From Cellulomonas endophytica (lineage in GTDB: Bacteria; Actinomycetota; Actinomycetes; Actinomycetales; Cellulomonadaceae), in contig NZ_RWJX01000001.1 in NCBI RefSeq assembly GCF_004123805.1, positions 62,001 to 126,000 of the forward strand: a stretch of 64,000 nt of DNA, read 5' to 3'. Both the position numbers and the translations under genes were made by a program. This document shows, in pieces, positions 1 to 64,000 of the stretch (position 1 is its first letter; every line of letters starts with the position of its first letter). The notes under the pieces were generated by a model that had not been told where the DNA came from, ran no database searches, and was given only the letters and a program-made list of their open reading frames with translations.

Positions 1-169
1 GTGGTCCCCCTGGGGTCGCGCCGGCGCCACTCGGCTCGACGCCCGGCCCCGTGCAGGATCGCAGCCCGGCACCACCCCGGCGACCGCAGCCGCGGGTGGG
101 CCGGGCGCGCACCCGGGGCCGTCGACCCCGCGACCGCTGGCGGGGACACGCCGCCCGGCCGGGGTGCCG

Positions 170-820
170 TCAGCCCGTCGCGCGCCGGTCCAGCCCGTCG
201 CCGGCCGTCGCGTCGCCGGCGGCGTCCGCCGCCGCCAGGGCCTCGCGGACGGCGTCCGGCCCGCCGGCGACGACGAGGGAGCGGAGCACGCCCGCCGCGA
301 GCGCCAGGTCCTGCCCCTCGGACTGCGCCCACGCCCGCAGCGCCGCCTCCGCCGCGTCCACGGGCAGGCCGGTCGCGGCGGCCACGACCCCCACGGCCTG
401 GTCGACCGCCGCCGTCCCCGCGACCTCGTGCTCGATCGCCCGTCCTGCCGCGACCGACGCCACCCGCCGGGCGTGGTCGGTGAGGTCCACCAGGACGCCG
501 ACGAGCACCTCGTCGTCCTCCCCCTCGCGGTCGACGAGCAGCGCGACCACGCGGTCGCGGGCCCGCGCGTCCCGCAGGGTGTGCACCGACACGAAGGTCT
601 CCAGCGGTGCGTCGAACGCGAGCAGCGTGGCCAGGCGCGAGCGGACGGCCGGCGCCGTGTGGTGCAGCAGCAGCTCCGTGGTCGGGACCACCTCGCCGGG
701 GGCGAAGCCGTGCACGGCGAACATCCCGTCGGACCAGGTCCACCGGTCGTCGCGGCGCTGCAGCCGGAAGGTGCCCGCCCGGAGGGTGGGGACGGACGTC
801 GTCGCAGGGTGGTCGAGCAC
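170..820 (-). CDS. PAS-like and ANTAR domain regulator
   Basis: Protein of 216 residues, probably a cytoplasmic RNA-binding antiterminator. Residues about 10-115 resemble a PAS sensor fold (WTWSDGMFAVHGFAPGE is the typical PAS_3 opening seen in actinobacterial PAS-ANTAR proteins). Residues about 140-195 look like an ANTAR domain: an alpha-helical stretch with DQAVGVVAAATGLPVDAAEAAL, where canonical ANTAR has AKGxLM followed by AFxxLRxxS; several consensus positions are lost. The GTG start is preceded by GGGAG at a spacing of 7 nt. It lies divergent to a second, better-conserved ANTAR gene at 1059. ANTAR proteins of this type act on nascent RNA hairpins and are often controlled by signal binding to the PAS domain. 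The PAS-ANTAR assignment is by motif only; the signal and target are unknown. Confidence 0.75.
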   Translation of the reverse strand: MLDHPATTSVPTLRAGTFRLQRRDDRWTWSDGMFAVHGFAPGEVVPTTELLLHHTAPAVRSRLATLLAFDAPLETFVSVHTLRDARARDRVVALLVDREGEDDEVLVGVLVDLTDHARRVASVAAGRAIEHEVAGTAAVDQAVGVVAAATGLPVDAAEAALRAWAQSEGQDLALAAGVLRSLVVAGGPDAVREALAAADAAGDATAGDGLDRRATG

Positions 821-948
821 GCGCGGCTCCCGGGTAGGCGGACGGGCGGAGCCGCGTCCTGACTCGACCGGGGAGGTTACCGCACCGGCGACGCGCCGTC
901 GCGACCAGGCACGGGACGCTCGCGCCGCGCCCCCGCGGTCCTGCGCGC

Positions 949-981
949 GGTCGGGCGCGGGTCGGGCGCGGGTCGGGCGCG
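949..981. repeat. Three tandem 11-bp repeats in the ANTAR intergenic region
   Basis: The unit GGTCGGGCGCG occurs three times head to tail in the spacer between the two divergent ANTAR genes. No palindrome or obvious operator is associated with it; slippage in GC-rich DNA is the simplest explanation. Confidence 0.6.
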
Positions 982-1007
982 GCCGGGCGGGCCCGCGCCC
1001 GATCCCC

Positions 1008-1013
1008 TACGGT
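1008..1013 (+). promoter_or_regulatory. Candidate -10 element for the ANTAR gene
   Basis: TACGGT fits the actinobacterial TANNNT -10 pattern. A start near 1020 would give a leader of about 40 nt containing the GAAAGG ribosome binding site of the TTG-initiated ANTAR gene. Confidence 0.4.
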
Positions 1014-1058
1014 GGTCGCGGGTCAAGCAGCGGCTCGAGGGATCGTGAAAGGCCCCCA

Positions 1059-1754
1059 TTGACCGCGCAGCCCCTCCCGTCGTCGCCGACGTCGGCCCCC
1101 GTGCCGCACCCCGCGCCGTCCGAGGTCCCGGCCCCCACGCCGACGCCCGTCCCTGCCCCGCCGGCCGCCGGTGTGCCGGCGCCGGCCCCCTCGCCCGTCC
1201 CCGCGCCGGCCTCCCCGCCACCCGCCCCGGGCGACCACTGGCTGCAGCCCCTCGACGGTGCCGGCGGCGACCCCGCGACGGTCCACGCCGCGGCCGTGGC
1301 GCTCGCCGACCCCGACGAGCGGGAGGCGCTGCGGCGGTCGCTGCGCCGCAGCACCCGGGACGACGACGCGGTCGCGCACGTCGTGCGGTCGGCGGGCGCG
1401 GGCGGCCCGGACGCCACGGCCGGCTCGGGCGGCACGGGCGCGGACGGCGTCCACCTCCTCGTCGACCTGCCGGGCCGGTCCTGGCTCGTCGACCTCACGG
1501 GGGCGTACCAGGGGCTCGTCGCGCGCGAGGTCGAGGAGGCCGTGCGCGCGGCGGCGCTGCACCGCACGGACATCGAGCACGCGAAGGGGGTCGTCATGGC
1601 CGAGCTCGGCCTCGACGAGGGCGCCGCCTTCGCGCTCCTGCGCCGTATGTCCAACGAGAGCAACGTGAAGCTGCGCGACCTCGCCGTGCGCATCGCGGCG
1701 GCGGGCACGGCCGCACCGGGCCTGGAGCGGCTGCGGCGGACGGACGCGACCTAG
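1059..1754 (+). CDS. ANTAR domain protein with Pro/Ala-rich N-terminus
   Basis: Protein of 231 residues. A TTG start is chosen because GAAAGG sits 6 nt upstream and upstream in-frame sequence runs antisense to the PAS-ANTAR gene. Residues 1-60 are low-complexity Pro/Ala. The centre (about 60-160) is a small globular region without a recognised family, ending in VHLLVDLPGRSWLVDLTG. The C-terminus (about 165-217) is a clear ANTAR domain: DIEHAKGVVMAELG, then AFALLRRMSNESN and LRDLAVRI, matching the AKGxxM / AFxxLRxxSxxxN / LxxxAxxI consensus. ANTAR domains bind paired RNA hairpins to prevent transcription termination. No kinase or receiver domain is seen, so input may come through the central region. 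The ANTAR call is firm; the start is likely but not certain. Confidence 0.8.
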   Translation: MTAQPLPSSPTSAPVPHPAPSEVPAPTPTPVPAPPAAGVPAPAPSPVPAPASPPPAPGDHWLQPLDGAGGDPATVHAAAVALADPDEREALRRSLRRSTRDDDAVAHVVRSAGAGGPDATAGSGGTGADGVHLLVDLPGRSWLVDLTGAYQGLVAREVEEAVRAAALHRTDIEHAKGVVMAELGLDEGAAFALLRRMSNESNVKLRDLAVRIAAAGTAAPGLERLRRTDAT

Positions 1755-1860
1755 GTCCCGGGGGCGGGGCGGCCGGCGGGCCGATCCTGGTGGTGGCACC
1801 GGGACCGGTGCCCGGGTCGGGCGGGAGCCGCGGCCCCGATCCCCCACAGGAGGCACCACC

Positions 1861-2346
1861 GTGAACGCCACCCCCACAGCCCGCCGTCCCCTCGTGCGCG
1901 TCGTCGCCGTCCTGGCGATGGTCGCCGGCCTCGTCCTCGTCGTCGGCGGGGCCGTCACCTGGGGCATGGTCTCGACGAAGCTCGCCGCGGAGAACATCAC
2001 CGTCTCCGAGGACGCCGGGATGTTCGCGGGCCAGGCCGTCACCACGCCCTGGACCGCCTTCGCCGAGGCGGACATCATCAGCCACCACGCCCTCGAGGCC
2101 ACCGGCGGCCTCACCTACGCCGAGCTCGACCGCGAGGACCCGCTGCGCGAGGTCGCCATGAACGGCTCGTTCCTGCGGGCGTCGCTCTTCACCTCGGTCG
2201 TCGCCTTCGGCGTCGCCGCCCTCGTCATGGGCCTGGGCGTCCTGTTCGGCCTCGTCGGTGCGGCGCTCCTCGTGCTCGACCGTCGCGACGGGCGCGTGAC
2301 GCCGGCCGCCGCCCCCGCGGCGGGCGCCGTCCCCGCCCTGGCCTGA
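1861..2346 (+). CDS. Two-span actinobacterial membrane protein
   Basis: Hypothetical membrane protein of 161 residues starting at GTG with a strong AGGAGG site 6-11 nt upstream. Transmembrane segments are visible at residues about 12-36 and about 108-138, flanking a roughly 70-residue loop containing an internal AWxAF-type stretch (TTPWTAFAEADIISHHALE). The topology puts the loop outside and a short basic N-terminus and an Ala/Pro tail inside. Similar small two-span proteins are common in actinobacterial genomes, sometimes mislabelled as LigA dioxygenase; no catalytic motif is present here. It stands alone, followed by a strong hairpin terminator. Function unknown. Confidence 0.8.
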   Translation: MNATPTARRPLVRVVAVLAMVAGLVLVVGGAVTWGMVSTKLAAENITVSEDAGMFAGQAVTTPWTAFAEADIISHHALEATGGLTYAELDREDPLREVAMNGSFLRASLFTSVVAFGVAALVMGLGVLFGLVGAALLVLDRRDGRVTPAAAPAAGAVPALA

Positions 2347-2398
2347 GACCGGGGGCCCCGCCCCCGCCCCGACGCCGGACCAGCACCACCCGCACCAC

Positions 2399-2446
2399 CG
2401 GCCCCGGCCGGTCCCGCACCCCGCGTGCGAGGACCGGCCGGGGCCG
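2399..2446. terminator. Bidirectional hairpin terminator
   Basis: Left arm 2399-2414 and right arm 2431-2446 are perfect 16-bp reverse complements (CGGCCCCGGCCGGTCC and its complement), with a further 5-bp inner pairing CGCAC/GTGCG. It lies between two convergent genes (membrane protein and MobA-like protein), so it can serve both. Confidence 0.75.
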
Positions 2447-2473
2447 TCGCGTCCGGGCGGGGCACCGGCGGGG

Positions 2474-3076
2474 TCACGGTCGCGGCGGGCCGTCCTCGTC
2501 GCGGCCGTCGTGCAGGTCCCCGCACTCGACGTCGGCGACGCCGTGCGACCCCAGCCAGGCGCGCCCGCCGGCGTCGCCCCGCACGGCGGCCGCCAGCGCC
2601 GCACGGTGGTCGCGGCCGACGACCACGGGGTGCCCCGGTCGCCCCCCGAACACCGCCCGGCGCAGGGTCGCCGGCCCCGGCCGCGGGTCGAGGAGCCGCC
2701 GCACCACGGCCACCGGCAGGTCCGGCACGTCGACGGGCACGACCACCGCGGCCAGGGCCCCGGACGGCACCGCCCTCAGCCCGCCGCGCAGCGACGCGGC
2801 GACCCCCTCGGACCATCCCGGCACGACGAGGGCCCGGACCCCGGCCAGGTCGGCGACGAGGTCCGCCGCCCCCGGGGCGGCGCCGAGCACGACGAGGACG
2901 GCGTCGCACCCGCCGTCCCGCAAGGTCGTCACCGCCCGGCGCAGCCACGACCCCCGCGCGTCGACCCGCAGGGCCTTGGGACCGCCGGCCCGCGCGCCGG
3001 CGCCCGCGGCCAGCACCACCCCGACGACGCGCGGGTCCGGCCCGGGGGCCGGCGTCGCCGAGGACGTCGGTGGCAT
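2474..3076 (-). CDS. MobA-like nucleotidyltransferase (molybdenum cofactor)
   Basis: Protein of 200 residues of the NTP_transf_3 family. The nucleotide-binding opening VVGVVLAAGAGARAGGPKAL (residues about 14-33) is the variant GAGxGxRxGxPK signature, followed by VVVPVDVPDL (the metal-binding Asp region) and GRPGHPVVVGRDH. In this family MobA attaches GMP and MocA attaches CMP to molybdopterin. Being in the same gene run as guanine deaminase, XdhC and xanthine dehydrogenase, it most likely matures the Mo cofactor of that dehydrogenase. The ATG at 3076 lies 26 nt after the deaminase stop, so the two are probably co-transcribed. Which nucleotide is used cannot be read from the sequence. Confidence 0.8.
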   Translation of the reverse strand: MPPTSSATPAPGPDPRVVGVVLAAGAGARAGGPKALRVDARGSWLRRAVTTLRDGGCDAVLVVLGAAPGAADLVADLAGVRALVVPGWSEGVAASLRGGLRAVPSGALAAVVVPVDVPDLPVAVVRRLLDPRPGPATLRRAVFGGRPGHPVVVGRDHRAALAAAVRGDAGGRAWLGSHGVADVECGDLHDGRDEDGPPRP

Positions 3077-3102
3077 CTGTGGCGTCGGTGGCGTCGGTGG
3101 CG

Positions 3103-3588
3103 TCAGTAGTGCACCCGGGCCGCGTGCTCGGCCCACGCGCGCATGGGGGCGTCCGCGTCGGCCAGCCGGTGCGCGACGACCGGCATGGGCCACGTGTCCC
3201 GCTCCCGGGCGAAGAGCTCGTAGAAGGCGCTGTCGTCGAAGCCGACGGCCGCGGCGTCGTGGCGGTCCGCCGCGTACACGACCCGGTCGACGCGGCTCCA
3301 CAGGGTCGCCGCCAGGCACAGCGGGCACGGCTCGCACGAGGCGAAGACGGTGGCGCCGACGAGCGAGAAGGAGCCCAGGGCCCGGCAGGCGTCCCGGATG
3401 GCGACGACCTCCGCGTGGGCCGTCGGGTCGTGGTCCCGGGTGACCCGGTTCTGCCCCGTCCCGACCACGGCCCCGTCGAGGACCACCACGGCGCCGAACG
3501 GGCCGCCGCCGTCCGCGACGTTCTCCGTGGCCAGGCGCACCGCGTGGGCGAGGAAGGCCTCGTCGGACCCCGCTGGCGACCCCGTCAC
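3103..3588 (-). CDS. guaD: Guanine deaminase (cytidine deaminase-like fold)
   Basis: Protein of 161 residues of the small GuaD type. It has the zinc site His58-Ala-Glu60 and Pro87-Cys88-x-x-Cys91; Glu60 is the proton shuttle. The stretch GGGPFGAVVV near residue 28 and the C-terminal YELFARERDTWPMPV are typical of bacterial guanine deaminase rather than TadA tRNA deaminase. It converts guanine to xanthine and ammonia, feeding the xanthine dehydrogenase encoded beyond the divergent xdhC. The GTG start follows GGGGAGGGG. A candidate -10 (TACGGT, 3637-3642 on this strand) suggests a divergent promoter region shared with xdhC. Confidence 0.85.
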   Translation of the reverse strand: MTGSPAGSDEAFLAHAVRLATENVADGGGPFGAVVVLDGAVVGTGQNRVTRDHDPTAHAEVVAIRDACRALGSFSLVGATVFASCEPCPLCLAATLWSRVDRVVYAADRHDAAAVGFDDSAFYELFARERDTWPMPVVAHRLADADAPMRAWAEHAARVHY

Positions 3589-3718
3589 ACGCGCCCCTCC
3601 CCGCTGCCCGGCACCCCGCGTGCCACGATGGGCGTCACCGTAACCGCCGGGTCCGCCCGGACGGGACCCGTCGTCGTCGACGCGTGCTGACGCGTGCGTC
3701 ACACGCCGGAGGAGGACC

Positions 3719-4810
3719 GTGCTCGAGCTCGCCGACCGGCTGCTCGCCCGTCGTGCGGCCGGCCGGCGCCTGGCGGTGGCGACCGTGGTCGCCGTCGAGG
3801 GCAGCAGCCCGGGCGCGCTCGGCACCTCCCTCGCGCTCGACGACGCGGGCCAGGTCGTGGGCAGCATCGCGGGCGGCTGCGTCGAGGGCGCCGCGCTGGC
3901 GCTGTGCGAGGCGGTGCTGGCGGGCGGCGCCCCCGAGGGGCCCGAGGCGTTCGGCGTGGCCGACGAGGACGCCCTCGCCGCCGGGCTGCCCTGCGGCGGC
4001 ACCCTGCTCGTGCACGCCCGGCCCCTCGTCGGGGCGGACCTCCCCGCGCTGCGGGCCGCGGCCGCCGGGGACCCGGCGTGGACGGTGTCGCGGCTCGGAC
4101 CGGTCGACCCCGCCGACCGCGCCGCCCTCGACGCCGCCGTGGCCGCCCGCGCCGCCACGGGCGTCCCGGGGACCGTCCGGGTGACCTGCGACGGCCGCAC
4201 GGCCGAGGCGTTCGTGGAGGTCCGCGCCCCGCGGCCGCGCCTCGTGCTCTACGGGGCGCTCGAGCTGTCCGCGGCGCTCGCGGCGCTCGCCGGGCCGCTC
4301 GGCTGGCACGTGACGGTGTGCGACCCCCGGCCCGTGCTGGCCACGGCGGAGCGGCTGCCCGGGGCGGACGCCGTCGTCGTCGACTGGCCGCCGCGCCACC
4401 TCGCCGCGCAGGCGCTCGGCCCCCGGGACGCCGTGTGCGTCCTCGCGCACGACGACCGGTTCGAGACGGAGCTGCTGCTGCGCGCCCTGCGCTCGGGGCC
4501 CGGCTTCGTCGGCGCCGTGGGCTCCCGCCGGACCCACGCGCGGCGGGTGGCGGCCCTGCGCGCGGCGGGCGCGACGGCCGAGGAGGTCGCCCGGCTGCAC
4601 TCGCCCCTGGGCCTCGACCTCGGCGCGGCGACGCCCGCCGAGACCGCGCTGTCGGTCGCCGCGGGCCTGCTCGCGGCGCGCACGGGCGCGACCGGCCTGC
4701 CCCTGCGCGACCTCGACGGCCCCCTCCACCGGCGGCCGGCCGACGGGTCCCTCAGCTCGCCGGCGCCGGTGCCCCCTCCTGGACCAGCCGCCACAGCCGG
4801 TCGGCCGTGA
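3719..4810 (+). CDS. xdhC: XdhC/CoxI family molybdenum enzyme maturation factor
   Basis: Protein of 363 residues that in this family binds Mo cofactor, promotes its sulfuration and hands it to xanthine dehydrogenase. The N-terminal XdhC_CoxI domain contains VVAVEGSSPGALGTSLAL and GSIAGGCVEGA (Cys54). The C-terminal Rossmann-type domain (about 180-330) has GFVGAVGSRRTHARR and LHSPLGLDLGAATPAETALSVAAGLLA, both family signatures. GTG start with GGAGGA 5-8 nt upstream. It is on the opposite strand to xdhAB and its last 59 nt overlap the end of that gene, an unusual convergent arrangement that leaves no room for a terminator. Confidence 0.88.
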   Translation: MLELADRLLARRAAGRRLAVATVVAVEGSSPGALGTSLALDDAGQVVGSIAGGCVEGAALALCEAVLAGGAPEGPEAFGVADEDALAAGLPCGGTLLVHARPLVGADLPALRAAAAGDPAWTVSRLGPVDPADRAALDAAVAARAATGVPGTVRVTCDGRTAEAFVEVRAPRPRLVLYGALELSAALAALAGPLGWHVTVCDPRPVLATAERLPGADAVVVDWPPRHLAAQALGPRDAVCVLAHDDRFETELLLRALRSGPGFVGAVGSRRTHARRVAALRAAGATAEEVARLHSPLGLDLGAATPAETALSVAAGLLAARTGATGLPLRDLDGPLHRRPADGSLSSPAPVPPPGPAATAGRP

Positions 4811-7526
4811 GCGGCAGGGCGTGGGGGCGCACGCCGAGCGCGTCCCGCACGGCGTTGGCCACGGCGGGCGCCACGGGGTTGTAGGGCGCCTCCGACATCG
4901 ACTTGGCGCCGAGCGGGCCGAGCTCGTCGTGGGTGTCGGCGAACAGCACCTGCGTGGGCGGCACGTCCGCGAGCTGCGGCACGTGGTAGTGCCGGAACGA
5001 CCGGGTGAGCACCCGCCCCTCGTCGTCGAGCCGGACCTCCTCCCACAGCGCGCTGCCCAGGGCCTGGGCGACGCCGCCCTCGACCTGGCCCCGCAGCTGC
5101 TCGGGGTTGAGCACCGTGCCCGCGTCCACCGCCTGCACGCTGCGCAGCACCCGCAGCTCCCCCGTGCCGCGGTCCACCGCCACCCGGACCGCGTGCACGT
5201 TGAAGGCCACGGACCGCGGCGTGCCGTCGTGGCTCGCCTCGGCCTCCACGCGCGCGCCCGAGGCGGCGATGTCGACGAGCGGCACCACGCCGCCCGGCAC
5301 GACGACGGCGTCCCGCGTCAGGTGCCCCGGGGTCGCCGCCGCCGTCGGGTCGTCCTGCGGGTGGCCGGTCAGCGTCGTCGCGGCGCTCAGCAGCCGGTCG
5401 CGCAGCGCGAGCGCCGCCCGGTGCACCGCGAGCCCCGCGACCACCGTCCCCGCGGAGCCGAACGCGCCGGTGTCGTAGCCGACGACGTCCGTGTCGGACT
5501 GCTCGACGACGACCCGCTCCGGCACCGTGCCGAGCGCCTGCGCGACGAGCTGCGTGTGCACGGTGGTGGTGCCGTTGCCGAACTCCGCCGTCCCCACCCG
5601 CACGCCGTAGCGGCCGTCGGGCAGGAGACGCACGTGCGCCTGGGCGTGGTGCCCCCGCGGGGCCACCGTGGCGATCATCGCCAGGGCCATGCCCTCGCCG
5701 ACCGCCCACCCGGCCGGGGCCGGCGCGTCGGCCGTGCGGTCCGCCAGCGCCGCCTCCGCCAGGTCGAGGCACTGGTCCAGGCCGTAGCCGTGGATGTCGA
5801 GGTCCCCGGCCTCGTCGGGGTCGGTGAGGAGCAGGCGGTCGCCGGGTACGACGACGTTGCGGCGCCGCACCTCCCACGGCGACAGGCCCGCGACGCGGGC
5901 GAGCTCGTCGAGCGCGCCCTCCACGGCGAGCACGACCTGCCCCAGGCCGTAGCCGCGGAAGGCGCCCGCGGGCAGCGTGTTCGTGTAGACGGCCTCGGCG
6001 TCCACCCGCTTGCTCGGGCAGCGGTAGACGGTGAGGGACTCGTTGACGCCGTGGAACATGACGCCGGGCCCGTGGTTGCCGTAGGCGCCGGTGTCGGACA
6101 GGACGTCCACCCGCAGGGCGGTGAGCACGCCGTCCGCGTCGGCGCCCACCTCGACCTCGACCCGCATGGGGTGCCGGGTCGGCGCCACGGTGAGCTCGTC
6201 CTCGCGCGTCATCTCGTACTGCACGGCGCGTCCGGTCCGCAGCACCGCGAGCGCGACGAGGTCCTCCGTGAGCATCTCCTGCTTGCCGCCGAAGCCGCCG
6301 CCGACGCGGGCCGCGACGACCCGCACCCGGTCCCGCTCGAGCCCGAACACGTGCGCGACCTCGTCGCGGACGAGGAACGGCACCTGCGTGCTCGTGCGCA
6401 GGACGAGCCGGCCGGCCTCGTCGAGCCACCCGCGGGTGGCGTGGGTCTCGAGGGCGGCGTGGTGCACCCGGGCGGTGCGCCAGGTGCCCCGCACGCGGTG
6501 CGCCGCGGCGGCCAGTCCGGCGGCGACGTCCCCCATCTCGGCGTGCAGCTGCGCGACGACGTTGCGGCCCGGCTCGGCGATGCGGGAGGTCGCCGGCTTG
6601 TCGGCGTGCAGCAGCGGCGCCCCGGGCGCGCGGGCGGCGTCGGCGTCGACGACGTGCGGCAGGACCTCGTACTCCACGCGCAGCAGGGCCCGGGCCCGCT
6701 CCGCCGCGCGCAGGGTCTCGGCGACCACGGCCGCCACGCGCTGGCCCCGGAACCGCAGCACGGGGTCGAGCACGCGGGTGTCGTCGGGGTCGTCGAGGCG
6801 GCTCTCGTGGCGGGCGGTCGAGAAGAGCACGTCCGGCGCGTCCTCGTGCGTGAGCACGGCGAGCACGCCGGGCTCGGCGAGCGCCGCGGACGCGTCGACC
6901 CGCAGCACGCGCGCGTGGGCGTGCGGGCTGCCGAGCACCGCCACGTGGGCCAGGGGCGTCGTCGCCAGGTCCAGCGTGTACGGCTCCCGGCCCGTGACGA
7001 CGCGCCGCGCGGCCGGGGCGCGCACGGAGCGGCCGACCGCCTCCCCCGCCGGCGCCTCCTGGACCCGGCACGTCCCGGCCAGGGCGTCGCGGATCGACCG
7101 GTAGCCCGTGCAGCGGCACAGGTTGCCCTTGAGCGCGCGGGTGACGTCCGTGGGACCGACGAGCGGGTCGTCCCCGACGCCGTCGCCCTCCGCCAGGCCC
7201 AGGCCCGCGACCGTCGTGACGAACCCGGCGGTGCAGAAGCCGCACTGGAAGGCGGCGGCGTCGACGAAGGCCTGCTGCACGGGGTGCAGGTGCTCCGGGT
7301 CGCCGAGGCCTGCCGCGGTCGTCACCGTGCGCCCCTCCGCGCGGTGGGCGGGCACGAGGCAGGAGTGCGTGGGCGCGCCGTCGAGGAGCACCGTGCAGGC
7401 GCCGCAGTCCCCCGTGTCGCAGCCCTTCTTCACGGCCGACACGCCGGCCTCGCGCAGCAGCGTCCGGAGCACCTGGCCCGGGGCCGGGCGGACCTCGACC
7501 TCCGTGCCGTCGACGGTGAGCCTCAT
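4752..7526 (-). CDS. Xanthine dehydrogenase, fused FeS and molybdopterin subunits
   Basis: Protein of 924 residues that fuses two subunits normally encoded separately. Residues 1-155 are the [2Fe-2S] module: plant-type cluster Cys36, Cys41, Cys44, Cys56 and the helical-domain cluster Cys95, Cys98, Cys137, Cys139. After a short linker, residues about 170-924 are the molybdopterin-binding module, with GGGFGGKQE, AFRGYGLGQ and a C-terminal AKSMSEAP that carries the probable catalytic Glu879. It should oxidise hypoxanthine/xanthine to urate in the cytoplasm, together with the FAD subunit, whose stop overlaps its ATG by 4 nt. Context (guanine deaminase, XdhC, allantoin genes) strongly favours xanthine over CO or nicotinate as substrate, but the sequence alone does not prove it. 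Confidence 0.88.
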   Translation of the reverse strand: MRLTVDGTEVEVRPAPGQVLRTLLREAGVSAVKKGCDTGDCGACTVLLDGAPTHSCLVPAHRAEGRTVTTAAGLGDPEHLHPVQQAFVDAAAFQCGFCTAGFVTTVAGLGLAEGDGVGDDPLVGPTDVTRALKGNLCRCTGYRSIRDALAGTCRVQEAPAGEAVGRSVRAPAARRVVTGREPYTLDLATTPLAHVAVLGSPHAHARVLRVDASAALAEPGVLAVLTHEDAPDVLFSTARHESRLDDPDDTRVLDPVLRFRGQRVAAVVAETLRAAERARALLRVEYEVLPHVVDADAARAPGAPLLHADKPATSRIAEPGRNVVAQLHAEMGDVAAGLAAAAHRVRGTWRTARVHHAALETHATRGWLDEAGRLVLRTSTQVPFLVRDEVAHVFGLERDRVRVVAARVGGGFGGKQEMLTEDLVALAVLRTGRAVQYEMTREDELTVAPTRHPMRVEVEVGADADGVLTALRVDVLSDTGAYGNHGPGVMFHGVNESLTVYRCPSKRVDAEAVYTNTLPAGAFRGYGLGQVVLAVEGALDELARVAGLSPWEVRRRNVVVPGDRLLLTDPDEAGDLDIHGYGLDQCLDLAEAALADRTADAPAPAGWAVGEGMALAMIATVAPRGHHAQAHVRLLPDGRYGVRVGTAEFGNGTTTVHTQLVAQALGTVPERVVVEQSDTDVVGYDTGAFGSAGTVVAGLAVHRAALALRDRLLSAATTLTGHPQDDPTAAATPGHLTRDAVVVPGGVVPLVDIAASGARVEAEASHDGTPRSVAFNVHAVRVAVDRGTGELRVLRSVQAVDAGTVLNPEQLRGQVEGGVAQALGSALWEEVRLDDEGRVLTRSFRHYHVPQLADVPPTQVLFADTHDELGPLGAKSMSEAPYNPVAPAVANAVRDALGVRPHALPLTADRLWRLVQEGAPAPAS

Positions 7527-8335
7527 GCCGCCTCCCCCGCCAGGACGTCGCGGACCTCGGCGGCCAGGCGCGCGGTCATGGCGCGGCGCCAGTCGGGGCC
7601 GCCGTGCACGTCGTCGAACCACTCCGGCACGCCGTCCAGGGCCGCCGCGAGGGCCGCCGGGCCGGGCACGCCGGCGAACGCGGCGCGCCACGGCCGCGGC
7701 ACGCCCGCGGTCACGGTGACGACGACGGTCCCGTCGCCGTCCCGGCGCCCCACGACGATCGTCCCCGAGCGCCCCGTGACCGTGAGCGCCGCCCGGCGCA
7801 GGACCGCGCGGGACGCCAGCGCGGCGGCCCGCAGGCGCAGGGCGCGCAGCACCTCGCCGGGCGCGAGCGCGGTGACCTCCGGGCCCGTGACGAGGTCGAG
7901 GACCGGCAGGGTGCGGGTCCCCCCGTCGGGGGTCCACACCACGGCGGTCGCGTCGAGCGCGACGAGGAGCGTCGTCATCGCCCCCGCCGGCAGCGCTGCG
8001 CACACGTTCCCGCCGACCGTCGCGGCGCGCCAGACCTTCGTCGACGCGACGAGCGCCTCCGCGCACGTCCGCACGAGGTGCTGCGAGGCCCAGCCGGGCA
8101 CGGGCGGCAGGTCGACGAGCTCGGCCACCGTGCACGTGGCGGCGATCTCCAGCCCGCCGTCGGGCAGCGCCGTGACCGGCGGCCAGCCCAGCGTCAGCAG
8201 GTCGACGAGCACGCGGGGGCTCGCGCCGGCGTACAGGCCCGTGCCGCCGGCCAGCGGGACGACGTCCCCGCCCAGGCCGGCGAGGTCCGCCCGGGTCCGC
8301 GCGAGGCGCACCTCGTCGACGCTCGTCAGGTCCAC
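7523..8335 (-). CDS. Xanthine dehydrogenase FAD-binding subunit
   Basis: Protein of 270 residues of the CoxM/XdhB-type FAD-binding family. The FAD site PLAGGTGLYAG lies near residue 27 and the second motif ATVGGNVCAALPAG near residue 105, followed by the CO dehydrogenase flavoprotein C-terminal domain. It passes electrons from the FeS clusters of the adjacent fusion subunit to NAD or another acceptor. The GTG at 8335 is chosen because GGAGGGG is 5 nt upstream; an ATG at 8386 in frame would add 17 residues and has no comparable site. Its stop codon overlaps the start of the FeS-Mo subunit, so translation is coupled. Confidence 0.85.
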   Translation of the reverse strand: MDLTSVDEVRLARTRADLAGLGGDVVPLAGGTGLYAGASPRVLVDLLTLGWPPVTALPDGGLEIAATCTVAELVDLPPVPGWASQHLVRTCAEALVASTKVWRAATVGGNVCAALPAGAMTTLLVALDATAVVWTPDGGTRTLPVLDLVTGPEVTALAPGEVLRALRLRAAALASRAVLRRAALTVTGRSGTIVVGRRDGDGTVVVTVTAGVPRPWRAAFAGVPGPAALAAALDGVPEWFDDVHGGPDWRRAMTARLAAEVRDVLAGEAA

Positions 8336-8538
8336 GCGCCCCTCCGTCCCCGCCGTGCGGCCGGGCGCTCCGCCCGCCGGCGCCATCGTGCGCCGCGCCG
8401 GCGCCCCGCACCAGGGACGACGCGCGAGAGCGGCGTCACACGCGGCCGGCGCCCGGCTCCCCCGGCCGGGTCCACCGCCCGACGAGGGCGTCGTCCGTCC
8501 GCGCCGGGCCGGCCGTCCCGCCGAGGGGCCGCCGCGGG

Positions 8539-10983
8539 TCAGCGCGGGACGGGGCCGGCCGCGACGAGCGCCTCGAGGTCCTCCGGCGGCATGGGCCGGC
8601 CGAGGAGGTAGCCCTGCCCGCGCCGGCACCCCAGCCGCACCAGCTCCGCGAGCTGCGCCTCGGTCTCGATGCCCTCGGCCACGAGCCCGAGGCGCAGGCT
8701 CCCCGCCAGGGACGCCACGGCGGTGACGATGGCGGTGTCGTCGGGGTGCGTGCCCAGGCCGGCGACGAACGACCGGTCGACCTTCACGGCCGTGACCGGG
8801 AAGCGCTTGAGGTGCGTGAGGGAGGAGTAGCCCGTCCCGAAGTCGTCGATGGCCAGGCCGCAGCCCGCCGCGGTGACCGCCGCGAGCTCCCCGGAGACGA
8901 GGTCGCCCGCCTCGAGGAGGGCGTGCTCCGTGATCTCCAGGACGAGGTCGCCGGGGTCGGCGCCGCTGCGGTCGAGCGCGTCGCGCACCTGGCGGGCCAC
9001 GGCCAGCCGCTGCGCCTGCCGCGCCGAGACGTTGACGGACACGCTGAAGCCCGGCCACCGCTCCTGCCACCCCGCCAGCCGGGCGCAGGCCTCGTCGAGC
9101 ACCCACCCGCCGATGGGGACGATGAGGTCGCTCTCCTCCGCCACCTCGATGAACGCCGCCGGGGGCAGCAGCCGGCCCGTGCCGGGCTCGACGAGCCGCA
9201 GGAGCGCCTCGGCGCCCACCACGCGGCGGGTCACGAGGTCGACGACGGGCTGGTAGAGCAGCCGCAGCCCGTCGCCGTCGAGCGCGGCGCGCAGGTCCTC
9301 CTCGACGGCGAGCCGCTGCAGCGTGCGCTCGTGCAGGCGCTCGTCGTAGACCTCCCACGCCCGGTGCCCGCGGCGCTTGGCGTGGTACATCGCCAGGTCG
9401 GCGTGGCGGAGGAGGTCCTCGGGCAGGGCGCCGGAGTCCTGCCGGGCCGTGGCGACCCCGATGCTCGCCGTCGGACGCAGCTCGCGGCCGAGGACGCGCA
9501 GGGGGGCGCTGACGGCGGCGTAGACGTCCTCCGCGAGGGCCTCGACCTCCGCCGGCCGCCGCAGCCGGGCCACCACGGCGAACTCGTCGCCGGCCAGGCG
9601 CGCCGGCGTGCCCCGGACGCCGACGACGTCCTCGAGCCGCCGCGCGACCTGGCGCAGCACCTCGTCGCCGGCCTCGTGCCCGAGGGTGTCGTTGATGTCC
9701 TTGAACCGGTCGAGGTCGACGAACAGGACCACGACGAGCGCGTCGGCGTGGCCGCCCCGCAGCTCGGCGCGCAGCCGGGCCATCATCTCCTCGCGGTTGG
9801 CGAGGTCCGTGAGCTGGTCGAAGGACGCGCGGTGCCGCAGCTCGGCCTCCGCGGCGCGGCGCAGCGTCACGTCCTCGAGGTGGGCGACCCCGTGCACGGG
9901 GCGGCCCGGCAGCGTCACGGCCGAGACCGTGCGCGACACCCAGATCCAGGTGCCGTCGGCGCGGCGCAGGCGCTCCTCCAGGTGCGCGCGGGTGGCGCGG
10001 CCGCTGACGATCTCGTCGTGCTGGGCGAGGTCGCGCGGGAGGTCGTCGGGGTGCACGAGGCTCGCCACGGGCATCCCCTCGAGCTCCTCGCGGGGGCGGC
10101 CGAGCATCTCCGCGAGGCGGGCGTTGACGGTGGCCCAGCGCCCGCCGGGGACGTCCCCGAAGCGGGTGACCGCCATCGCGCCCGGCGCCCCCTCGAACGC
10201 CACGCGGAAGCGCTCCTCGCTGTCGGCGAGGGCCCCGCGCACCTCGACGCGCGCGGTGACGTCGCGCCAGGTCACCACGAGCTCGCGGTCCTGGAGGCGG
10301 CTGATGCGCATGTCGAGGACGTGCACCTCGTCGGGGCGGTCCGGCACGTGCAGCTCGAGCTCGTCCAGCACCGCGACCTCGCCGGTGCGCAGGACGTGCC
10401 GCAGCACGTCGTCGAGGTCGATCCCGCGGCGCCGCTGGTCCTCGCGGACGCGCCCGCCGAGCGGCACCTCGCGCAGCGCGCGCTCGTTGCCGTACACGTA
10501 GGTGAAGTCCAGGACGCTGCCGTCCTCGGCCACCTCGGGGGCGACGACCGCGACGGGGTCCACGAGCTCGTCGAGCGCCCGCCGCAGCCGCTCGGCCTCC
10601 ACCCGCCGCGCGTGCTCGGCCTCGTGCCGCTCCGTGACGTCGCGCCACGTGAGGACCACGTCGTCGCCCGCGGGCCAGCCGATGAGGTCCACGCGGTGCC
10701 GCGCCCAGCCGCCCCGCCCGGCGGGCAGGAGCACGTCCTCCACCCGCCACGGGCCCCGCTCGGCCTGCACGCGCATGCAGAAGGCCAGGACGACCGTGGC
10801 GAGGGCGTCCACGGGCGCCGACGGCCCCACGGCCAGCCCCCACGCGGCGGCGGGGCCGTTCACCTCGACGAGCTCCAGCTCCCCGGCGCGGCCGTCCCGG
10901 CGGGGGCGGGCGACGACCAGCGGGTCGGGCCAGGACGCGGCGGACGCCCGCGTGCCCACGGCGTCACCGACCCCTGCCACCAT
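8539..10983 (-). CDS. PAS-GGDEF-EAL cyclic di-GMP signalling protein
   Basis: Soluble protein of 814 residues with no membrane segment. It has two or three PAS-type modules (about 25-120, 130-245 and 255-375, the last followed by a PAC-like segment ending in HLEDVTLRR). The diguanylate cyclase domain (about 385-550) has FVDLDRFKDIND and an AGDEF active-site loop at 464-468 in place of GGDEF; no RxxD inhibitory site precedes it. The phosphodiesterase domain (about 565-805) has AEALLRL at 591-597, EITE, and DDFGTGYSSL, all needed for catalysis. It could make or degrade c-di-GMP. A-for-G in the first position is tolerated in known cyclases, so both activities may be live. It sits among purine genes without an obvious link to them. 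Confidence 0.88.
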   Translation of the reverse strand: MVAGVGDAVGTRASAASWPDPLVVARPRRDGRAGELELVEVNGPAAAWGLAVGPSAPVDALATVVLAFCMRVQAERGPWRVEDVLLPAGRGGWARHRVDLIGWPAGDDVVLTWRDVTERHEAEHARRVEAERLRRALDELVDPVAVVAPEVAEDGSVLDFTYVYGNERALREVPLGGRVREDQRRRGIDLDDVLRHVLRTGEVAVLDELELHVPDRPDEVHVLDMRISRLQDRELVVTWRDVTARVEVRGALADSEERFRVAFEGAPGAMAVTRFGDVPGGRWATVNARLAEMLGRPREELEGMPVASLVHPDDLPRDLAQHDEIVSGRATRAHLEERLRRADGTWIWVSRTVSAVTLPGRPVHGVAHLEDVTLRRAAEAELRHRASFDQLTDLANREEMMARLRAELRGGHADALVVVLFVDLDRFKDINDTLGHEAGDEVLRQVARRLEDVVGVRGTPARLAGDEFAVVARLRRPAEVEALAEDVYAAVSAPLRVLGRELRPTASIGVATARQDSGALPEDLLRHADLAMYHAKRRGHRAWEVYDERLHERTLQRLAVEEDLRAALDGDGLRLLYQPVVDLVTRRVVGAEALLRLVEPGTGRLLPPAAFIEVAEESDLIVPIGGWVLDEACARLAGWQERWPGFSVSVNVSARQAQRLAVARQVRDALDRSGADPGDLVLEITEHALLEAGDLVSGELAAVTAAGCGLAIDDFGTGYSSLTHLKRFPVTAVKVDRSFVAGLGTHPDDTAIVTAVASLAGSLRLGLVAEGIETEAQLAELVRLGCRRGQGYLLGRPMPPEDLEALVAAGPVPR

Positions 10984-11114
10984 GCCGTCGCGTCCCCTCG
11001 TCCCCGCGGGCCCGTCCCCGTGCGGGGTGGCCGTCCGCGCAAGCGTGCCCGACGGCTCCCGGCCCCACAAAACCGGTCCCCGCGCCGCAGGGCCGGACGG
11101 GTGACGTGGAGGCG

Positions 11115-12530
11115 TCAGGCCGGCTCGTCCGCGGTGCCGGCGGCGTCGTAGTCGACGTCCTTCGTCTCCCCCGTGAGCAGCAGGGCGACGAGGGTGAGGA
11201 CCGCGGCACCGGTGAGGTAGACCCCCACGAGCCAGGGGCTGCCGTCGGCCTGCGTCCACAGCGCGATCGCGACGAGGGGCGCGAGCGCCGCCCCGAGGAT
11301 GGAGCTGACGTTGTAGGCGATCGCCGAGCCCGTGTAGCGCACGTTCGTCGGGAAGAGCTCGGGCAGCAGCGCGCCCATGGGCCCGAAGGTCGCGCCCATC
11401 AGCGTGAACCCGAGCACGAGGAACGCCTGCGCGAGCGCCCCGGTGAAGGCCTCGTCGGCGCGGGGGGCGAGGAACAGGGCGAAGGTCAGCCCGAAGACGC
11501 CGATGAGCGAGGTCACGACGAGGAGCAGCCGCCGCCGGCCCACCGCGTCCGCGACGGGCCCCGACAGCAGCGTGAAGACGCCGAAGAAGACCACGCCGAG
11601 GATCTGCATGAGCACGAGGTGCGTGTACCCGATCCCGAGGCCGCCGGGCGCGGCGTCGCGCGCGGTGGTGCCGTAGGTCAGCGTGAAGTTCGTCATGAGG
11701 TAGAACAGCACGTACGTCGCCAGCATGATGAACGTGCCGAGGACGAGCCGGCGCCAGTGGTCGCGCACCGCGGTGCCCAGCGGCATCTTGCGGATCGCGC
11801 CGCGGGCCTCGGCGGCGGTGAAGGCGCTGGACTCGACGAGGCGCAGCCGCACCCACAGGCCGACGACGACCATGACGGCGGAGAACAGGAACGGCACGCG
11901 CCAGCCCCAGGACAGGAACGCCTCGGAGCGCGCCAGGGGGTCGCTCGGGTGGGGCTGCAGCGCGGCGATGGTGAGGAACAGGCCGTTGGCGATGATGAAG
12001 CCCAGCGGCGCCCCGAGCTGGGGGAACGTGCCGTACCAGGCGCGCTTGCCGGCGGGGGCGTTCTCCGTGGCGACGAGCGCCGCGCCCGACCACTCGCCGC
12101 CGAGCGCGAAGCCCTGCGCCAGCCGCAGGACGAGCAGCAGCGCCGGTGCCAGGAGGCCGACCTGGTCGTACGTCGGCAGCACCCCGATGAGGAACGTCGC
12201 CACGCCCATGACGAGCAGCGACACCACGAGCGTGGCCTTGCGGCCGCGGCGGTCGCCCAGGTGCCCGAACACCACCGCGCCGACGGGGCGCGCCACCATC
12301 GCGGCGCCGAAGACCGCGAAGGACGCGAGCAGCGCCGTCGTGTCGTCGCCCGTCGGGAAGAACAGCGCCGGGAACACGAGGACCGCGGCGGTGGCGTAGA
12401 CGTAGAAGTCGTAGAACTCGATCGTCGTGCCGACGAGGCTGGCCGTGATGACGCGGGCCGGGGAGTTCAGGGGCGGTGCGGTCGCGGGCCCGCCGGGGGT
12501 GCCGGCGTGCGTCGCGGGGGTGGCGGTCAT
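11115..12530 (-). CDS. MFS transporter, metabolite:H+ symporter (MHS) type
   Basis: Protein of 471 residues with about 12 transmembrane segments. It opens with SLVGTTIEFYDFYVYATAA, the hallmark of the MHS subfamily (ProP, KgtP, ShiA). The cytoplasmic loop signature GHLGDRRGRK falls between segments 2 and 3, and RLAQGFALGGEWSGAAL follows. Members import organic acids, shikimate, proline-betaine or aromatic acids by proton symport. The substrate cannot be read from sequence; the location between xanthine dehydrogenase and allantoate genes makes a ureide or purine-derived acid possible. A candidate -10 (TACCCT) is at 12684-12689, giving a leader of about 150 nt. Confidence 0.88.
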   Translation of the reverse strand: MTATPATHAGTPGGPATAPPLNSPARVITASLVGTTIEFYDFYVYATAAVLVFPALFFPTGDDTTALLASFAVFGAAMVARPVGAVVFGHLGDRRGRKATLVVSLLVMGVATFLIGVLPTYDQVGLLAPALLLVLRLAQGFALGGEWSGAALVATENAPAGKRAWYGTFPQLGAPLGFIIANGLFLTIAALQPHPSDPLARSEAFLSWGWRVPFLFSAVMVVVGLWVRLRLVESSAFTAAEARGAIRKMPLGTAVRDHWRRLVLGTFIMLATYVLFYLMTNFTLTYGTTARDAAPGGLGIGYTHLVLMQILGVVFFGVFTLLSGPVADAVGRRRLLLVVTSLIGVFGLTFALFLAPRADEAFTGALAQAFLVLGFTLMGATFGPMGALLPELFPTNVRYTGSAIAYNVSSILGAALAPLVAIALWTQADGSPWLVGVYLTGAAVLTLVALLLTGETKDVDYDAAGTADEPA

Positions 12531-12683
12531 CGAAGGGTGCGCTCCGGTGGTGCTCGGTCGCCGCGGGGCGGCGCTCTCGGCGGGACCGGGCGGGCGAGGG
12601 GGTGCGGCACGGGGCGACCGGGGGTCGCGACGCGGCCGGCGACGCCGCCCGGTCTCGGCGCACGGGTCCGCGCGCCGCCGTCG

Positions 12684-12689
12684 AGGGTA
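12684..12689 (-). promoter_or_regulatory. Candidate -10 element upstream of the MHS transporter
   Basis: TACCCT on the minus strand lies in a locally AT-richer patch (GAGAAGGTCTACCCT) of the 240-bp gap between the transporter and the Gly-rich protein gene. No clear -35 is seen. Confidence 0.35.
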
Positions 12690-12770
12690 GACCTTCTCAG
12701 GTGGCGGACCGAGGCCGTCCAGGTCGTGGGACGAACCGGTCGGTCGCGAGGGGGCAGCCCCCGGGGCGGC

Positions 12771-13571
12771 TCAGAAGTCGCCGCCGCCGAAGTCCCCGCC
12801 CCCGAAGTCCCCGCCGCCGAAGCCGCCGTCGAAGCCGCCGCCGTCGTACGCGCCGCCGTCGGCGGTCACGTCGCCGCCCTCGTACCCGCCGGCGTCGGCA
12901 CCGTCGGCGCCCCCGTCCGCGCCCCCGTCCGCGCCCCCGTCCGCGCCGGCCTCCTGCCCGTCGCCGTAGCCCTCGCCGTAGCCCTCCGCGTACCCCTCGC
13001 CCCCGTCGCCGAGGTCGAACATCGCGTCGGCGATCGCCGTGCCGACGAACGCGCCGGCGACGCTCGCGAGCAGCCCGCCCGCCACGACGGCGCCGAGACC
13101 CATCCCGCCGCCCATCCCGCCCATCCCGCCGCCGGACCCGCCGCCGCCGAACGAGCGCTCGAGCGTGCCGGGCCGGCGCACCTCCGCCCGCGTCGCCATG
13201 CGCGCCAGGGAGCGCGGGTCGTCGTCGCGGGCGCGCTCGCCGGCAGGGATCTCGTGGCTCAGTGCCGCGAGGACCTGGCGGCGCTGCTCGGGCGTGAGCT
13301 GCGCGAAGGCCTCGGCGTGGGCCTCCTCGATGCGCTCCGGCGGCGCCGTGCGCAGGAGGTACCGGTAGCGCTCCACCGCCGCCGCGTCGGTCGTCGGCGT
13401 GCCCGCGGCAGCGCCGGCACCCGTCGCCCCTCCCGTCGCGCCGCCCGCCGGGGCCCCGGGCGCCCGCCAGGGCTCGCCCTCCCACGTCGCGGCCGGGGCG
13501 CGGCCCTCCCCCGGGCCGGGCGTGCCGGTCGTCGTGCGGGTCCTGCCGAGGATCCGGTCGAGCAGCCCCAC
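12771..13571 (-). CDS. Hypothetical protein with Gly/Asp/Phe-rich repetitive tail
   Basis: Protein of 266 residues, unrecognised family. It begins VGLLDRILGRTRT, as many actinobacterial hypotheticals with an N-terminal amphipathic segment do. A helical module at about 65-125 (ERYRYLLRTAPPERIEEAHAEAFAQLTPEQRRQVLAALSHE in part) resembles the region that precedes a hydrophobic Gly/Ala span. That span (about 145-175: GLGAVVAGGLLASVAGAFVGTAIADA) may be one membrane or hairpin segment. The tail is acidic and repetitive: GYAEGYGEGYGDG, then (GADG)n, then GGGDF three times at the very end. GTG start; the ribosome site is only G-rich. Function unknown; it could be an envelope-associated or phase-separating protein. 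Confidence 0.7.
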   Translation of the reverse strand: MGLLDRILGRTRTTTGTPGPGEGRAPAATWEGEPWRAPGAPAGGATGGATGAGAAAGTPTTDAAAVERYRYLLRTAPPERIEEAHAEAFAQLTPEQRRQVLAALSHEIPAGERARDDDPRSLARMATRAEVRRPGTLERSFGGGGSGGGMGGMGGGMGLGAVVAGGLLASVAGAFVGTAIADAMFDLGDGGEGYAEGYGEGYGDGQEAGADGGADGGADGGADGADAGGYEGGDVTADGGAYDGGGFDGGFGGGDFGGGDFGGGDF

Positions 13572-13696
13572 GGCCCCCACCCCCGTCGTCGCGCGGACGG
13601 TCGCCGCGCCTGCCCCCACCCTCGCGCCGGTCGGGCCGGGGCGCACGGCGGCGGGCCGTCGGAGGGCCCGGCGGGGCCTGGCGGAGCTCGGCGGGG

Positions 13697-15010
13697 TCAG
13701 ACGAGCGAGCGCTCGTGCGCGAGGTGCAGCACGGCCGCGGCGAGGGCCCCCAGCCCGCGCTCGACGTCCGCGGCCGAGACGTCCTCGTCGGGGTGGTGGC
13801 TGATGCCGTCGGGGTTGCGCAGGAACAGCATCCCCACGTCCGTGAGGCGCCCCACCGCCATGGCGTCGTGCCCGGCCCGCGAGAAGAGGGCGGGGCTCTC
13901 TCCCTGCCCGCCGGCGGCGATGCCCGCGTGCAGCACGTCCTGGAAGAGCGGGCCGCAGCGGACCGCCGGGGCGTCGTGCACGGCGGTGGCGGACCACGTC
14001 AGCCCGCGCCGCCCCGTGAGGGCGTCGAGCTCGCCGCCGATGCGCGCCCACGTGGCGTCCCGCGTCTCGTCGAGCTCCCCGCGCAGGTCGAGGGTGAGGC
14101 GGACCTCGCCGGGCACCACGTTGACCGCGCCGGGGAAGGCCTCCAGGCGACCCACGGTGCCGACCACGTGGTGCTCCTCGCGGCAGATGCGCTCCACGGC
14201 GAGCACGGCCTCGCTCGCGCCGACGAGCGCGTCCCGCCGGCGGTCGTAGGGCGTGCCGCCGGCGTGCCGGGCCTCGCCCACCACGGCGATCTCCCACCGG
14301 CGGGCGGCGGCGATGGAGGTGACGACGCCGAGCGCCTCGCCGGCCCCGTCGAGCTCGGGGCCCTGCTCGATGTGCGCCTCGAGGTACCCGACGAGGTCCG
14401 CGGGCCGGCGGGCCGCCTCCCCCACCCGGGCCGGGTCGAGGCCGAAGGCGGTGAAGGCCTCGCGCAGGCTCACCCCGTCGGCGTCGCGCAGGTCCCACCA
14501 CGCGGGGTCCCACACGCCCGCGAGCGCCGAGGACCCGAGCAGGGCCTTGCCGAACCGCGCGCCCTCCTCGTCCCAGAAGGCGACGACGTCGAGCCCGAAG
14601 GGCCACGTGCGCACGCGGGGCCCGAGCAGGCGCACCACCTCCACGGCCATGAGGACGCCGACGATGCCGTCGTAGCGGCCCGCGTCCCGCACGGTGTCGA
14701 GGTGGGAGCCGAGCAGGAGGACCGGCGCGTCCGGGTCGCGCCCCGGCAGGTGGCCGACGAGGTTGCCCGCCGCGTCCTGCGCCGTGGCCATCCCCGCCTC
14801 GCGCAGCCACCGCTCCGCCAGCCGGTTGGCGCGCGCGTGCTCCGGCGAGAGGTAGACGCGCTCGATGCCGCCGCTCATCGACGACAGGCGCGCGAGCTCG
14901 TCGCAGCGGGCCATGACGCGCGCCGTCGCTGCGGCGAGCGCGCCCGGGGGCAGGCCGAGGCCGTCGGTGCGGCTGCCGGCGCGGGGGCCGGTGGGGGTGC
15001 CGGTGCTCAC
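13697..15010 (-). CDS. allC: Allantoate amidohydrolase (M20 family)
   Basis: Protein of 437 residues of the M20 amidohydrolase/carbamoylase group. Metal-binding motifs are visible: GSHLDTVRDAGRYDG, FWDEEGARFG and EAHIEQGPEL, with GTVGRLEAFPGAVNVVPGEV in the dimerisation domain and SRAGHDAM near the C-terminus. These are shared by allantoate amidohydrolase, ureidoglycolate amidohydrolase and N-carbamoyl-amino-acid hydrolases. Being overlapped by 4 nt with pucG and close to allantoinase, allantoate to ureidoglycine is the best-supported reaction. GTG start inside the end of pucG (GTGA overlap), so translation is coupled. Confidence 0.85.
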   Translation of the reverse strand: MSTGTPTGPRAGSRTDGLGLPPGALAAATARVMARCDELARLSSMSGGIERVYLSPEHARANRLAERWLREAGMATAQDAAGNLVGHLPGRDPDAPVLLLGSHLDTVRDAGRYDGIVGVLMAVEVVRLLGPRVRTWPFGLDVVAFWDEEGARFGKALLGSSALAGVWDPAWWDLRDADGVSLREAFTAFGLDPARVGEAARRPADLVGYLEAHIEQGPELDGAGEALGVVTSIAAARRWEIAVVGEARHAGGTPYDRRRDALVGASEAVLAVERICREEHHVVGTVGRLEAFPGAVNVVPGEVRLTLDLRGELDETRDATWARIGGELDALTGRRGLTWSATAVHDAPAVRCGPLFQDVLHAGIAAGGQGESPALFSRAGHDAMAVGRLTDVGMLFLRNPDGISHHPDEDVSAADVERGLGALAAAVLHLAHERSLV

Positions 15011-16221
15011 GCCGCGTACGCCTCCAGGGCCGCGTCGACCCCGCCGCCGGCCGGCACCCGGACGCCGCCGCGGCGCAGGGTCTGCTCCAGGGCGGCGAGG
15101 GTGAGCAGCACCGCGTCGCGCCGGGCGTTGTAGCCCATGGTGCCGATGCGCCACACGCGTCCGTGCAGGGGCCCGAAGGAGGTGCCGATCTCGATGCCGT
15201 AGTCCGCCAGCATCGCGGCGCGGCCCGCGTCGCCGTCCACGCCCGCGGGGATGTGCACGGCCACGACGTTGTGCATCTTGTGCGCGACGTCCCCGAACAC
15301 CTCCAGGCCCAGGCCGCGCACGCCGGCGAGCATCGCGCGCCCGTGCAGGGCGTGCCGGTCGATGACCGCCTGGCGCCCCTCCTCGAGCAGGATGCGGGCG
15401 CACTCGCGGGCGGCGTAGAGCATGCTCGTCGCCTCCGTGTGGTGGTTGAGCCGCCGCGGGCCCCAGTAGTCGAGGATCATCCCGAGGTCGAAGTAGTTCG
15501 ACCGGACCGGGTCGTCGGTGTCGGGGTCGCCCTCGACGCGGAGGCCCTCCTCGACCCGGCTGCGGGCGCGCACGACCGCCACGGCGCGCTCGGACAGGGT
15601 GATCGGCGCGCTCCCCGACGGGCCCGCCAGGCACTTCTGCAGCCCGGCGGTCGCGGCGTCGATCCCCCAGGCGTCCGCCTCGAAGGGGTTGCCGCCGAGG
15701 GAGGCGGTCGCGTCCGTGTAGAGCAGCGCCCCGTGCCGGGCGCAGATCGCCCCGAGCTCCTCCAGGGGCTGGTTCATCGTCGTGGAGGTGTCCCCCTGCA
15801 CCACGGCGACGAGGTGCGGGCGCACCCGCCGCACCGCCTCCTCGACGACCGACGCGGGGAACACCTCGCCCCAGGGGACCTCGATCGTGTGCACCTCGGC
15901 CTGGGCGCGCCGGGCGATCTCGACGAGGAGGTGGCCGAACCGCCCGAAGACGGGGACCAGCACCCGCTGCCCGGGGCGGACGAGGGAGACCAGCGCCGCC
16001 TCGATGCCGGCGCGGGACGTGCCGTCGACGAGGACCGTGGCCTCGTTCCGGGTCGCCCACACGCCCCGGTACAGCTCCATGGTGTCGTTCATGTACCCCG
16101 TCATGACGGGGTCGTACTGCCCGACCAGCGGGGTGGACAGCGCGCGGAGCACCCGGGGGTCCGCGTCGATGGGACCCGGCCCCATGAGGAGGCGGGCGGG
16201 CGGGTCGACCGGTGCGGTCAC
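15007..16221 (-). CDS. pucG: (S)-ureidoglycine-glyoxylate aminotransferase
   Basis: Protein of 404 residues, class V PLP-dependent aminotransferase. MGPGPIDADPRVLRALSTPLVGQYDP at the start, DGTSRAGIEAAL near 67, TDATASLGGNPFEAD near 169, and the PLP lysine Lys196 in GLQKCLAGPSG fit PucG closely. PucG transfers the amino group of unstable ureidoglycine to glyoxylate, giving glycine and oxalurate. Alanine-glyoxylate aminotransferase is the main alternative, but location between allC and an AtzH-amidase favours PucG. GTG start with GGAGGA 7 nt upstream; overlaps both neighbours by 4 nt. Confidence 0.88.
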   Translation of the reverse strand: MTAPVDPPARLLMGPGPIDADPRVLRALSTPLVGQYDPVMTGYMNDTMELYRGVWATRNEATVLVDGTSRAGIEAALVSLVRPGQRVLVPVFGRFGHLLVEIARRAQAEVHTIEVPWGEVFPASVVEEAVRRVRPHLVAVVQGDTSTTMNQPLEELGAICARHGALLYTDATASLGGNPFEADAWGIDAATAGLQKCLAGPSGSAPITLSERAVAVVRARSRVEEGLRVEGDPDTDDPVRSNYFDLGMILDYWGPRRLNHHTEATSMLYAARECARILLEEGRQAVIDRHALHGRAMLAGVRGLGLEVFGDVAHKMHNVVAVHIPAGVDGDAGRAAMLADYGIEIGTSFGPLHGRVWRIGTMGYNARRDAVLLTLAALEQTLRRGGVRVPAGGGVDAALEAYAA

Positions 16222-17984
16222 GGGTGTCCTCCGGGGGGAGCGGGCCTGTCGGTGGTGGGGGGTGCGTCAGGGGCGGGCTCGGGGACCACCGGGGGCAGCG
16301 GCCCGGCGGTGGCCGCGCCGGCGACGAGGAGCCGGGCGCGCCGCACGAGCGCGAGGTCGGTCCCGGCGGCGCCGACGAGGCACACGCCCACGGGTGCGGG
16401 GCCGAGCGGCGACGGCACGACGAGCGCGGGGACCGACAGCGCGGGCAGCCCGGCGACGCCGGCCAGGGCGGTGGTGCGCAGGGTCGCCGCCCGGACGGCC
16501 TCCGTCGTCGCGGCGTCCGCGGAGCGGGACGGCGCCGGGCCGGGGGTGGTGGGCAGCACGAGCAGCACGTCCTCGCCGAGCAGCGCCCGCAGCCGGGACC
16601 GCCGCTCCGCGAGCGCGGCGCGGGCCGCCGTCTCCTCCTCGGCGCCGACCTGCGACCCGGCCGCGAGCCGCGCCGACACCGCGGCGCCGAGCGCACCGGG
16701 GTGCGCGGTCGCCCAGGCCCCGTGCACGCGCCAGGCCTCGGCGCCCTGCACCGCCCGGAACGCCTCGAGCCAGGCGCCGAGGTCGCCGACGGACACGCCG
16801 TCGACGCCCACCTCCGGGTGCCGGTCCGCGACGTCGGAGAGCCAGTCCTCGAAGGCGCTGCGCACGTCGGGCTCGGCGAGCGCGAGCGCCTCGAGCGGCA
16901 CGAGGAGCCGGCGCGGGAGGCCGACGGCCGGCCCCTCGTCGTCCCCCGCATCCCCGTCGTCCCCGTCCCCCGCGGCGCCACCAGGCCCGCCGGCCCCGTC
17001 CTCCACCGCGCCGTCGAGGCACCAGCGCACGACCGCCTCGAGGGTCGCGCCGTCCCGGGTGAGCCAGCCGACGGTGTCGAAGGAGGGCGCGAGCGGGACC
17101 AGGCCCTGCCGCGGCACGAGGCCGTGCGTCGTCCGCAGCCCCCACAGGCCCTGGTAGGAGGCGGGCACGCGGATGGAGCCGGCGGTGTCGGTCGCCAGCC
17201 CGACGTCGGCCTGCCCGGTCGCGACCGCCGTCGCGGGTCCCGACGAGGAGCCGCCGGGCAGCGCCCCCGGGAGCGCTCCGTTCGCCGGGGTGCCGTGGTG
17301 CGGGTTCGCGCCGGCGATGCTGAACGCGAGCTCGTCGGTGCGCGCGAGGCCGCGCAGGGACGCGCCGCCCCGCAGGAGGTCGAGCACGGCGGGGGCGTGG
17401 TCCCGCTCGCGCCGGGCCTCGCGCAGCCACGTGGGGTTCCCGGCGCCGACGCGGTAGCCCTTCACGGCGAAGAGGTCCTTGACCGCCACCCGGAGCCCGA
17501 CGAGGGGCCCCTCCCACGCGCCCTGGTAGAGCGGGTCGCCGACCGTGCGCCACACGGAGCTGTCGAGGGCGCGCGTCCGGCCGGTGACGTGCGCGGCGGT
17601 GACGCGCCACGCGCCGTCCTCGCCACGGGCCCACACCTGGGTCTGCAGGCCGCTGCCGCCGCCGGCGAAGCGGGAGACCGAGACGAGCAGCCAGACGTCC
17701 TGCGTCAGCCGGCGGGCCTCGACGCGCGCCAGCCGCCGGGGGGCGACCCCGCCGCGGCCGCCGCGGAACGTGGAGATCGCGCGGTGCCCGACGAGGAGCC
17801 CGTCGCCGTCCCCGCGCAGCGTCGCCGGGCCCGGGGCGAAGGCGTCGTCGAGCGCGGCCAGGTCGTCGGCGGCGAGCGCCCGCTCGTACGCGGCCAGGGC
17901 CGCGAGCAGGTCGGCCGGCGCGGCCTCGCCCGTGACGGGGTCGACGACCTCGTCGGGCACGCCGCCCGGGGTCCCGTCGCTCAT
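16218..17984 (-). CDS. AtzH-like domain fused to amidase-signature hydrolase
   Basis: Protein of 588 residues. Residues about 25-140 form an AtzH/HpxZ-type (DUF3225, SnoaL-like) domain, including LRGDGDGLLVGHRAISTFRGGRGG and LQTQVWARGEDGAWRVTAAHVT. Residues about 150-580 are an amidase-signature enzyme with Lys169 (RVAVKDLF), the GGSSSG loop at 244-249 and nucleophile Ser270 (DTAGSIRVPA). In Pseudomonas and Klebsiella these two functions are separate (AtzH and AtzE, or HpxZ and HpxY). AtzH decarboxylates 1,3-dicarboxyurea; AtzE hydrolyses 1-carboxybiuret. Overlap with pucG suggests that the substrate here is oxalurate or a derived carbamoyl compound; that is inference. An Ala/Asp-rich insert occurs at about 345-375. 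Confidence 0.82.
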   Translation of the reverse strand: MSDGTPGGVPDEVVDPVTGEAAPADLLAALAAYERALAADDLAALDDAFAPGPATLRGDGDGLLVGHRAISTFRGGRGGVAPRRLARVEARRLTQDVWLLVSVSRFAGGGSGLQTQVWARGEDGAWRVTAAHVTGRTRALDSSVWRTVGDPLYQGAWEGPLVGLRVAVKDLFAVKGYRVGAGNPTWLREARRERDHAPAVLDLLRGGASLRGLARTDELAFSIAGANPHHGTPANGALPGALPGGSSSGPATAVATGQADVGLATDTAGSIRVPASYQGLWGLRTTHGLVPRQGLVPLAPSFDTVGWLTRDGATLEAVVRWCLDGAVEDGAGGPGGAAGDGDDGDAGDDEGPAVGLPRRLLVPLEALALAEPDVRSAFEDWLSDVADRHPEVGVDGVSVGDLGAWLEAFRAVQGAEAWRVHGAWATAHPGALGAAVSARLAAGSQVGAEEETAARAALAERRSRLRALLGEDVLLVLPTTPGPAPSRSADAATTEAVRAATLRTTALAGVAGLPALSVPALVVPSPLGPAPVGVCLVGAAGTDLALVRRARLLVAGAATAGPLPPVVPEPAPDAPPTTDRPAPPGGHP

Positions 17985-19231
17985 GCGGCACCCCCGACGG
18001 TGGCCGAGCCGCCCGGCGCGCCCGAGCCGTCCGGCGCGCCCGAGCCGTGCAGGGCGCCCGGGGCGCCGACGGTGCCGTCGGGCCGCAGCACGGGGGGCGG
18101 CTCCTCCCCCGGGCCGACGCCCGCGAAGTCGGCGAGGCGGATCCGGGCGTGCACGCCCGTGACGACGTCGACGACCTGCGAGACGTCGAAGTCGGTGGCC
18201 GCGCTGAGGTAGGCGTAGGCCAGGTGCTCCGCCATGCCGTAGCGCGCGCCCAGCAGCCGCAGGGCGGCCCGGACGCACCGGCGCAGCGCCTCGTCGAGGT
18301 CGACGTCGAGCCCCGTCGGGACGAGGTGCTCCGGCGTGCGCAGCACGGGCCCGTCGAGCTCCCCCAGCGCCGTCAGGGCCTGCGCCCGCGGGACGACGTC
18401 GACGCGCAGCCGCACGCGCAGGGACGCCTCGAGGGCCGTGAGCGCGACCTCGCCGTCGCCCTGCGCGAAGTGCGGGTCGCCGACGTAGAGCCCCGCGCCC
18501 TCCACCTGCACCGGCAGGTAGACCGCCGTGCCGGCCACGAGGAGGTTGACGTCGATGTTGCCGCCGTGCGGGCCCGGGGGCACGGAGTGCGGCCGCTCGT
18601 CGTCGGCGACCGCGACCCCGACGATCCCGAGGAAGGGGGCCAGCGGGAACGCCACGACGCGCTCGCCCCCGTCGACGAGCGGCAGCGCCCCGACGAGGGC
18701 GCCGTCCGCGCGCCGCAGCACGGGCGTGAAGACGCTGACGGAGCGCTCGCCGCGGGGGAGCTCGTCGGGCAGCGCGCCACGCCGGTGCCGGTTCGAGACG
18801 ACGCCGTAGGGCACGCGCGGGACCGTCTCGAGCACCGTGACGGCGAGGAGGTCGCCCGGGTGGGCGCCGGCGACGTGGACCGGGCCCGTGACGACGTGCG
18901 GGCCGTCGTGGTCCGGGTCGCGGGACAGGCCCGCCGCGACCGCCACCGCGTCGTCGAGCACGTTGTCGGCGGGCACCCCCTGGGCGCCGAACCACGCGCG
19001 CGGGTCGCCGCCCTGGTCCTCGAGCAGCCCCTCGTGGCTCAGGGTGTCGACGACGAGCTCGTCGCCGGCCCGCAGGTGGGCCACGGGCGCGTCGACCGCG
19101 CAGGGCAGGCGCCCCCACAGCACCGTCCGGGGGCCGGAGGCGAGGTAGGCGACCCCCTCGGGGACGCCGGCACCCGGCTGCAGGACGGGTAGGCCCGGGT
19201 CGACGAGCGCCGGCCGCGCCGCGGCGCTCAC
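17981..19231 (-). CDS. Acetamidase/formamidase family protein
   Basis: Protein of 416 residues of the FmdA/AmdA family. Recognisable stretches are GDELVVDTLSHEG, HPHV-like GPHVVTGPVHVAGAHPGDLLAVTVLE, GGNIDVNLLVAGTAVYLPVQVEGAGLYVGDPHFAQGDGEV (the most conserved segment of the family) and a helical C-terminus AYAYLSAATDFDVSQVVD. These enzymes hydrolyse short amides such as formamide and acetamide to ammonia. Coupled by a 4-nt overlap to the AtzH-amidase, it may remove a small amide produced late in ureide breakdown (oxamate or formamide); this is inference. The C-terminal 35 residues are a Gly/Ala/Ser-rich tail. GTG start with AGGTGG upstream. Confidence 0.82.
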   Translation of the reverse strand: MSAAARPALVDPGLPVLQPGAGVPEGVAYLASGPRTVLWGRLPCAVDAPVAHLRAGDELVVDTLSHEGLLEDQGGDPRAWFGAQGVPADNVLDDAVAVAAGLSRDPDHDGPHVVTGPVHVAGAHPGDLLAVTVLETVPRVPYGVVSNRHRRGALPDELPRGERSVSVFTPVLRRADGALVGALPLVDGGERVVAFPLAPFLGIVGVAVADDERPHSVPPGPHGGNIDVNLLVAGTAVYLPVQVEGAGLYVGDPHFAQGDGEVALTALEASLRVRLRVDVVPRAQALTALGELDGPVLRTPEHLVPTGLDVDLDEALRRCVRAALRLLGARYGMAEHLAYAYLSAATDFDVSQVVDVVTGVHARIRLADFAGVGPGEEPPPVLRPDGTVGAPGALHGSGAPDGSGAPGGSATVGGAA

Positions 19232-19345
19232 GCGGCCACCTGGCCCGCGGCCGTGCCCGTGCCCGCCACCGTGCCCGCCACCGTGCCCGCCGCCGTGACG
19301 GACGCCGCTTTGCCCGCCACGCGGGGGCGCCGCGATGATGCGCCC

Positions 19346-20047
19346 GTGACGACCCGCCGCGACCCCGCCCGCCTGCACCTCGTGCTCATGCTCACGCTCA
19401 CCTTCACCACGGGCGTCGTCGACGCGGTCGGGTACCTGGGCCTGGACCGGGTGTTCACGGCGAACATGACCGGCAACGTGGTCATCCTCGGCATGGCGCT
19501 CGCCGGCGCCGACGACCTGCCCGTGCTCGGGCCGGCGCTCGCGCTCGGGGGCTTCCTGCTCGGCGCCGCCCTCGGCGGGCGGGTGCTCGCGCGGACGGCG
19601 CCCGGCTGGGGCACGCGCTCGACGAGCACCTTCGCCGCCACGGGCGTGCTGGCCCTCGGGCTCGGCGCCGGGGCGCTCGCGGCGCCGCCCGAGGAGGGCA
19701 CGGGCTGGGCCTTCGCGCTCACCACGGTGCTGGCCACCGCGATGGGGCTCCAGGCGGCGGCCGCCCGCAAGCTCGCCGTCAAGGACGTCACCACCGTCGT
19801 CGTCACCTCCACGCTCACGGGGCTCGCGGCCGACTCCCGGCTCGCGGGCGGCAGCGGCGAGGGCTGGGCCCGCCGCGGGCTCGCCGTCGTGCTCATCCTG
19901 CTCGGTGCCGGGGTCGGCGCGCTGGCGCTCCGCCTGCTCGGCGACGGGACCGGCATCGGTGCGGGGCTCGTGCTCGCCGGGGTCGTCACGCTCGTCGCCG
20001 CGCTCGTCGGGCACCGGTGGGCGCACGCGCGGCGCGTCGCCGCCTGA
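19346..20047 (+). CDS. YoaK/DUF1275 family membrane protein
   Basis: Membrane protein of 233 residues with about six transmembrane segments. LTLTFTTGVVDAVGYLGLDRVFTANMTGNVVILGMAL is the family signature, followed by LATAMGLQAAAARKLAVKDVTTVVVTSTLTGLA. Function of the family is unknown. The start at GTG 19346 is preferred: it is the first codon before the conserved core and a GATGAT -10-like hexamer ends 6 nt before it, as for leaderless genes in this window. A GTG at 19253 would prepend a low-complexity P-V-P-A-T segment made of CGTGCCCGCCAC repeats. It is the only plus-strand gene inside a minus-strand catabolic run and converges on allB with 9 nt between. Confidence 0.8.
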   Translation: MTTRRDPARLHLVLMLTLTFTTGVVDAVGYLGLDRVFTANMTGNVVILGMALAGADDLPVLGPALALGGFLLGAALGGRVLARTAPGWGTRSTSTFAATGVLALGLGAGALAAPPEEGTGWAFALTTVLATAMGLQAAAARKLAVKDVTTVVVTSTLTGLAADSRLAGGSGEGWARRGLAVVLILLGAGVGALALRLLGDGTGIGAGLVLAGVVTLVAALVGHRWAHARRVAA

Positions 20048-20056
20048 GCGCGCCCC

Positions 20057-21517
20057 TCACGCACCGGGCGGCACCGGCAGGAGCGGCGGGAGCGGCACCG
20101 GCAGGAGGGTGCGGCCCGCGGGCGTGCCGACGACCCGGCCGTCCTCGACCACGGGCACGCCGCGCAGCCACACGGCCCGGACCCGCCCGTGCAGGGCCCG
20201 CCCGTGGTACGGCGTGACGGGGTTGCGGTGCTCGAGCCGCGCGGCGTCGACGACCTGCGTCTCGTCGGGCGCGAACGCGACGAGGTGCGCCGGCGCGCCC
20301 GGCGCGATCTCCCCGAGCCCCGCCAGCCCGGCCACGGCCGCGGGTCCCGTGGTGAACGCCGGCACGAGGGCCTCGAGCGGGACGCCGCGGCGACGGGCCT
20401 CGTCGGCGACGACCGTCCACCCGAGCTGGAGCCCGGCGATCCCGCCCCACGAGGCGCCGAAGTCGCCCCCCGCCACGTGCTTGAGGTCGGCCGTCGCCGG
20501 CGAGTGGTCGGAGACGACCGCGTCGATCGTGCCGTCGAGCAGGCCCTCCCACAGCGCGTCGGCGTTCGCCGTCCCACGGATGGGCGGGCAGCACTTGTAC
20601 TCCGTGGCGGCGTCGGGCACGTCCTCCGCGTGCAGGACGAGGTAGTGCGGGCACGTCTCGACGGTGATCGGCAGGCCCTCGGCGCGGGCGGCGCGCAGCA
20701 GGGGCAGCGTGCCGGCGTCCGAGAGGTGGAGCACGTGCGCCCGGGCCCCCGTGCGGCGCACGCCCTCGACCACGCCCTCCACCGCCGAGCGCTCCGAGGC
20801 CGGCGGGCGCGAGGCGAGGAAGTCCGCGTACCGGGTCCCCAGGCGCCCGTCCGCCGGGGCCGCGGCCAGGGCCTCGGGGTCCTCCGCGTGCACGACGAGC
20901 ACCGACCCCAGCGCCGCCACCTCCGCGAGCGCGGCCCGCAGGCCGGCGGCGTCGAGGTGGCCGAACTCGTCCACCCCGCTGGGGGCGAGGAACGCCTTGA
21001 AGCCCCGCACGCCCGCCCGGTGCAGGGGCGCGAGCGCCCCGAGGTTCTCCGGCACGGCGCCGCCCCAGAAGGCGACGTCGACGGCGAGCCGGCCCGCCGT
21101 CGCCGCGAGCTTCGCGGCGAGGGCGTCCGGCGTCGTCGTCGGGGGGATGCTGTTGAGCGGCATGTCGACGAGCGTGGTGACGCCGCCGGCCGCGGCGGCC
21201 CGCGTCGCCGACGCGAAGCCCTCCCAGTGCGTCCGGCCCGGCTCGTTGACGTGGACGTGGCTGTCCACGAGGCCGGGCAGGAGCACCGCGTCGTCGGGGA
21301 GGTCGACGAGGGAGGCGGCGGCGCCGTCCGCGAGGGGCGCGTCCCACGGCGCGAGGGCGAGGACGCGGCCCTCGGCGACGTGCACCTGGGCGGGCCGGAA
21401 CGCCCCGTCGACCCAGGCGCGGCGCGCCCGGACGACGAGGCCCTCCGGGTGCGGTCCCCCGCCCGCGTCGTCGGGCCTCGTCGGGCCCTGCACCGCCGAG
21501 CTCTCCGTCGTCGTCAT
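20057..21517 (-). CDS. allB: Allantoinase
   Basis: Protein of 486 residues of the cyclic amidohydrolase superfamily. Metal ligands are visible in DSHVHVNEPGR, the probable carboxylated lysine in GFKAFLAPSGVDEFG, His in VLVVHAED and ARAHVLHLSDAG, and Asp in DAVVSDHSPA. NEPGR and ETCPHYL are typical of allantoinase over dihydropyrimidinase. It hydrolyses allantoin to allantoate, between the UraD-UraH fusion and AllC. The ATG at 21517 follows GGAGG 8 nt upstream; an earlier in-frame ATG lacks support. It lies 121 nt downstream of the racemase gene, on the same strand as the permease. Confidence 0.92.
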   Translation of the reverse strand: MTTTESSAVQGPTRPDDAGGGPHPEGLVVRARRAWVDGAFRPAQVHVAEGRVLALAPWDAPLADGAAASLVDLPDDAVLLPGLVDSHVHVNEPGRTHWEGFASATRAAAAGGVTTLVDMPLNSIPPTTTPDALAAKLAATAGRLAVDVAFWGGAVPENLGALAPLHRAGVRGFKAFLAPSGVDEFGHLDAAGLRAALAEVAALGSVLVVHAEDPEALAAAPADGRLGTRYADFLASRPPASERSAVEGVVEGVRRTGARAHVLHLSDAGTLPLLRAARAEGLPITVETCPHYLVLHAEDVPDAATEYKCCPPIRGTANADALWEGLLDGTIDAVVSDHSPATADLKHVAGGDFGASWGGIAGLQLGWTVVADEARRRGVPLEALVPAFTTGPAAVAGLAGLGEIAPGAPAHLVAFAPDETQVVDAARLEHRNPVTPYHGRALHGRVRAVWLRGVPVVEDGRVVGTPAGRTLLPVPLPPLLPVPPGA

Positions 21518-21638
21518 CGCGCCACCCTCCGTCGTGACCCGCCCTGGCCTGCGGGCCGGCGGGCCCACCGTCGCACCTCGCCCCCGGTCGGCGCACCGAC
21601 CGGGGGCAGGGGTCCTGCGATCCTCCCTGCGGGGTGCG

Positions 21639-22430
21639 TCACACCCGCGCGTGCTGCCGCTGCGCGGGCCGCTCCCCCGCAGGGACCGGCGCCGGCGCCC
21701 GCACCTCGAAGCCGGCGAGCAGCCCGGCCATCGCCTTCGGCGGGGGCGGGGCGTACTCCCCGCGCGTGCTCGACCGCGCCCCGAGGGTCACGAGCCCCTG
21801 GACGAGGACCGTCGCCGCGGCCACCCCGTCGAGGACGGGCACGCCGACCCGGTCGCTGAGGTCCGCGCACAGGTCCGCCATGCCGGCGCACCCGAGCACG
21901 ACCGCGTCCGCGCCGTCCTCGTCCACGGCCCGCCGGCAGTGCTCCGCGACGCGGTCGCGCGCCCCGGACGCCGGGTCCTCCAGGGCGAGCACGGGGATCT
22001 CGCACGCGCGCACCCCGGTGCAGGCGGCGGCGAAGCCGTAGCGGTCCACGAGCTCGCGGGCGCGGCCCGTCGTGCGGCCGAGCGTCGTGACGATGCCGAA
22101 GCGGCGCGCGACCATCGTCGCCGCGTGCATGGCGGCCTGCGCGATGCCGAGCACGGGACCGCGGGCGAGCTCGCGCGCGGCGTCCAGGCCCGGGTCGCCG
22201 AAGCACGCCACCACGTACCCGTCGACGCCCTCGGCCTCGCCGAGCGCGACCTGCTCGAGCAGGCCCGGCACCGCCAGCGCCTCCTCGTAGTGGCTCTCGA
22301 TCGACGCCGGCCCCATGGTCGGCTGCACCGCGTCGACGAGCGTCCCGGGCCCCGCCACCCCCCGGGCGGCCCGACCCACGAGGTCGGTCATCGCCCGGGT
22401 GGTGTTCGGGTTGATCACGCGCAGGTGCAC
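21639..22430 (-). CDS. Asp/Glu/hydantoin racemase family, probable allantoin racemase
   Basis: Protein of 263 residues. It opens MHLRVINPNTTRAMT, the usual start of HpxA and hydantoin racemases, and has the two catalytic cysteines Cys76 (VVACFGDPGLD) and Cys181 (VLGCAGMADL). HpxA interconverts allantoin enantiomers so that stereospecific allantoinase can use both; hydantoin racemase is the alternative. Position directly between the NCS1 permease and allantoinase supports allantoin. GTG start lies one base after the permease stop codon, so translation is coupled. The last 35 residues are a Pro/Ala/Arg-rich tail beyond the family core. Confidence 0.85.
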   Translation of the reverse strand: MHLRVINPNTTRAMTDLVGRAARGVAGPGTLVDAVQPTMGPASIESHYEEALAVPGLLEQVALGEAEGVDGYVVACFGDPGLDAARELARGPVLGIAQAAMHAATMVARRFGIVTTLGRTTGRARELVDRYGFAAACTGVRACEIPVLALEDPASGARDRVAEHCRRAVDEDGADAVVLGCAGMADLCADLSDRVGVPVLDGVAAATVLVQGLVTLGARSSTRGEYAPPPPKAMAGLLAGFEVRAPAPVPAGERPAQRQHARV

Positions 22431-22431
22431 G

Positions 22432-24123
22432 TCAGACCGACTTCCCGTCCACCGACGCGGCGGTCGGCGCCGCCGTGGCCGCGACCGTGACGGCGTCCGG
22501 CGCGGCGCCGTCCGACACGTGAGGGTCGTCCGCGTCGAGCACCGGGATCTGCGGGTTGAGGCGCTCGAGGAGCACCATGACCGCGAAGCCCAGGCCGCAG
22601 CCGATGAACCAGCTGTAGCTGGCGACCCACGTCACGTCCGGCCCGCCCAGGTCGGCGAACGTCTTCGGCAGCACCGCGGAGGCGATGGACACCGCGCCCG
22701 CCACCAGCGTGGTCGCCACCGCGTTGCGGTTGTAGCCGCGGGTGAACCAGTAGCGGCCCGTCGGCGCCATCGTGAACATGTCGTCCACGTGCACCCGCTG
22801 GCGCCCGATGACGTAGTACCCGGCGATGAGGATGCCGAAGAGCGGGCCGATGAGGGCGCCGAGCACGCCCAGCGTGTAGTGGATGGCGTCGTCGTTCGCG
22901 TACCAGTTCCACGGCGTCAGCACCACGGAGCCGACCGCCGCGATCATGCCGCCCATGCGCCACGAGATGCGCTGGGGGCTGACGTTCGAGAAGTCGAACG
23001 CGGGCGAGATGAAGTTGGCGACGATGTTGATGCCGACGGTGGCCGTGACGAACGTCAGGCCGCCGAGCAGGATCGCGAAGGGCGTGTCGATCGCCTGCAC
23101 GGTGTGGATCGGGTCGGTGATGAGCTCGCCGAACACGGGCACGGTCGCCGAGGCGCAGACGACCGTGAGCAGCGAGAAGAAGAGGAAGTTCACCGGCAGG
23201 CCGAGGAGGTTGCCGCGCTTGACCGCGTCGAAGGAGCGGCCGTAGCGGGCGAAGTCGCCGAAGTTCAGCATGGGCCCGGAGAAGTACGAGACCACGAGGG
23301 CGATCGCCGACAGCATCACCGGGATGGACGCGCCGAAGGACATCGCGGGGCCGGTCGAGAGGTTGAGGGAGATGTTCGACCACCCGGCCTCGGAGACGAG
23401 GTAGACCGCCATGAGGATCATGACGACGTACACCGCCGGCCCCGCCCAGTCGATGAACTTCCGGATGGTCTCCATGCCCGTCCAGAACAGCGCGGCCTGG
23501 GCGACCCAGAGGATGGCGTAGGAGATCCAGCCCAGCGTCGACAGCCCGAGGAACGAGGTCTCCAGGAGCGCCGCCGAGCCCGGCAGGAACTTGAGGAAGA
23601 CGATGTTCAGCGCCTCGGCGGCGAGGAAGGTCTGCACGCCGTACCAGGCCACCGCGATGAGGCCGCGGATGACCGCCGGGATGTTCGCGCCGAGCACCCC
23701 GAAGATCGCGCGGTTGATGACGGGGTACGGCACGCCGGTGCGCTGGCTGGGCTTGGCGACGAGGTTGCAGAACACCTGGACGATGCAGATGCCCACCACG
23801 AGCGCGACGAGGACCTGCCAGGACGCGATGCCGAGGGCGAAGAGGCTGCCCGCCGTGACGTAGCCGCCGACGCTGTGCACGTCGGACATCCAGAACGCGA
23901 AGATGTTGTACGACGACCAGCGCTGGTGGCGCAGGGGCGCCAGGTCCTCGTTCGTCAGGCGCGGGTCGTAGGTCGCCTTGATCTCGCCGGCGCCGACGGG
24001 CATGCCGGCGGCCTCGACGAGGTCGCCGCCCGACGCGCCGGTCGCGGCGGTGCCGACCGTGCCGGTCGACCAGGTGGTGGACGTGCCGCCGACGGCGGCG
24101 GGGCCTTGCGTGGGAGCGGTCAT
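22432..24123 (-). CDS. NCS1 family permease, probably for allantoin
   Basis: Membrane protein of 563 residues with about 12 transmembrane segments. NEDLAPLRHQRWSSYNIFAFWMSDVHSVGGY is the entry signature of nucleobase-cation-symport-1 carriers, and SGPMLNFGDFARYGRS, NFISPAFDFSN and SWFIGCGLG follow in the usual order. NCS1 members (PucI, PyrP, Mhp1, uracil/allantoin permeases) co-transport the substrate with Na+ or H+. Because it leads a co-oriented racemase-allantoinase run, allantoin is the best guess. The first 45 residues are a Gly/Thr/Ala-rich cytoplasmic extension and the last 35 a Thr/Ala-rich tail. GAGG lies 8 nt before the ATG. Confidence 0.88.
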   Translation of the reverse strand: MTAPTQGPAAVGGTSTTWSTGTVGTAATGASGGDLVEAAGMPVGAGEIKATYDPRLTNEDLAPLRHQRWSSYNIFAFWMSDVHSVGGYVTAGSLFALGIASWQVLVALVVGICIVQVFCNLVAKPSQRTGVPYPVINRAIFGVLGANIPAVIRGLIAVAWYGVQTFLAAEALNIVFLKFLPGSAALLETSFLGLSTLGWISYAILWVAQAALFWTGMETIRKFIDWAGPAVYVVMILMAVYLVSEAGWSNISLNLSTGPAMSFGASIPVMLSAIALVVSYFSGPMLNFGDFARYGRSFDAVKRGNLLGLPVNFLFFSLLTVVCASATVPVFGELITDPIHTVQAIDTPFAILLGGLTFVTATVGINIVANFISPAFDFSNVSPQRISWRMGGMIAAVGSVVLTPWNWYANDDAIHYTLGVLGALIGPLFGILIAGYYVIGRQRVHVDDMFTMAPTGRYWFTRGYNRNAVATTLVAGAVSIASAVLPKTFADLGGPDVTWVASYSWFIGCGLGFAVMVLLERLNPQIPVLDADDPHVSDGAAPDAVTVAATAAPTAASVDGKSV

Positions 24124-24443
24124 GCCGGACCTCGCACTCGGGGGTGGGGTGGGCGGAGCGGGACGCGGGGGGACGCGCGGGCGGGTGCCGGCGGTCCCGG
24201 GCGGGGTGCCGCGGGTCACCCTGGTGCCCCCGGCCGAGGGCACCTACGGTGGCCGCGACGGGGCCGCGGGGGACGGGGCGGTTGGCGTCCGCCCGTCGGG
24301 CGTGAATCTATGACTTCACAACACTGCGCCGGTTTCGGTCGTGTGAACTCTGGGGGTCGGTCGTGGGTCGCGGTCCCGGCGCACGCCCCGGGCCACCCCG
24401 CGGCGGCGAGGATCGCGGTCGAGGACGCACGCGCGGAGGGACG
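24124..24443. promoter_or_regulatory. Divergent promoter/operator region, permease versus XRE-cupin
   Basis: This 320-bp gap separates the divergent permease and regulator genes. Most of it is GC-rich and featureless. At 24302-24319 there is an AT-rich inverted repeat, GTGAA-8 nt-TTCAC, with another GTGAA at 24343-24347. It is the most AT-rich patch in the surrounding kilobases, so it probably holds the promoters and the operator of the neighbouring XRE-cupin regulator. Exact -10 and -35 boxes are not clear. Confidence 0.5.
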
Positions 24444-25316
24444 GTGACGAGGGTGTCGGGCACGGGCACGGGGACGGGCACGGGCACGGGCACGGCGGCG
24501 GGCGGGACGTCCGGGCCGGCCCCCGACGCCCTCGTGGTCGCGGAGCAGGGCCTCGACGGGTTCGACGCCGAGCTGCTCGGGGCGCGGCTCCGGGAGCTGC
24601 GCGAGGCCGCCGGGCTCACCGTCCGCGCGCTGGGCGGGCGGCTCGGCATCTCGGCCAGCGCGGTGTCGCAGATCGAGCGGGGGGTGCTCCGGCCCTCGGT
24701 GAACCGGCTGTTCGCGCTCGTCACGGCCCTCGACGCGTCGCTCGTCGACGTGCTCGGCCCCGCGACGGGCGCGCTCGTCCTCCCCGCCGACGTCCCCGCC
24801 GGCGGGGCGTCCGCCGCCGCGGGCGACGCGGGCCTGCTCGACGCGGGCCACGCCGTCGTCCGCCGGGCCGTCGAGCAGCCCGCCGTCACCCTCTCGGGCG
24901 GCGTCACCTTCCGCCGCCTGTCCCCCGGCGCCGTCCGGGACGTCGACTTCTTCGAGTCCACCTACCCCCCGGGCGCCACGGGCGGCGGCGCCGACGAGCT
25001 CACCGCCCACCACGGGTACGAGATCGGCACGGTCACCGCGGGCGAGCTCACGGTCGACCTGCCGGAGGAGCGCGTCGTGCTGCGCGCGGGCGACTCCATC
25101 TCCTACGCCTGCACGACGCCGCACCGCCTGAGCAACCGCGGCGCCCGGACCGCCGTGGCGACGTGGCTCATCGTCCACCCGGGACGCGGCCGCACCGGCG
25201 CAGAGGCCGGCACCCCCACCCGCCCTGGGCCCGGCCCTGGGTCCGGCCCTGGGTCCGGCCCTGGGTCCGGCACCGAGAGCAGCACCGAGAGCAGCACCGA
25301 GAGGAGCCCCGGATGA
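24444..25316 (+). CDS. XRE-type HTH regulator with C-terminal cupin
   Basis: Protein of 290 residues. After a (Gly-Thr)n opening encoded by a CGGGCA-type repeat, an XRE helix-turn-helix occupies about 45-100 (LGARLRELREAAGLTVRALG, then ISASAVSQIERGVLRPS). A linker leads to a cupin domain (about 165-262) with HHGYEIGTVTAGELTVDL and AGDSISYACTTPHRLSN. HTH-cupin proteins sense a small metabolite in the cupin; here a ureide or purine derivative is likely since it is divergent from the permease and overlaps the UraD-UraH gene by 4 nt. The tail (about 263-290) is repetitive, GPGSGPGSGPGS then TESSTESSTE. The start could instead be GTG 24453; GGAGGG lies 3 nt before 24444 or 12 nt before 24453. Confidence 0.85.
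   Translation: MTRVSGTGTGTGTGTGTAAGGTSGPAPDALVVAEQGLDGFDAELLGARLRELREAAGLTVRALGGRLGISASAVSQIERGVLRPSVNRLFALVTALDASLVDVLGPATGALVLPADVPAGGASAAAGDAGLLDAGHAVVRRAVEQPAVTLSGGVTFRRLSPGAVRDVDFFESTYPPGATGGGADELTAHHGYEIGTVTAGELTVDLPEERVVLRAGDSISYACTTPHRLSNRGARTAVATWLIVHPGRGRTGAEAGTPTRPGPGPGSGPGSGPGSGTESSTESSTERSPG
25223..25306 (+). repeat. Two 12-bp tandem repeats coding the regulator tail
   Basis: Four units of CCCTGGGTCCGG (the first with one change) at 25223-25270 are followed by three units of CACCGAGAGCAG at 25271-25306. In the last unit GAGCAG has become GAGGAG, which forms the ribosome binding site of the overlapping UraD-UraH gene 6 nt before its ATG. Confidence 0.85.
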
Positions 25317-26197
25317 GGGTGACCGCGTTCGACGCCCTGCCCGAGCCCGAGGCCCGCGCGGTCGTCGACGTCTGGGCGCACGTGCCGCGCTGGGTGGACG
25401 CGGTCGTCGCCGGGCGGCCCTACGGGGACCTCGCGGCGGTGCGCGCGGCCGCGGACGCGCTCGCCCGGGGGTGGGACGGCGACGACCTGGCCGCCGCGCT
25501 CGAGCGGCACCCGCGGATCGGGCAGCGCGCTCAGGGCGAGGGGGACGAGGCCCGCGCCTCCCGCCGCGAGCAGGCCGCCGTCGCCGGCGCCGATCCGGCC
25601 GTGACGGACGCGATCGCCGAGGGCAACGCCGCCTACGAGCAGCGCTTCGGCCGGGTCTTCCTCGTGCGCGCCGCCGGCCGCACGCCGCAGGAGATCCTGT
25701 CCCTCCTCGAGCGGCGGCTCGTCGCCGACCCGGACGACGAGGTCCGCGAGGCGCTGGACCAGCTGCGCGAGATCGCGCTCCTGCGCCTGGAGGGTGCCCT
25801 CGACGACGGGGCCGCCGCGCCCCCGGCCGGGTCGCCGGCGCCCCCGCCCGCCCCGGCCGTGAGCCACGTGACGACGCACGTCCTCGACACCGCGCGCGGG
25901 CGCCCGGCCGTGGGCGTGCCGGTCCGCCTCCTGGGGCCGGACGGCACCGTGCTCGGCAGCGGCGCCACCGACGCCGACGGCCGGGTGCGCTCCCTCGGGC
26001 CCGCCGCGCTCGGCCCCGGCACGCACACCCTCGTCTTCGGCACCGGGGCCTGGTACGCCGCCCTCGACGTCGACACGTTCTACCCCGAGGTGACCGTCGC
26101 GTTCGCCGTCGTCGCCCCCGCGGACGGCGGCCCCGCGCACCTGCACGTCCCGCTGCTGCTCAGCCCCTACGCCTTCTCCACCTACCGCGGCAGCTGA
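25313..26197 (+). CDS. UraD-UraH fusion: OHCU decarboxylase and HIU hydrolase
   Basis: Protein of 294 residues that combines two consecutive steps of urate breakdown. Residues 1-162 are OHCU decarboxylase (UraD): His66 in ERHPRIGQRA, then NAAYEQRFGRVFLVRAAGRTPQEIL, matching the family. A Pro/Ala linker (about 165-182) leads to 5-hydroxyisourate hydrolase (UraH, transthyretin-like; 183-294): SHVTTHVLDTARGRPAVGVPV with His189, and the diagnostic C-terminal YRGS. The product is (S)-allantoin. The same pairing, in the order UraD-UraH, occurs in plant allantoin synthase. Starts at ATG overlapping the regulator stop (ATGA), with GAGGAG 6 nt upstream. Confidence 0.93.
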   Translation: MRVTAFDALPEPEARAVVDVWAHVPRWVDAVVAGRPYGDLAAVRAAADALARGWDGDDLAAALERHPRIGQRAQGEGDEARASRREQAAVAGADPAVTDAIAEGNAAYEQRFGRVFLVRAAGRTPQEILSLLERRLVADPDDEVREALDQLREIALLRLEGALDDGAAAPPAGSPAPPPAPAVSHVTTHVLDTARGRPAVGVPVRLLGPDGTVLGSGATDADGRVRSLGPAALGPGTHTLVFGTGAWYAALDVDTFYPEVTVAFAVVAPADGGPAHLHVPLLLSPYAFSTYRGS

Positions 26198-26315
26198 GCC
26201 GGTCGCGGTCGCTGGGGCCGACGGTCGGGGACGCCCGGCCCCGGCCCGTCGCCAGGTGGGTGCGCAGGCCCGTCTCCGGGTGCGGGCGCGCCCCGCCGGT
26301 GCCACGCTCGAGGGC

Positions 26316-26483
26316 ATGAGCACGCAGCCCGAGGACCCGACGCCCACCACCACGAACGACGACCCGGACGGCGACCCGGGGATGCTGAACCCGCGCACGG
26401 GCGGGGCGGCGTCCGGCGAGGTCTCCGACGCGTCCGGCGACCCCGACGCCGACCCGGACCAGCTGAACCCGCGCGGCGCCTGA
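26316..26483 (+). CDS. Small acidic protein with duplicated DxDPxxLNPR motif
   Basis: Hypothetical protein of 55 residues, Asp/Pro/Thr/Gly-rich and very acidic. An internal duplication is visible: DGDPGMLNPRTG at about 18-29 and DADPDQLNPRGA at 44-55, so the C-terminus ends with the second copy. Codon usage has GC-rich third positions as in real genes nearby. ATG 26316 has only GAGGG directly adjacent, so the translation signal is weak. It is downstream of the UraD-UraH gene by about 120 nt and is followed by a perfect 42-bp palindromic terminator. Function unknown; it may be disordered. Confidence 0.6.
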   Translation: MSTQPEDPTPTTTNDDPDGDPGMLNPRTGGAASGEVSDASGDPDADPDQLNPRGA

Positions 26484-26533
26484 GACGCCGCGACCGTGCC
26501 GGTCCGACCACGGGCCCGGCACGCGGCAGGACG

Positions 26534-26575
26534 ACGACGAGGGCCCCGGGGCAGCTGCCCCGGGGCCCTCGTCGT
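26534..26575. terminator. Perfect 42-bp palindrome, bidirectional terminator
   Basis: Both arms are 21 bp and exactly complementary with the centre between 26554 and 26555 (CAGCTG). It sits between the convergent small acidic protein gene and pyk. No T-tract follows; the stem alone is very stable. Confidence 0.8.
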
Positions 26576-26607
26576 GCGTGTGCCGACCGTCGGCCCCCCG
26601 GTGGGGG

Positions 26608-28041
26608 TCAGGCGATGCGGCCCCGCTCGTTCTCGTCGCCGATCTTGTGGACGAGGATCGTGTTGGTGGAGCCGACGACGCCCACGGGGGTGCCGGCGAC
26701 GACGACCACGTAGTCGCCCGGCTGGGCGAGCCCGGAGCGCTGCAGCGTCTCGTCGACGTGCTGGACCATGGCGTCCGTGTTCTCGACGTGGGGCACCTGG
26801 TACGTCTGCACGCCCCACGAGAGCGAGAGCGTGTTGCGCACCGACGTCTGGGGCGTGAAGGCCAGCAGCGGGATGGCCGAGCGCAGGCGCGACATGCGGC
26901 GTGCGGAGTCGCCCGACTGCGTGAAGGTCACGAGGTACTTGACCCCGAGGTTGTCGCCGATCTCCGCCGCCGCGCGCGTGATGGCGCCACCGCGGGTGTG
27001 GGGGGTGGAGCCGAGCGGCGCGATGCGCTCCCGGCCCAGCTCCTCCGTGTTCTCGACGATCCGCGCCATCGTGCGGACGGCCTCGATGGCGTAGTCCCCG
27101 ACGGACGTCTCGCCGGAGAGCATGACCGCGTCGGCGCCGTCGAGGATGGCGTTGGCGCAGTCGGACACCTCGGCGCGCGTCGGGCGCGGGTTGGTGATCA
27201 TCGACTCGAGCACCTGCGTGGCGACGATGACCGGCTTCGCGTTGCGTCGGGCCAGCTCCACCGCGCGCTTCTGCACGAGCGGCACCTGCTCCAGCGGGAG
27301 CTCGACGCCCAGGTCGCCGCGGGCGACCATGATGCCGTCGAAGGCCGCGACGATCTCCTGGAGGTTGTCGACGGCCTGCGGCTTCTCGATCTTGGCGATG
27401 ACCGGGACGACCCGGTTCTCCTCCTCCATGATCCGGCGCACGTCGTCGTAGTCCGCGGCGGTCCGGACGAAGGACAGCGCGATGAAGTCCGCGCCGGTCC
27501 GGAGCGCCCAGCGCAGGTCCTCCTCGTCCTTGTCGCTCATCGCGGGGACGGACACCGCGACGCCGGGGAGGTTGAGGCCCTTGTTGTTCGAGACGGGCCC
27601 GGCCACCTCGACGCGGGTGACGACGCGGGGGCCCTCGACCGCCGTGACGCGGACCATGACCTTGCCGTCGTCGATGAGGATCGGGTCGCCGACGCGCGCG
27701 TCGCCCGGCAGGCCCTTGTGCGTCGTGGAGACGAGCTCCTTCGTGCCCGGCACGTCCTCGGTCGTGATGGTGAAGACGTCGCCGACCTGGAGGTCGTGCT
27801 TGCCCTCGGTGAACCGGCCGAGGCGGATCTTCGGGCCCTGGAGGTCGACGAGGACCGCGACCGAGCGGCCCGACGCCTGCGCCGCGGCGCGGACGTTGTC
27901 GTACACGCGCTTGTGGACCTCGGTGTCCCCGTGGCTGCGGTTGAGGCGGGCGACGTCCATGCCGGCGTCGACGAGCGCCTGGATCTGCTCGGGGGACTCG
28001 GTCGCCGGACCGATGGTGCAGACGATCTTGGCTCTACGCAT
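26608..28041 (-). CDS. pyk: Pyruvate kinase
   Basis: Protein of 477 residues, full length. It transfers phosphate from phosphoenolpyruvate to ADP in glycolysis. Seen are MRRAKIVCTIGPATESPEQI, ARLNRSHGD, VDLQGPKIRLGRF, the signature VIAKIEKPQAVDNLQEI with the catalytic lysine, MVARGDLGVELP, and VIVATQVLESM. The C-terminal allosteric domain is present (DAVMLSGETSVGDYAIEAVRTMARI onward). The ATG lies only 7 nt after a TAGGCT hexamer and there is no ribosome site, so the mRNA is probably leaderless and independent of the upstream gltBD genes. Confidence 0.97.
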   Translation of the reverse strand: MRRAKIVCTIGPATESPEQIQALVDAGMDVARLNRSHGDTEVHKRVYDNVRAAAQASGRSVAVLVDLQGPKIRLGRFTEGKHDLQVGDVFTITTEDVPGTKELVSTTHKGLPGDARVGDPILIDDGKVMVRVTAVEGPRVVTRVEVAGPVSNNKGLNLPGVAVSVPAMSDKDEEDLRWALRTGADFIALSFVRTAADYDDVRRIMEEENRVVPVIAKIEKPQAVDNLQEIVAAFDGIMVARGDLGVELPLEQVPLVQKRAVELARRNAKPVIVATQVLESMITNPRPTRAEVSDCANAILDGADAVMLSGETSVGDYAIEAVRTMARIVENTEELGRERIAPLGSTPHTRGGAITRAAAEIGDNLGVKYLVTFTQSGDSARRMSRLRSAIPLLAFTPQTSVRNTLSLSWGVQTYQVPHVENTDAMVQHVDETLQRSGLAQPGDYVVVVAGTPVGVVGSTNTILVHKIGDENERGRIA

Positions 28042-28048
28042 GGGGCCG

Positions 28049-28054
28049 AGCCTA
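28049..28054 (-). promoter_or_regulatory. Leaderless -10 element for pyk
   Basis: TAGGCT on the minus strand ends 7 nt before the ATG of pyk. This spacing places the transcription start at or next to the A of ATG. No purine-rich ribosome site is found between them. Confidence 0.55.
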
Positions 28055-28182
28055 AGCCACCGCGGCCCTGCGACCGGGCCGGACGTCCCGGGGCGAGACG
28101 CCCGCGCCGCCGGTACCGTGCCCGGCCCCGGGGAGGGGCGGGCAGGGCGCCGGCGGCGCGGAGGGGTCGGGTACCCCCGGGG

Positions 28183-29667
28183 TCAGGGGCGCAGGGCCGT
28201 CGTGCTGGCCCGCACGGGGGCCGGCAGCTCCGTGGTGCCCGAGAGGAACTCGTCGACGGCGGCGGCGGCGGCCCGGCCCTCGGCGATCGCCCACACGATG
28301 AGCGACTGCCCGCGCCCGGCGTCGCCGGCGACGAAGACGCCCGGGCGCGAGGACGCGAAGTCGTCGCGGCGGGCGAACGAGCCCCGCGGCGTGAGCTCGA
28401 GGCCGAGCTGCGCGACCGCGTGCTCCGTCTCCGGCCCCGTGAAGCCCATCGCGATGAGCACGAGGTCGGCGGGGACGTCGGTCTCCGTGCCCGACCGCGG
28501 CGCGCGGGTGCCGTCCGGGCGGTACTCCGTCTCCGCGAGCCGCAGGTACCGCACGTGGCCCGCGTCGTCGCCCTCGCCCCCGACGAATCCCACGGTCGAG
28601 GCCAGGTACTGGCGCTCGCCGCCCTCCTCGTACGAGGACGACACCTCGTAGACGACCGGGTCGACCGGCCACGGCTGGTCCGCGGGGCGCTCCTCCGGCG
28701 GCCGCTTGCCGATGGCGAGCGTCGTCACCGACGCCGCGCCCTGGCGCAGGGCCGTGCCGACGCAGTCCGAGCCCGTGTCGCCGCCGCCGATGACGACGAC
28801 GTGGAGGCCCTCGGCCGAGATGGGGGTGCGCTCCAGCCGCCCGGCGACGACGGCGTTGGCCGGCTGGAGGAACTCCATGGCCGGGTGGATGCCCACGAGC
28901 TCGCGCCCGGGCAGCCGCAGCTCGCGCGGCACCGTCGCCCCTGTGGCGACGACGATCGCGTCGTAGCGCGCGTGCAGCGCCTCCCACGAGATGTCGACGC
29001 CCACGTGCACCCCGGGCCGGAAGCGCGTGCCCTCGGCCTCCATCTGCGCCAGCCGGCGGTCGATGTGGTGCTTCTCGAGCTTGAAGTCCGGCACCCCGTA
29101 GCGCAGGAGGCCGCCGATGGCGTCGTCGCGCTCGTAGACGGCGACGGTGTGGCCGGCGCGGGTGAGCTGCTGCGCCGCCGCCAGGCCCGCGGGCCCGGAG
29201 CCGACGACCGCCACGGTGTGCCCCGTGAGGCGCTGCGGCACCTGGGGCGTCACGCGGCCGGCCGCGAAGGCCTCGTCGATGATCGAGACCTCGACCTGCT
29301 TGATGGTCACCGCGGGCTGGTTGATGCCCAGCACGCACGACGACTCGCACGGCGCCGGGCAGATGCGCCCCGTGAACTCCGGGAAGTTGTTCGTCGCGTG
29401 CAGGCGCTCGATGGCGTCCGTCCACTGCCCGCGCCACACGAGGTCGTTCCACTCGGGGATGAGGTTCCCCAGCGGGCACCCGTTGTGGCAGAAGGGCACG
29501 CCGCAGTCCATGCAGCGGCCGGCCTGGCGGCCGATCGTCGGGTCCTGCGACGGCCGGACGGCCAGGTGGTCGTGCACCTCCGACCAGTCCATGAGCCGCA
29601 CCGGCACGGGCCGGGTCGGCGGGAGCTCGCGCTCCCGGACCTTGAGGAAGCCTCGGGGGTCAGCCAT
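28183..29667 (-). CDS. gltD: Glutamate synthase small (beta) subunit
   Basis: Protein of 494 residues. FeS ligands are Cys52, Cys55, Cys60, Cys64 and Cys103, Cys107, Cys111, forming the two [4Fe-4S] clusters that link the beta FAD to the alpha subunit. The FAD-binding [17 protein letters not shown] is near residue 148 and the NADPH-binding [13 protein letters not shown] near 290. It supplies electrons from NADPH to GltB for making two glutamates from glutamine and 2-oxoglutarate. The ATG lies inside the last codons of gltB (8-nt overlap), giving tight coupling. Confidence 0.96.
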
Positions 29668-32600
29668 GCGCCAGCTCCAGGATCTCGTTCCACACGCCCG
29701 GCGCCATGGGGTCCATGCCGCGCTCCGCGGCGGTCGCCAGGGCACGGCGGATCCGGGCGTACTCCTCCGGCAGCAGCCGCGTGAAGCGGTGCCGCCAGCC
29801 GGCCGCGTCGGACAGCAGCGCCTCGGCGACGAGCGAGCCCGTCTCCTCCGCGTGCAGCCGCAGCAGCCGCTCGACGGTCGCGGCGTCCTCGTCGTCCAGG
29901 GGGTCGAGGCCGACCTCGCCGGCGGCGGACTGCAGGTTGAGCTGCCCGCGGTCCAGGTCGAGCACGTACGCCACGCCGCCGGACATGCCCGCGGCGAGGT
30001 TGCGGCCCGTGGGCCCCAGGACGAGGACGGTGCCGCCCGTCATGTACTCCAGCGCGTGGTCGCCCACGCCCTCGACGACGAACGTCGCGCCCGAGTTGCG
30101 GACGGCGAAGCGCTCCCCGACGAGGCCGGACAGCAGGAGCTCGCCCGCCGTCGCCCCGTAGCCGAGGACGTTGCCCGCCACGACGTGCCGGTGCGGCGCG
30201 AGCTGTGCGCTGCGGTCCGGCCGGACGACGACGCGCCCGCCGGACAGCCCCTTGCCGACGTAGTCGTTCGCGTCGCCCTCGAGGCGCAGCGTGATGCCGC
30301 GCGGCAGGAAGGCGCCGAAGGACTGGCCCGCCGAGCCGGTCAGCGTGACGTCGATGGTCCCGGGCGGCAGGCCGTCGCCGCCGTGGCGGCGGGTGACCTC
30401 GTGCCCGAGCATCGTGCCGACCGTGCGGTTGACGTTGCGCACGGGCAGGGAGATGCGCACGGGCTCGCCGCGCTCGAGGGCGTCGGCGCTCAGCGCGATG
30501 AGCCGCTGGTCCAGGGCCCGGTCCAGGCCGTGGTCCTGCGACCGCGAACGGTGCAGCGTCGAGCCCGGCGCGGGCTCCGGCGCGGCGAGGACGGGGGCGA
30601 GGTCGAGCCCGGCCGCCTTCCAGTGGTCCACGGCGCGCCGCGCGTCGAGCAGGTCGACGCGGCCGACGGCCTCCTCGAGGCTGCGCAGGCCGAGCGCGGC
30701 CAGCCCCTCGCGCACCTGCTGGGCGAGGAACTCGAAGAACGTCACGACGAACTCGGGCCTGCCCGTGAAGCGCGCGCGCAGCTCGGGGTTCTGGGTGGCG
30801 ACGCCGACGGGGCAGGTGTCGAGGTGGCAGACGCGCATCATGATGCAGCCCGACACGACGAGCGGCGCCGTGGCGAAGCCGAACTCCTCCGCGCCGAGCA
30901 GCGCCCCGACGAGCACGTCGCGGCCCGTCTTCAGCTGCCCGTCGACCTGCACCGACACGCGGTCGCGCAGGTCGTTGAGCACGAGGGTCTGCTGCGTCTC
31001 CGCCAGGCCGATCTCCCACGGCGTGCCGGCGTGCTTGAGCGACGTCAGCGGGCTCGCGCCCGTGCCGCCGTCGTGGCCGGCGATGAGCACGACGTCCGCG
31101 TGCGCCTTCGCGACCCCCGCCGCCACCGTGCCGACGCCGAACTCGCTCACGAGCTTGACGTGCACGCGCGCCCGGGGGTTCGCGTTCTTCACGTCGTGGA
31201 TGAGCTGCTTGAGGTCCTCGATGGAGTAGATGTCGTGGTGCGGGGGCGGCGAGATGAGACCCACGCCGGGCGTCGAGTGCCGCGTCCGCGCGATCCACGG
31301 GTACACCTTGTGGCCGGGCAGCTGGCCGCCCTCGCCGGGCTTGGCGCCCTGGGCGAGCTTGATCTGGATGTCGTCGGCGAACGTGAGGTACTCGCTCGTC
31401 ACGCCGAAGCGGCCGGACGCCACCTGCTTGATGGCGGAGCGGCGCTCGGGGTCGTGCAGGCGCTCGGCGTCCTCGCCGCCCTCGCCCGTGTTCGAGCGCG
31501 CGCCGAGGCGGTTCATCGCGATCGCCAGGGTCTCGTGCGCCTCGGCGGAGATGGAGCCGTAGGACATCGCCCCGGTGTTGAAACGCTTGACGATCTCGGA
31601 GACCGGCTCGACCTCCTCGATCGGCACGGGCGGCAGGACGCCCTCCTTGAGCTGCAGCAGCCCGCGCAGCGTCATGAGGCGCTCGGCCTGCTGGTCGACG
31701 CGGTCCGTGTACTCGCGGAACACGTCGTACTGGCGCGAGCGCGTCGCGTGCTGGAGGCGGAAGACCGTCTCGGGGTCGAAGAGGTGGTCCTCGCCGTCGC
31801 GGCGCCACTGGTACTCCCCGCCGGAGGCGAGCCGCTGGTGGGCCAGCCGGTTGCCGGAGGCCGGGTAGGCGTCGGCGTGGCGCGCGGCCACCTCGGCGGC
31901 GACGACGTCCAGGCCGATGCCGCCCAGCCGGCTCGTCGTGCCCGTGAAGTACCGGTCGACCAGGGCCTGCGACAGGCCGATGGCCTCGAACACCTGCGCG
32001 CCGCGGTAGGAGGCGATGGTGGAGATGCCCATCTTCGACATCACCTTGAGGACGCCCTTGCCGAGCGCCTTGATGAGGTTGGCCACCGCCTTCTCGGGGG
32101 CGATGTCGATGTAGCCCGAGCGGGCCATGTCCTCGACGGTCTCCATCGCGAGGTACGGGTTGACCGCCGCCGCGCCGTAGCCGATGAGCAGCGCGACGTG
32201 GTGGACCTCGCGCACGTCGCCCGCCTCGACCACCAGCGAGATCTGCGTGCGGGTGTGCCGGCGCAGCGTGTGGTGGTGCACGGCCGACAGCAGCAGCAGC
32301 GACGGGATGGGCGCGAGCTCGGCGTCGGAGTTGCGGTCGGACAGCACGAGGAAGCTCACGCCGTCGGCGATGGCCGCGTCGACCTCGTCGAAGATCTCCT
32401 CGAGCCGCTGCTCGAGGGCCTCGCCGCCGCCGGAGGCCCGGTACAGGCCGCGGATCGTCGTCGCGCGGAAGCCGTGCCGCGGCTCGCGCTGGACGTGGAC
32501 GATCTTGGCGAGCTGGTCGTTGTCGAGGACAGGGAAGGGCAGCACGAGCTTGCGCGCGTGCTCCGGCCCGTCGGCCAGCAGGTTCGGCTCGGGGCCGATG

Positions 32601-34228
32601 GCACCGCCGATGGAGGTGACGAGCTCCTCGCGGATCGCGTCCAGCGGGGGGTTCGTCACCTGCGCGAACATCTGCGTGAAGTAGTCGAACAGCAGGCGCG
32701 GACGCTGCGAGAGCACCGCGACCGGGGTGTCGGACCCCATGGCGCCCAGCGGCTCGGCCCCCGTGGCCCCCATGGGGCCGAGAATGATCTTGCGCTCCTC
32801 CTCCGTGTACCCGAAGGCGCGCTGGCGGCGGCGCACGGACGCGGCGGAGTGGGCGACGTGGTCGCGCTCGGGCAGGTCCTCGAGGTAGACCGAGCTCTCC
32901 CGCATCCACTCCGCGTAGGGCCGCTGCTGCGCGAGCTGCCCCTTGACCTCCTCGTCGGGGACGATCCGGCCCGTGCCCGTGTCGACGAGCAGCATCCGGC
33001 CCGGCTCGAGGCGGCCCTTCGTGACGATGGTGGCCGGGTCGAGGTCGAGCACGCCGGCCTCCGACGCGCACACGACGAGGCCGTCCTCCGTCACCCAGTA
33101 GCGCCCGGGGCGCAGGCCGTTGCGGTCCTGGAGGGACCCGATGAGCGTGCCGTCCGTGAACGTGAGCGCCGCCGGCCCGTCCCAGGGCTCGATGAGGGTG
33201 GAGTGGTACTCGTAGAACGCGCGGCGCTCGGGCGACATCGTCGCGTGGTTCTCCCACGCCTCGGGCACCATCATCATGATCGCGTGCGGCAGGCTCCGCC
33301 CGGCCAGGTGCAGCAGCTCGAGCACCTCGTCGAAGGAGCCCGAGTCCGAGCCGCCCGGCGTGCAGAACGGGCGCAGCGGGGCCAGGTCCCCCAGCGCCTC
33401 CGACGCCATCATCCCCTCGCGCGCGGCGACCCAGTTGCGGTTGCCGCGGACGGTGTTGATCTCGCCGTTGTGCGCGATGAGGCGCATGGGCTGGGCCAGC
33501 GGCCACGAGGGGAAGGTGTTCGTCGAGAAGCGCGAGTGCACGAGCGCGAGCTCGCTGGCGTAGCGCGGGTCCGACAGGTCGGCGAAGAACGGCTCGAGCT
33601 GCGCGGTCGTGAGCATGCCCTTGTACGTGAGCGTGCGCGAGGACAGCGAGGCGAAGTAGACGCCGAGCTCGTGCTCCGCGCGCCGCCGCAGCCGGTACGT
33701 GCGCCGGTCGAGGTCGAGGCCCGAGAGCTCGCGGGCCGGGTCGGCGACGACGAGCTGGCGGAAGAACGGCATGGACGCGCGGGCCGTGGGGCCGACGAGG
33801 TCGGCCGTCACCTGCACGTCGCGCCAGGCCAGGACGTCGAGCTTCTCCTCGGCCGCCAGCGCCTCGAGGCGGGCGCACGCGGTGGCGCGCTCGTCCTCGT
33901 CGCGCGGCAGGAACGCCATGCCGATGGCGTAGCGGCCCACCGCCGGCAGGTCCGCGTGCACGACGTCGCGCAGGAACGCGTCGGGGATCTGCGTGAGGAT
34001 CCCCGCGCCGTCGCCCGAGTCGATCTCGGCGCCGACCGCGCCGCGGTGGTCGAGGTTGAGCAGCGCCGTCAGACCGGCGTCCACGATGTCCCGGCCGGGC
34101 GTGCCGCGCAGCGTGGCCACGAAGGCGAAGCCGCAGGCGTCGTGCTCCGCCGCGGGGTCGTAGAGACCCTGGGCGTGCGGGGCACGACCCATCGCGGGGC
34201 CGTCGGGGGCCGCAGACGTCGTCGACAT
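29660..34228 (-). CDS. gltB: Glutamate synthase large (alpha) subunit
   Basis: Protein of 1522 residues. The class II glutaminase nucleophile is Cys32 (EHDACGFAF), implying removal of a 31-residue propeptide. The FMN/2-oxoglutarate synthase domain carries [35 protein letters not shown] and [16 protein letters not shown]. The [3Fe-4S] ligands are Cys1128, Cys1134 and Cys1139 ([12 protein letters not shown]). The C-terminal beta-helix (GXGXG-like repeats, [20 protein letters not shown]) is complete. GAGGAC precedes the ATG. It assimilates ammonia with glutamine synthetase, so it can use nitrogen released by the purine pathway upstream, although the two loci are separately transcribed. Confidence 0.97.
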
Positions 34229-34291
34229 AGCACCGTCCTCACAGGGGCCCTCACGGACCCGTCGAGCAGGGGAACGCGGGGACGTCGTCGG

Positions 34292-34313
34292 CCCACATGT
34301 GGGGGCGACGATA
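34292..34313 (-). promoter_or_regulatory. gltB promoter with palindromic operator candidate
   Basis: TATCGT fits TANNNT and would start transcription near 34301, inside the perfect palindrome CCCACATGTGGG (34292-34303). An operator overlapping the start site is typical of repression. The bound protein is unknown. Confidence 0.4.
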
Positions 34314-34379
34314 CAGCCACCGCGAGGGGCCCTCGTCGGCGTCCCACGCATCGGGTCAGCAGGGTCACAGCGCCCCACC

Positions 34380-34467
34380 GGCACGGGTCCGGCACGGGTC
34401 CGGCACGGGTCCGGCACGGGTCCGGCACGGGTCCGGCACGGGTCCGGCACCGGTCCGGCACCGGTCC
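34380..34467. repeat. Eight tandem 11-bp repeats upstream of gltB
   Basis: Unit GGCACGGGTCC occurs six times exactly and twice as GGCACCGGTCC, contiguous and without spacers, with a partial ninth copy after it. The array is a microsatellite-like tract between the lgt stop and the gltB promoter. Confidence 0.9.
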
Positions 34468-34556
34468 GGCACGGGGGACGCAGGGGTGCGAGCCGCGGAG
34501 GAACCGGCGCGCCGCGCCCCGGGCGGGGGCGGTCGGCGTCCGGAGCCGGCGCCGCG

Positions 34557-35585
34557 TCAGGCGCGGGGTCGTCCCGCCGCCGTGCCGTCGGGGCCCTCGG
34601 TCCCGGCGTCCGACGCCGAGAGGGCGGTGGCCCCGGCGCGGCCGTCGGGGTCGGCGGCAGGGTCGACACCAGGCCCGGCGGCGGCGTCGGCGTCCGGGGC
34701 GGCGTCGGTGTCGGTGTCCGTGGCGTCGAGCGGCCGACCGTCGAGGCGCACCGTCGTGTCCCGGCCGGGGTGCCGTCGCCCGACGAGCACGAAGGCCACG
34801 AGCGCGCCGACGCACACGACCAGCGAGACCCATACGTTGACGCGCAGGCCCGCGATCTCGTGCGCCTCGTCGATCCGCAGCGCCTCGATCCACAGCCGGC
34901 CCGCGGTGTAGAGGACGACGTAGAGCCAGAAGACGCGGCCGTGCCCCCAGCTCCGGCGACGGTCCAGCCACACGATGAGCGCCGCGGCCGCGAGGTTCCA
35001 CACCAGCTCGTACAGGAAGGTCGGGTGGAACAGCGTTCCGGAGGCGTAGCCGGCGGGCAGGTGCGCGTCGTCGATGCGCAGCCCCCACGGCAGGTCCGTC
35101 GGGCCGCCGAAGAGCTCCTGGTTGAACCAGTTGCCGAGCCGCCCGACCGCCTGGGCGACGAGCAGCCCCGGCGCCAGCGCGTCGGCGAACGGCGCCAGGC
35201 GCAGGCCCTGGCGCCGGCACCCGATCAGGGCGCCGACGGCGCCGAGCGCCACCGCGCCCCAGATGCCGAGGCCGCCCTCCCAGATGGCGAACGCGCGCAG
35301 GGGCTCGCCGCCCTCGCCGAAGTACGCGTCCGGCGAGGTGATGAGGTGGTAGATGCGCCCGCCGACGATGCCGAACGGCACCGCCCAGAAGACGATGTCG
35401 AGGATCTGGTCGCGGTGACCCCCGCGTGCCTCCCAGCGCCGCTGCGTGATGAGCGTCGCCAGGACGATGCCGGCGAGGATGAAGAGGGCGTAGGCCCGCA
35501 GGGGCAGGGGCCCCAGGTGCCAGACGCCCTGCGACGGGCTGGGGATCGCGGCGACGACCGGGGCGAGGGCCGCGGCGACGCTCAT
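34557..35585 (-). CDS. lgt: Prolipoprotein diacylglyceryl transferase
   Basis: Integral membrane protein of 342 residues with about seven transmembrane segments. It transfers diacylglycerol from phosphatidylglycerol to the lipobox cysteine of prolipoproteins. The family signature [22 protein letters not shown] is complete, with GGRIYHL and HPTFLYE. The last 65 residues form an Asp/Ala/Pro-rich cytoplasmic tail that varies among actinobacteria. ATG overlaps the trpA stop by 4 nt. Two putative lipoproteins in this window (the FKBP protein and the amino acid-binding protein) would be its substrates. Confidence 0.95.
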
Positions 35586-36489
35586 GCGGCGCCGCCCGCG
35601 GGCCGGTGCGCGCCGCGGACGCCCGCGGCGAGGCCGGCCACGACGCCCTGGAGCGCGGTGATCCCTGCCGCCGGCGTGGCGGCGTCCGTCAGCGCACGGA
35701 CGAGCGCCGACCCGACGATGACCCCGTCGGCGAAGGCCGCGACCTGCGCCGCCTGCTCCCCCGTCGAGACGCCCAGACCGACGCAGACCCGGGCGGCGCC
35801 CGCCGCGCGCGTCTGCGCCACCAGCCCCTCCGCCCCGGTGCCCACGCTCGCGCGCTCGCCCGTCACGCCCATCGTCGAGGCGGCGTACACGAACCCGCGC
35901 GACGCGGCCGCGGTGCTCGCGAGCCGCTGCGGCGAGGAGCTGGGGGCGACGAGGAACACGCGGTCCAGCCCGTGCGCGTCGGACGCGGCCAGCCACTCCC
36001 CCGCCTCGTCGGGAACGAGGTCCGGGGTGATGAGGCCGGCGCCGCCCGCCGCAGCGAGGTCGCGGGCGAAGGCGTCGACGCCGTAGCGCAGGACGAGGTT
36101 CCAGTAGGTCATGACGAGCACGGGGGCACCCGCGTCGGCCGTGGCCTCCACGGCGGCCAGCGTGTCGCGCACCTTCGTGCCCCCCGCCAGCGCCGCCTCG
36201 ACCGCCCGCTGGATGAGCGGCCCGTCCATGACGGGGTCGGAGTACGGCATGCCGAGCTCGACCACGTCCACACCGGCGTCGACCATCGCCCGCACCGCGT
36301 CCACGGACCCCGGCACGGTCGGGAAGCCGACGGGCAGGTAGCCGACGAGGGCCGCCCGCCCGGCGCGATCGGGCCCGCCCGCGCGCAGGGCGTCGAGGTG
36401 CTCGCCCGTGCGGGACCGGACGGTGGCGCCGGCGGCCGGCACCACCGACGGTGCCGGCGCGGCGGGGGCGTCCCCGGTGACGGCGGTGC

Positions 36490-36493
<4 letters not shown>
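35582..36493 (-). CDS. trpA: Tryptophan synthase alpha chain
   Basis: Protein of 303 residues, TIM barrel that cleaves indole-3-glycerol phosphate. Catalytic glutamate lies in [21 protein letters not shown] and catalytic aspartate in [18 protein letters not shown] and GVIVGSALV bind phosphate. The first 40 residues are an Ala/Pro-rich extension preceding the barrel. GTG start overlaps the trpB stop by 4 nt. Member of trpC-trpB-trpA-lgt. Confidence 0.95.
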
Positions 36494-37871
<1,378 letters not shown>

Positions 37872-37875
<4 letters not shown>

Positions 37876-38684
37876 TGCCGCACCGCCCGCAGGGAGGGGT
37901 GGGCGCCGGCGGCGACGAGGTCGGCCACGGACTGGCGCGGCGCGTCGTCCGTCACGAGGGCCTCGCCGACGAGGACGACGTCCGCGCCGGCGCGGGCGTA
38001 CTCCATGACGTCGCGCGGGCCGCGGACGCCGGACTCCGCCACCTTGACGACGTCGGAGGGGATGGCCGGGGCGACCCGGTGGAAGGTCGTGCGGTCCACC
38101 TCCAGGGTGCGCAGGTCGCGGGCGTTCACCCCCACGACGCGGGCCCCGGCGTCGACCGCGCGGGCCGCCTCGTCCTCGTCGTGGACCTCGACCAGCGCCG
38201 TCATCCCCAGGGAGTGGACCCGGTCGACGAGCGACTCGAGCACCGTCTGCTCCAGGGCCGCGACGATGAGGAGCACGAGGTCGGCCCCGTGGGCGCGCGC
38301 CTCCCACACCTGGTAGGGCGTCACGACGAAGTCCTTGCGCAGGACGGGCACGTCGACGGCGTGGCGGACCGCGTCGAGGTCGTCGAGGGACCCGTTGAAG
38401 CGGCGGCGCTCCGTCAGCACGGAGATGGCGGCGGCGCCCCCGCGCTCGTACTCCCGCGCCAGGGCGGCCGGGTCCTGGATGGTGGCGAGGGCGCCCTTGC
38501 TCGGGCTCGACCGCTTCACCTCGGCGATGACGGTGACGGCGTCCGTGCGCTTGAGGACGTCCACGCAGGCGCCGGCGGACTCCCGGCGCGCGGCGAGCTC
38601 CTTGAGCCGCTCGAGGGGCGTGACCGCCTCGCGTTCCGCCAGGTCCTGCCGGACGCCGGCGACGATCTCGTCCAGAACGGTCAT
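37872..38684 (-). CDS. trpC: Indole-3-glycerol phosphate synthase
   Basis: Protein of 270 residues, monofunctional. Signature [13 protein letters not shown] with the catalytic lysine, [44 protein letters not shown] and [12 protein letters not shown] are intact. ATG 38684 follows GGAGAGGGGGG. trpF and trpD are not in the window; in actinobacteria PriA usually replaces TrpF and trpD lies elsewhere. A -10-like TACGAT at 38802-38807 would give a 110-nt leader without a tryptophan-rich leader ORF. Confidence 0.96.
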
Positions 38685-38801
38685 GGGACCCCCCTCTCCG
38701 CGCGGCGCGCTCACCGCGTCGTGCCCTCCCCTGGCGGCACCCGCCCGCCGGGCCGGCGGGTCGTCTCCCCGCCGTCCGACGGCGTGCGCGCCGATCCGGT
38801 C

Positions 38802-38807
38802 ATCGTA
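38802..38807 (-). promoter_or_regulatory. Candidate -10 element for trpCBA-lgt
   Basis: TACGAT on the minus strand in the 177-bp gap between the DUF2752 gene and trpC. It suggests that trpCBA-lgt can be transcribed apart from trpE. Confidence 0.35.
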
Positions 38808-38861
38808 GGGGCAGGCCCCGACACGCCGGTCACGCGTCCACCGGCGCCCGTCCGCCCCCTC

Positions 38862-39308
38862 TCAGCCTGCGGCCGCCGGCCCCAGCAGCGGGACGAGCGC
38901 GGGGACGTTGCGCAGGACACCGAGGACGACCAGAGCGACGACCAGCGCGAGCGCCGTGCGCGGCCCGACGACGGGCACGGCCCGGGGGCGGCGCAGCCAC
39001 CGCAGCCCCAGGACGACCGCGACGGGCGCGAGCAGGACCACGGCGGGGTTCATGCCCCAGGCGGCCGCGAGGTCGAGGTGCGCGAGGTCGTGGACGGCGC
39101 GCAGCCCCCCGCACAGCGGGCAGGACAGCCCCGTCAGCGCACGCAGGGGGCAGGGCGGGTAGAGCCCCGTGGTGCGGGGGTCCGCCGCGGCGAGCACCAC
39201 GGTGCCGACCGTGGCGAGGCCGGCCAGGAGGAGCGGCTCGCGCCGCGCACGCACGGCCGCGCGGGCCCGGGACGTCCGTCCGGGCACCGCTGCCGGGGAC
39301 GCCGTCAC
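38862..39308 (-). CDS. DUF2752 membrane protein
   Basis: Membrane protein of 148 residues with three or four hydrophobic segments. The diagnostic element is YPPCPLRALTGLSCPLCGGLRAVHDL, with a CPLRALTG-CPxCGGLRA pattern typical of DUF2752, followed by a helix beginning AAWGMNPAVVLLAP. Function of the family is unknown; the cysteines may bind a metal or form disulfides at the membrane surface. The start is uncertain: GTG 39308 gives a protein of normal length but lacks a good ribosome site. It is 25 nt downstream of the HGxxPAAW gene and precedes trpC, its usual place in many actinobacteria. Confidence 0.8.
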   Translation of the reverse strand: MTASPAAVPGRTSRARAAVRARREPLLLAGLATVGTVVLAAADPRTTGLYPPCPLRALTGLSCPLCGGLRAVHDLAHLDLAAAWGMNPAVVLLAPVAVVLGLRWLRRPRAVPVVGPRTALALVVALVVLGVLRNVPALVPLLGPAAAG

Positions 39309-39333
39309 CGGGGGCGCCGCGGGGGGCCGGGGG

Positions 39334-39651
39334 TCAGTGGGAGCGGCCCGCGCGGCGGGCCGCCTCCTCCTTCGCCTTCGTGCGCTCGCCGCCCTGGCCG
39401 AAGCCGGCGCTCTTGAGCACCCGGCCGAGCACGAGACCGACGGCGATGACGCCCATGCCGACCCAGAAGAGCCAGACCAGGGCGAAGATCGTCGCGACGC
39501 TCGCGACCACGGCACCGCCGAGCACGAACCAGACCGTCGTCCACGCCGCCGTCGTGTGCCCGTGGTTCGTCGGGGGCACGGCCTTCGGCAGGTGCACGGC
39601 CTCCGTGCGCGTGACGTTCTGGGCGCGGTGCGCCAGCGAGTTGTCCACCAT
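39334..39651 (-). CDS. HGxxPAAW-type small membrane protein
   Basis: Protein of 105 residues. The motif NHGHTTAAWT at about residue 31 is a variant of HGxxPAAWT, followed by two transmembrane segments (about 42-65 and 68-90) and a basic tail. It belongs to a family conserved next to trp genes in actinobacteria; function unknown. ATG at 39651 is supported by GGAGGAG 10 nt upstream and a TAGGGT -10 hexamer at 39685-39690. Confidence 0.85.
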   Translation of the reverse strand: MVDNSLAHRAQNVTRTEAVHLPKAVPPTNHGHTTAAWTTVWFVLGGAVVASVATIFALVWLFWVGMGVIAVGLVLGRVLKSAGFGQGGERTKAKEEAARRAGRSH

Positions 39652-39684
39652 GACCGTCGTGCTCCTCCGTGCTCGAGTGGGCAC

Positions 39685-39690
39685 ACCCTA
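39685..39690 (-). promoter_or_regulatory. Candidate -10 element for the HGxxPAAW gene
   Basis: TAGGGT on the minus strand. Predicted start near 39678 leaves a leader of about 27 nt that contains the GGAGGAG site. Confidence 0.45.
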
Positions 39691-39750
39691 ACCGACCGCC
39701 GGGCGTCGCCGCCGGTCAGCCCCGTGGCCCGCCGCGGCCGGGCGGGCCCG

Positions 39751-40473
39751 TCAGCTCGGGTCCTCGCCCCGGCTCAGGCGGTCCCACGCAGCCCGTTCGT
39801 CGACCGTCGCAGCCGGGGCCGCGCCCGCGCCGGGGCCTCCCGCGCCGGGGCCTCCCGTGCCGGCGCCTCCCGTGCGGGCGCGCCGCCCGTCGGCGACCGG
39901 TCCCGTCGCGCCGGCGCCCGTGGTGCCCGTCCCCGCCGCGGCGGGGCGCGCCCGCTCGTGGCGCGCGGACGGCACCGACCAGCTCCGTCCCGCCCGCACG
40001 AGGGCCGGGCCGGCCAGCGCCGCGAGCACGCCGACGGCGACCGCGGCCCAGACGACCGGCGAGACCGTCACACCTCCGGCGAGCGTGCCCACGCCGGTGC
40101 GCGCGGCGGCGGCGTCCTCCGCCAGGCGCCGGGCGGCGCCGGGGACCCCCGCCGCCACGGCGACGGCGGCGACGCCGGCGGCCGTGACGACGAGGCCCAC
40201 GAGCCAGCGCCCGGCCCGCCCGACGAGCGCCACCGCGAGCGCGCACGCCGCCAGCACGAGGGCGAGCGCCGGCAGCGCCGGGGCCGCGGCCGTCCCCCCG
40301 ACGCCCACGGCGACCCGCTCGCCGAGCGCGGTGGTCGTCGAGGACGTCACCCAGTCCGGCGCGCCGAGCACGCCGAGGGCCGCGGCCAGCGCGAGGAGCG
40401 CCACGGCCACCTGCCGCCGCCCGCCGCGCCCGGGCCGCGGCTCCCGCGGCCCCGCCACCCCTGCCCCGCTCAC
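39751..40473 (-). CDS. Trp operon-associated membrane protein
   Basis: Protein of 240 residues of the Trp-biosynthesis-associated membrane family (TIGR02234/Trp_oprn_chp type). It has four hydrophobic segments (about 20-42, 62-85, 88-110 and 135-165) with DWVTSSTTTALGERVAVGVGGTAAAPALPALALVL between the first two, which matches the family, and a Gly/Ala/Thr-rich cytoplasmic tail. GTG overlaps the trpE stop by 4 nt. Function unproven; a role in tryptophan or chorismate-derived metabolite handling is only suggested by location. Confidence 0.82.
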   Translation of the reverse strand: MSGAGVAGPREPRPGRGGRRQVAVALLALAAALGVLGAPDWVTSSTTTALGERVAVGVGGTAAAPALPALALVLAACALAVALVGRAGRWLVGLVVTAAGVAAVAVAAGVPGAARRLAEDAAAARTGVGTLAGGVTVSPVVWAAVAVGVLAALAGPALVRAGRSWSVPSARHERARPAAAGTGTTGAGATGPVADGRRARTGGAGTGGPGAGGPGAGAAPAATVDERAAWDRLSRGEDPS

Positions 40474-42053
40474 CCCGCGGCGCCCCGCAGGCGCGCGGCG
40501 ATCTGCACCGCGCGCACCGCGGCGGCGGCCTTCGAGCGCGACTCCTCGTACTCCGTCACCGGGACGGAGTCGGCGACGATCCCGGCACCGGCCTGCACGC
40601 TCGCGCGGCCCTCGCGCACGAGCGCCGTGCGGATGGCGATGGCCATGTCCATGTCGCCCGCGAAGTCGAAGTAGCCCACGGTGCCGCCGTACAGGCCGCG
40701 GCGGGTGGGCTCCAGCTCGTCGATGAGGGCGATCGCGCGCGGCTTCGGCGCCCCCGACAGCGTGCCGGCGGGGAAGGTCGCGGTGAACGCCTCCAGGGCG
40801 GTGGCACCGGGCCGCAGCCGGCCGACGACGGTCGAGCAGATGTGCATGATGTGGCTGTAGCGCCGCACCGCCATGAACTCCACGACCTCCACGGAGCGCG
40901 GGTCGCAGACCTTGACGAGGTCGTTGCGCGAGAGGTCGACGAGCATGATGTGCTCGGCCCGCTCCTTGGGGTCGGCGAGCACCTCGTCGCCCAGCCGGCG
41001 GTCCTCCTCCGGCGTCGCGCCGCGGGGCCGCGACCCGGCGATGGGGAACGTCGTGACGTGCCCGTCCGCGACCTTGACGAGCGTCTCCGGGCTCGAGCCC
41101 ACGACGGCGAGGTCCCGGCCGTCGGCGTCCTGGAGGTGGACGCAGAACATGTAGGGGCTGGGGTTGAGCGTGCGCAGCACGCGGTAGACGTCGATGGGGT
41201 CGGCGGGGCAGTCGAGGTCGAGGCGCTGGGAGAGCACCACCTGGAACACGTCGCCGTCCCGGATGGCGCGCTGGCCGGCGAGCACCGCCCTCTCGAAGTC
41301 CGCCCGGCTCGTGCGGAACTCGAGCGCGGGCTCCGGCACGTCCGCCAGGCCGGCGAGCGCCGCGGGAGCGGGCGTCGCGAGCGCGCGGTGCATCGCCTCG
41401 ACGCGGCCGAGGGCGTCGGCGTACGCCTCGTCCACCCGGTCGTCCGTGCCGTCCGTGTTCACCGCGTTCGCGACGAGCCACACGGACCCGTCGTGGTGGT
41501 CGACGACCGCGAGGTCCGTCGCGAGCAGGAGGCAGACCTCGGGCACGTCGAGGTCGTCCACCGCGTCGGCGGGCAGCGTCGGCTCCCAGTGCCGCACGAC
41601 GTCCCAGCCCAGGGCCCCGACGAGGCCGCCGGTGAGGGTCGGCAGCCCCGGGATGCGCGGGGTGGCGAGGACCTCCAGCGTGCGCGCGAGCACCTCCAGC
41701 ACGTCCCCGGACGTCGGCACCCCGGCGGGCACCTCCCCGGTCCACACCGCGGACCCGTCGCGCACGGTCAGCGTCGCGCTCGAGCGCACCCCGACGAAGG
41801 AGTACCGGCCCCAGGTGCCGTCGGACTCGGCGGACTCCAGCACGAAGGTGCCGGGGCGGCCGGCCGCGAGCGTGCGGAAGAGCCCGACGGGGGTGACGTC
41901 GTCCGCGAGGAGGCGCCGCACGACCGGCACGACCCGGCGGTCCCGCGCCAGCGTGCGGAAGCCCTCGAGGTCCGGCCACGTCCCGCCCCAGGGCAGCACG
42001 GCCGCCCCGGCCTCGACCCGGGCCCGCTCGTCCTCCGCCGTCGCCGCGCTCAC
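40470..42053 (-). CDS. trpE: Anthranilate synthase component I
   Basis: Protein of 527 residues. N-terminal regulatory domain contains LESAES and RYSFVG, the LLES-type tryptophan-binding element. The chorismate-binding domain has [77 protein letters not shown], and [14 protein letters not shown]. It converts chorismate plus ammonia (from TrpG, not in this window) to anthranilate. GTG overlaps the hisI stop by 4 nt; hisI-trpE coupling is usual in actinobacteria. Confidence 0.96.
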
Positions 42054-42505
42054 CGCGCCACCTCCTCGCCGGGACCCGCCACCGCGCCGACCAGGGCGGG
42101 CAGCACCCCGCCCGCCTCGAAGCAGGTGCGGGTGCCCGTGTGGCAGGCCGCGCCGACCTGGTCCACCTCGACGAGGAGCGCGTCGCCGTCGCAGTCCAGG
42201 CTCACGCGCACCACGTGCTGCACGTGCCCGGAGGTGTCGCCCTTGCGCCAGTACTCCTGCCGCGAGCGGCTCCAGAACGTCACGCGCCCGGAGGTGAGGG
42301 TGCGGCCCAGCGCCTCGTCGTCCATCCACCCGAGCATGAGCACCTCGCGCGTGTCGTGCTGCTGCACCACCGCCGCCACGAGGCCGTCGGCGTCGCGCTT
42401 GAGGCGCGCGGCGACGGCAGGGTCGAGCGCCGGCGCCGCGGGCGGCGTGCCCGGGGGGTCGGCGAGGGGGGCGGCTGGGGCCTCGGCGGGGTCGTGCGTC
42501 ACCAC
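42050..42505 (-). CDS. hisI: Phosphoribosyl-AMP cyclohydrolase
   Basis: Protein of 151 residues. Third step of histidine biosynthesis. Core from about residue 33: [43 protein letters not shown], and the zinc/magnesium ligands in [26 protein letters not shown]. It is the stand-alone cyclohydrolase without a HisE domain. The first 30 residues are a Pro/Ala-rich extension. Two consecutive GTG codons start it; GAGGAT lies 6 nt upstream and no ribosome site is seen, so the mRNA may be leaderless. Confidence 0.94.
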
Positions 42506-42511
42506 GCGGGC

Positions 42512-42517
42512 ATCCTC
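42512..42517 (-). promoter_or_regulatory. Leaderless -10-like element for hisI-trpE
   Basis: GAGGAT on the minus strand ends 6 nt before the GTG of hisI. It matches the A2/T6 positions of TANNNT and the spacing seen for other leaderless genes here. Confidence 0.4.
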
Positions 42518-42572
42518 GCACGCGGCGCCGACGCGCCCCGCCGGGCGTCCGCCGCCCCCGCGGTCACCGCCG

Positions 42573-44480
42573 TCAGCGCGTCTGCGCGACCCACGCCGCG
42601 TGCAGCGCCGCGTAGGTGCCGCCGGCCGCCACGAGGTCCGCGTGCGGCCCCTGCTCGACGACCCGCCCGCCGTCGACGACGACCACCGCGTCCGCCGCCT
42701 CCGCCGTGGACAGCCGGTGGGCGATGGTGACGACCGTGCGCCCCGCGGTCAGCCGCGCCAGCGCCTGCGCGATCCGCACCTCCGTGGCCGGGTCCACCGC
42801 CGAGGTGGCCTCGTCGAGCACGAGGAGGTCCCCGTCGGCCGCGTGCGCCCGCGCCAGCGCGACGAGCTGGCGCTCCCCGGCGGACATGGACTCCCCGCGC
42901 TGCCCGACGGGCGTGGCGGTGCCCGCGGGCAGCTCGTCGACCCACGGCCGCAGGCCGAGCTCGTCGACGACCCGCTCCACCCGGGCCCGCACCTCGTCGG
43001 GCGTCAGGCCCTCCTCGCGGAGGCCGTCCGCGACGTTGTCGGCCAGCGTGCCGTCGAAGAGGTAGCCCTCCTGCGGCACGAGCACGACCCGCCGGCGCAG
43101 GTCGGGGTCCGGGATGCGCCGCAGGTCGATCCCGTCGAGCAGCACGCGGCCCTCGCGCGGGTCGACGAACCGGGCGACGAGGCGCGCGATCGTCGTCTTG
43201 CCCGAGCCCGTGGCGCCGACGACGGCCACGGACGCGCCCGGCGGCACGTCGAGGTCGACGCCGTGCAGCACCGGCGGGCCGTCGGGGTAGCCGTACGTGA
43301 CGCCCCGCAGCTCGACGCGGGCCGGGCCGCGGGGGGTCACCACCGCCTGGTCCGGCGACGGCTCCGGCACGTCGACCTCCGTCTCGAGCACGCCGAGCAC
43401 CCGGCGCCACCCCGCGACCGCGTTCTGCATCTCCGAGAGGATCTCCGTCGCCATCTGCACCGGGGTGGTGAAGAGCTGCACGAGGAAGAGGAACGCCAGG
43501 AGCCTCCCGACGCTCAGCCGGCCGTCCACGGCCAGCATCGTGCCGACCACGACCACCACGGCCAGCACCCCGGTGGCCACGAGCGTCCCCGAGGAGAAGA
43601 CGGTCGCGACGAGGTTCTGGGCCCGCACCTGCGCCGCCCGGGTGTCCTCGATCCGGGCGTCGAGGGTGCGCTGCGCGCGGTCCTGGACGCCGTAGGCACG
43701 GATCGTCTCCGCGCCGACGACGGACTCCGAGACGGCGGCGAGCATCGCCCCGTAGCGCTCGCGCACCCGGGTGTACCGGCGGTTCACGCGCGGCTGCACC
43801 CGGTGCAGCACGAGCGCGAGCGGCACGAACGTCGCCAGCACCACGAGCGTGAGCACCCAGGAGTAGACGCCCATGAGCACCGTCGCCACGGTGACCTGCA
43901 GCGTCGAGACCAGGAGCATGAGCCCGCCCCACTGGACGAACAGGGAGATGGTGTCGACGTCGGAGGTCACGCGCGAGACGAGCGCCCCGCGCCGCTCGGT
44001 GCCCTGGGTGAGCAGCGAGAGCCGGTGCACGTGGTCGAAGGCCTGGACGCGCAGGGACCGCAGGCCCGCCTCGCTGCGGCGGATGAGCCGGCCGTTGACG
44101 ACCGTGGTGCACACGCCCGAGACGACGAGGGCCACGGCCGCGGCGGCGACGAGGAGCGCGACGCGGCGGACGTCGGGACCGCCCTCGGCCAGCAGCCCCG
44201 TGTCGACCGTCTGCTGGACGGCGAGCGGCACGACGACCCGCCCGGCCGCCGCGAGGACCGCGAGCAGGAGCGTCCAGCCGATGCCCTGGACGAGCACGGG
44301 CGAGACCTCGACCGCCCGCCGCAGCGTCGCGCCCACGCCCAGGGTGCTGGCCGGCGCCATGCGCCCGTCGCGCACGCGGGCACCGAGGTCGGCGACGCGG
44401 TCGTGCATCCGGTCGTGGGGACGGCCGGGGGCCCGGTCCGGGGTGCCTCTCGAGGCCCTCTCCTGCGTGCCCGCGCTCAC
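42573..44480 (-). CDS. ABC exporter half-transporter with canonical ATPase site
   Basis: Protein of 635 residues with an N-terminal six-helix exporter domain (about 45-345) and a C-terminal ATPase. Walker [11 protein letters not shown]-loop VPQEGYLF, Walker [13 protein letters not shown] and H-switch IAHRLS are canonical, but the ABC signature is MSAGERQ instead of LSGGQ. It pairs with the upstream half-transporter (4-nt GTGA overlap), whose Walker B is degenerate and whose signature is normal. Heterodimers of this kind export drugs, lipids or peptides; substrate unknown. It is placed between hisF and hisI. Confidence 0.9.
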
Positions 44481-46441
44481 CGCGCCTCCTCCGTCGCGTC
44501 GTCGGTGGCCGTCGCGGGGCGGCCGCGGCCCTCGTCGTCCCCGTCGTCCCCGTCGTGCCCGCCCGCAACGCCCGGCGGGTCCGCCGCCTGCGCCGCGTCG
44601 AGCTCGTCCCGGGCGGCCGAGCGGCGCAGCGACTCCACCTCGTAGGCGGTGGCCAGCTCGCGGTAGCCCGGGTCGGAGGCCAGGAGCTCCGCGTGGGTGC
44701 CCCGGCCGGCCACGCGGCCGTCGCGCAGGTGCACGACCTCGTCGGCGAGCAGCACCGACGACATCCGGTAGGCGACGAGGAGCACGGTCGGCCCGGGCCC
44801 GTCGCCCTCGCGCAGGCCCGTGAGCACGTCGCGCTCCACGCGCGGGTCCACGGCCGACGTCGCGTCGTCGAGCACGAGCACGGCCGGGCGGCGCACGAGG
44901 GCCCGCGCCAGGGCGAGGCGCTGGCGCTGGCCCCCCGAGAGGTTCGCGCCGCGCTCGCCCAGCGGCGTGCCCAGGCCCTGGGGCAGGCGGCGCACCACGT
45001 CGTCGACCCGGGCCAGCCGCAGCGCCCGCCACACCTCGTCGTCGCCGGGGGCGCGCGGGTCGTCGGGGTCGGCGAGCGTGACGTTGCCGCGGACGGTGTC
45101 CTCGAAGACGAAGGTCGACTGCGAGACGTAGGCGACGTGCCGGGTGAGGTCGTCGGGGTCGATGTCGCGCAGGTCCACCCCGTCGAGCGCGACCGCGCCG
45201 TCCGTCGGGTGCGCCAGGCCCGCGACGAGGCCGACCGCCGTCGTCTTGCCGGCCCCCGTGGGCCCGACGAGCGCCACGACGCGGCCCGCGCGGACGTCGA
45301 GGTCGAGGCCGTGGAGGATCTCGACGTGCCCCTCGGGCGCGTCGACGCCGGCGTGCACGTCGGCGAGCCGGACGTGCGCGGCCCCGCCCTCGGGGACCCA
45401 CCGCTGCCGGCCCGCGGGCCGGTCCGGGCGGGCGTCGAGGACCTCCGCGATGCGGCCGTACCCGACGAGCCCGCGCGGCAGGTCGCCGAGGACCCAGCCG
45501 AAGCTGCGCACGCCGTTGCCCAGCAGCGTCAGCAGGTAGGCCGCGCCCACGACGTCGCCCGTGCCGATCGCGCCGTCCGCCACCCGCCAGGCGCCCACGG
45601 CGAGCACGAGCAGCGTGCCCAGGCCCGGCAGGAGCTCGACGACGGGGTCGAACCAGGCGCGCACGAGCCCGGCCCGCGTGTTCGCGTCCTGGAGGCGGGC
45701 GGTGCGCTCGTCGAAGCGGGCGACCTCCCGCTCGCGGAGGCCGAGCGCCTTGACGAGCGTCGCGCCGTCGATGCTCTCGTGCGCGACGTCGGCGACCTGG
45801 GCGCGCAGCCGCTGGGCGCGCTCCACGTGCGGGGACATGCGGCGCTGGAAGACGACGTTCGCGGCGACGGCGGCGGGCAGCACGACGAGCGCGGCCAGGG
45901 CCAGCCACGGGTCCGTCAGCACGAGCCCCACGGCCGCGACGACGATCATGACGACGACGCCGAGGGCGAACGGCAGCGGGTTGAACACCGCCGTCGCCGC
46001 CTCCACGTCCGAGCTCGTGTGCGACAGCAGCTGGCCGGCGGGGCGCCCGCGGTGCCAGGTCATCGGCAGGCGCAGGATCTGGCGCGTGACGCCGCTGCGG
46101 TGGTCGGCCTGGATGGCCGCGAAGCCCATGCCGGCGTAGATGCGCCGCCCGGCGACCGTGGCGGCGAGCGTCACCGCGACCCCGGCGAGGGCCAGCCCCG
46201 CCAGGCCCAGGTCGGCCCGCGCGGACGCGGAGCCGGCGGCCGCGGGCACGACGACCCGGTCCGTGACCTCGCCGAGCACCCGGCCGACCGCGACGGTCGC
46301 CACGCCGAAGAGCGCGGAGAGGCCGATCGCGAGCACGTAGGTCCGGGGGTGGGACCGCATGCCGCGCCACAGGACGGTGGCGGCCCGGCGGGGGGTGGAG
46401 CCGGTGAGGGACTGCGGACGCCGGTCGGGCGTGGGGGGCAC
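44477..46441 (-). CDS. ABC exporter half-transporter with degenerate ATPase site
   Basis: Protein of 654 residues with a six-helix transmembrane domain (about 30-325) followed by an ATPase domain. Walker A is GPTGAGKTT and the signature LSGGQRQ is normal, but Walker B reads VLVLDDATSAVD (Asp replaces the catalytic Glu) and the H-switch histidine is Tyr (VAYRMSS for IAHRLS). It would therefore supply the non-hydrolysing site of a heterodimer with the next gene. The tail of about 45 residues is Asp/Gly-rich. GTG 46441 has GGAGGA 6 nt upstream. Substrate unknown. Confidence 0.9.
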   Translation of the reverse strand: MPPTPDRRPQSLTGSTPRRAATVLWRGMRSHPRTYVLAIGLSALFGVATVAVGRVLGEVTDRVVVPAAAGSASARADLGLAGLALAGVAVTLAATVAGRRIYAGMGFAAIQADHRSGVTRQILRLPMTWHRGRPAGQLLSHTSSDVEAATAVFNPLPFALGVVVMIVVAAVGLVLTDPWLALAALVVLPAAVAANVVFQRRMSPHVERAQRLRAQVADVAHESIDGATLVKALGLREREVARFDERTARLQDANTRAGLVRAWFDPVVELLPGLGTLLVLAVGAWRVADGAIGTGDVVGAAYLLTLLGNGVRSFGWVLGDLPRGLVGYGRIAEVLDARPDRPAGRQRWVPEGGAAHVRLADVHAGVDAPEGHVEILHGLDLDVRAGRVVALVGPTGAGKTTAVGLVAGLAHPTDGAVALDGVDLRDIDPDDLTRHVAYVSQSTFVFEDTVRGNVTLADPDDPRAPGDDEVWRALRLARVDDVVRRLPQGLGTPLGERGANLSGGQRQRLALARALVRRPAVLVLDDATSAVDPRVERDVLTGLREGDGPGPTVLLVAYRMSSVLLADEVVHLRDGRVAGRGTHAELLASDPGYRELATAYEVESLRRSAARDELDAAQAADPPGVAGGHDGDDGDDEGRGRPATATDDATEEAR

Positions 46442-46713
46442 GGGGGTTCCTCCGGGGGCGGCCGGCCGGCCGCGACGAGCAGGGTCACCGCGACGGGCGC
46501 GGGTCCCGGGGCGCGGACGCCCCGGGCGGGGATCGGTGGCGGCCCCTCGCACGGGGAGGGCACGGGGAGGGCGGGGCGGACGCCCGGCGCCGTCCCCGAT
46601 CCTCGCACGCGCCACCGACGGCCACGCGCCGGGCGACCGGCGGCCGGCCGGCGCGCGGGCCGCCCCGCCGCGCCACCGGGACAGCCGCCCCCCGGCCTGC
46701 GAGAGTCGGGGCC
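46442..46713. other. Divergent intergenic region, exporter versus TIGR03085 gene
   Basis: These 272 bp are uniformly GC-rich. I see a G-rich repeat (GGCACGGGGAGGGCGGGG type) around 46550-46580 and GAGAGT at 46701-46706, 7 nt before the GTG of the plus-strand gene. Nothing else is recognisable. Confidence 0.45.
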
Positions 46714-47388
46714 GTGAGCCCCGCCCCCGGACCCGACCCCCGCCCCTGGCACCGCGTCACCCGGAGGGCGCTGGCGGCCGCGCTCGCCGCGGCGGAGCCG
46801 GACGCCCCGACGCTCTGCGAGGGCTGGCAGGCGCGCCACCTCGCCGCGCACCTCGTGCTGCGCGAGCACGCCCCGCTGACGGCCGCCGGGGTCGTCGTGC
46901 CGGCGCTGGCGGGGCGCACCGCGGCGCGCGTCGAGCGGCTCGCGGCCACGGCGCAGGACCGGGCGGGCTACCGGGCGCTCGTCGACCGGGTGGCGCAGCC
47001 CCCGGCGGCGCTGAGCCCGTTCGCCTGGCTGGGCACGCTCGTCGACGTCACAGAGCACGTCGTCCACACGGAGGACGTGCGCCGGGGCGCGGGCCCCGTC
47101 CCCCCGCGCGTGCTCGAGCCGGGGCTCACGGAGCTCCTGTGGGGCCTCCTGCGCGGGCCGGCCGCCCTCGCGCTGCGCGGCGCGCGCACCGGCGTCGTCC
47201 TCGTGCGCCCCGACGGCGTCCGCTCCGCCGTCCGGCGCCCCCGCGAGGGTCACGGGACCGTCGTCGTCCACGGCGAGGTCGTGGAGCTGCTGCTGTGGCT
47301 CTCGGGGCGCGGACGTGCCGCGGACGTGCGCCAGGAGGGCACGGCGGCCGACCGGGCCGCGCTGGCGTCGGCGATGTCCCCGGCCTGA
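46714..47388 (+). CDS. TIGR03085 family DinB/mycothiol-type protein
   Basis: Protein of 224 residues of the TIGR03085 family, related to mycothiol-dependent maleylpyruvate isomerase and DinB folds. The helical N-terminus has LCEGWQARHLAAHLVLREHAP with the metal-binding histidines, and DVTEHVVHTEDVRRGAGPVPPR supplies a further HxxxH-type pair. The C-terminal region has VVVHGEVVELLLWLSGR. Members often lie near hisF/hisI/trpE in actinobacteria. Substrate is unknown; a thiol-dependent reaction using mycothiol is inferred from the family. No ribosome site precedes the GTG. Confidence 0.83.
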   Translation: MSPAPGPDPRPWHRVTRRALAAALAAAEPDAPTLCEGWQARHLAAHLVLREHAPLTAAGVVVPALAGRTAARVERLAATAQDRAGYRALVDRVAQPPAALSPFAWLGTLVDVTEHVVHTEDVRRGAGPVPPRVLEPGLTELLWGLLRGPAALALRGARTGVVLVRPDGVRSAVRRPREGHGTVVVHGEVVELLLWLSGRGRAADVRQEGTAADRAALASAMSPA

Positions 47389-47430
47389 GGCCGACCCGCG
47401 GCCCGCGCCTGCCGCGCGCCCGTCGGTCCC

Positions 47431-48201
47431 TCAGCGGACGGTGACGCCCGCCGCCGCGAGGGCCGCCTTCACGTCGCCGACCGTGAGCTCGCCGAAGTGG
47501 AACACGCTCGCGGCGAGCACCGCGTCCGCGCCGGCCCGCGCCGCGGCGACGAAGTGCTCGGGCGTCCCGGCCCCGCCGCTCGCGATGAGCGGCACGGACA
47601 CCTCCGAGCGCACGGCGCGGAGCATCTCGAGGTCGAAGCCGTCCTTCGTGCCGTCGGCGTCCATGGAGTTCAGCAGGATCTCCCCCGCCCCGAGCGCCGC
47701 GGCGCGGGCGGCCCACGCCACCGCGTCGATGCCGGTCCCGCGGCGCCCGCCGTGCGTCGTCACCTCGTAGCCCGACTCCGTGGCGGTGCCCTCGCGGACG
47801 CGGCGGGCGTCGACCGAGAGGACGAGCACCTGCGAGCCGAAGCGCTCGGCGATCTCGGCGACGAGCTCGGGGCGCGCGATCGCGGCGGTGTTGACCCCGA
47901 CCTTGTCGGCACCGGCCCGCAGCAGGCGGTCCACGTCCTGGGTGGAGCGCACCCCGCCGCCGACGGTCAGGGGCACGAAGACCTCCTCCGCCGTGCGCCG
48001 CACCACCTCGTACGTCGTCTGGCGGTCCCCCGACGAGGCCGACACGTCGAGGAACGTCAGCTCGTCCGCGCCCTCGAGGTCGTAGCGGCGGGCGAGCTCG
48101 ACGGGGTCGCCCGCGTCCCGCAGGTCCACGAAGTTGACGCCCTTGACGACCCGGCCGGCGTCCACGTCGAGGCAGGGGATGACGCGCAGCGCCAGGCTCA
48201 C
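47431..48201 (-). CDS. hisF: Imidazole glycerol phosphate synthase subunit HisF
   Basis: Protein of 256 residues, TIM barrel. [18 protein letters not shown] contains the catalytic Asp, and [37 protein letters not shown] and [14 protein letters not shown] are complete. It makes imidazole glycerol phosphate and AICAR using ammonia from HisH (not here). GTG overlaps the stop of the FKBP lipoprotein gene by 4 nt, so hisF is translationally coupled to the end of the proteasome operon, away from its usual his neighbours. Confidence 0.96.
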
Positions 48202-49184
48202 GGCGTCACCGCCGCCGTCGGCCCGGCGGTGGTCCCCGCGGACGGGGTGGGCACGGGCAGGCCGGTCGCCGGGCGTGCGGCGAGCACGTCCACGACGAAC
48301 ACGACGGTCCGGCCCGCGAGCTGGGCCCCTTCGGTGGTCACGCCGAGAGGATACGAGGGCGGCACGACGAGCAGGACCTGGCTGCCCACGGGGAGCTCCG
48401 TGAGCGCCGTCTGCCACGACGGCACCTCCGGCAGCGGGAAGGACGCCGGCACGCGCGCGTCCCAGGTGGAGTCGAACTCCTCGCCGGTGTCCCACGCGAA
48501 CCCCGAGTACTGCACGGTCACCACGTCCGTCTCGGCGACCTGCGGCCCCGTCCCCCGCACGAGCGCCTGCGCGACGAGCTCCGTCGGCGCCGGCGTGCCC
48601 GTGGCGGCGAGGGCGGGCCGGCCGTCCTCGGCGAGCGTGACGGCGGGCAGGCCCTCCCGCGGCGCCTGCGTCTCGCCGACGGCCCGCAGGGGCACGACGT
48701 CGAGCACCGTGACCGTCTCGGGCACGTCCTCGCCGACGCCCGTGGCGGCGCCGACCTGGAGGAGCCGCGCCCCGGGCCGGGCCCCGACGAGCGTGTCGGC
48801 CAGGTCCGCACCGAGCTCGGCGGGGTCGAGCGTGCGCACCTGCGGCGTGCTCGTCGCGTAGGTGTCCACGAGCACGGACCCGTCGGAGGCGTCCTCGAGC
48901 AGGTAGTCCAGGAGCACGAGGTCGCCCTCGGCGAGCGGGTCGCCGGCGCCCTCCCACACGGTCTCGCGCAGGGTCCGCGTGATCGTCAGCGGCGGGTCGT
49001 ACTCGAGGTCGGGGTGCGTCCCGGGGAGGCCGGAGACCTGCACCTTCGGGTCCGCGGGGGGCGGCGGGGCCTCGGGCGTGCACCCGGCGGCGAGCGCCAG
49101 GGCGGCGAGCAGCGCGGCGGCGCGCCCCGGACCGCGGGCCCCCCGGCCGGCGGCGGGCCGCCCGCGCCGGACGGGCCCGCTCAC
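48198..49184 (-). CDS. Lipoprotein with two FKBP-type PPIase domains
   Basis: Protein of 328 residues. The signal peptide ends in the lipobox LAAGC with Cys35 as the lipidated residue, so it is anchored outside the membrane. Two FKBP-like domains follow: the first (about 60-190) is degenerate ([21 protein letters not shown]), the second (about 205-310) has the usual [22 protein letters not shown] and [16 protein letters not shown]. It should assist proline isomerisation of exported proteins. Related FKBP lipoproteins commonly adjoin pafA in actinobacteria. GTG overlaps the pafA stop by 4 nt. Confidence 0.9.
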
Positions 49185-50542
49185 ATCGACTCGATCAGCC
49201 GGTCCACGCGGTCGTCGACGCTGCGGAACGGGTCCTTGCAGAGCACGGTGCGCTGGGCCTGGTCGTTGAGCTTGAGGTGCACCCAGTCGACCGTGTAGTC
49301 GCGACGCGCCTCCTGCGCCGCGCGCACGAACTCGCCGCGCAGGCGCGCGCGGGTGGTCTGCGGAGGCACGGAGGACGCCTCGAACACCTCGAGGTCCGTG
49401 GTGACGCGCTCCACGAGCCCCTTGGCGGCGAGGAGGTTGTACAGCCCCTCCGTGCGGGAGATGTCGTGGTAGGCCAGGTCGAGCCGCTGCACCCGCACGT
49501 CGCCGAGGTCCAGCCCGTGCTTGGCGCGGTACCGGTCGATGAGCTTGAGCTTGATGACCCAGTCCAGCTCCCGCTCGACGAGCGACAGGTCGCCCTCCTG
49601 CAGGGCGCGCAGCCCGCGCTCCCAGAGGTCCAGCACGGCCTTGATCGTCGGCGTCACGTCGATCTCGGTGGCCGCGAACTCCGTCACCCGGTGCAGGTAC
49701 TCCTGCTGCAGGTCGATCGCCGTGAGGACGTGGCCGTTGGCCAGGGTCACCGGCGCCTTGCCGGACGGGTCGTGGCTGATCTCCCGGATGGCCCGGATGG
49801 GGTTCTCCAGGGACAGGTCGCGCATGGGCACCCCGGCCTCGACGAGGCGCAGCACGAGGTCGGTGGCGCCGACCTTGAGCATCGTCGTCGGCTCGGCCAT
49901 GGAGGAGTCGCCGACGATGACGTGCAGGCGGCGGTACTGCTCGGCGTCGGCGTGCGGCTCGTCGCGCGTGTTGATGATGGGGCGCGAGCGGGTCGTCGCG
50001 GAGGAGACGGCCTCCCAGATGTGGTCGGCCCGCTGCGACAGGCAGTAGCTCGCCCCCCGGGGGGTCACGACGACCTTGCCGGCCCCCGTGAGCACCTGCC
50101 GGGTGATGAGGAAGGGCACGAGGACGTCGGACAGCCGCGCGAAGTCGCCCTGCCGTCGAACGAGGTAGTTCTCGTGGCAGCCGTAGGAGTTGCCGGCGGA
50201 GTCCGTGTTGTTCTTGAACAGGTGGATCCGGCCGGGCAGGCCCTCGTGCTCCAGGCGCTGCTGGGCGTCGGCCACGAGGCCCTCGAGGATGCGCTCGCCC
50301 GCCCGGTCGTGGGTGACGAGCTGGCGCACGTCGTCGCACTCGGCGGTCGCGTACTCCGGGTGGGAGCCCACGTCGAGGTACAGCCGGGAGCCGTTGCGCA
50401 GGAAGACGTTCGACGAGCGCCCCCAGGCGACGACCTTGCGGAACAGGTAGCGCGCCACCTCGTCGGCGGACAGGCCGCGCCCGTCCTGCGCGGCGCAGGT
50501 GACGCCGTACTCCGTCTCCAGGCCGAAGATCCGCCGGTCCAT
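49181..50542 (-). CDS. pafA: Pup-protein ligase PafA
   Basis: Protein of 453 residues of the carboxylate-amine ligase fold. It uses ATP to attach the C-terminal glutamate of Pup to lysines of target proteins. [16 protein letters not shown] (metal-binding Glu), [45 protein letters not shown] and [11 protein letters not shown] are the ligase signatures and distinguish it from Dop, which has an inserted loop. Starts 3 nt after prcA. Confidence 0.96.
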
Positions 50543-50545
50543 CGC

Positions 50546-51259
50546 CTACTCCCCCGCCCCCGGCTCGCCCACGAGCCCCTCGAGCAGCGCCCCGCCCAGC
50601 CGGCGGAACGTCCGCCGCGGCCGGGTGCGGTCCAGCACGGCGACCTCGAGCTGCGCCGCGGCGAGCGTGCGGGCCTCGCCGCCGTCCTCCGCCGGGGAGC
50701 CGAGCACGCGCACCGCCAGCCCGAGCACCTCGGACAGCGTCATGCCCGGGCGCCAGCCCGCCCCGAGCAGGCCGGCGAGCCGCTCGGCCTGGCCGCCCAT
50801 GACGACCCAGCCGTGCTCGTCGGCCACGGACCCGTCGTAGGAGAGGCGGTAGACCTGGTCCTCCGCCGGCGTGGGGCCGACCTCGGCGACGACGATCTCG
50901 ACCTCGAGCGGCTTGCTCTCCGTCGTGAAGACGGTGCCCAGGGTCTGCGCGTACGCGTTGGCCAGCCCGCGCGCGGTGACGTCCTCCCGGGCGTAGGAGA
51001 AGCCGCGCAGGTCGGCGTACCGCACCCCGGCGACCCGCAGGTTCTCGAACTCGTTGTACTTGCCGACCGCCGCGAACGCGATCCGGTCGTAGATCTCGGA
51101 GACCTTGTGCAGCGCCCGGGACGGGTTCTCCGTGGCGAAGGCGATCCCCTCGTCGTACTGCAGGACCACGACGGACCGGCCGCGCGCGATGCCCTTGCGC
51201 GCGTAGTCCGCCCGGTCCTTCATGAGCTGCTCGGGCGAGACGTAGAACGGCATGCTCAT
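50546..51259 (-). CDS. prcA: 20S proteasome alpha subunit
   Basis: Protein of 237 residues. [31 protein letters not shown] is the alpha-subunit N-terminal gating element; [43 protein letters not shown] and [16 protein letters not shown] follow. Forms the outer rings of the core particle and the docking site for ARC. The ATG at 51259 (ATGA overlap with prcB) is used. The C-terminal 20 residues are a basic-to-acidic tail. Confidence 0.96.
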
Positions 51260-52161
51260 CGGGACACCTCCGCCTGGCCCGGGCCGGGCTCGCTCTCGGC
51301 GGGCCCGGTGCCGCCCGAGGAGCCCGTCGCCGTGCGCGGCGCCGCGTCGTGCGCGGCCCGCCGGGCGACCTCGAGCGCCTCGGCCTCCTCGCCGAGCTGC
51401 ACGTCGGGCACCCGCAGGTACCCGGCGGCGGTGACGGTGGCGACCACGGGGTAGATGCGCCGGGCGCTGTCGGGCCCGCCCGTCGCGGAGTCGTCGTCGG
51501 CCGCGTCGACGAGGGCCTCGAGGGCCACGCGCACCGCGCCGGCCGCGTCCAGGCCCGGGCGCCACCGCTTCTTCAGCGACCCGCGGGCGAACACGGAGCC
51601 CGACCCGACGCTGTGGAAGTCGTGCTCCTCGTAGCGCCCGCCCGTGACGTCGTAGGAGAACACCCGGCCGATGCCGCGCTCGAGGTCGTAGCCCGCGAAC
51701 AGCGGCACCACCGCCAGGCCCTGCATCGCGAGGCCGAGGTTCTGCCGGATCATCGTCGACAGCCGGTTCGCCTTGCCGTCGAGCGAGAGCAGGCTGCCCT
51801 CGATCTTCTCGTAGTGCTCGAGCTCGAGCTGGAAGAGCCGGACGAGCTCGACGGCCAGCCCGGCCGTGCCGGCGATGCCGACGGCGGAGTACTCGTCGGC
51901 CGGGAAGACCTTCTCGATCTCGCGGCTGGCGATGACGTTGCCCATCGTCGCGCGCCGATCGCCGGCGAGGACGACGCCGCCGTCGAACACGACGGACACG
52001 ATCGTCGTCCCGTGGGGGGCGGCGACGGCCGACCCGTCGGACGCGCCGCCGGGCAGCACGCGACGGCCCGGCAGGAGCTCCGGCGCGTGGCCGGAGAGGA
52101 ACTCCAGGAAGGACGAGGTGCCGGCCACCCGGAAGGCGTCCGGCAGACGACCGGAGGTCAC
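51256..52161 (-). CDS. prcB: 20S proteasome beta subunit
   Basis: Protein of 301 residues with a cleaved propeptide. The catalytic N-terminal threonine is Thr52 after HG ([12 protein letters not shown]), so the propeptide is 51 residues. [31 protein letters not shown] supplies the catalytic Asp/Lys region and [13 protein letters not shown] the Ser/Asp region. The 25-residue tail is Gly/Ser/Glu-rich. GTG overlaps the pup stop by 4 nt. Confidence 0.96.
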
Positions 52162-52355
52162 TCGCCGCCCTTCTGGACGAAGCCGCGCACGAACTGCTCG
52201 GCGTTCGTCTCGAGCACGTCGTCGATCTCCTCGAGCAGCGCGTCGACCTCGGCGTCCCGGTCCTGGGTGGACGGCGCGGCCGCGACCGGCGCCTCCGGGG
52301 CGTCGTCGGGCTCCTCGTCGTCGCGTCGGGTCTGGGCGTACTCCTGACCTGCCAT
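52158..52355 (-). CDS. pup: Prokaryotic ubiquitin-like protein Pup
   Basis: Protein of 65 residues, acidic and largely disordered. The helical region [28 protein letters not shown] binds the ARC ATPase coiled coil. It ends in KGGE: the terminal residue is already Glu, so the deamidation of Gln to Glu by Dop, needed for Pups that end in GGQ, is not required. ATG 52355 has GGGGGAGG 5 nt upstream; an upstream GTG in frame lacks support. Confidence 0.96.
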
Positions 52356-52395
52356 GCTGACCTCCCCCAGGGGTGACGACCTCGGTTCCGCCACC

Positions 52396-52401
52396 ACCCT
52401 A
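52396..52401 (-). promoter_or_regulatory. Candidate -10 element for the pup operon
   Basis: TAGGGT on the minus strand; start near 52389 gives a leader of about 34 nt holding the GGGGGAGG site of pup. It heads pup-prcB-prcA-pafA-FKBP-hisF. Confidence 0.5.
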
Positions 52402-52509
52402 GGCCCTCGTCCGCGCGTGGCACGGCGACCGGACGGGCGACGTGGGACGGGCCGGCGCGGGGACGCCCGTCCTGCTCAGGGCGCGCTCAGGCGTCCGGCG
52501 CCGCGGCGC

Positions 52510-54114
52510 TCAGGCGCCCAGCGCCGCCAGCAGGGCGCGCGCGTCGGGGCTGCGGTCCAGCAGCTCCCCCACGTGCGCGCGGGTGCCGCGCAGGGGGTCC
52601 CGCATGGGGACCCGCTGGAGCGTGGCGGCGCCCGGCACGTCGAACACGACCGAGTCCCAGCTGGCCGCGCTGATGTGCGGCCCGTAGCGGGCGACCGCCT
52701 CCCCGCGGAAGTAGGCGCGGGTGTCGTGCGGCGGGTGCAGGACGGCCTCGGCGACGTCCTCGGGCGCGACGAGGGTCTCCACGGCGCCCGCCGCGACGAG
52801 CCGGTGGTAGAGCCCGCGCTCGGGGCGCACGTCCGACCACTGCAGGTCGACCGCCGCCAGCCGCGGGTGGTCCCACGCGAGGCCGTCGCGCCGCCGCAGG
52901 CCCTCCAGCAGCCGCAGCTTCGCCAGCCACTCCACCTCGCGCGCGCAGCTCGCCGGGTCGGCGGCGAGGCGCTCGAGGAGCGAGGCCCACCGGTGCAGCA
53001 CGTCGGCCGTGGCGTCGTCGACGTCCGTGCCCAGCGCGTCGAGCGCACCCCGCACGGCCGCGAGGTACTCCCCCTGCACCTGCAGCGCGGTGAGGGAGCG
53101 GCCGTCGGCGAGCCCGAGCGGCACCGTGAGGGTGAGGTCGTGCGAGACGGTGCGGAAGGCCGCCACGGGGTCGCGCAGCGCGAGGCCGTCCAGCGCCGCC
53201 GCGAAGGGCGCCGCCGGCCCGGACCGGCCGACCTCCAGGAGCCAGAGCACGAGCGAGGTCGTGCCCAGCCGCACGAGGGTCGCCGGCTCGAGCATCGTCG
53301 CGTCGCCGACGATGACGTGCAGCCGCCGCCAGCGCTCGGGGTCGGCGTGCGGCTCGTCGCGGGTGTTGACGATGGGTCGGCGCAGGGTGGTCTCGAGGCC
53401 GATCTCCGCCTCGACGTAGTCCGCGCGCTGGGACAGCTGGTAGCCCGCGCGCTCGCCGTGCTGCCCGAGGCCGACCCGACCGGCCCCGGCGAACACCGTC
53501 CGCGTGGCGAGGAACGGCATGAGCCGCGCGGCGAGCTCGCCGAAGGGCACCGCGCGCTCGACGAGGTAGTTCTCGTGCGTGCCGTACGTGGCGCCCTTGC
53601 CGTCGACGTTGTTCTTGTACAGCGTGACGTCCGGGAGGGCGGGGTTCGCCGCCAGCGCCCGCACCGAGGCGAGCATGACCCGCTCGCCCGCCCGGTCCCA
53701 CCGCACGGCGTCCCGCGGCGTGAGCACCTCCGGCGAGGAGTACTCGGGGTGCGCGTGGTCGACGTACAGCCGCGCGCCGTTGGTGAGGATGACGTTGGCC
53801 GCGCCGGGGTCCTCGTACTCCTCCGCCGACGAGCGGGGCACCTCGTGCGGCCCGTCGCCCGAGGGGGCCGGGGCGGCGGGGTTTTCCGTGATCAGCGAGG
53901 GGTGCGCCGACGCGCGCTCGAGCCGGAACCCCCGCGCGTCGTGCAGGGGGTCCTCGTCGTCGTAGTCCCAGCGGGCCCGGGTCCGCGCGCCCTCGCGCGC
54001 CGCCGCGTGCACCGCCACGACGTGGGAGGACATGAGCATCGGGTTGGCCAGGGGGTTGCCGGGCTGCAGGACGCCGTACTCGGTCTCGATCCCCATCACG
54101 CGCCGCACCGTCAC
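52510..54114 (-). CDS. dop: Dop, depupylase/deamidase
   Basis: Protein of 534 residues, homologous to PafA. MTVRRVMGIETEYGVLQPG, DYDDEDPLHDARGF, the NGARLYVDHAHPEYSSPE metal site, VTLYKNNVDGKGATYGTHENYL and [11 protein letters not shown] identify it. The loop between residues about 45 and 90 is the Dop-specific insert absent from PafA. Because Pup here ends in Glu, its job is depupylation. GTG lies 6 nt after TAGGGT and has no ribosome site. Confidence 0.96.
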   Translation of the reverse strand: MTVRRVMGIETEYGVLQPGNPLANPMLMSSHVVAVHAAAREGARTRARWDYDDEDPLHDARGFRLERASAHPSLITENPAAPAPSGDGPHEVPRSSAEEYEDPGAANVILTNGARLYVDHAHPEYSSPEVLTPRDAVRWDRAGERVMLASVRALAANPALPDVTLYKNNVDGKGATYGTHENYLVERAVPFGELAARLMPFLATRTVFAGAGRVGLGQHGERAGYQLSQRADYVEAEIGLETTLRRPIVNTRDEPHADPERWRRLHVIVGDATMLEPATLVRLGTTSLVLWLLEVGRSGPAAPFAAALDGLALRDPVAAFRTVSHDLTLTVPLGLADGRSLTALQVQGEYLAAVRGALDALGTDVDDATADVLHRWASLLERLAADPASCAREVEWLAKLRLLEGLRRRDGLAWDHPRLAAVDLQWSDVRPERGLYHRLVAAGAVETLVAPEDVAEAVLHPPHDTRAYFRGEAVARYGPHISAASWDSVVFDVPGAATLQRVPMRDPLRGTRAHVGELLDRSPDARALLAALGA

Positions 54115-54120
54115 GCGCCC

Positions 54121-54126
54121 ACCCTA
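54121..54126 (-). promoter_or_regulatory. Leaderless -10 element for dop
   Basis: TAGGGT on the minus strand ends 6 nt before the GTG of dop, spacing that places the transcription start at the start codon. Confidence 0.55.
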
Positions 54127-54146
54127 CGAGCCGCGGCAGGGCGCCC

Positions 54147-54175
54147 TTGACGCCGGGGGCCGACGGGAGGACGTT
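54147..54175 (+). promoter_or_regulatory. Candidate promoter for the ABC-2 transporter genes
   Basis: TTGACG at 54147-54152 and GACGTT at 54170-54175 are separated by 17 bp, and GACGTT ends 6 nt before the GTG of the ATPase gene. It faces the dop promoter. Confidence 0.45.
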
Positions 54176-54181
54176 CGCGGC

Positions 54182-55045
54182 GTGAGCAGCGTCCCGGCGA
54201 CCGCGCCCGTGCCCGCGCCCGTACCCGCGCCCGTGCCCGTACCCGCGCCCGCCGTCGTCGCGCGCGACCTCGCCGTGCGCCGGGGCGGGCGGCCCGTGCT
54301 GCACGGGGTCACGTTCACGGTCGCCGCCGGAGCGGTGACGGGCCTGCTCGGCCCGAGCGGCGGCGGCAAGACGACCCTCCTGCGCGCGGTGGTGGGCGTC
54401 CAGGCGGACGTCACGGGCTCGCTCACCGTGCTGGGCCTGCCGGCGGGGTCGCCCGCCCTGCGCGCCCGGACGGGCTACGTCACGCAGAGCCCGTCGGTCT
54501 ACGGCGACCTCACCGTGCGGCGCAACCTGCGGTACTTCGCCGACCTGCTCGGCGCGCCCCCGGGCCGGGTCGACGAGACGCTCGCCGCCGTCGACCTCCA
54601 GGGCGAGGCCGACCGGCGCACGGACGCGCTCTCCGGCGGCCAGCGCGCCCGCGTGTCCCTGGCCGCCGCCCTCGTCGGCTCCCCGGACCTGCTCGTGCTC
54701 GACGAGCCGACCGTGGGCCTGGACCCCGTCCTGCGGCGCGACCTGTGGGCGCTCTTCCACGCCCTCGCCGACGCCGGCCGCACGCTCCTCGTCTCGAGCC
54801 ACGTCATGGACGAGGCCCGTCGGTGCGACCACCTGCTCCTGCTGCGCGACGGGCGGCTCGTCGCCGACGACACGCCGGCCGGCCTGCTGGCGCGCACGGG
54901 CGCCGCCGACGTCGAGGACGCCTTCCTCGTACTGGCCGAGGGGGGCGGTGCGGCCGGTGGGACGGGCGGTGCGACCGGTGCGACCGGGGCGGTCGGGGCG
55001 TCCGGACGGGGGCGGCACCGCGGACCCGCCGGGGGCTCGCGGTGA
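54182..55045 (+). CDS. ABC-2 transporter ATP-binding protein
   Basis: Protein of 287 residues. After a Pro/Val/Ala repeat opening (PAPVPAPVPVPAP), the ATPase domain has Walker A GPSGGGKTT, Q-loop YVTQSPSVYGDLT, signature LSGGQRARV, Walker B LLVLDEPTVGLDP and H-switch SSHVMDEARRCDH. The YGDLTVRRNLRYFADLLGAP stretch matches multidrug/lipid ABC-2 ATPases. The tail is Gly/Ala/Thr-rich. GGAGG is 11 nt upstream; a TTGACG promoter is close. Inserted between dop and the ARC gene, opposite in direction. Stop overlaps the permease start. Confidence 0.92.
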   Translation: MSSVPATAPVPAPVPAPVPVPAPAVVARDLAVRRGGRPVLHGVTFTVAAGAVTGLLGPSGGGKTTLLRAVVGVQADVTGSLTVLGLPAGSPALRARTGYVTQSPSVYGDLTVRRNLRYFADLLGAPPGRVDETLAAVDLQGEADRRTDALSGGQRARVSLAAALVGSPDLLVLDEPTVGLDPVLRRDLWALFHALADAGRTLLVSSHVMDEARRCDHLLLLRDGRLVADDTPAGLLARTGAADVEDAFLVLAEGGGAAGGTGGATGATGAVGASGRGRHRGPAGGSR

Positions 55046-55776
55046 ACGGCGCGCGGACCCGGGCCACGGCGCGCCGGGTGGCGGCCCAGCTGCAGGGCGA
55101 CCACCGCACGCTCGGGCTGCTCCTCGTCGTGCCCCTCGTGCTGCTCACCCTGCTGCGCTACGTGCTCGACGCGGGCGACGCGTTCGACCGCGTCGGTGCG
55201 CCGCTCCTGGCCCTGTTCCCCTTCATCTCCATGTTCCTCGTCACCTCGGTGGCGATGCTGCGCGAGCGCGGGTCCGGGACGCTGGAGCGCCTCCTGGCGC
55301 TGCCCGTCGGGCGGGCGGACCTCCTCGGCGGCTACGCGCTCGCCTTCGGGGGCGTCGCCGTCGTCCAGACCCTGCTCGCCTCGGCGCTGGCCGTGGGTCC
55401 CCTCGGGCTCGACGTCGCCGGTCCCACGGCCCTCCTCGTGGCGCTGGCGGTCCTGGACGCGCTGCTCGGCACCGCCCTGGGCCTGCTGCTGTCGGCCTTC
55501 GCCCGCACGGAGTTCCAGGCGGTCCAGTTCCTGCCGGCCGTGGTGCTGCCGCAGCTGCTGCTGTGCGGGCTCTTCGCCCCGCGCGAGGGGATGGCGGCGC
55601 CGCTGCGCCTGCTGTCGGACGTGCTCCCGCTGAGCTACGCGGTGGAGGGCATGCAGCAGGTCGCGCGCTCGGCCGAGGTGACGGGGACCTTCGTGCGGGA
55701 CGTCGTCGTCGTGGCCGCGTGCACCGTGGTGGCGCTCGTGCTCGGCGCCGCGACCCTGCGGCGGCGCACCGCCTGA
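55042..55776 (+). CDS. ABC-2 transporter permease
   Basis: Membrane protein of 244 residues with six hydrophobic segments. It has FPFISMFLVTSVAMLRERGSGTLERLLALPVGRADLLGGYALAF, characteristic of ABC-2 membrane proteins, then LPAVVLPQLLLCGLFAPREGM and LPLSYAVEGMQQVA. Works with the preceding ATPase, probably as an exporter; substrate unknown. GTG overlaps the ATPase stop (GTGA). Followed by a strong hairpin. Confidence 0.92.
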   Translation: MNGARTRATARRVAAQLQGDHRTLGLLLVVPLVLLTLLRYVLDAGDAFDRVGAPLLALFPFISMFLVTSVAMLRERGSGTLERLLALPVGRADLLGGYALAFGGVAVVQTLLASALAVGPLGLDVAGPTALLVALAVLDALLGTALGLLLSAFARTEFQAVQFLPAVVLPQLLLCGLFAPREGMAAPLRLLSDVLPLSYAVEGMQQVARSAEVTGTFVRDVVVVAACTVVALVLGAATLRRRTA

Positions 55777-55802
55777 CAGGGCCGAGGGCCCGGCCGAGCG
55801 AC

Positions 55803-55835
55803 GGCGCCGGCGCACCGCGGGGGTGCGCCGGCGCC
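55803..55835. terminator. Bidirectional hairpin terminator
   Basis: A 14-bp perfect stem (arms 55803-55816 and 55822-55835, GGCGCCGGCGCACC) with a 5-nt loop lies between the convergent ABC-2 permease and the ARC ATPase genes. Confidence 0.8.
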
Positions 55836-55867
55836 GGCCCGTGCGTCGCGGGGACGCCCGGGTGGGG

Positions 55868-57499
55868 TCAGAGGTACTGGCCGGTGCTCGTCACCGTCTC
55901 GATGGTGCGCGCGCCCTCCTGGCCCTTCTTGCCCTGGACGATCGTGCGGATGAAGACGATCCGCTCGCCCTTCTTGCCGGAGATGCGCGCCCAGTCGTCG
56001 GGGTTCGTCGTGTTCGGCAGGTCCTCGTTCTCCTTGAACTCGTCGACCACCGCGGTGAGCAGGTGGTCGACGCGGATGCCGCGCTGGCCCGTGGCGAGCA
56101 GGTCCTTGATGGCCGTCTTCTTCGCCCGGTCGACGATGTTCTGGATCATGGCGCCGGAGTTGAAGTCCTTGAAGTACAGGACCTCCTTGTCGCCGCTGGC
56201 GTAGGTGACCTCGAGGAAGCGGTTCTCGTCGCTCTCGGAGTACATCCGCTCCACGACGCGGCCGATCATCCCCTCGACCGTGGCCTTCGCGTCCCCGCCG
56301 TGCTCCGCGAGGTCGTCGGCGTGCACGGGCAGGTCTGCCGTCAGGTACTTCGCGAAGACCTCGCGCGCGCCCTCCGCGTCGGGCCGCTCGATCTTGATCT
56401 TCACGTCGAGCCGGCCGGGGCGCAGGATCGCGGGGTCGATCATGTCCTCGCGGTTCGAGGCGCCGATGACGATGACGTTCTCCAGCCGCTCCACGCCGTC
56501 GATCTCGGCGAGCAGCTGCGGGACGATCGTCGTCTCGACGTCCGAGGACACCCCCGTGCCGCGGGTGCGGAACAGGGACTCCATCTCGTCGAAGAAGACG
56601 ACGACGGGGCTGCCCTGCGAGGCCTTCTCCCGGGCGCGGGCGAAGATGAGGCGGATGTGGCGCTCCGTCTCCCCCACGTACTTGTTGAGCAGCTCGGGGC
56701 CCTTGACGTTGAGGAAGTAGCTCCGGGTGTCCGTCGGCCCCTCCTCGCCGCGCAGGCGCGCCGCCGTCTGCGCCAGGGAGTGCGCGACGGCCTTGGCGAT
56801 GAGCGTCTTGCCGCACCCGGGCGGGCCGTACAGGAGCACGCCCTTCGGGGGCTTGAGGCCGTGCTCGCGGAAGAGCTCGGGGTGCAGGAACGGCAGCTCG
56901 ACCGCGTCGCGGATCGCCTCGATCTGCGGGCCCAGGCCGCCGATGTCCTCGTACTCGATGTCGGGGACCTCCTCGAGGACGAGCTCCTCGACCTCGGCCT
57001 TGGGGATCACCTCGAACACGAAGCCCGAGCGGGAGTCGATGGTGAGGGCGTCGCCCACGCGGACGCGGGCGTTCATCACCTGGCCGGCGAACCGGACGAC
57101 CCGCTCCTCGTCGCCCCGCCCGACGACGAGCGCGCGGTCCTCGCCCAGCAGCTCCTTGACGGTGACGAGCTCGCCGACCCGCTCGTAGCCTCCGGCCTCC
57201 ACGACCGTGAGGGCCTCGTTGAGCATGACCTCCTGCCCCGGGCGCAGCGCCGAGAGGTCGAGGGTCGGGCTCGCGCCGACGTGCATCTTGCGGCCCGCCG
57301 AGACGATGTCGACCGAGCCGTCCGCCCGCGACGCGAGGAAGGTGGCGTACGTCCCGGGCGGCTTCGCGAGGTCGTCGACCTGGCGCTTGAGCTCGACGAT
57401 CTGCTCCCGCGCCGCCAGGAGGGCGTCCGTGAGGCGCTCGTTCTTCGCGGCCAGCACCGCGATCTCGCGGGCCGTGTCCCGCCCGTGCATCTCCGTCAT
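55868..57499 (-). CDS. arc: Proteasome-associated AAA ATPase (ARC/Mpa)
   Basis: Protein of 543 residues. A coiled coil at about 8-47 binds Pup; two OB folds span about 50-165; the AAA domain carries Walker A GPPGCGKT at 225-232, Walker [11 protein letters not shown] around 301-310, and sensor/arginine-finger motifs [20 protein letters not shown]. The extreme C-terminus Gln-Tyr-Leu opens the proteasome gate. Unfolds pupylated proteins. ATG is preceded by GGAGGCGGAGGCG. A TAGGGT -10 at 57604-57609 would give a leader of about 100 nt. Function with pup, prcBA, pafA and dop. Confidence 0.96.
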
Positions 57500-57603
57500 C
57501 GCCTCCGCCTCCGTCCGTGCTCCGTCGGTGCGTCCGGGCTCGGCCCGGCCGCGCGCCGGCGGCGTGCCGCGGACACGGCCGGCGGCGTGCCCCCGATGCC
57601 GCG

Positions 57604-57609
57604 ACCCTA
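57604..57609 (-). promoter_or_regulatory. Candidate -10 element for the ARC ATPase gene
   Basis: TAGGGT on the minus strand, identical to the dop, pup and HGxxPAAW hexamers. Start near 57597. Confidence 0.45.
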
Positions 57610-57690
57610 ATCCGAGACGGCCGGGCACGGGACCCGGACACGAGGACGTCACAGGACCGTGACACGGACGTGGCGCCGGGCGGGCCGCGG

Positions 57691-61249
<3,559 letters not shown>

Positions 61250-61334
61250 GGTCCCCGCCCCCGGCGGGACCGGACGACGGCACGGCGGGACGGCACGGCG
61301 CGACGGCACCGGCCGGGGCGCCGAGGGCCGGCGC

Positions 61335-62198
61335 CTAGGGCCGCAGCTCCGGGCCCTCCGGGGCGGGGCGGTGCAGCAGGCGCCGCAGGAACGTCCGTGT
61401 GCGCTCCTGCTGCGGGTGCTCCAGCACCTGCGCGGGCGGCCCCTGCTCGACGACCACGCCGCCGTCCATGAAGACGACGAGGTCGGCCACGTCGCGGGCG
61501 AAGGCGAGCTCGTGCGTGACGACGAGCATCGTCCAGCCCTCGCGGGCGAGCTCCGTCATGAGGTCGAGGACGTCCCCGACGAGCTCGGGGTCGAGGGCCG
61601 ACGTCGGCTCGTCGAAGAGCAGCAGCGCGGGCCGCAGGGCGAGGGCGCGCACGATCGCCACCCGCTGCTGCTGCCCGCCGGACAGCTCGTGCGGGTAGGC
61701 GTCGGCCCGGTGCTCCAGCCCGACGCGCCGCAGCAGCTCCAGCGCCTCGGCGCGCACCTCGCGCTCGGGCCGGCGCTGCACGACGAGCGGCCCCTCCGTG
61801 ACGTTCTGCAGCACGGTCCGGTGCGGGAAGAGGTGGAAGTGCTGGAACACCATGGCGGAGCGGTCCCGCAGGGCCGCCCGGTCGGCCCGGGTGGCGCCGG
61901 CGCCGAGGTCGACGCGCAGGTCGCCGACCTCCACCACGCCCGCCTCGGGGGTCTCGAGGTCGTCGAGGCAGCGCAGGACGGTGGTCTTGCCCGAGCCCGA
62001 CGGCCCGATGAGGGCGACGACCTGCCCGCGCCGCACGTCGAGGTCGATGGAGCGCAGCACGGGCGTCCCGTCGAAGGACTTCTCCAGCCCGCGCACGCGC
62101 AGGAGCAGCTCGCCCGGGGCGACGCCGCCCGAGGCACCGGGCCCGGCAGCGGGCCCGCCGGCCGGGGCGGGCCCGCCGGTGCGGTCAGTGGGCGACAT
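61335..62198 (-). CDS. Polar amino acid ABC transporter ATPase
   Basis: Protein of 287 residues of the GlnQ/HisP type. Walker A GPSGSGKTT, Q-loop VFQHFHLFPHRTVLQNV, signature LSGGQQQRV, Walker B LLLFDEPTSALDPEL and H-switch VTHELAFARDVAD are complete. The first 30 residues are Gly/Pro/Ala-rich. It overlaps the permease stop by 14 nt. Completes a three-gene importer with the binding protein and permease. Confidence 0.94.
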   Translation of the reverse strand: MSPTDRTGGPAPAGGPAAGPGASGGVAPGELLLRVRGLEKSFDGTPVLRSIDLDVRRGQVVALIGPSGSGKTTVLRCLDDLETPEAGVVEVGDLRVDLGAGATRADRAALRDRSAMVFQHFHLFPHRTVLQNVTEGPLVVQRRPEREVRAEALELLRRVGLEHRADAYPHELSGGQQQRVAIVRALALRPALLLFDEPTSALDPELVGDVLDLMTELAREGWTMLVVTHELAFARDVADLVVFMDGGVVVEQGPPAQVLEHPQQERTRTFLRRLLHRPAPEGPELRP

Positions 62199-62847
62199 GG
62201 CGCTCCAGGCGGGTCTCGAGACGGCTCTGGCCCGCGGACAGGACGAGGCAGATCACCCAGTAGATCGCGGCCGCCTCGCTGTACACGACCATGAACTCGC
62301 GGCTGAAGGCCGAGATCTCCTGGGCCACCCGGAACATCTCGGTCACCAGGACGATGGAGGCCAGGGACGTGTCCTTCACCAGGCTGATGAACGTGTTCGA
62401 CAGGGGGGGCACCGACACGCGCGCGGCCTGCGGCAGGATGATCCGCCGCAACGCCTGGGTGCGGTTCATCCCGATCATGTGGGCGGCCTCCCACTGGCCG
62501 CGCGGCACGGACAGCACCGCCGCCCGGATCACCTCGGCGGCGTACCCGCCGACGTTGATGGAGAACGCGATGATCGCGCTCGGCCACGACGGGATCGTGA
62601 CGCCGAGGGACGGCAGCCCGAAGAAGACGACGAAGAGCTGCACCAGCAGCGGGGTCCCGCGGACCACGGACACGAAGGCCCGCGCCGGCGCCCGCAGCCA
62701 CCACCGGCGCGAGAGCCGCATGAGGGCGACGACGAGCGCCAGCACCAGGCCGATGGCGAACGAGACCAGCGCCAGCGGGATCGTCCCCCGGACCGCGCCG
62801 CCGACGAGCGGCCCGAGGGAGTCGAGGAGCAGCTCCCCCGTCGTCAC
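62185..62847 (-). CDS. Polar amino acid ABC transporter permease
   Basis: Membrane protein of 220 residues with about five transmembrane segments. The EAA loop is EAAHMIGMNRTQALRRIILPQAARVSVPPLSNTFISLVKDTSLAS, diagnostic of the His/Glu/Gln/Arg/opine family. GTG overlaps the binding-protein stop by 4 nt. A single permease here would act as a homodimer. Confidence 0.94.
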   Translation of the reverse strand: MTTGELLLDSLGPLVGGAVRGTIPLALVSFAIGLVLALVVALMRLSRRWWLRAPARAFVSVVRGTPLLVQLFVVFFGLPSLGVTIPSWPSAIIAFSINVGGYAAEVIRAAVLSVPRGQWEAAHMIGMNRTQALRRIILPQAARVSVPPLSNTFISLVKDTSLASIVLVTEMFRVAQEISAFSREFMVVYSEAAAIYWVICLVLSAGQSRLETRLERHVAH

Positions 62848-63695
62848 GGCACGGTCACGTCCGCGCCGAAGTACGTCTGCGAGATCTCCGCGAGGGTGCC
62901 GTCGGCGGCGAGGGCGGCCAGCGCCTCGTCGATCGCGTCACCCAGGGCCGTCGCCCCGCCGGCCAGCGCGACCGCGCTGCGGGACTGGTCCTCGGTCTCC
63001 GCGGCGACCTTGAGGTCCGTGGCGTCGTCGGTCTGGGCGTAGTCGAGCCACGTCAGCTCGTCGTTGATCGTCGCGTCGACGCGGCCCTGGCGCAGCAGCT
63101 CCACGGCCTGCGCCCAGCCCTCGACGGCCTCCACCTGGGCGCCGCTCTCCTGCGCCAGCGTGTACCAGTTCGAGGTGAGCGACTGCGCGGTGGTCGTGCC
63201 CGACAGGTCCTCGAAGGAGGCGATGCTGCTGTCGTCCGCGCGGACCACGACGACGCCGCGGGAGTAGGTGTACGGCTCCGAGAAGGTGTAGGACTCCTCA
63301 CGCTCCGGCGTGATGGAGACCTGGTTGGCGATGGCGTCGAACCGGCCCGCCTCCAGCCCGGCGAAGATCGCGTCCCACTGCGTCTCCTCGAAGCGCACCT
63401 CGACGCCCAGCTCCTCGCCGACCGCGCGCGCGACGTCGACGTCGAAGCCGACGAGGTCCCCCGAGCCGTCCTCGTGGTAGCTGAAGGGCCGGTAGGTGCC
63501 CTCGGTCCCCACGACGAGCTCGCCCGCGTCCAGGACGTCCTGCAGCGAGGTGTCCTCCCCGCCGGCGTCCGCCGGGGCGGAGCCGCCCGTCCCGCCCGCG
63601 TCGGAGGAGCAGGCCGCGAGGGTGAGGGCGGCGGCGGCGAGGAGCGCGGCCCCGGTCCGTCGGGCGGCGCGGGGGGTGCGGGGCAGGCGGAGCAT
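62844..63695 (-). CDS. Amino acid-binding lipoprotein of ABC importer
   Basis: Protein of 283 residues. Signal peptide with lipobox LTLAAC; Cys29 is lipidated. SBP_bac_3 features are LVVGTEGTYRPFSYHEDGSGDLVGFDVDVARAVGEELG, QWDAIFAGLEAGRFDAIANQVSITPEREESYTFSEPYTYSRGVVVV and GRVDATINDELTWLDY. The ANQVSITPERE segment is close to that of cystine-binding FliY/TcyK proteins, so cystine is a reasonable guess; other polar amino acids remain possible. AAGGA is 7 nt before the ATG. Upstream leader has a Cys/Arg-ending ORF (see 63866). Confidence 0.9.
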   Translation of the reverse strand: MLRLPRTPRAARRTGAALLAAAALTLAACSSDAGGTGGSAPADAGGEDTSLQDVLDAGELVVGTEGTYRPFSYHEDGSGDLVGFDVDVARAVGEELGVEVRFEETQWDAIFAGLEAGRFDAIANQVSITPEREESYTFSEPYTYSRGVVVVRADDSSIASFEDLSGTTTAQSLTSNWYTLAQESGAQVEAVEGWAQAVELLRQGRVDATINDELTWLDYAQTDDATDLKVAAETEDQSRSAVALAGGATALGDAIDEALAALAADGTLAEISQTYFGADVTVP

Positions 63696-63763
63696 GAGGG
63701 GTCCTTCGCGTGGTGGTGGTGCATCGGTCCGTGCGGGGCGGGCGGTGCGTCCTGTGCCGGAGG

Positions 63764-63796
63764 GGCCGGGCGGGGGCCGGAGGGGCCCGCCCGGCC
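63764..63796 (-). terminator. Hairpin in importer leader, possible attenuator
   Basis: Arms 63764-63774 and 63786-63796 (GGCCGGGCGGG) are exact reverse complements with an 11-nt loop. It lies about 70 nt after the leader ORF stop and before the binding-protein gene. No T-tract; in actinobacteria a strong stem without T can still act on termination or ribosome access. Confidence 0.45.
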
Positions 63797-63865
63797 GTCC
63801 GCGGTCGGACGGGGGCGGGGCGGGCACCCGGCGGGGCGCCGCGGGCGGACGGGGCGCGGGGCCGG

Positions 63866-63946
63866 TCAGCGACAGCGGCGGCGGCGACAGCACCACGCCG
63901 CCGCGGCCGGGGCCGTGCGGGGGCGGAGCGGTGCGGCGGCGTGCAT
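63866..63946 (-). CDS. Leader peptide ending in a Cys/Arg cluster
   Basis: Short ORF of 26 codons. The first half is Ala/Pro/Arg-rich; it finishes with WCCRRRRCR and then TGA. Three Cys codons occur in the last eight, a strong excess for an actinobacterial ORF. The ATG is 6 nt after TGAGAT with no ribosome site, so it would be translated from a leaderless transcript. Mycobacterial poly-Cys leaderless ORFs are known to control downstream cysteine-related genes by ribosome stalling. Inference: a cysteine sensor for the importer. Too short to exclude chance. Confidence 0.5.
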   Translation of the reverse strand: MHAAAPLRPRTAPAAAAWCCRRRRCR

Positions 63947-64000
63947 GGCGCGATCTCAGCACACCCGCCCGCGGGGAGCCACCCGGGTCCACGCCCGTGG

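Follow-up and report, generated by a model that had tools for sequence, protein, structure and literature searches.

A cysteine-codon leader ORF upstream of a probable cystine importer in Cellulomonas endophytica and its relatives

A short open reading frame that ends in a run of cysteine and arginine codons lies upstream of a probable cystine importer operon in Cellulomonas endophytica, and comparison with related loci indicates that it is very probably a cysteine-responsive attenuator of that operon. Leaders of this kind recur in front of related importers despite differing peptides, which supports the central reading of a first-pass annotation of this DNA, namely a leaderless Cys-codon attenuator before a cystine importer. 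The region belongs to a stretch of 64,000 nucleotides, referred to here as the window, whose relevant features are as follows.

63953..63961, minus strand: extended −10 element TGCTGAGAT (TG and one further base, then the hexamer TGAGAT), six bases upstream of the leader ATG
63866..63946, minus strand: leader ORF MHAAAPLRPRTAPAAAAWCCRRRRCR, 26 codons, putatively leaderless, with equivalents in importer relatives
63872..63892, minus strand: putative sensor codons (TGC 63892-63890, TGT 63889-63887, four CGC, TGT 63874-63872)
63696..63865, minus strand: C-rich spacer from leader stop to importer start, 170 nt, C/G 1.85
63764..63796, minus strand: perfect 11-bp hairpin GGCCGGGCGGG / CCCGCCCGGCC, 11-nt loop, no T run after it
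63702..63707, minus strand: Shine-Dalgarno-like GAAGGA of the binding-protein gene; similar sites precede many relatives' starts (by eye)
62844..63695, minus strand: substrate-binding lipoprotein (SBP_bac_3), probably cystine-binding; best NCBIfam match cystine binding protein, 179.9 bits (cut-off 312)
62185..62847, minus strand: ABC permease; best NCBIfam match cystine permease, 250.5 bits (cut-off 300)
61335..62198, minus strand: ABC ATPase; best NCBIfam match cystine TcyN, 318.4 bits (cut-off 406)

The leader ORF and the importer operon

The leader starts with the ATG at 63946 and stops at the TGA at 63868-63866 on the minus strand, confirming the 26-codon, Cys-ending ORF ahead of a binding-protein gene that the first-pass annotation had described. 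Its cysteine codons are C19 (TGC), C20 (TGT) and C25 (TGT), all within the final eight codons. We scored ORFs by the number of Cys residues among the final 14, adding one for a CC pair and weighting UGU and UGC equally. Among the ATG/GTG ORFs of 12-45 codons on both strands of the window, solely the leader scored 4 or more, and none of 1000 shuffles of the window's 400-nt upstream region yielded an ORF with the leader's score. Across both strands of 849 kb of the host genome (window included), 14 ORFs were at this score. Two of the 14 were mapped to genes, the window leader and a leader on contig C153, and both precede cystine or sulfur genes.

The operon downstream of the leader is a probable cystine importer. 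The binding-protein gene begins with the ATG at 63695, and the genes for the binding protein, the permease and the ATPase overlap end to end. All three subunits fit the NCBIfam cystine models better than the arginine models, and none of them reached the equivalog cut-offs for a cystine ABC importer (FliY/TcyL/TcyN type). The best PDB chain for the binding protein was 2yln (E 7e-62), a gonococcal cystine receptor. The cystine-like binding lipoprotein proposed from the first reading is supported by its best NCBIfam match, though this lies below the cut-off, and by its best PDB chain.

The importer frame is itself open upstream past the leader as far as a GTG at 63992 (62844-63992 in the window), so automatic annotation may assign the binding protein a false long N-terminus. 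A frameshift fusion of leader and importer was considered and set aside on open-frame lengths, as the importer frame is not equally open upstream in relatives. Further upstream, beyond the window and on the same strand, an ORF for a HAD-type phosphatase ends ∼75 nt short of the leader ATG. The gene for the mycothiol cysteine ligase, mshC, which exceeds the cut-off of TIGR03447, lies ∼2.2 kb upstream at L009:5115-6434, also on the same strand.

Recurrence of the leader and its apparent leaderless start

Importer relatives came from three sources: the family, where 148 of 150 genomes gave a match (counting paralogues); a further scan, of which the best 80 named loci were taken; and the genus, where 24 of 81 genomes contained the importer at E 1e-60 or better. 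A script assigned the importer starts, except at L040, L091 and L104, where they were picked by hand. Of the 139 non-identical 400-nt regions upstream of importer relatives, 27 reached a Cys score of 4, a figure that contains near-duplicates and three Arthrobacter loci later set aside; over 60 rounds of shuffling, the mean was 0.77 and no round exceeded 4. Neither the reverse strand of the 139 regions nor a coding-stretch control from the same loci contained an ORF at this score. In the three Arthrobacter loci set aside (L081, L082 and L096), the CCC lies ∼57 nt before the importer and overlaps a GGAAC-N-GTT promoter-like site. Two more regions at the score were also set aside, L095 (an Arthrobacter locus with an ORF of 59 codons) and L136 (with one of 55 codons); in neither does the start look leaderless.

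Within the genus, one of 25 loci (L227) runs off its contig and 21 of the 24 others carry a leader, the criteria being a leaderless spacing and Cys codons close to the stop; some of these score below 4, having two Cys (L219) or at least three Cys without a CC pair. The leader is missing at L218, L220 and L030, and the leader-less loci of the genus include Cellulomonas marina, the closest relative found. Across the family, such leaders are present in Cellulomonas, Actinotalea, Flavimobilis, Demequina and additional genera. No such leader was found at the named Arthrobacter, Cryobacterium, Naasia, Agromyces, Microbacterium, Nesterenkonia and Nocardioidaceae loci, and importer relatives outside the leader-bearing group are mostly without one. 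Elsewhere in the host, neither of the remaining two SBP_bac_3 loci carries a leader of this kind, and six cysK-like loci (PF00291) have no comparable leader within 1.5 kb, the one scoring ORF (in L165) not looking leaderless. An Rfam search of 62500-64000 gave no match up to E 1.

For the analyses below we used a set of 27 leaders, from which the near-duplicates L015, L019, L023, L033 and L158 had been dropped, and an enlarged set of 38 that also drops L065, L221, L224, L234, L235 and L237. The curated leaders were chosen by eye, partly on Cys content, and thus Cys enrichment within the set is circular. Their N-termini diverge widely and their ends are Cys runs such as CCPACCLRCC, CRRCCRR and CCCCPSRSC, with 2 to 6 Cys per leader in variable number and spacing (27 leaders). 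In 15 close pairs, Cys positions were kept in 58 of 60 cases and other positions in 246 of 294 (p 0.007), a comparison biased because a pair having lost Cys would not have been picked, and because several pairs share one member. Orthologue comparison had been named beforehand as a test of the ORF and of its Cys codons, and many related importers do keep the ORF, the leaderless spacing and the Cys codons.

The start of the leader appears to be leaderless, judging from the promoter spacing. Of the 27 leaders, 14 carry the pattern TGnTnnnnT exactly at −15 to −7 relative to the start, whereas of 305 further start codons in these regions only 2 do. In the 38-leader set, the −10 element is exact in 18 and shifted one base up in 15, that is, 33 of 38 together. 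Within 63600-64000, no promoter emerged from a scan for the sigma-70 consensus, whose rule requires a −35 as well as an A in the second position of the −10 hexamer (here TGAGAT). The transcript would be expected to start at the leader start codon, and ribosomes would then initiate on the leader ORF directly. At L040 (Cellulomonas marina, whose importer start was picked by hand; L218 has the same upstream sequence), L021 and L022, there is no leader and the importer's own start codon stands at the −10 element, with leaderless-like spacing, an arrangement suggestive of a leader that was lost or never acquired.

Codon choice in the leader tails

The leaders favour the rare Cys codon UGU. It accounted for 71 of 100 Cys codons in the 27 leaders, whereas 439 long host ORFs used it for 68 of 1490 (p 3e-60); in relatives the count was 19 of 175. 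In the 38 leaders it accounted for 101 of 138, and every leader contained at least one. The preference was strongest when the next base was C, where UGU made up 66 of 70 codons in the 38 leaders but 30 of 428 in host ORFs. When T followed, the figures were 32 of 54 and 8 of 235, respectively; before G and A, UGU made up 2 of 8 and 1 of 6 leader codons, respectively. Other U-ending codons rose much less in the leaders, from ∼1-8% to 2-24%. Because the Cys score counts UGU and UGC alike, this excess was not selected for, and 11 leaders fetched after the rule had been seen (two of them close to earlier ones) contained 30 UGU and 8 UGC. Among the 30 top-scoring members of the curated class NF042934, some of them near-identical, UGU made up 51 of 109 leader Cys codons, compared to 22 of 148 in the ORFs that flank them; the following-C context of the importer leaders is absent there.

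If the usual single tRNA-Cys(GCA) is present, UGU would be read by wobble, and the simplest explanation of the UGU preference would be wobble decoding that sharpens the sensor. No tRNA-Cys was found within the 40 stretches scanned. UGU, if wobble-read, would heighten the sensitivity of the pause. Extending this idea, we tentatively propose, as a conjecture that we hold less probable than its negation, that the sensor is tuned synonymously, selection having placed the rare wobble-read UGU, usually before C, in Cys leaders of GC-rich actinobacteria such that a small drop in charged tRNA-Cys would stall the ribosome. The importer leader would then belong to one ribosome-read regulon together with the Cys leader of the NirA/sulfite reductase-type operon in the same cell, described below, with thresholds graded by UGU content. 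The UGU rule provides a cheap signature to find such leaders, and makes the setting of attenuator sensitivity by synonymous codons a directly testable question.

Arginine is the other residue of the window tail. It makes up 34% of the final 12 residues in 18 Cellulomonas leaders, against 13% and 11% in the other frames, and 17% in 19 leaders of other genera, against 16% and 9%. The Cys/Arg ending of the window leader is typical of its genus, and cysteine is the putative signal common to all the leaders compared. As arginine is enriched solely in Cellulomonas and not in other genera, arginine sensing, which the first-pass annotation had also raised, would be at best a lineage-specific addition.

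These data bear on three other explanations of the leader. The C-R-R-C tails of Cellulomonas could form a dual sensor of charged Cys and Arg tRNAs, a proposal that gains from the arginine enrichment in the 18 tails and from a raised share of CGT (28 of 90 Arg codons, against 8% in long ORFs of the host), and that loses from the near-background arginine of the 19 leaders outside the genus, from the window tail using CGC, the commonest Arg codon, and from subunits that match cystine models better than arginine ones; we regard it as improbable. It is less probable still that the ORF encodes a functional Cys-rich peptide, binding metal or redox-active, rather than a sensor. Cys residues are indeed kept in close pairs, but their number and spacing vary (2 to 6), the N-termini differ between genera, the Cys codons sit near the stop, and the strong synonymous bias is something that a protein function does not need. 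Least credible of all is an ORF arising by chance in GC-rich DNA: the 849 kb of host genome do hold 12 further ORFs of the same score beyond the two mapped to genes, yet no shuffle at the locus reproduced the score and the leader recurs strongly at the same place in relatives.

The spacer, the output of the proposed sensor and known cysteine leaders

According to the attenuator model, when Cys-tRNA is charged, ribosomes would reach the leader stop and release, and the spacer would hold importer expression low. When Cys-tRNA is scarce, ribosomes would pause on the UGU/UGC codons near the stop, and the pause would alter folding or termination in the spacer, so that the importer would be made and cystine taken up.

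The spacers are rich in C. Their C/G ratio has a median of 1.65 and a minimum of 1.33 in the 38 leaders, against 1.15 in the 165 nt upstream of 108 leader-less importers and 1.11 in the 18 leader-less importers with over 70% G+C, a control that excludes duplicates of leader loci. The perfect 11-bp hairpin seen in the first reading is present at 63796-63764, and a stem that long (loop 3-12) occurred in 9 of 2000 dinucleotide shuffles of the window spacer; it was absent among the hairpins of the other 26 leader spacers scanned. A pattern scan found no intrinsic terminator-like site in 63600-64000, and the fold of the window leader was not more stable than that of shuffles (z +1.3).

A stem of at least 6 bp beginning 3-24 nt past the leader stop, an interval chosen after viewing the sequences, was present in 17 of 38 spacers, compared to a shuffle mean of 2.7 and maximum of 7 (200 rounds); the window leader is not among the 17. 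In a model of the stalled ribosome, the ribosome-binding site of the importer was not opened (27 loci, Wilcoxon p 0.84), and complementarity between the Cys tract and the ribosome-binding site was no greater or smaller than with swapped or shuffled partners (38 loci). As a general feature, a Cys tract that sequesters the importer's ribosome-binding site gained no support from these analyses. In six Actinotalea-type loci, a hairpin past the leader stop and a hairpin before the Shine-Dalgarno are kept with a few paired changes, and the consensus fold pairs the Cys codons with the ribosome-binding site in largely invariant columns with an unfavourable covariation term. The consensus fold of ten Cellulomonas loci contained almost no structure.

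In known polycysteine leaderless attenuators, a structure reportedly hides the downstream ribosome-binding site and a stalled ribosome opens it; polycysteine leaderless short ORFs of mycobacteria are reportedly the subject of work by Canestrari et al. in 2020. Cysteine leaders had been predicted in 2005 upstream of cys operons in Mycobacterium and P. acnes and of cbs in B. longum, as given in the cysteine section of that paper (PMC1262725). According to later papers (PMC13236596, PMC9094748 and PMC9031893), Canestrari et al. 2020 demonstrated in M. smegmatis that leaderless ORFs bring about attenuation in response to cysteine. Against this background, two outputs of the same sensor compete in our case. 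We lean slightly to RNA refolding with translational control rather than Rho-dependent termination, because translational attenuation is what the accessible parts of two papers report for the mycobacterial cases (PMC13236596, PMC9031893) and because hairpins at the leader stop are enriched in relatives. The other output we consider somewhat less probable than not: the C-rich spacer would be a Rho loading site, exposed by quick release at the stop so that transcription ends early, and masked at its start by a Cys-paused ribosome. The C/G excess of the spacers over both leader-less controls and the lack of an intrinsic terminator in the window spacer speak for it, and Rho was proposed for mycobacterial cys leaders in the portion of the 2005 paper available (PMC1262725). 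C-richness, however, predicts Rho loading weakly, and a paused ribosome would cover just the first spacer bases.

The host also carries a Cys leader of the known type. On contig C153, MSTDRAVRLVARRHVDLLRTASAACGTPACCRTARAL (L192:2931-3044) precedes a NirA/sulfite reductase-type gene and two genes with PAPS-reductase domains. It contains the Cys codons TGC, TGT and TGT, and matches NF042934 at 32.6 bits (cut-off 27), as the sole host match above that cut-off. Ten importer leaders (that of the window and nine others) reached no NCBIfam cut-off: the window leader matched none of the families and the nine others matched neither NF042934 nor NF042936, one of them giving an unrelated sub-cut-off match (TIGR04135, E 0.011). 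One genome thus holds two types of Cys leader, the known class on assimilation and an unannotated type on probable uptake. The inferred function is the same as that of the NF042934 cis_reg_atten and NF042936 Ms4527A leader peptides, although the importer leaders compared match neither family.

By its anatomy, the importer-leader sensor would work like the mycobacterial one. As far as the accessible text on the mycobacterial polycysteine leaders goes, both have a start at the transcript start (here deduced from promoter spacing), a short ORF, Cys codons by the stop and a cysteine-related operon downstream. They differ in that the target here is a probable cystine importer, the UGU preference is stronger and sequestration of the ribosome-binding site is without general support. 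The importer leaders compared lie outside the curated families, and the mycobacterial output mechanism gained no support here. The leaders predicted in 2005 share the Cys codon runs near the stop and the lack of an obvious terminator, while the cysteine section of that paper lists cys operons and cbs in other families, with no importer and no Cellulomonadaceae (PMC1262725). Classical terminator attenuators (trp, ilv) likewise have a leader peptide with regulatory codons for the amino acid of the pathway, but here there is no T-run terminator and the leader is apparently leaderless. Among the open-literature matches listed, with subscription papers mostly outside, no paper dealt with a cystine importer leader in Cellulomonadaceae or with the UGU bias. 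With these leaders, cysteine attenuation through short leader ORFs would reach beyond biosynthesis operons and include the probable uptake of cystine in Cellulomonas, Actinotalea, Flavimobilis and Demequina, through a leader type missed by the annotation models tested.

Another upstream motif was observed at importer relatives. GGAA[TC]-N17..19-GTT occurs upstream of 51 of 109 importers without a leader (L042, L066, L067, L078, L087 and others), compared to a shuffle mean of 1.1. The motif is like promoters of the SigH/SigR type, and its presence at leader-less importers possibly reflects thiol-stress control in place of the attenuator. The motif also lies inside the spacer in 5 of 32 leader regions (L020, L043, L120, L121 and L122), 78-118 nt before the importer start, where it is possibly a second promoter that bypasses the attenuator.
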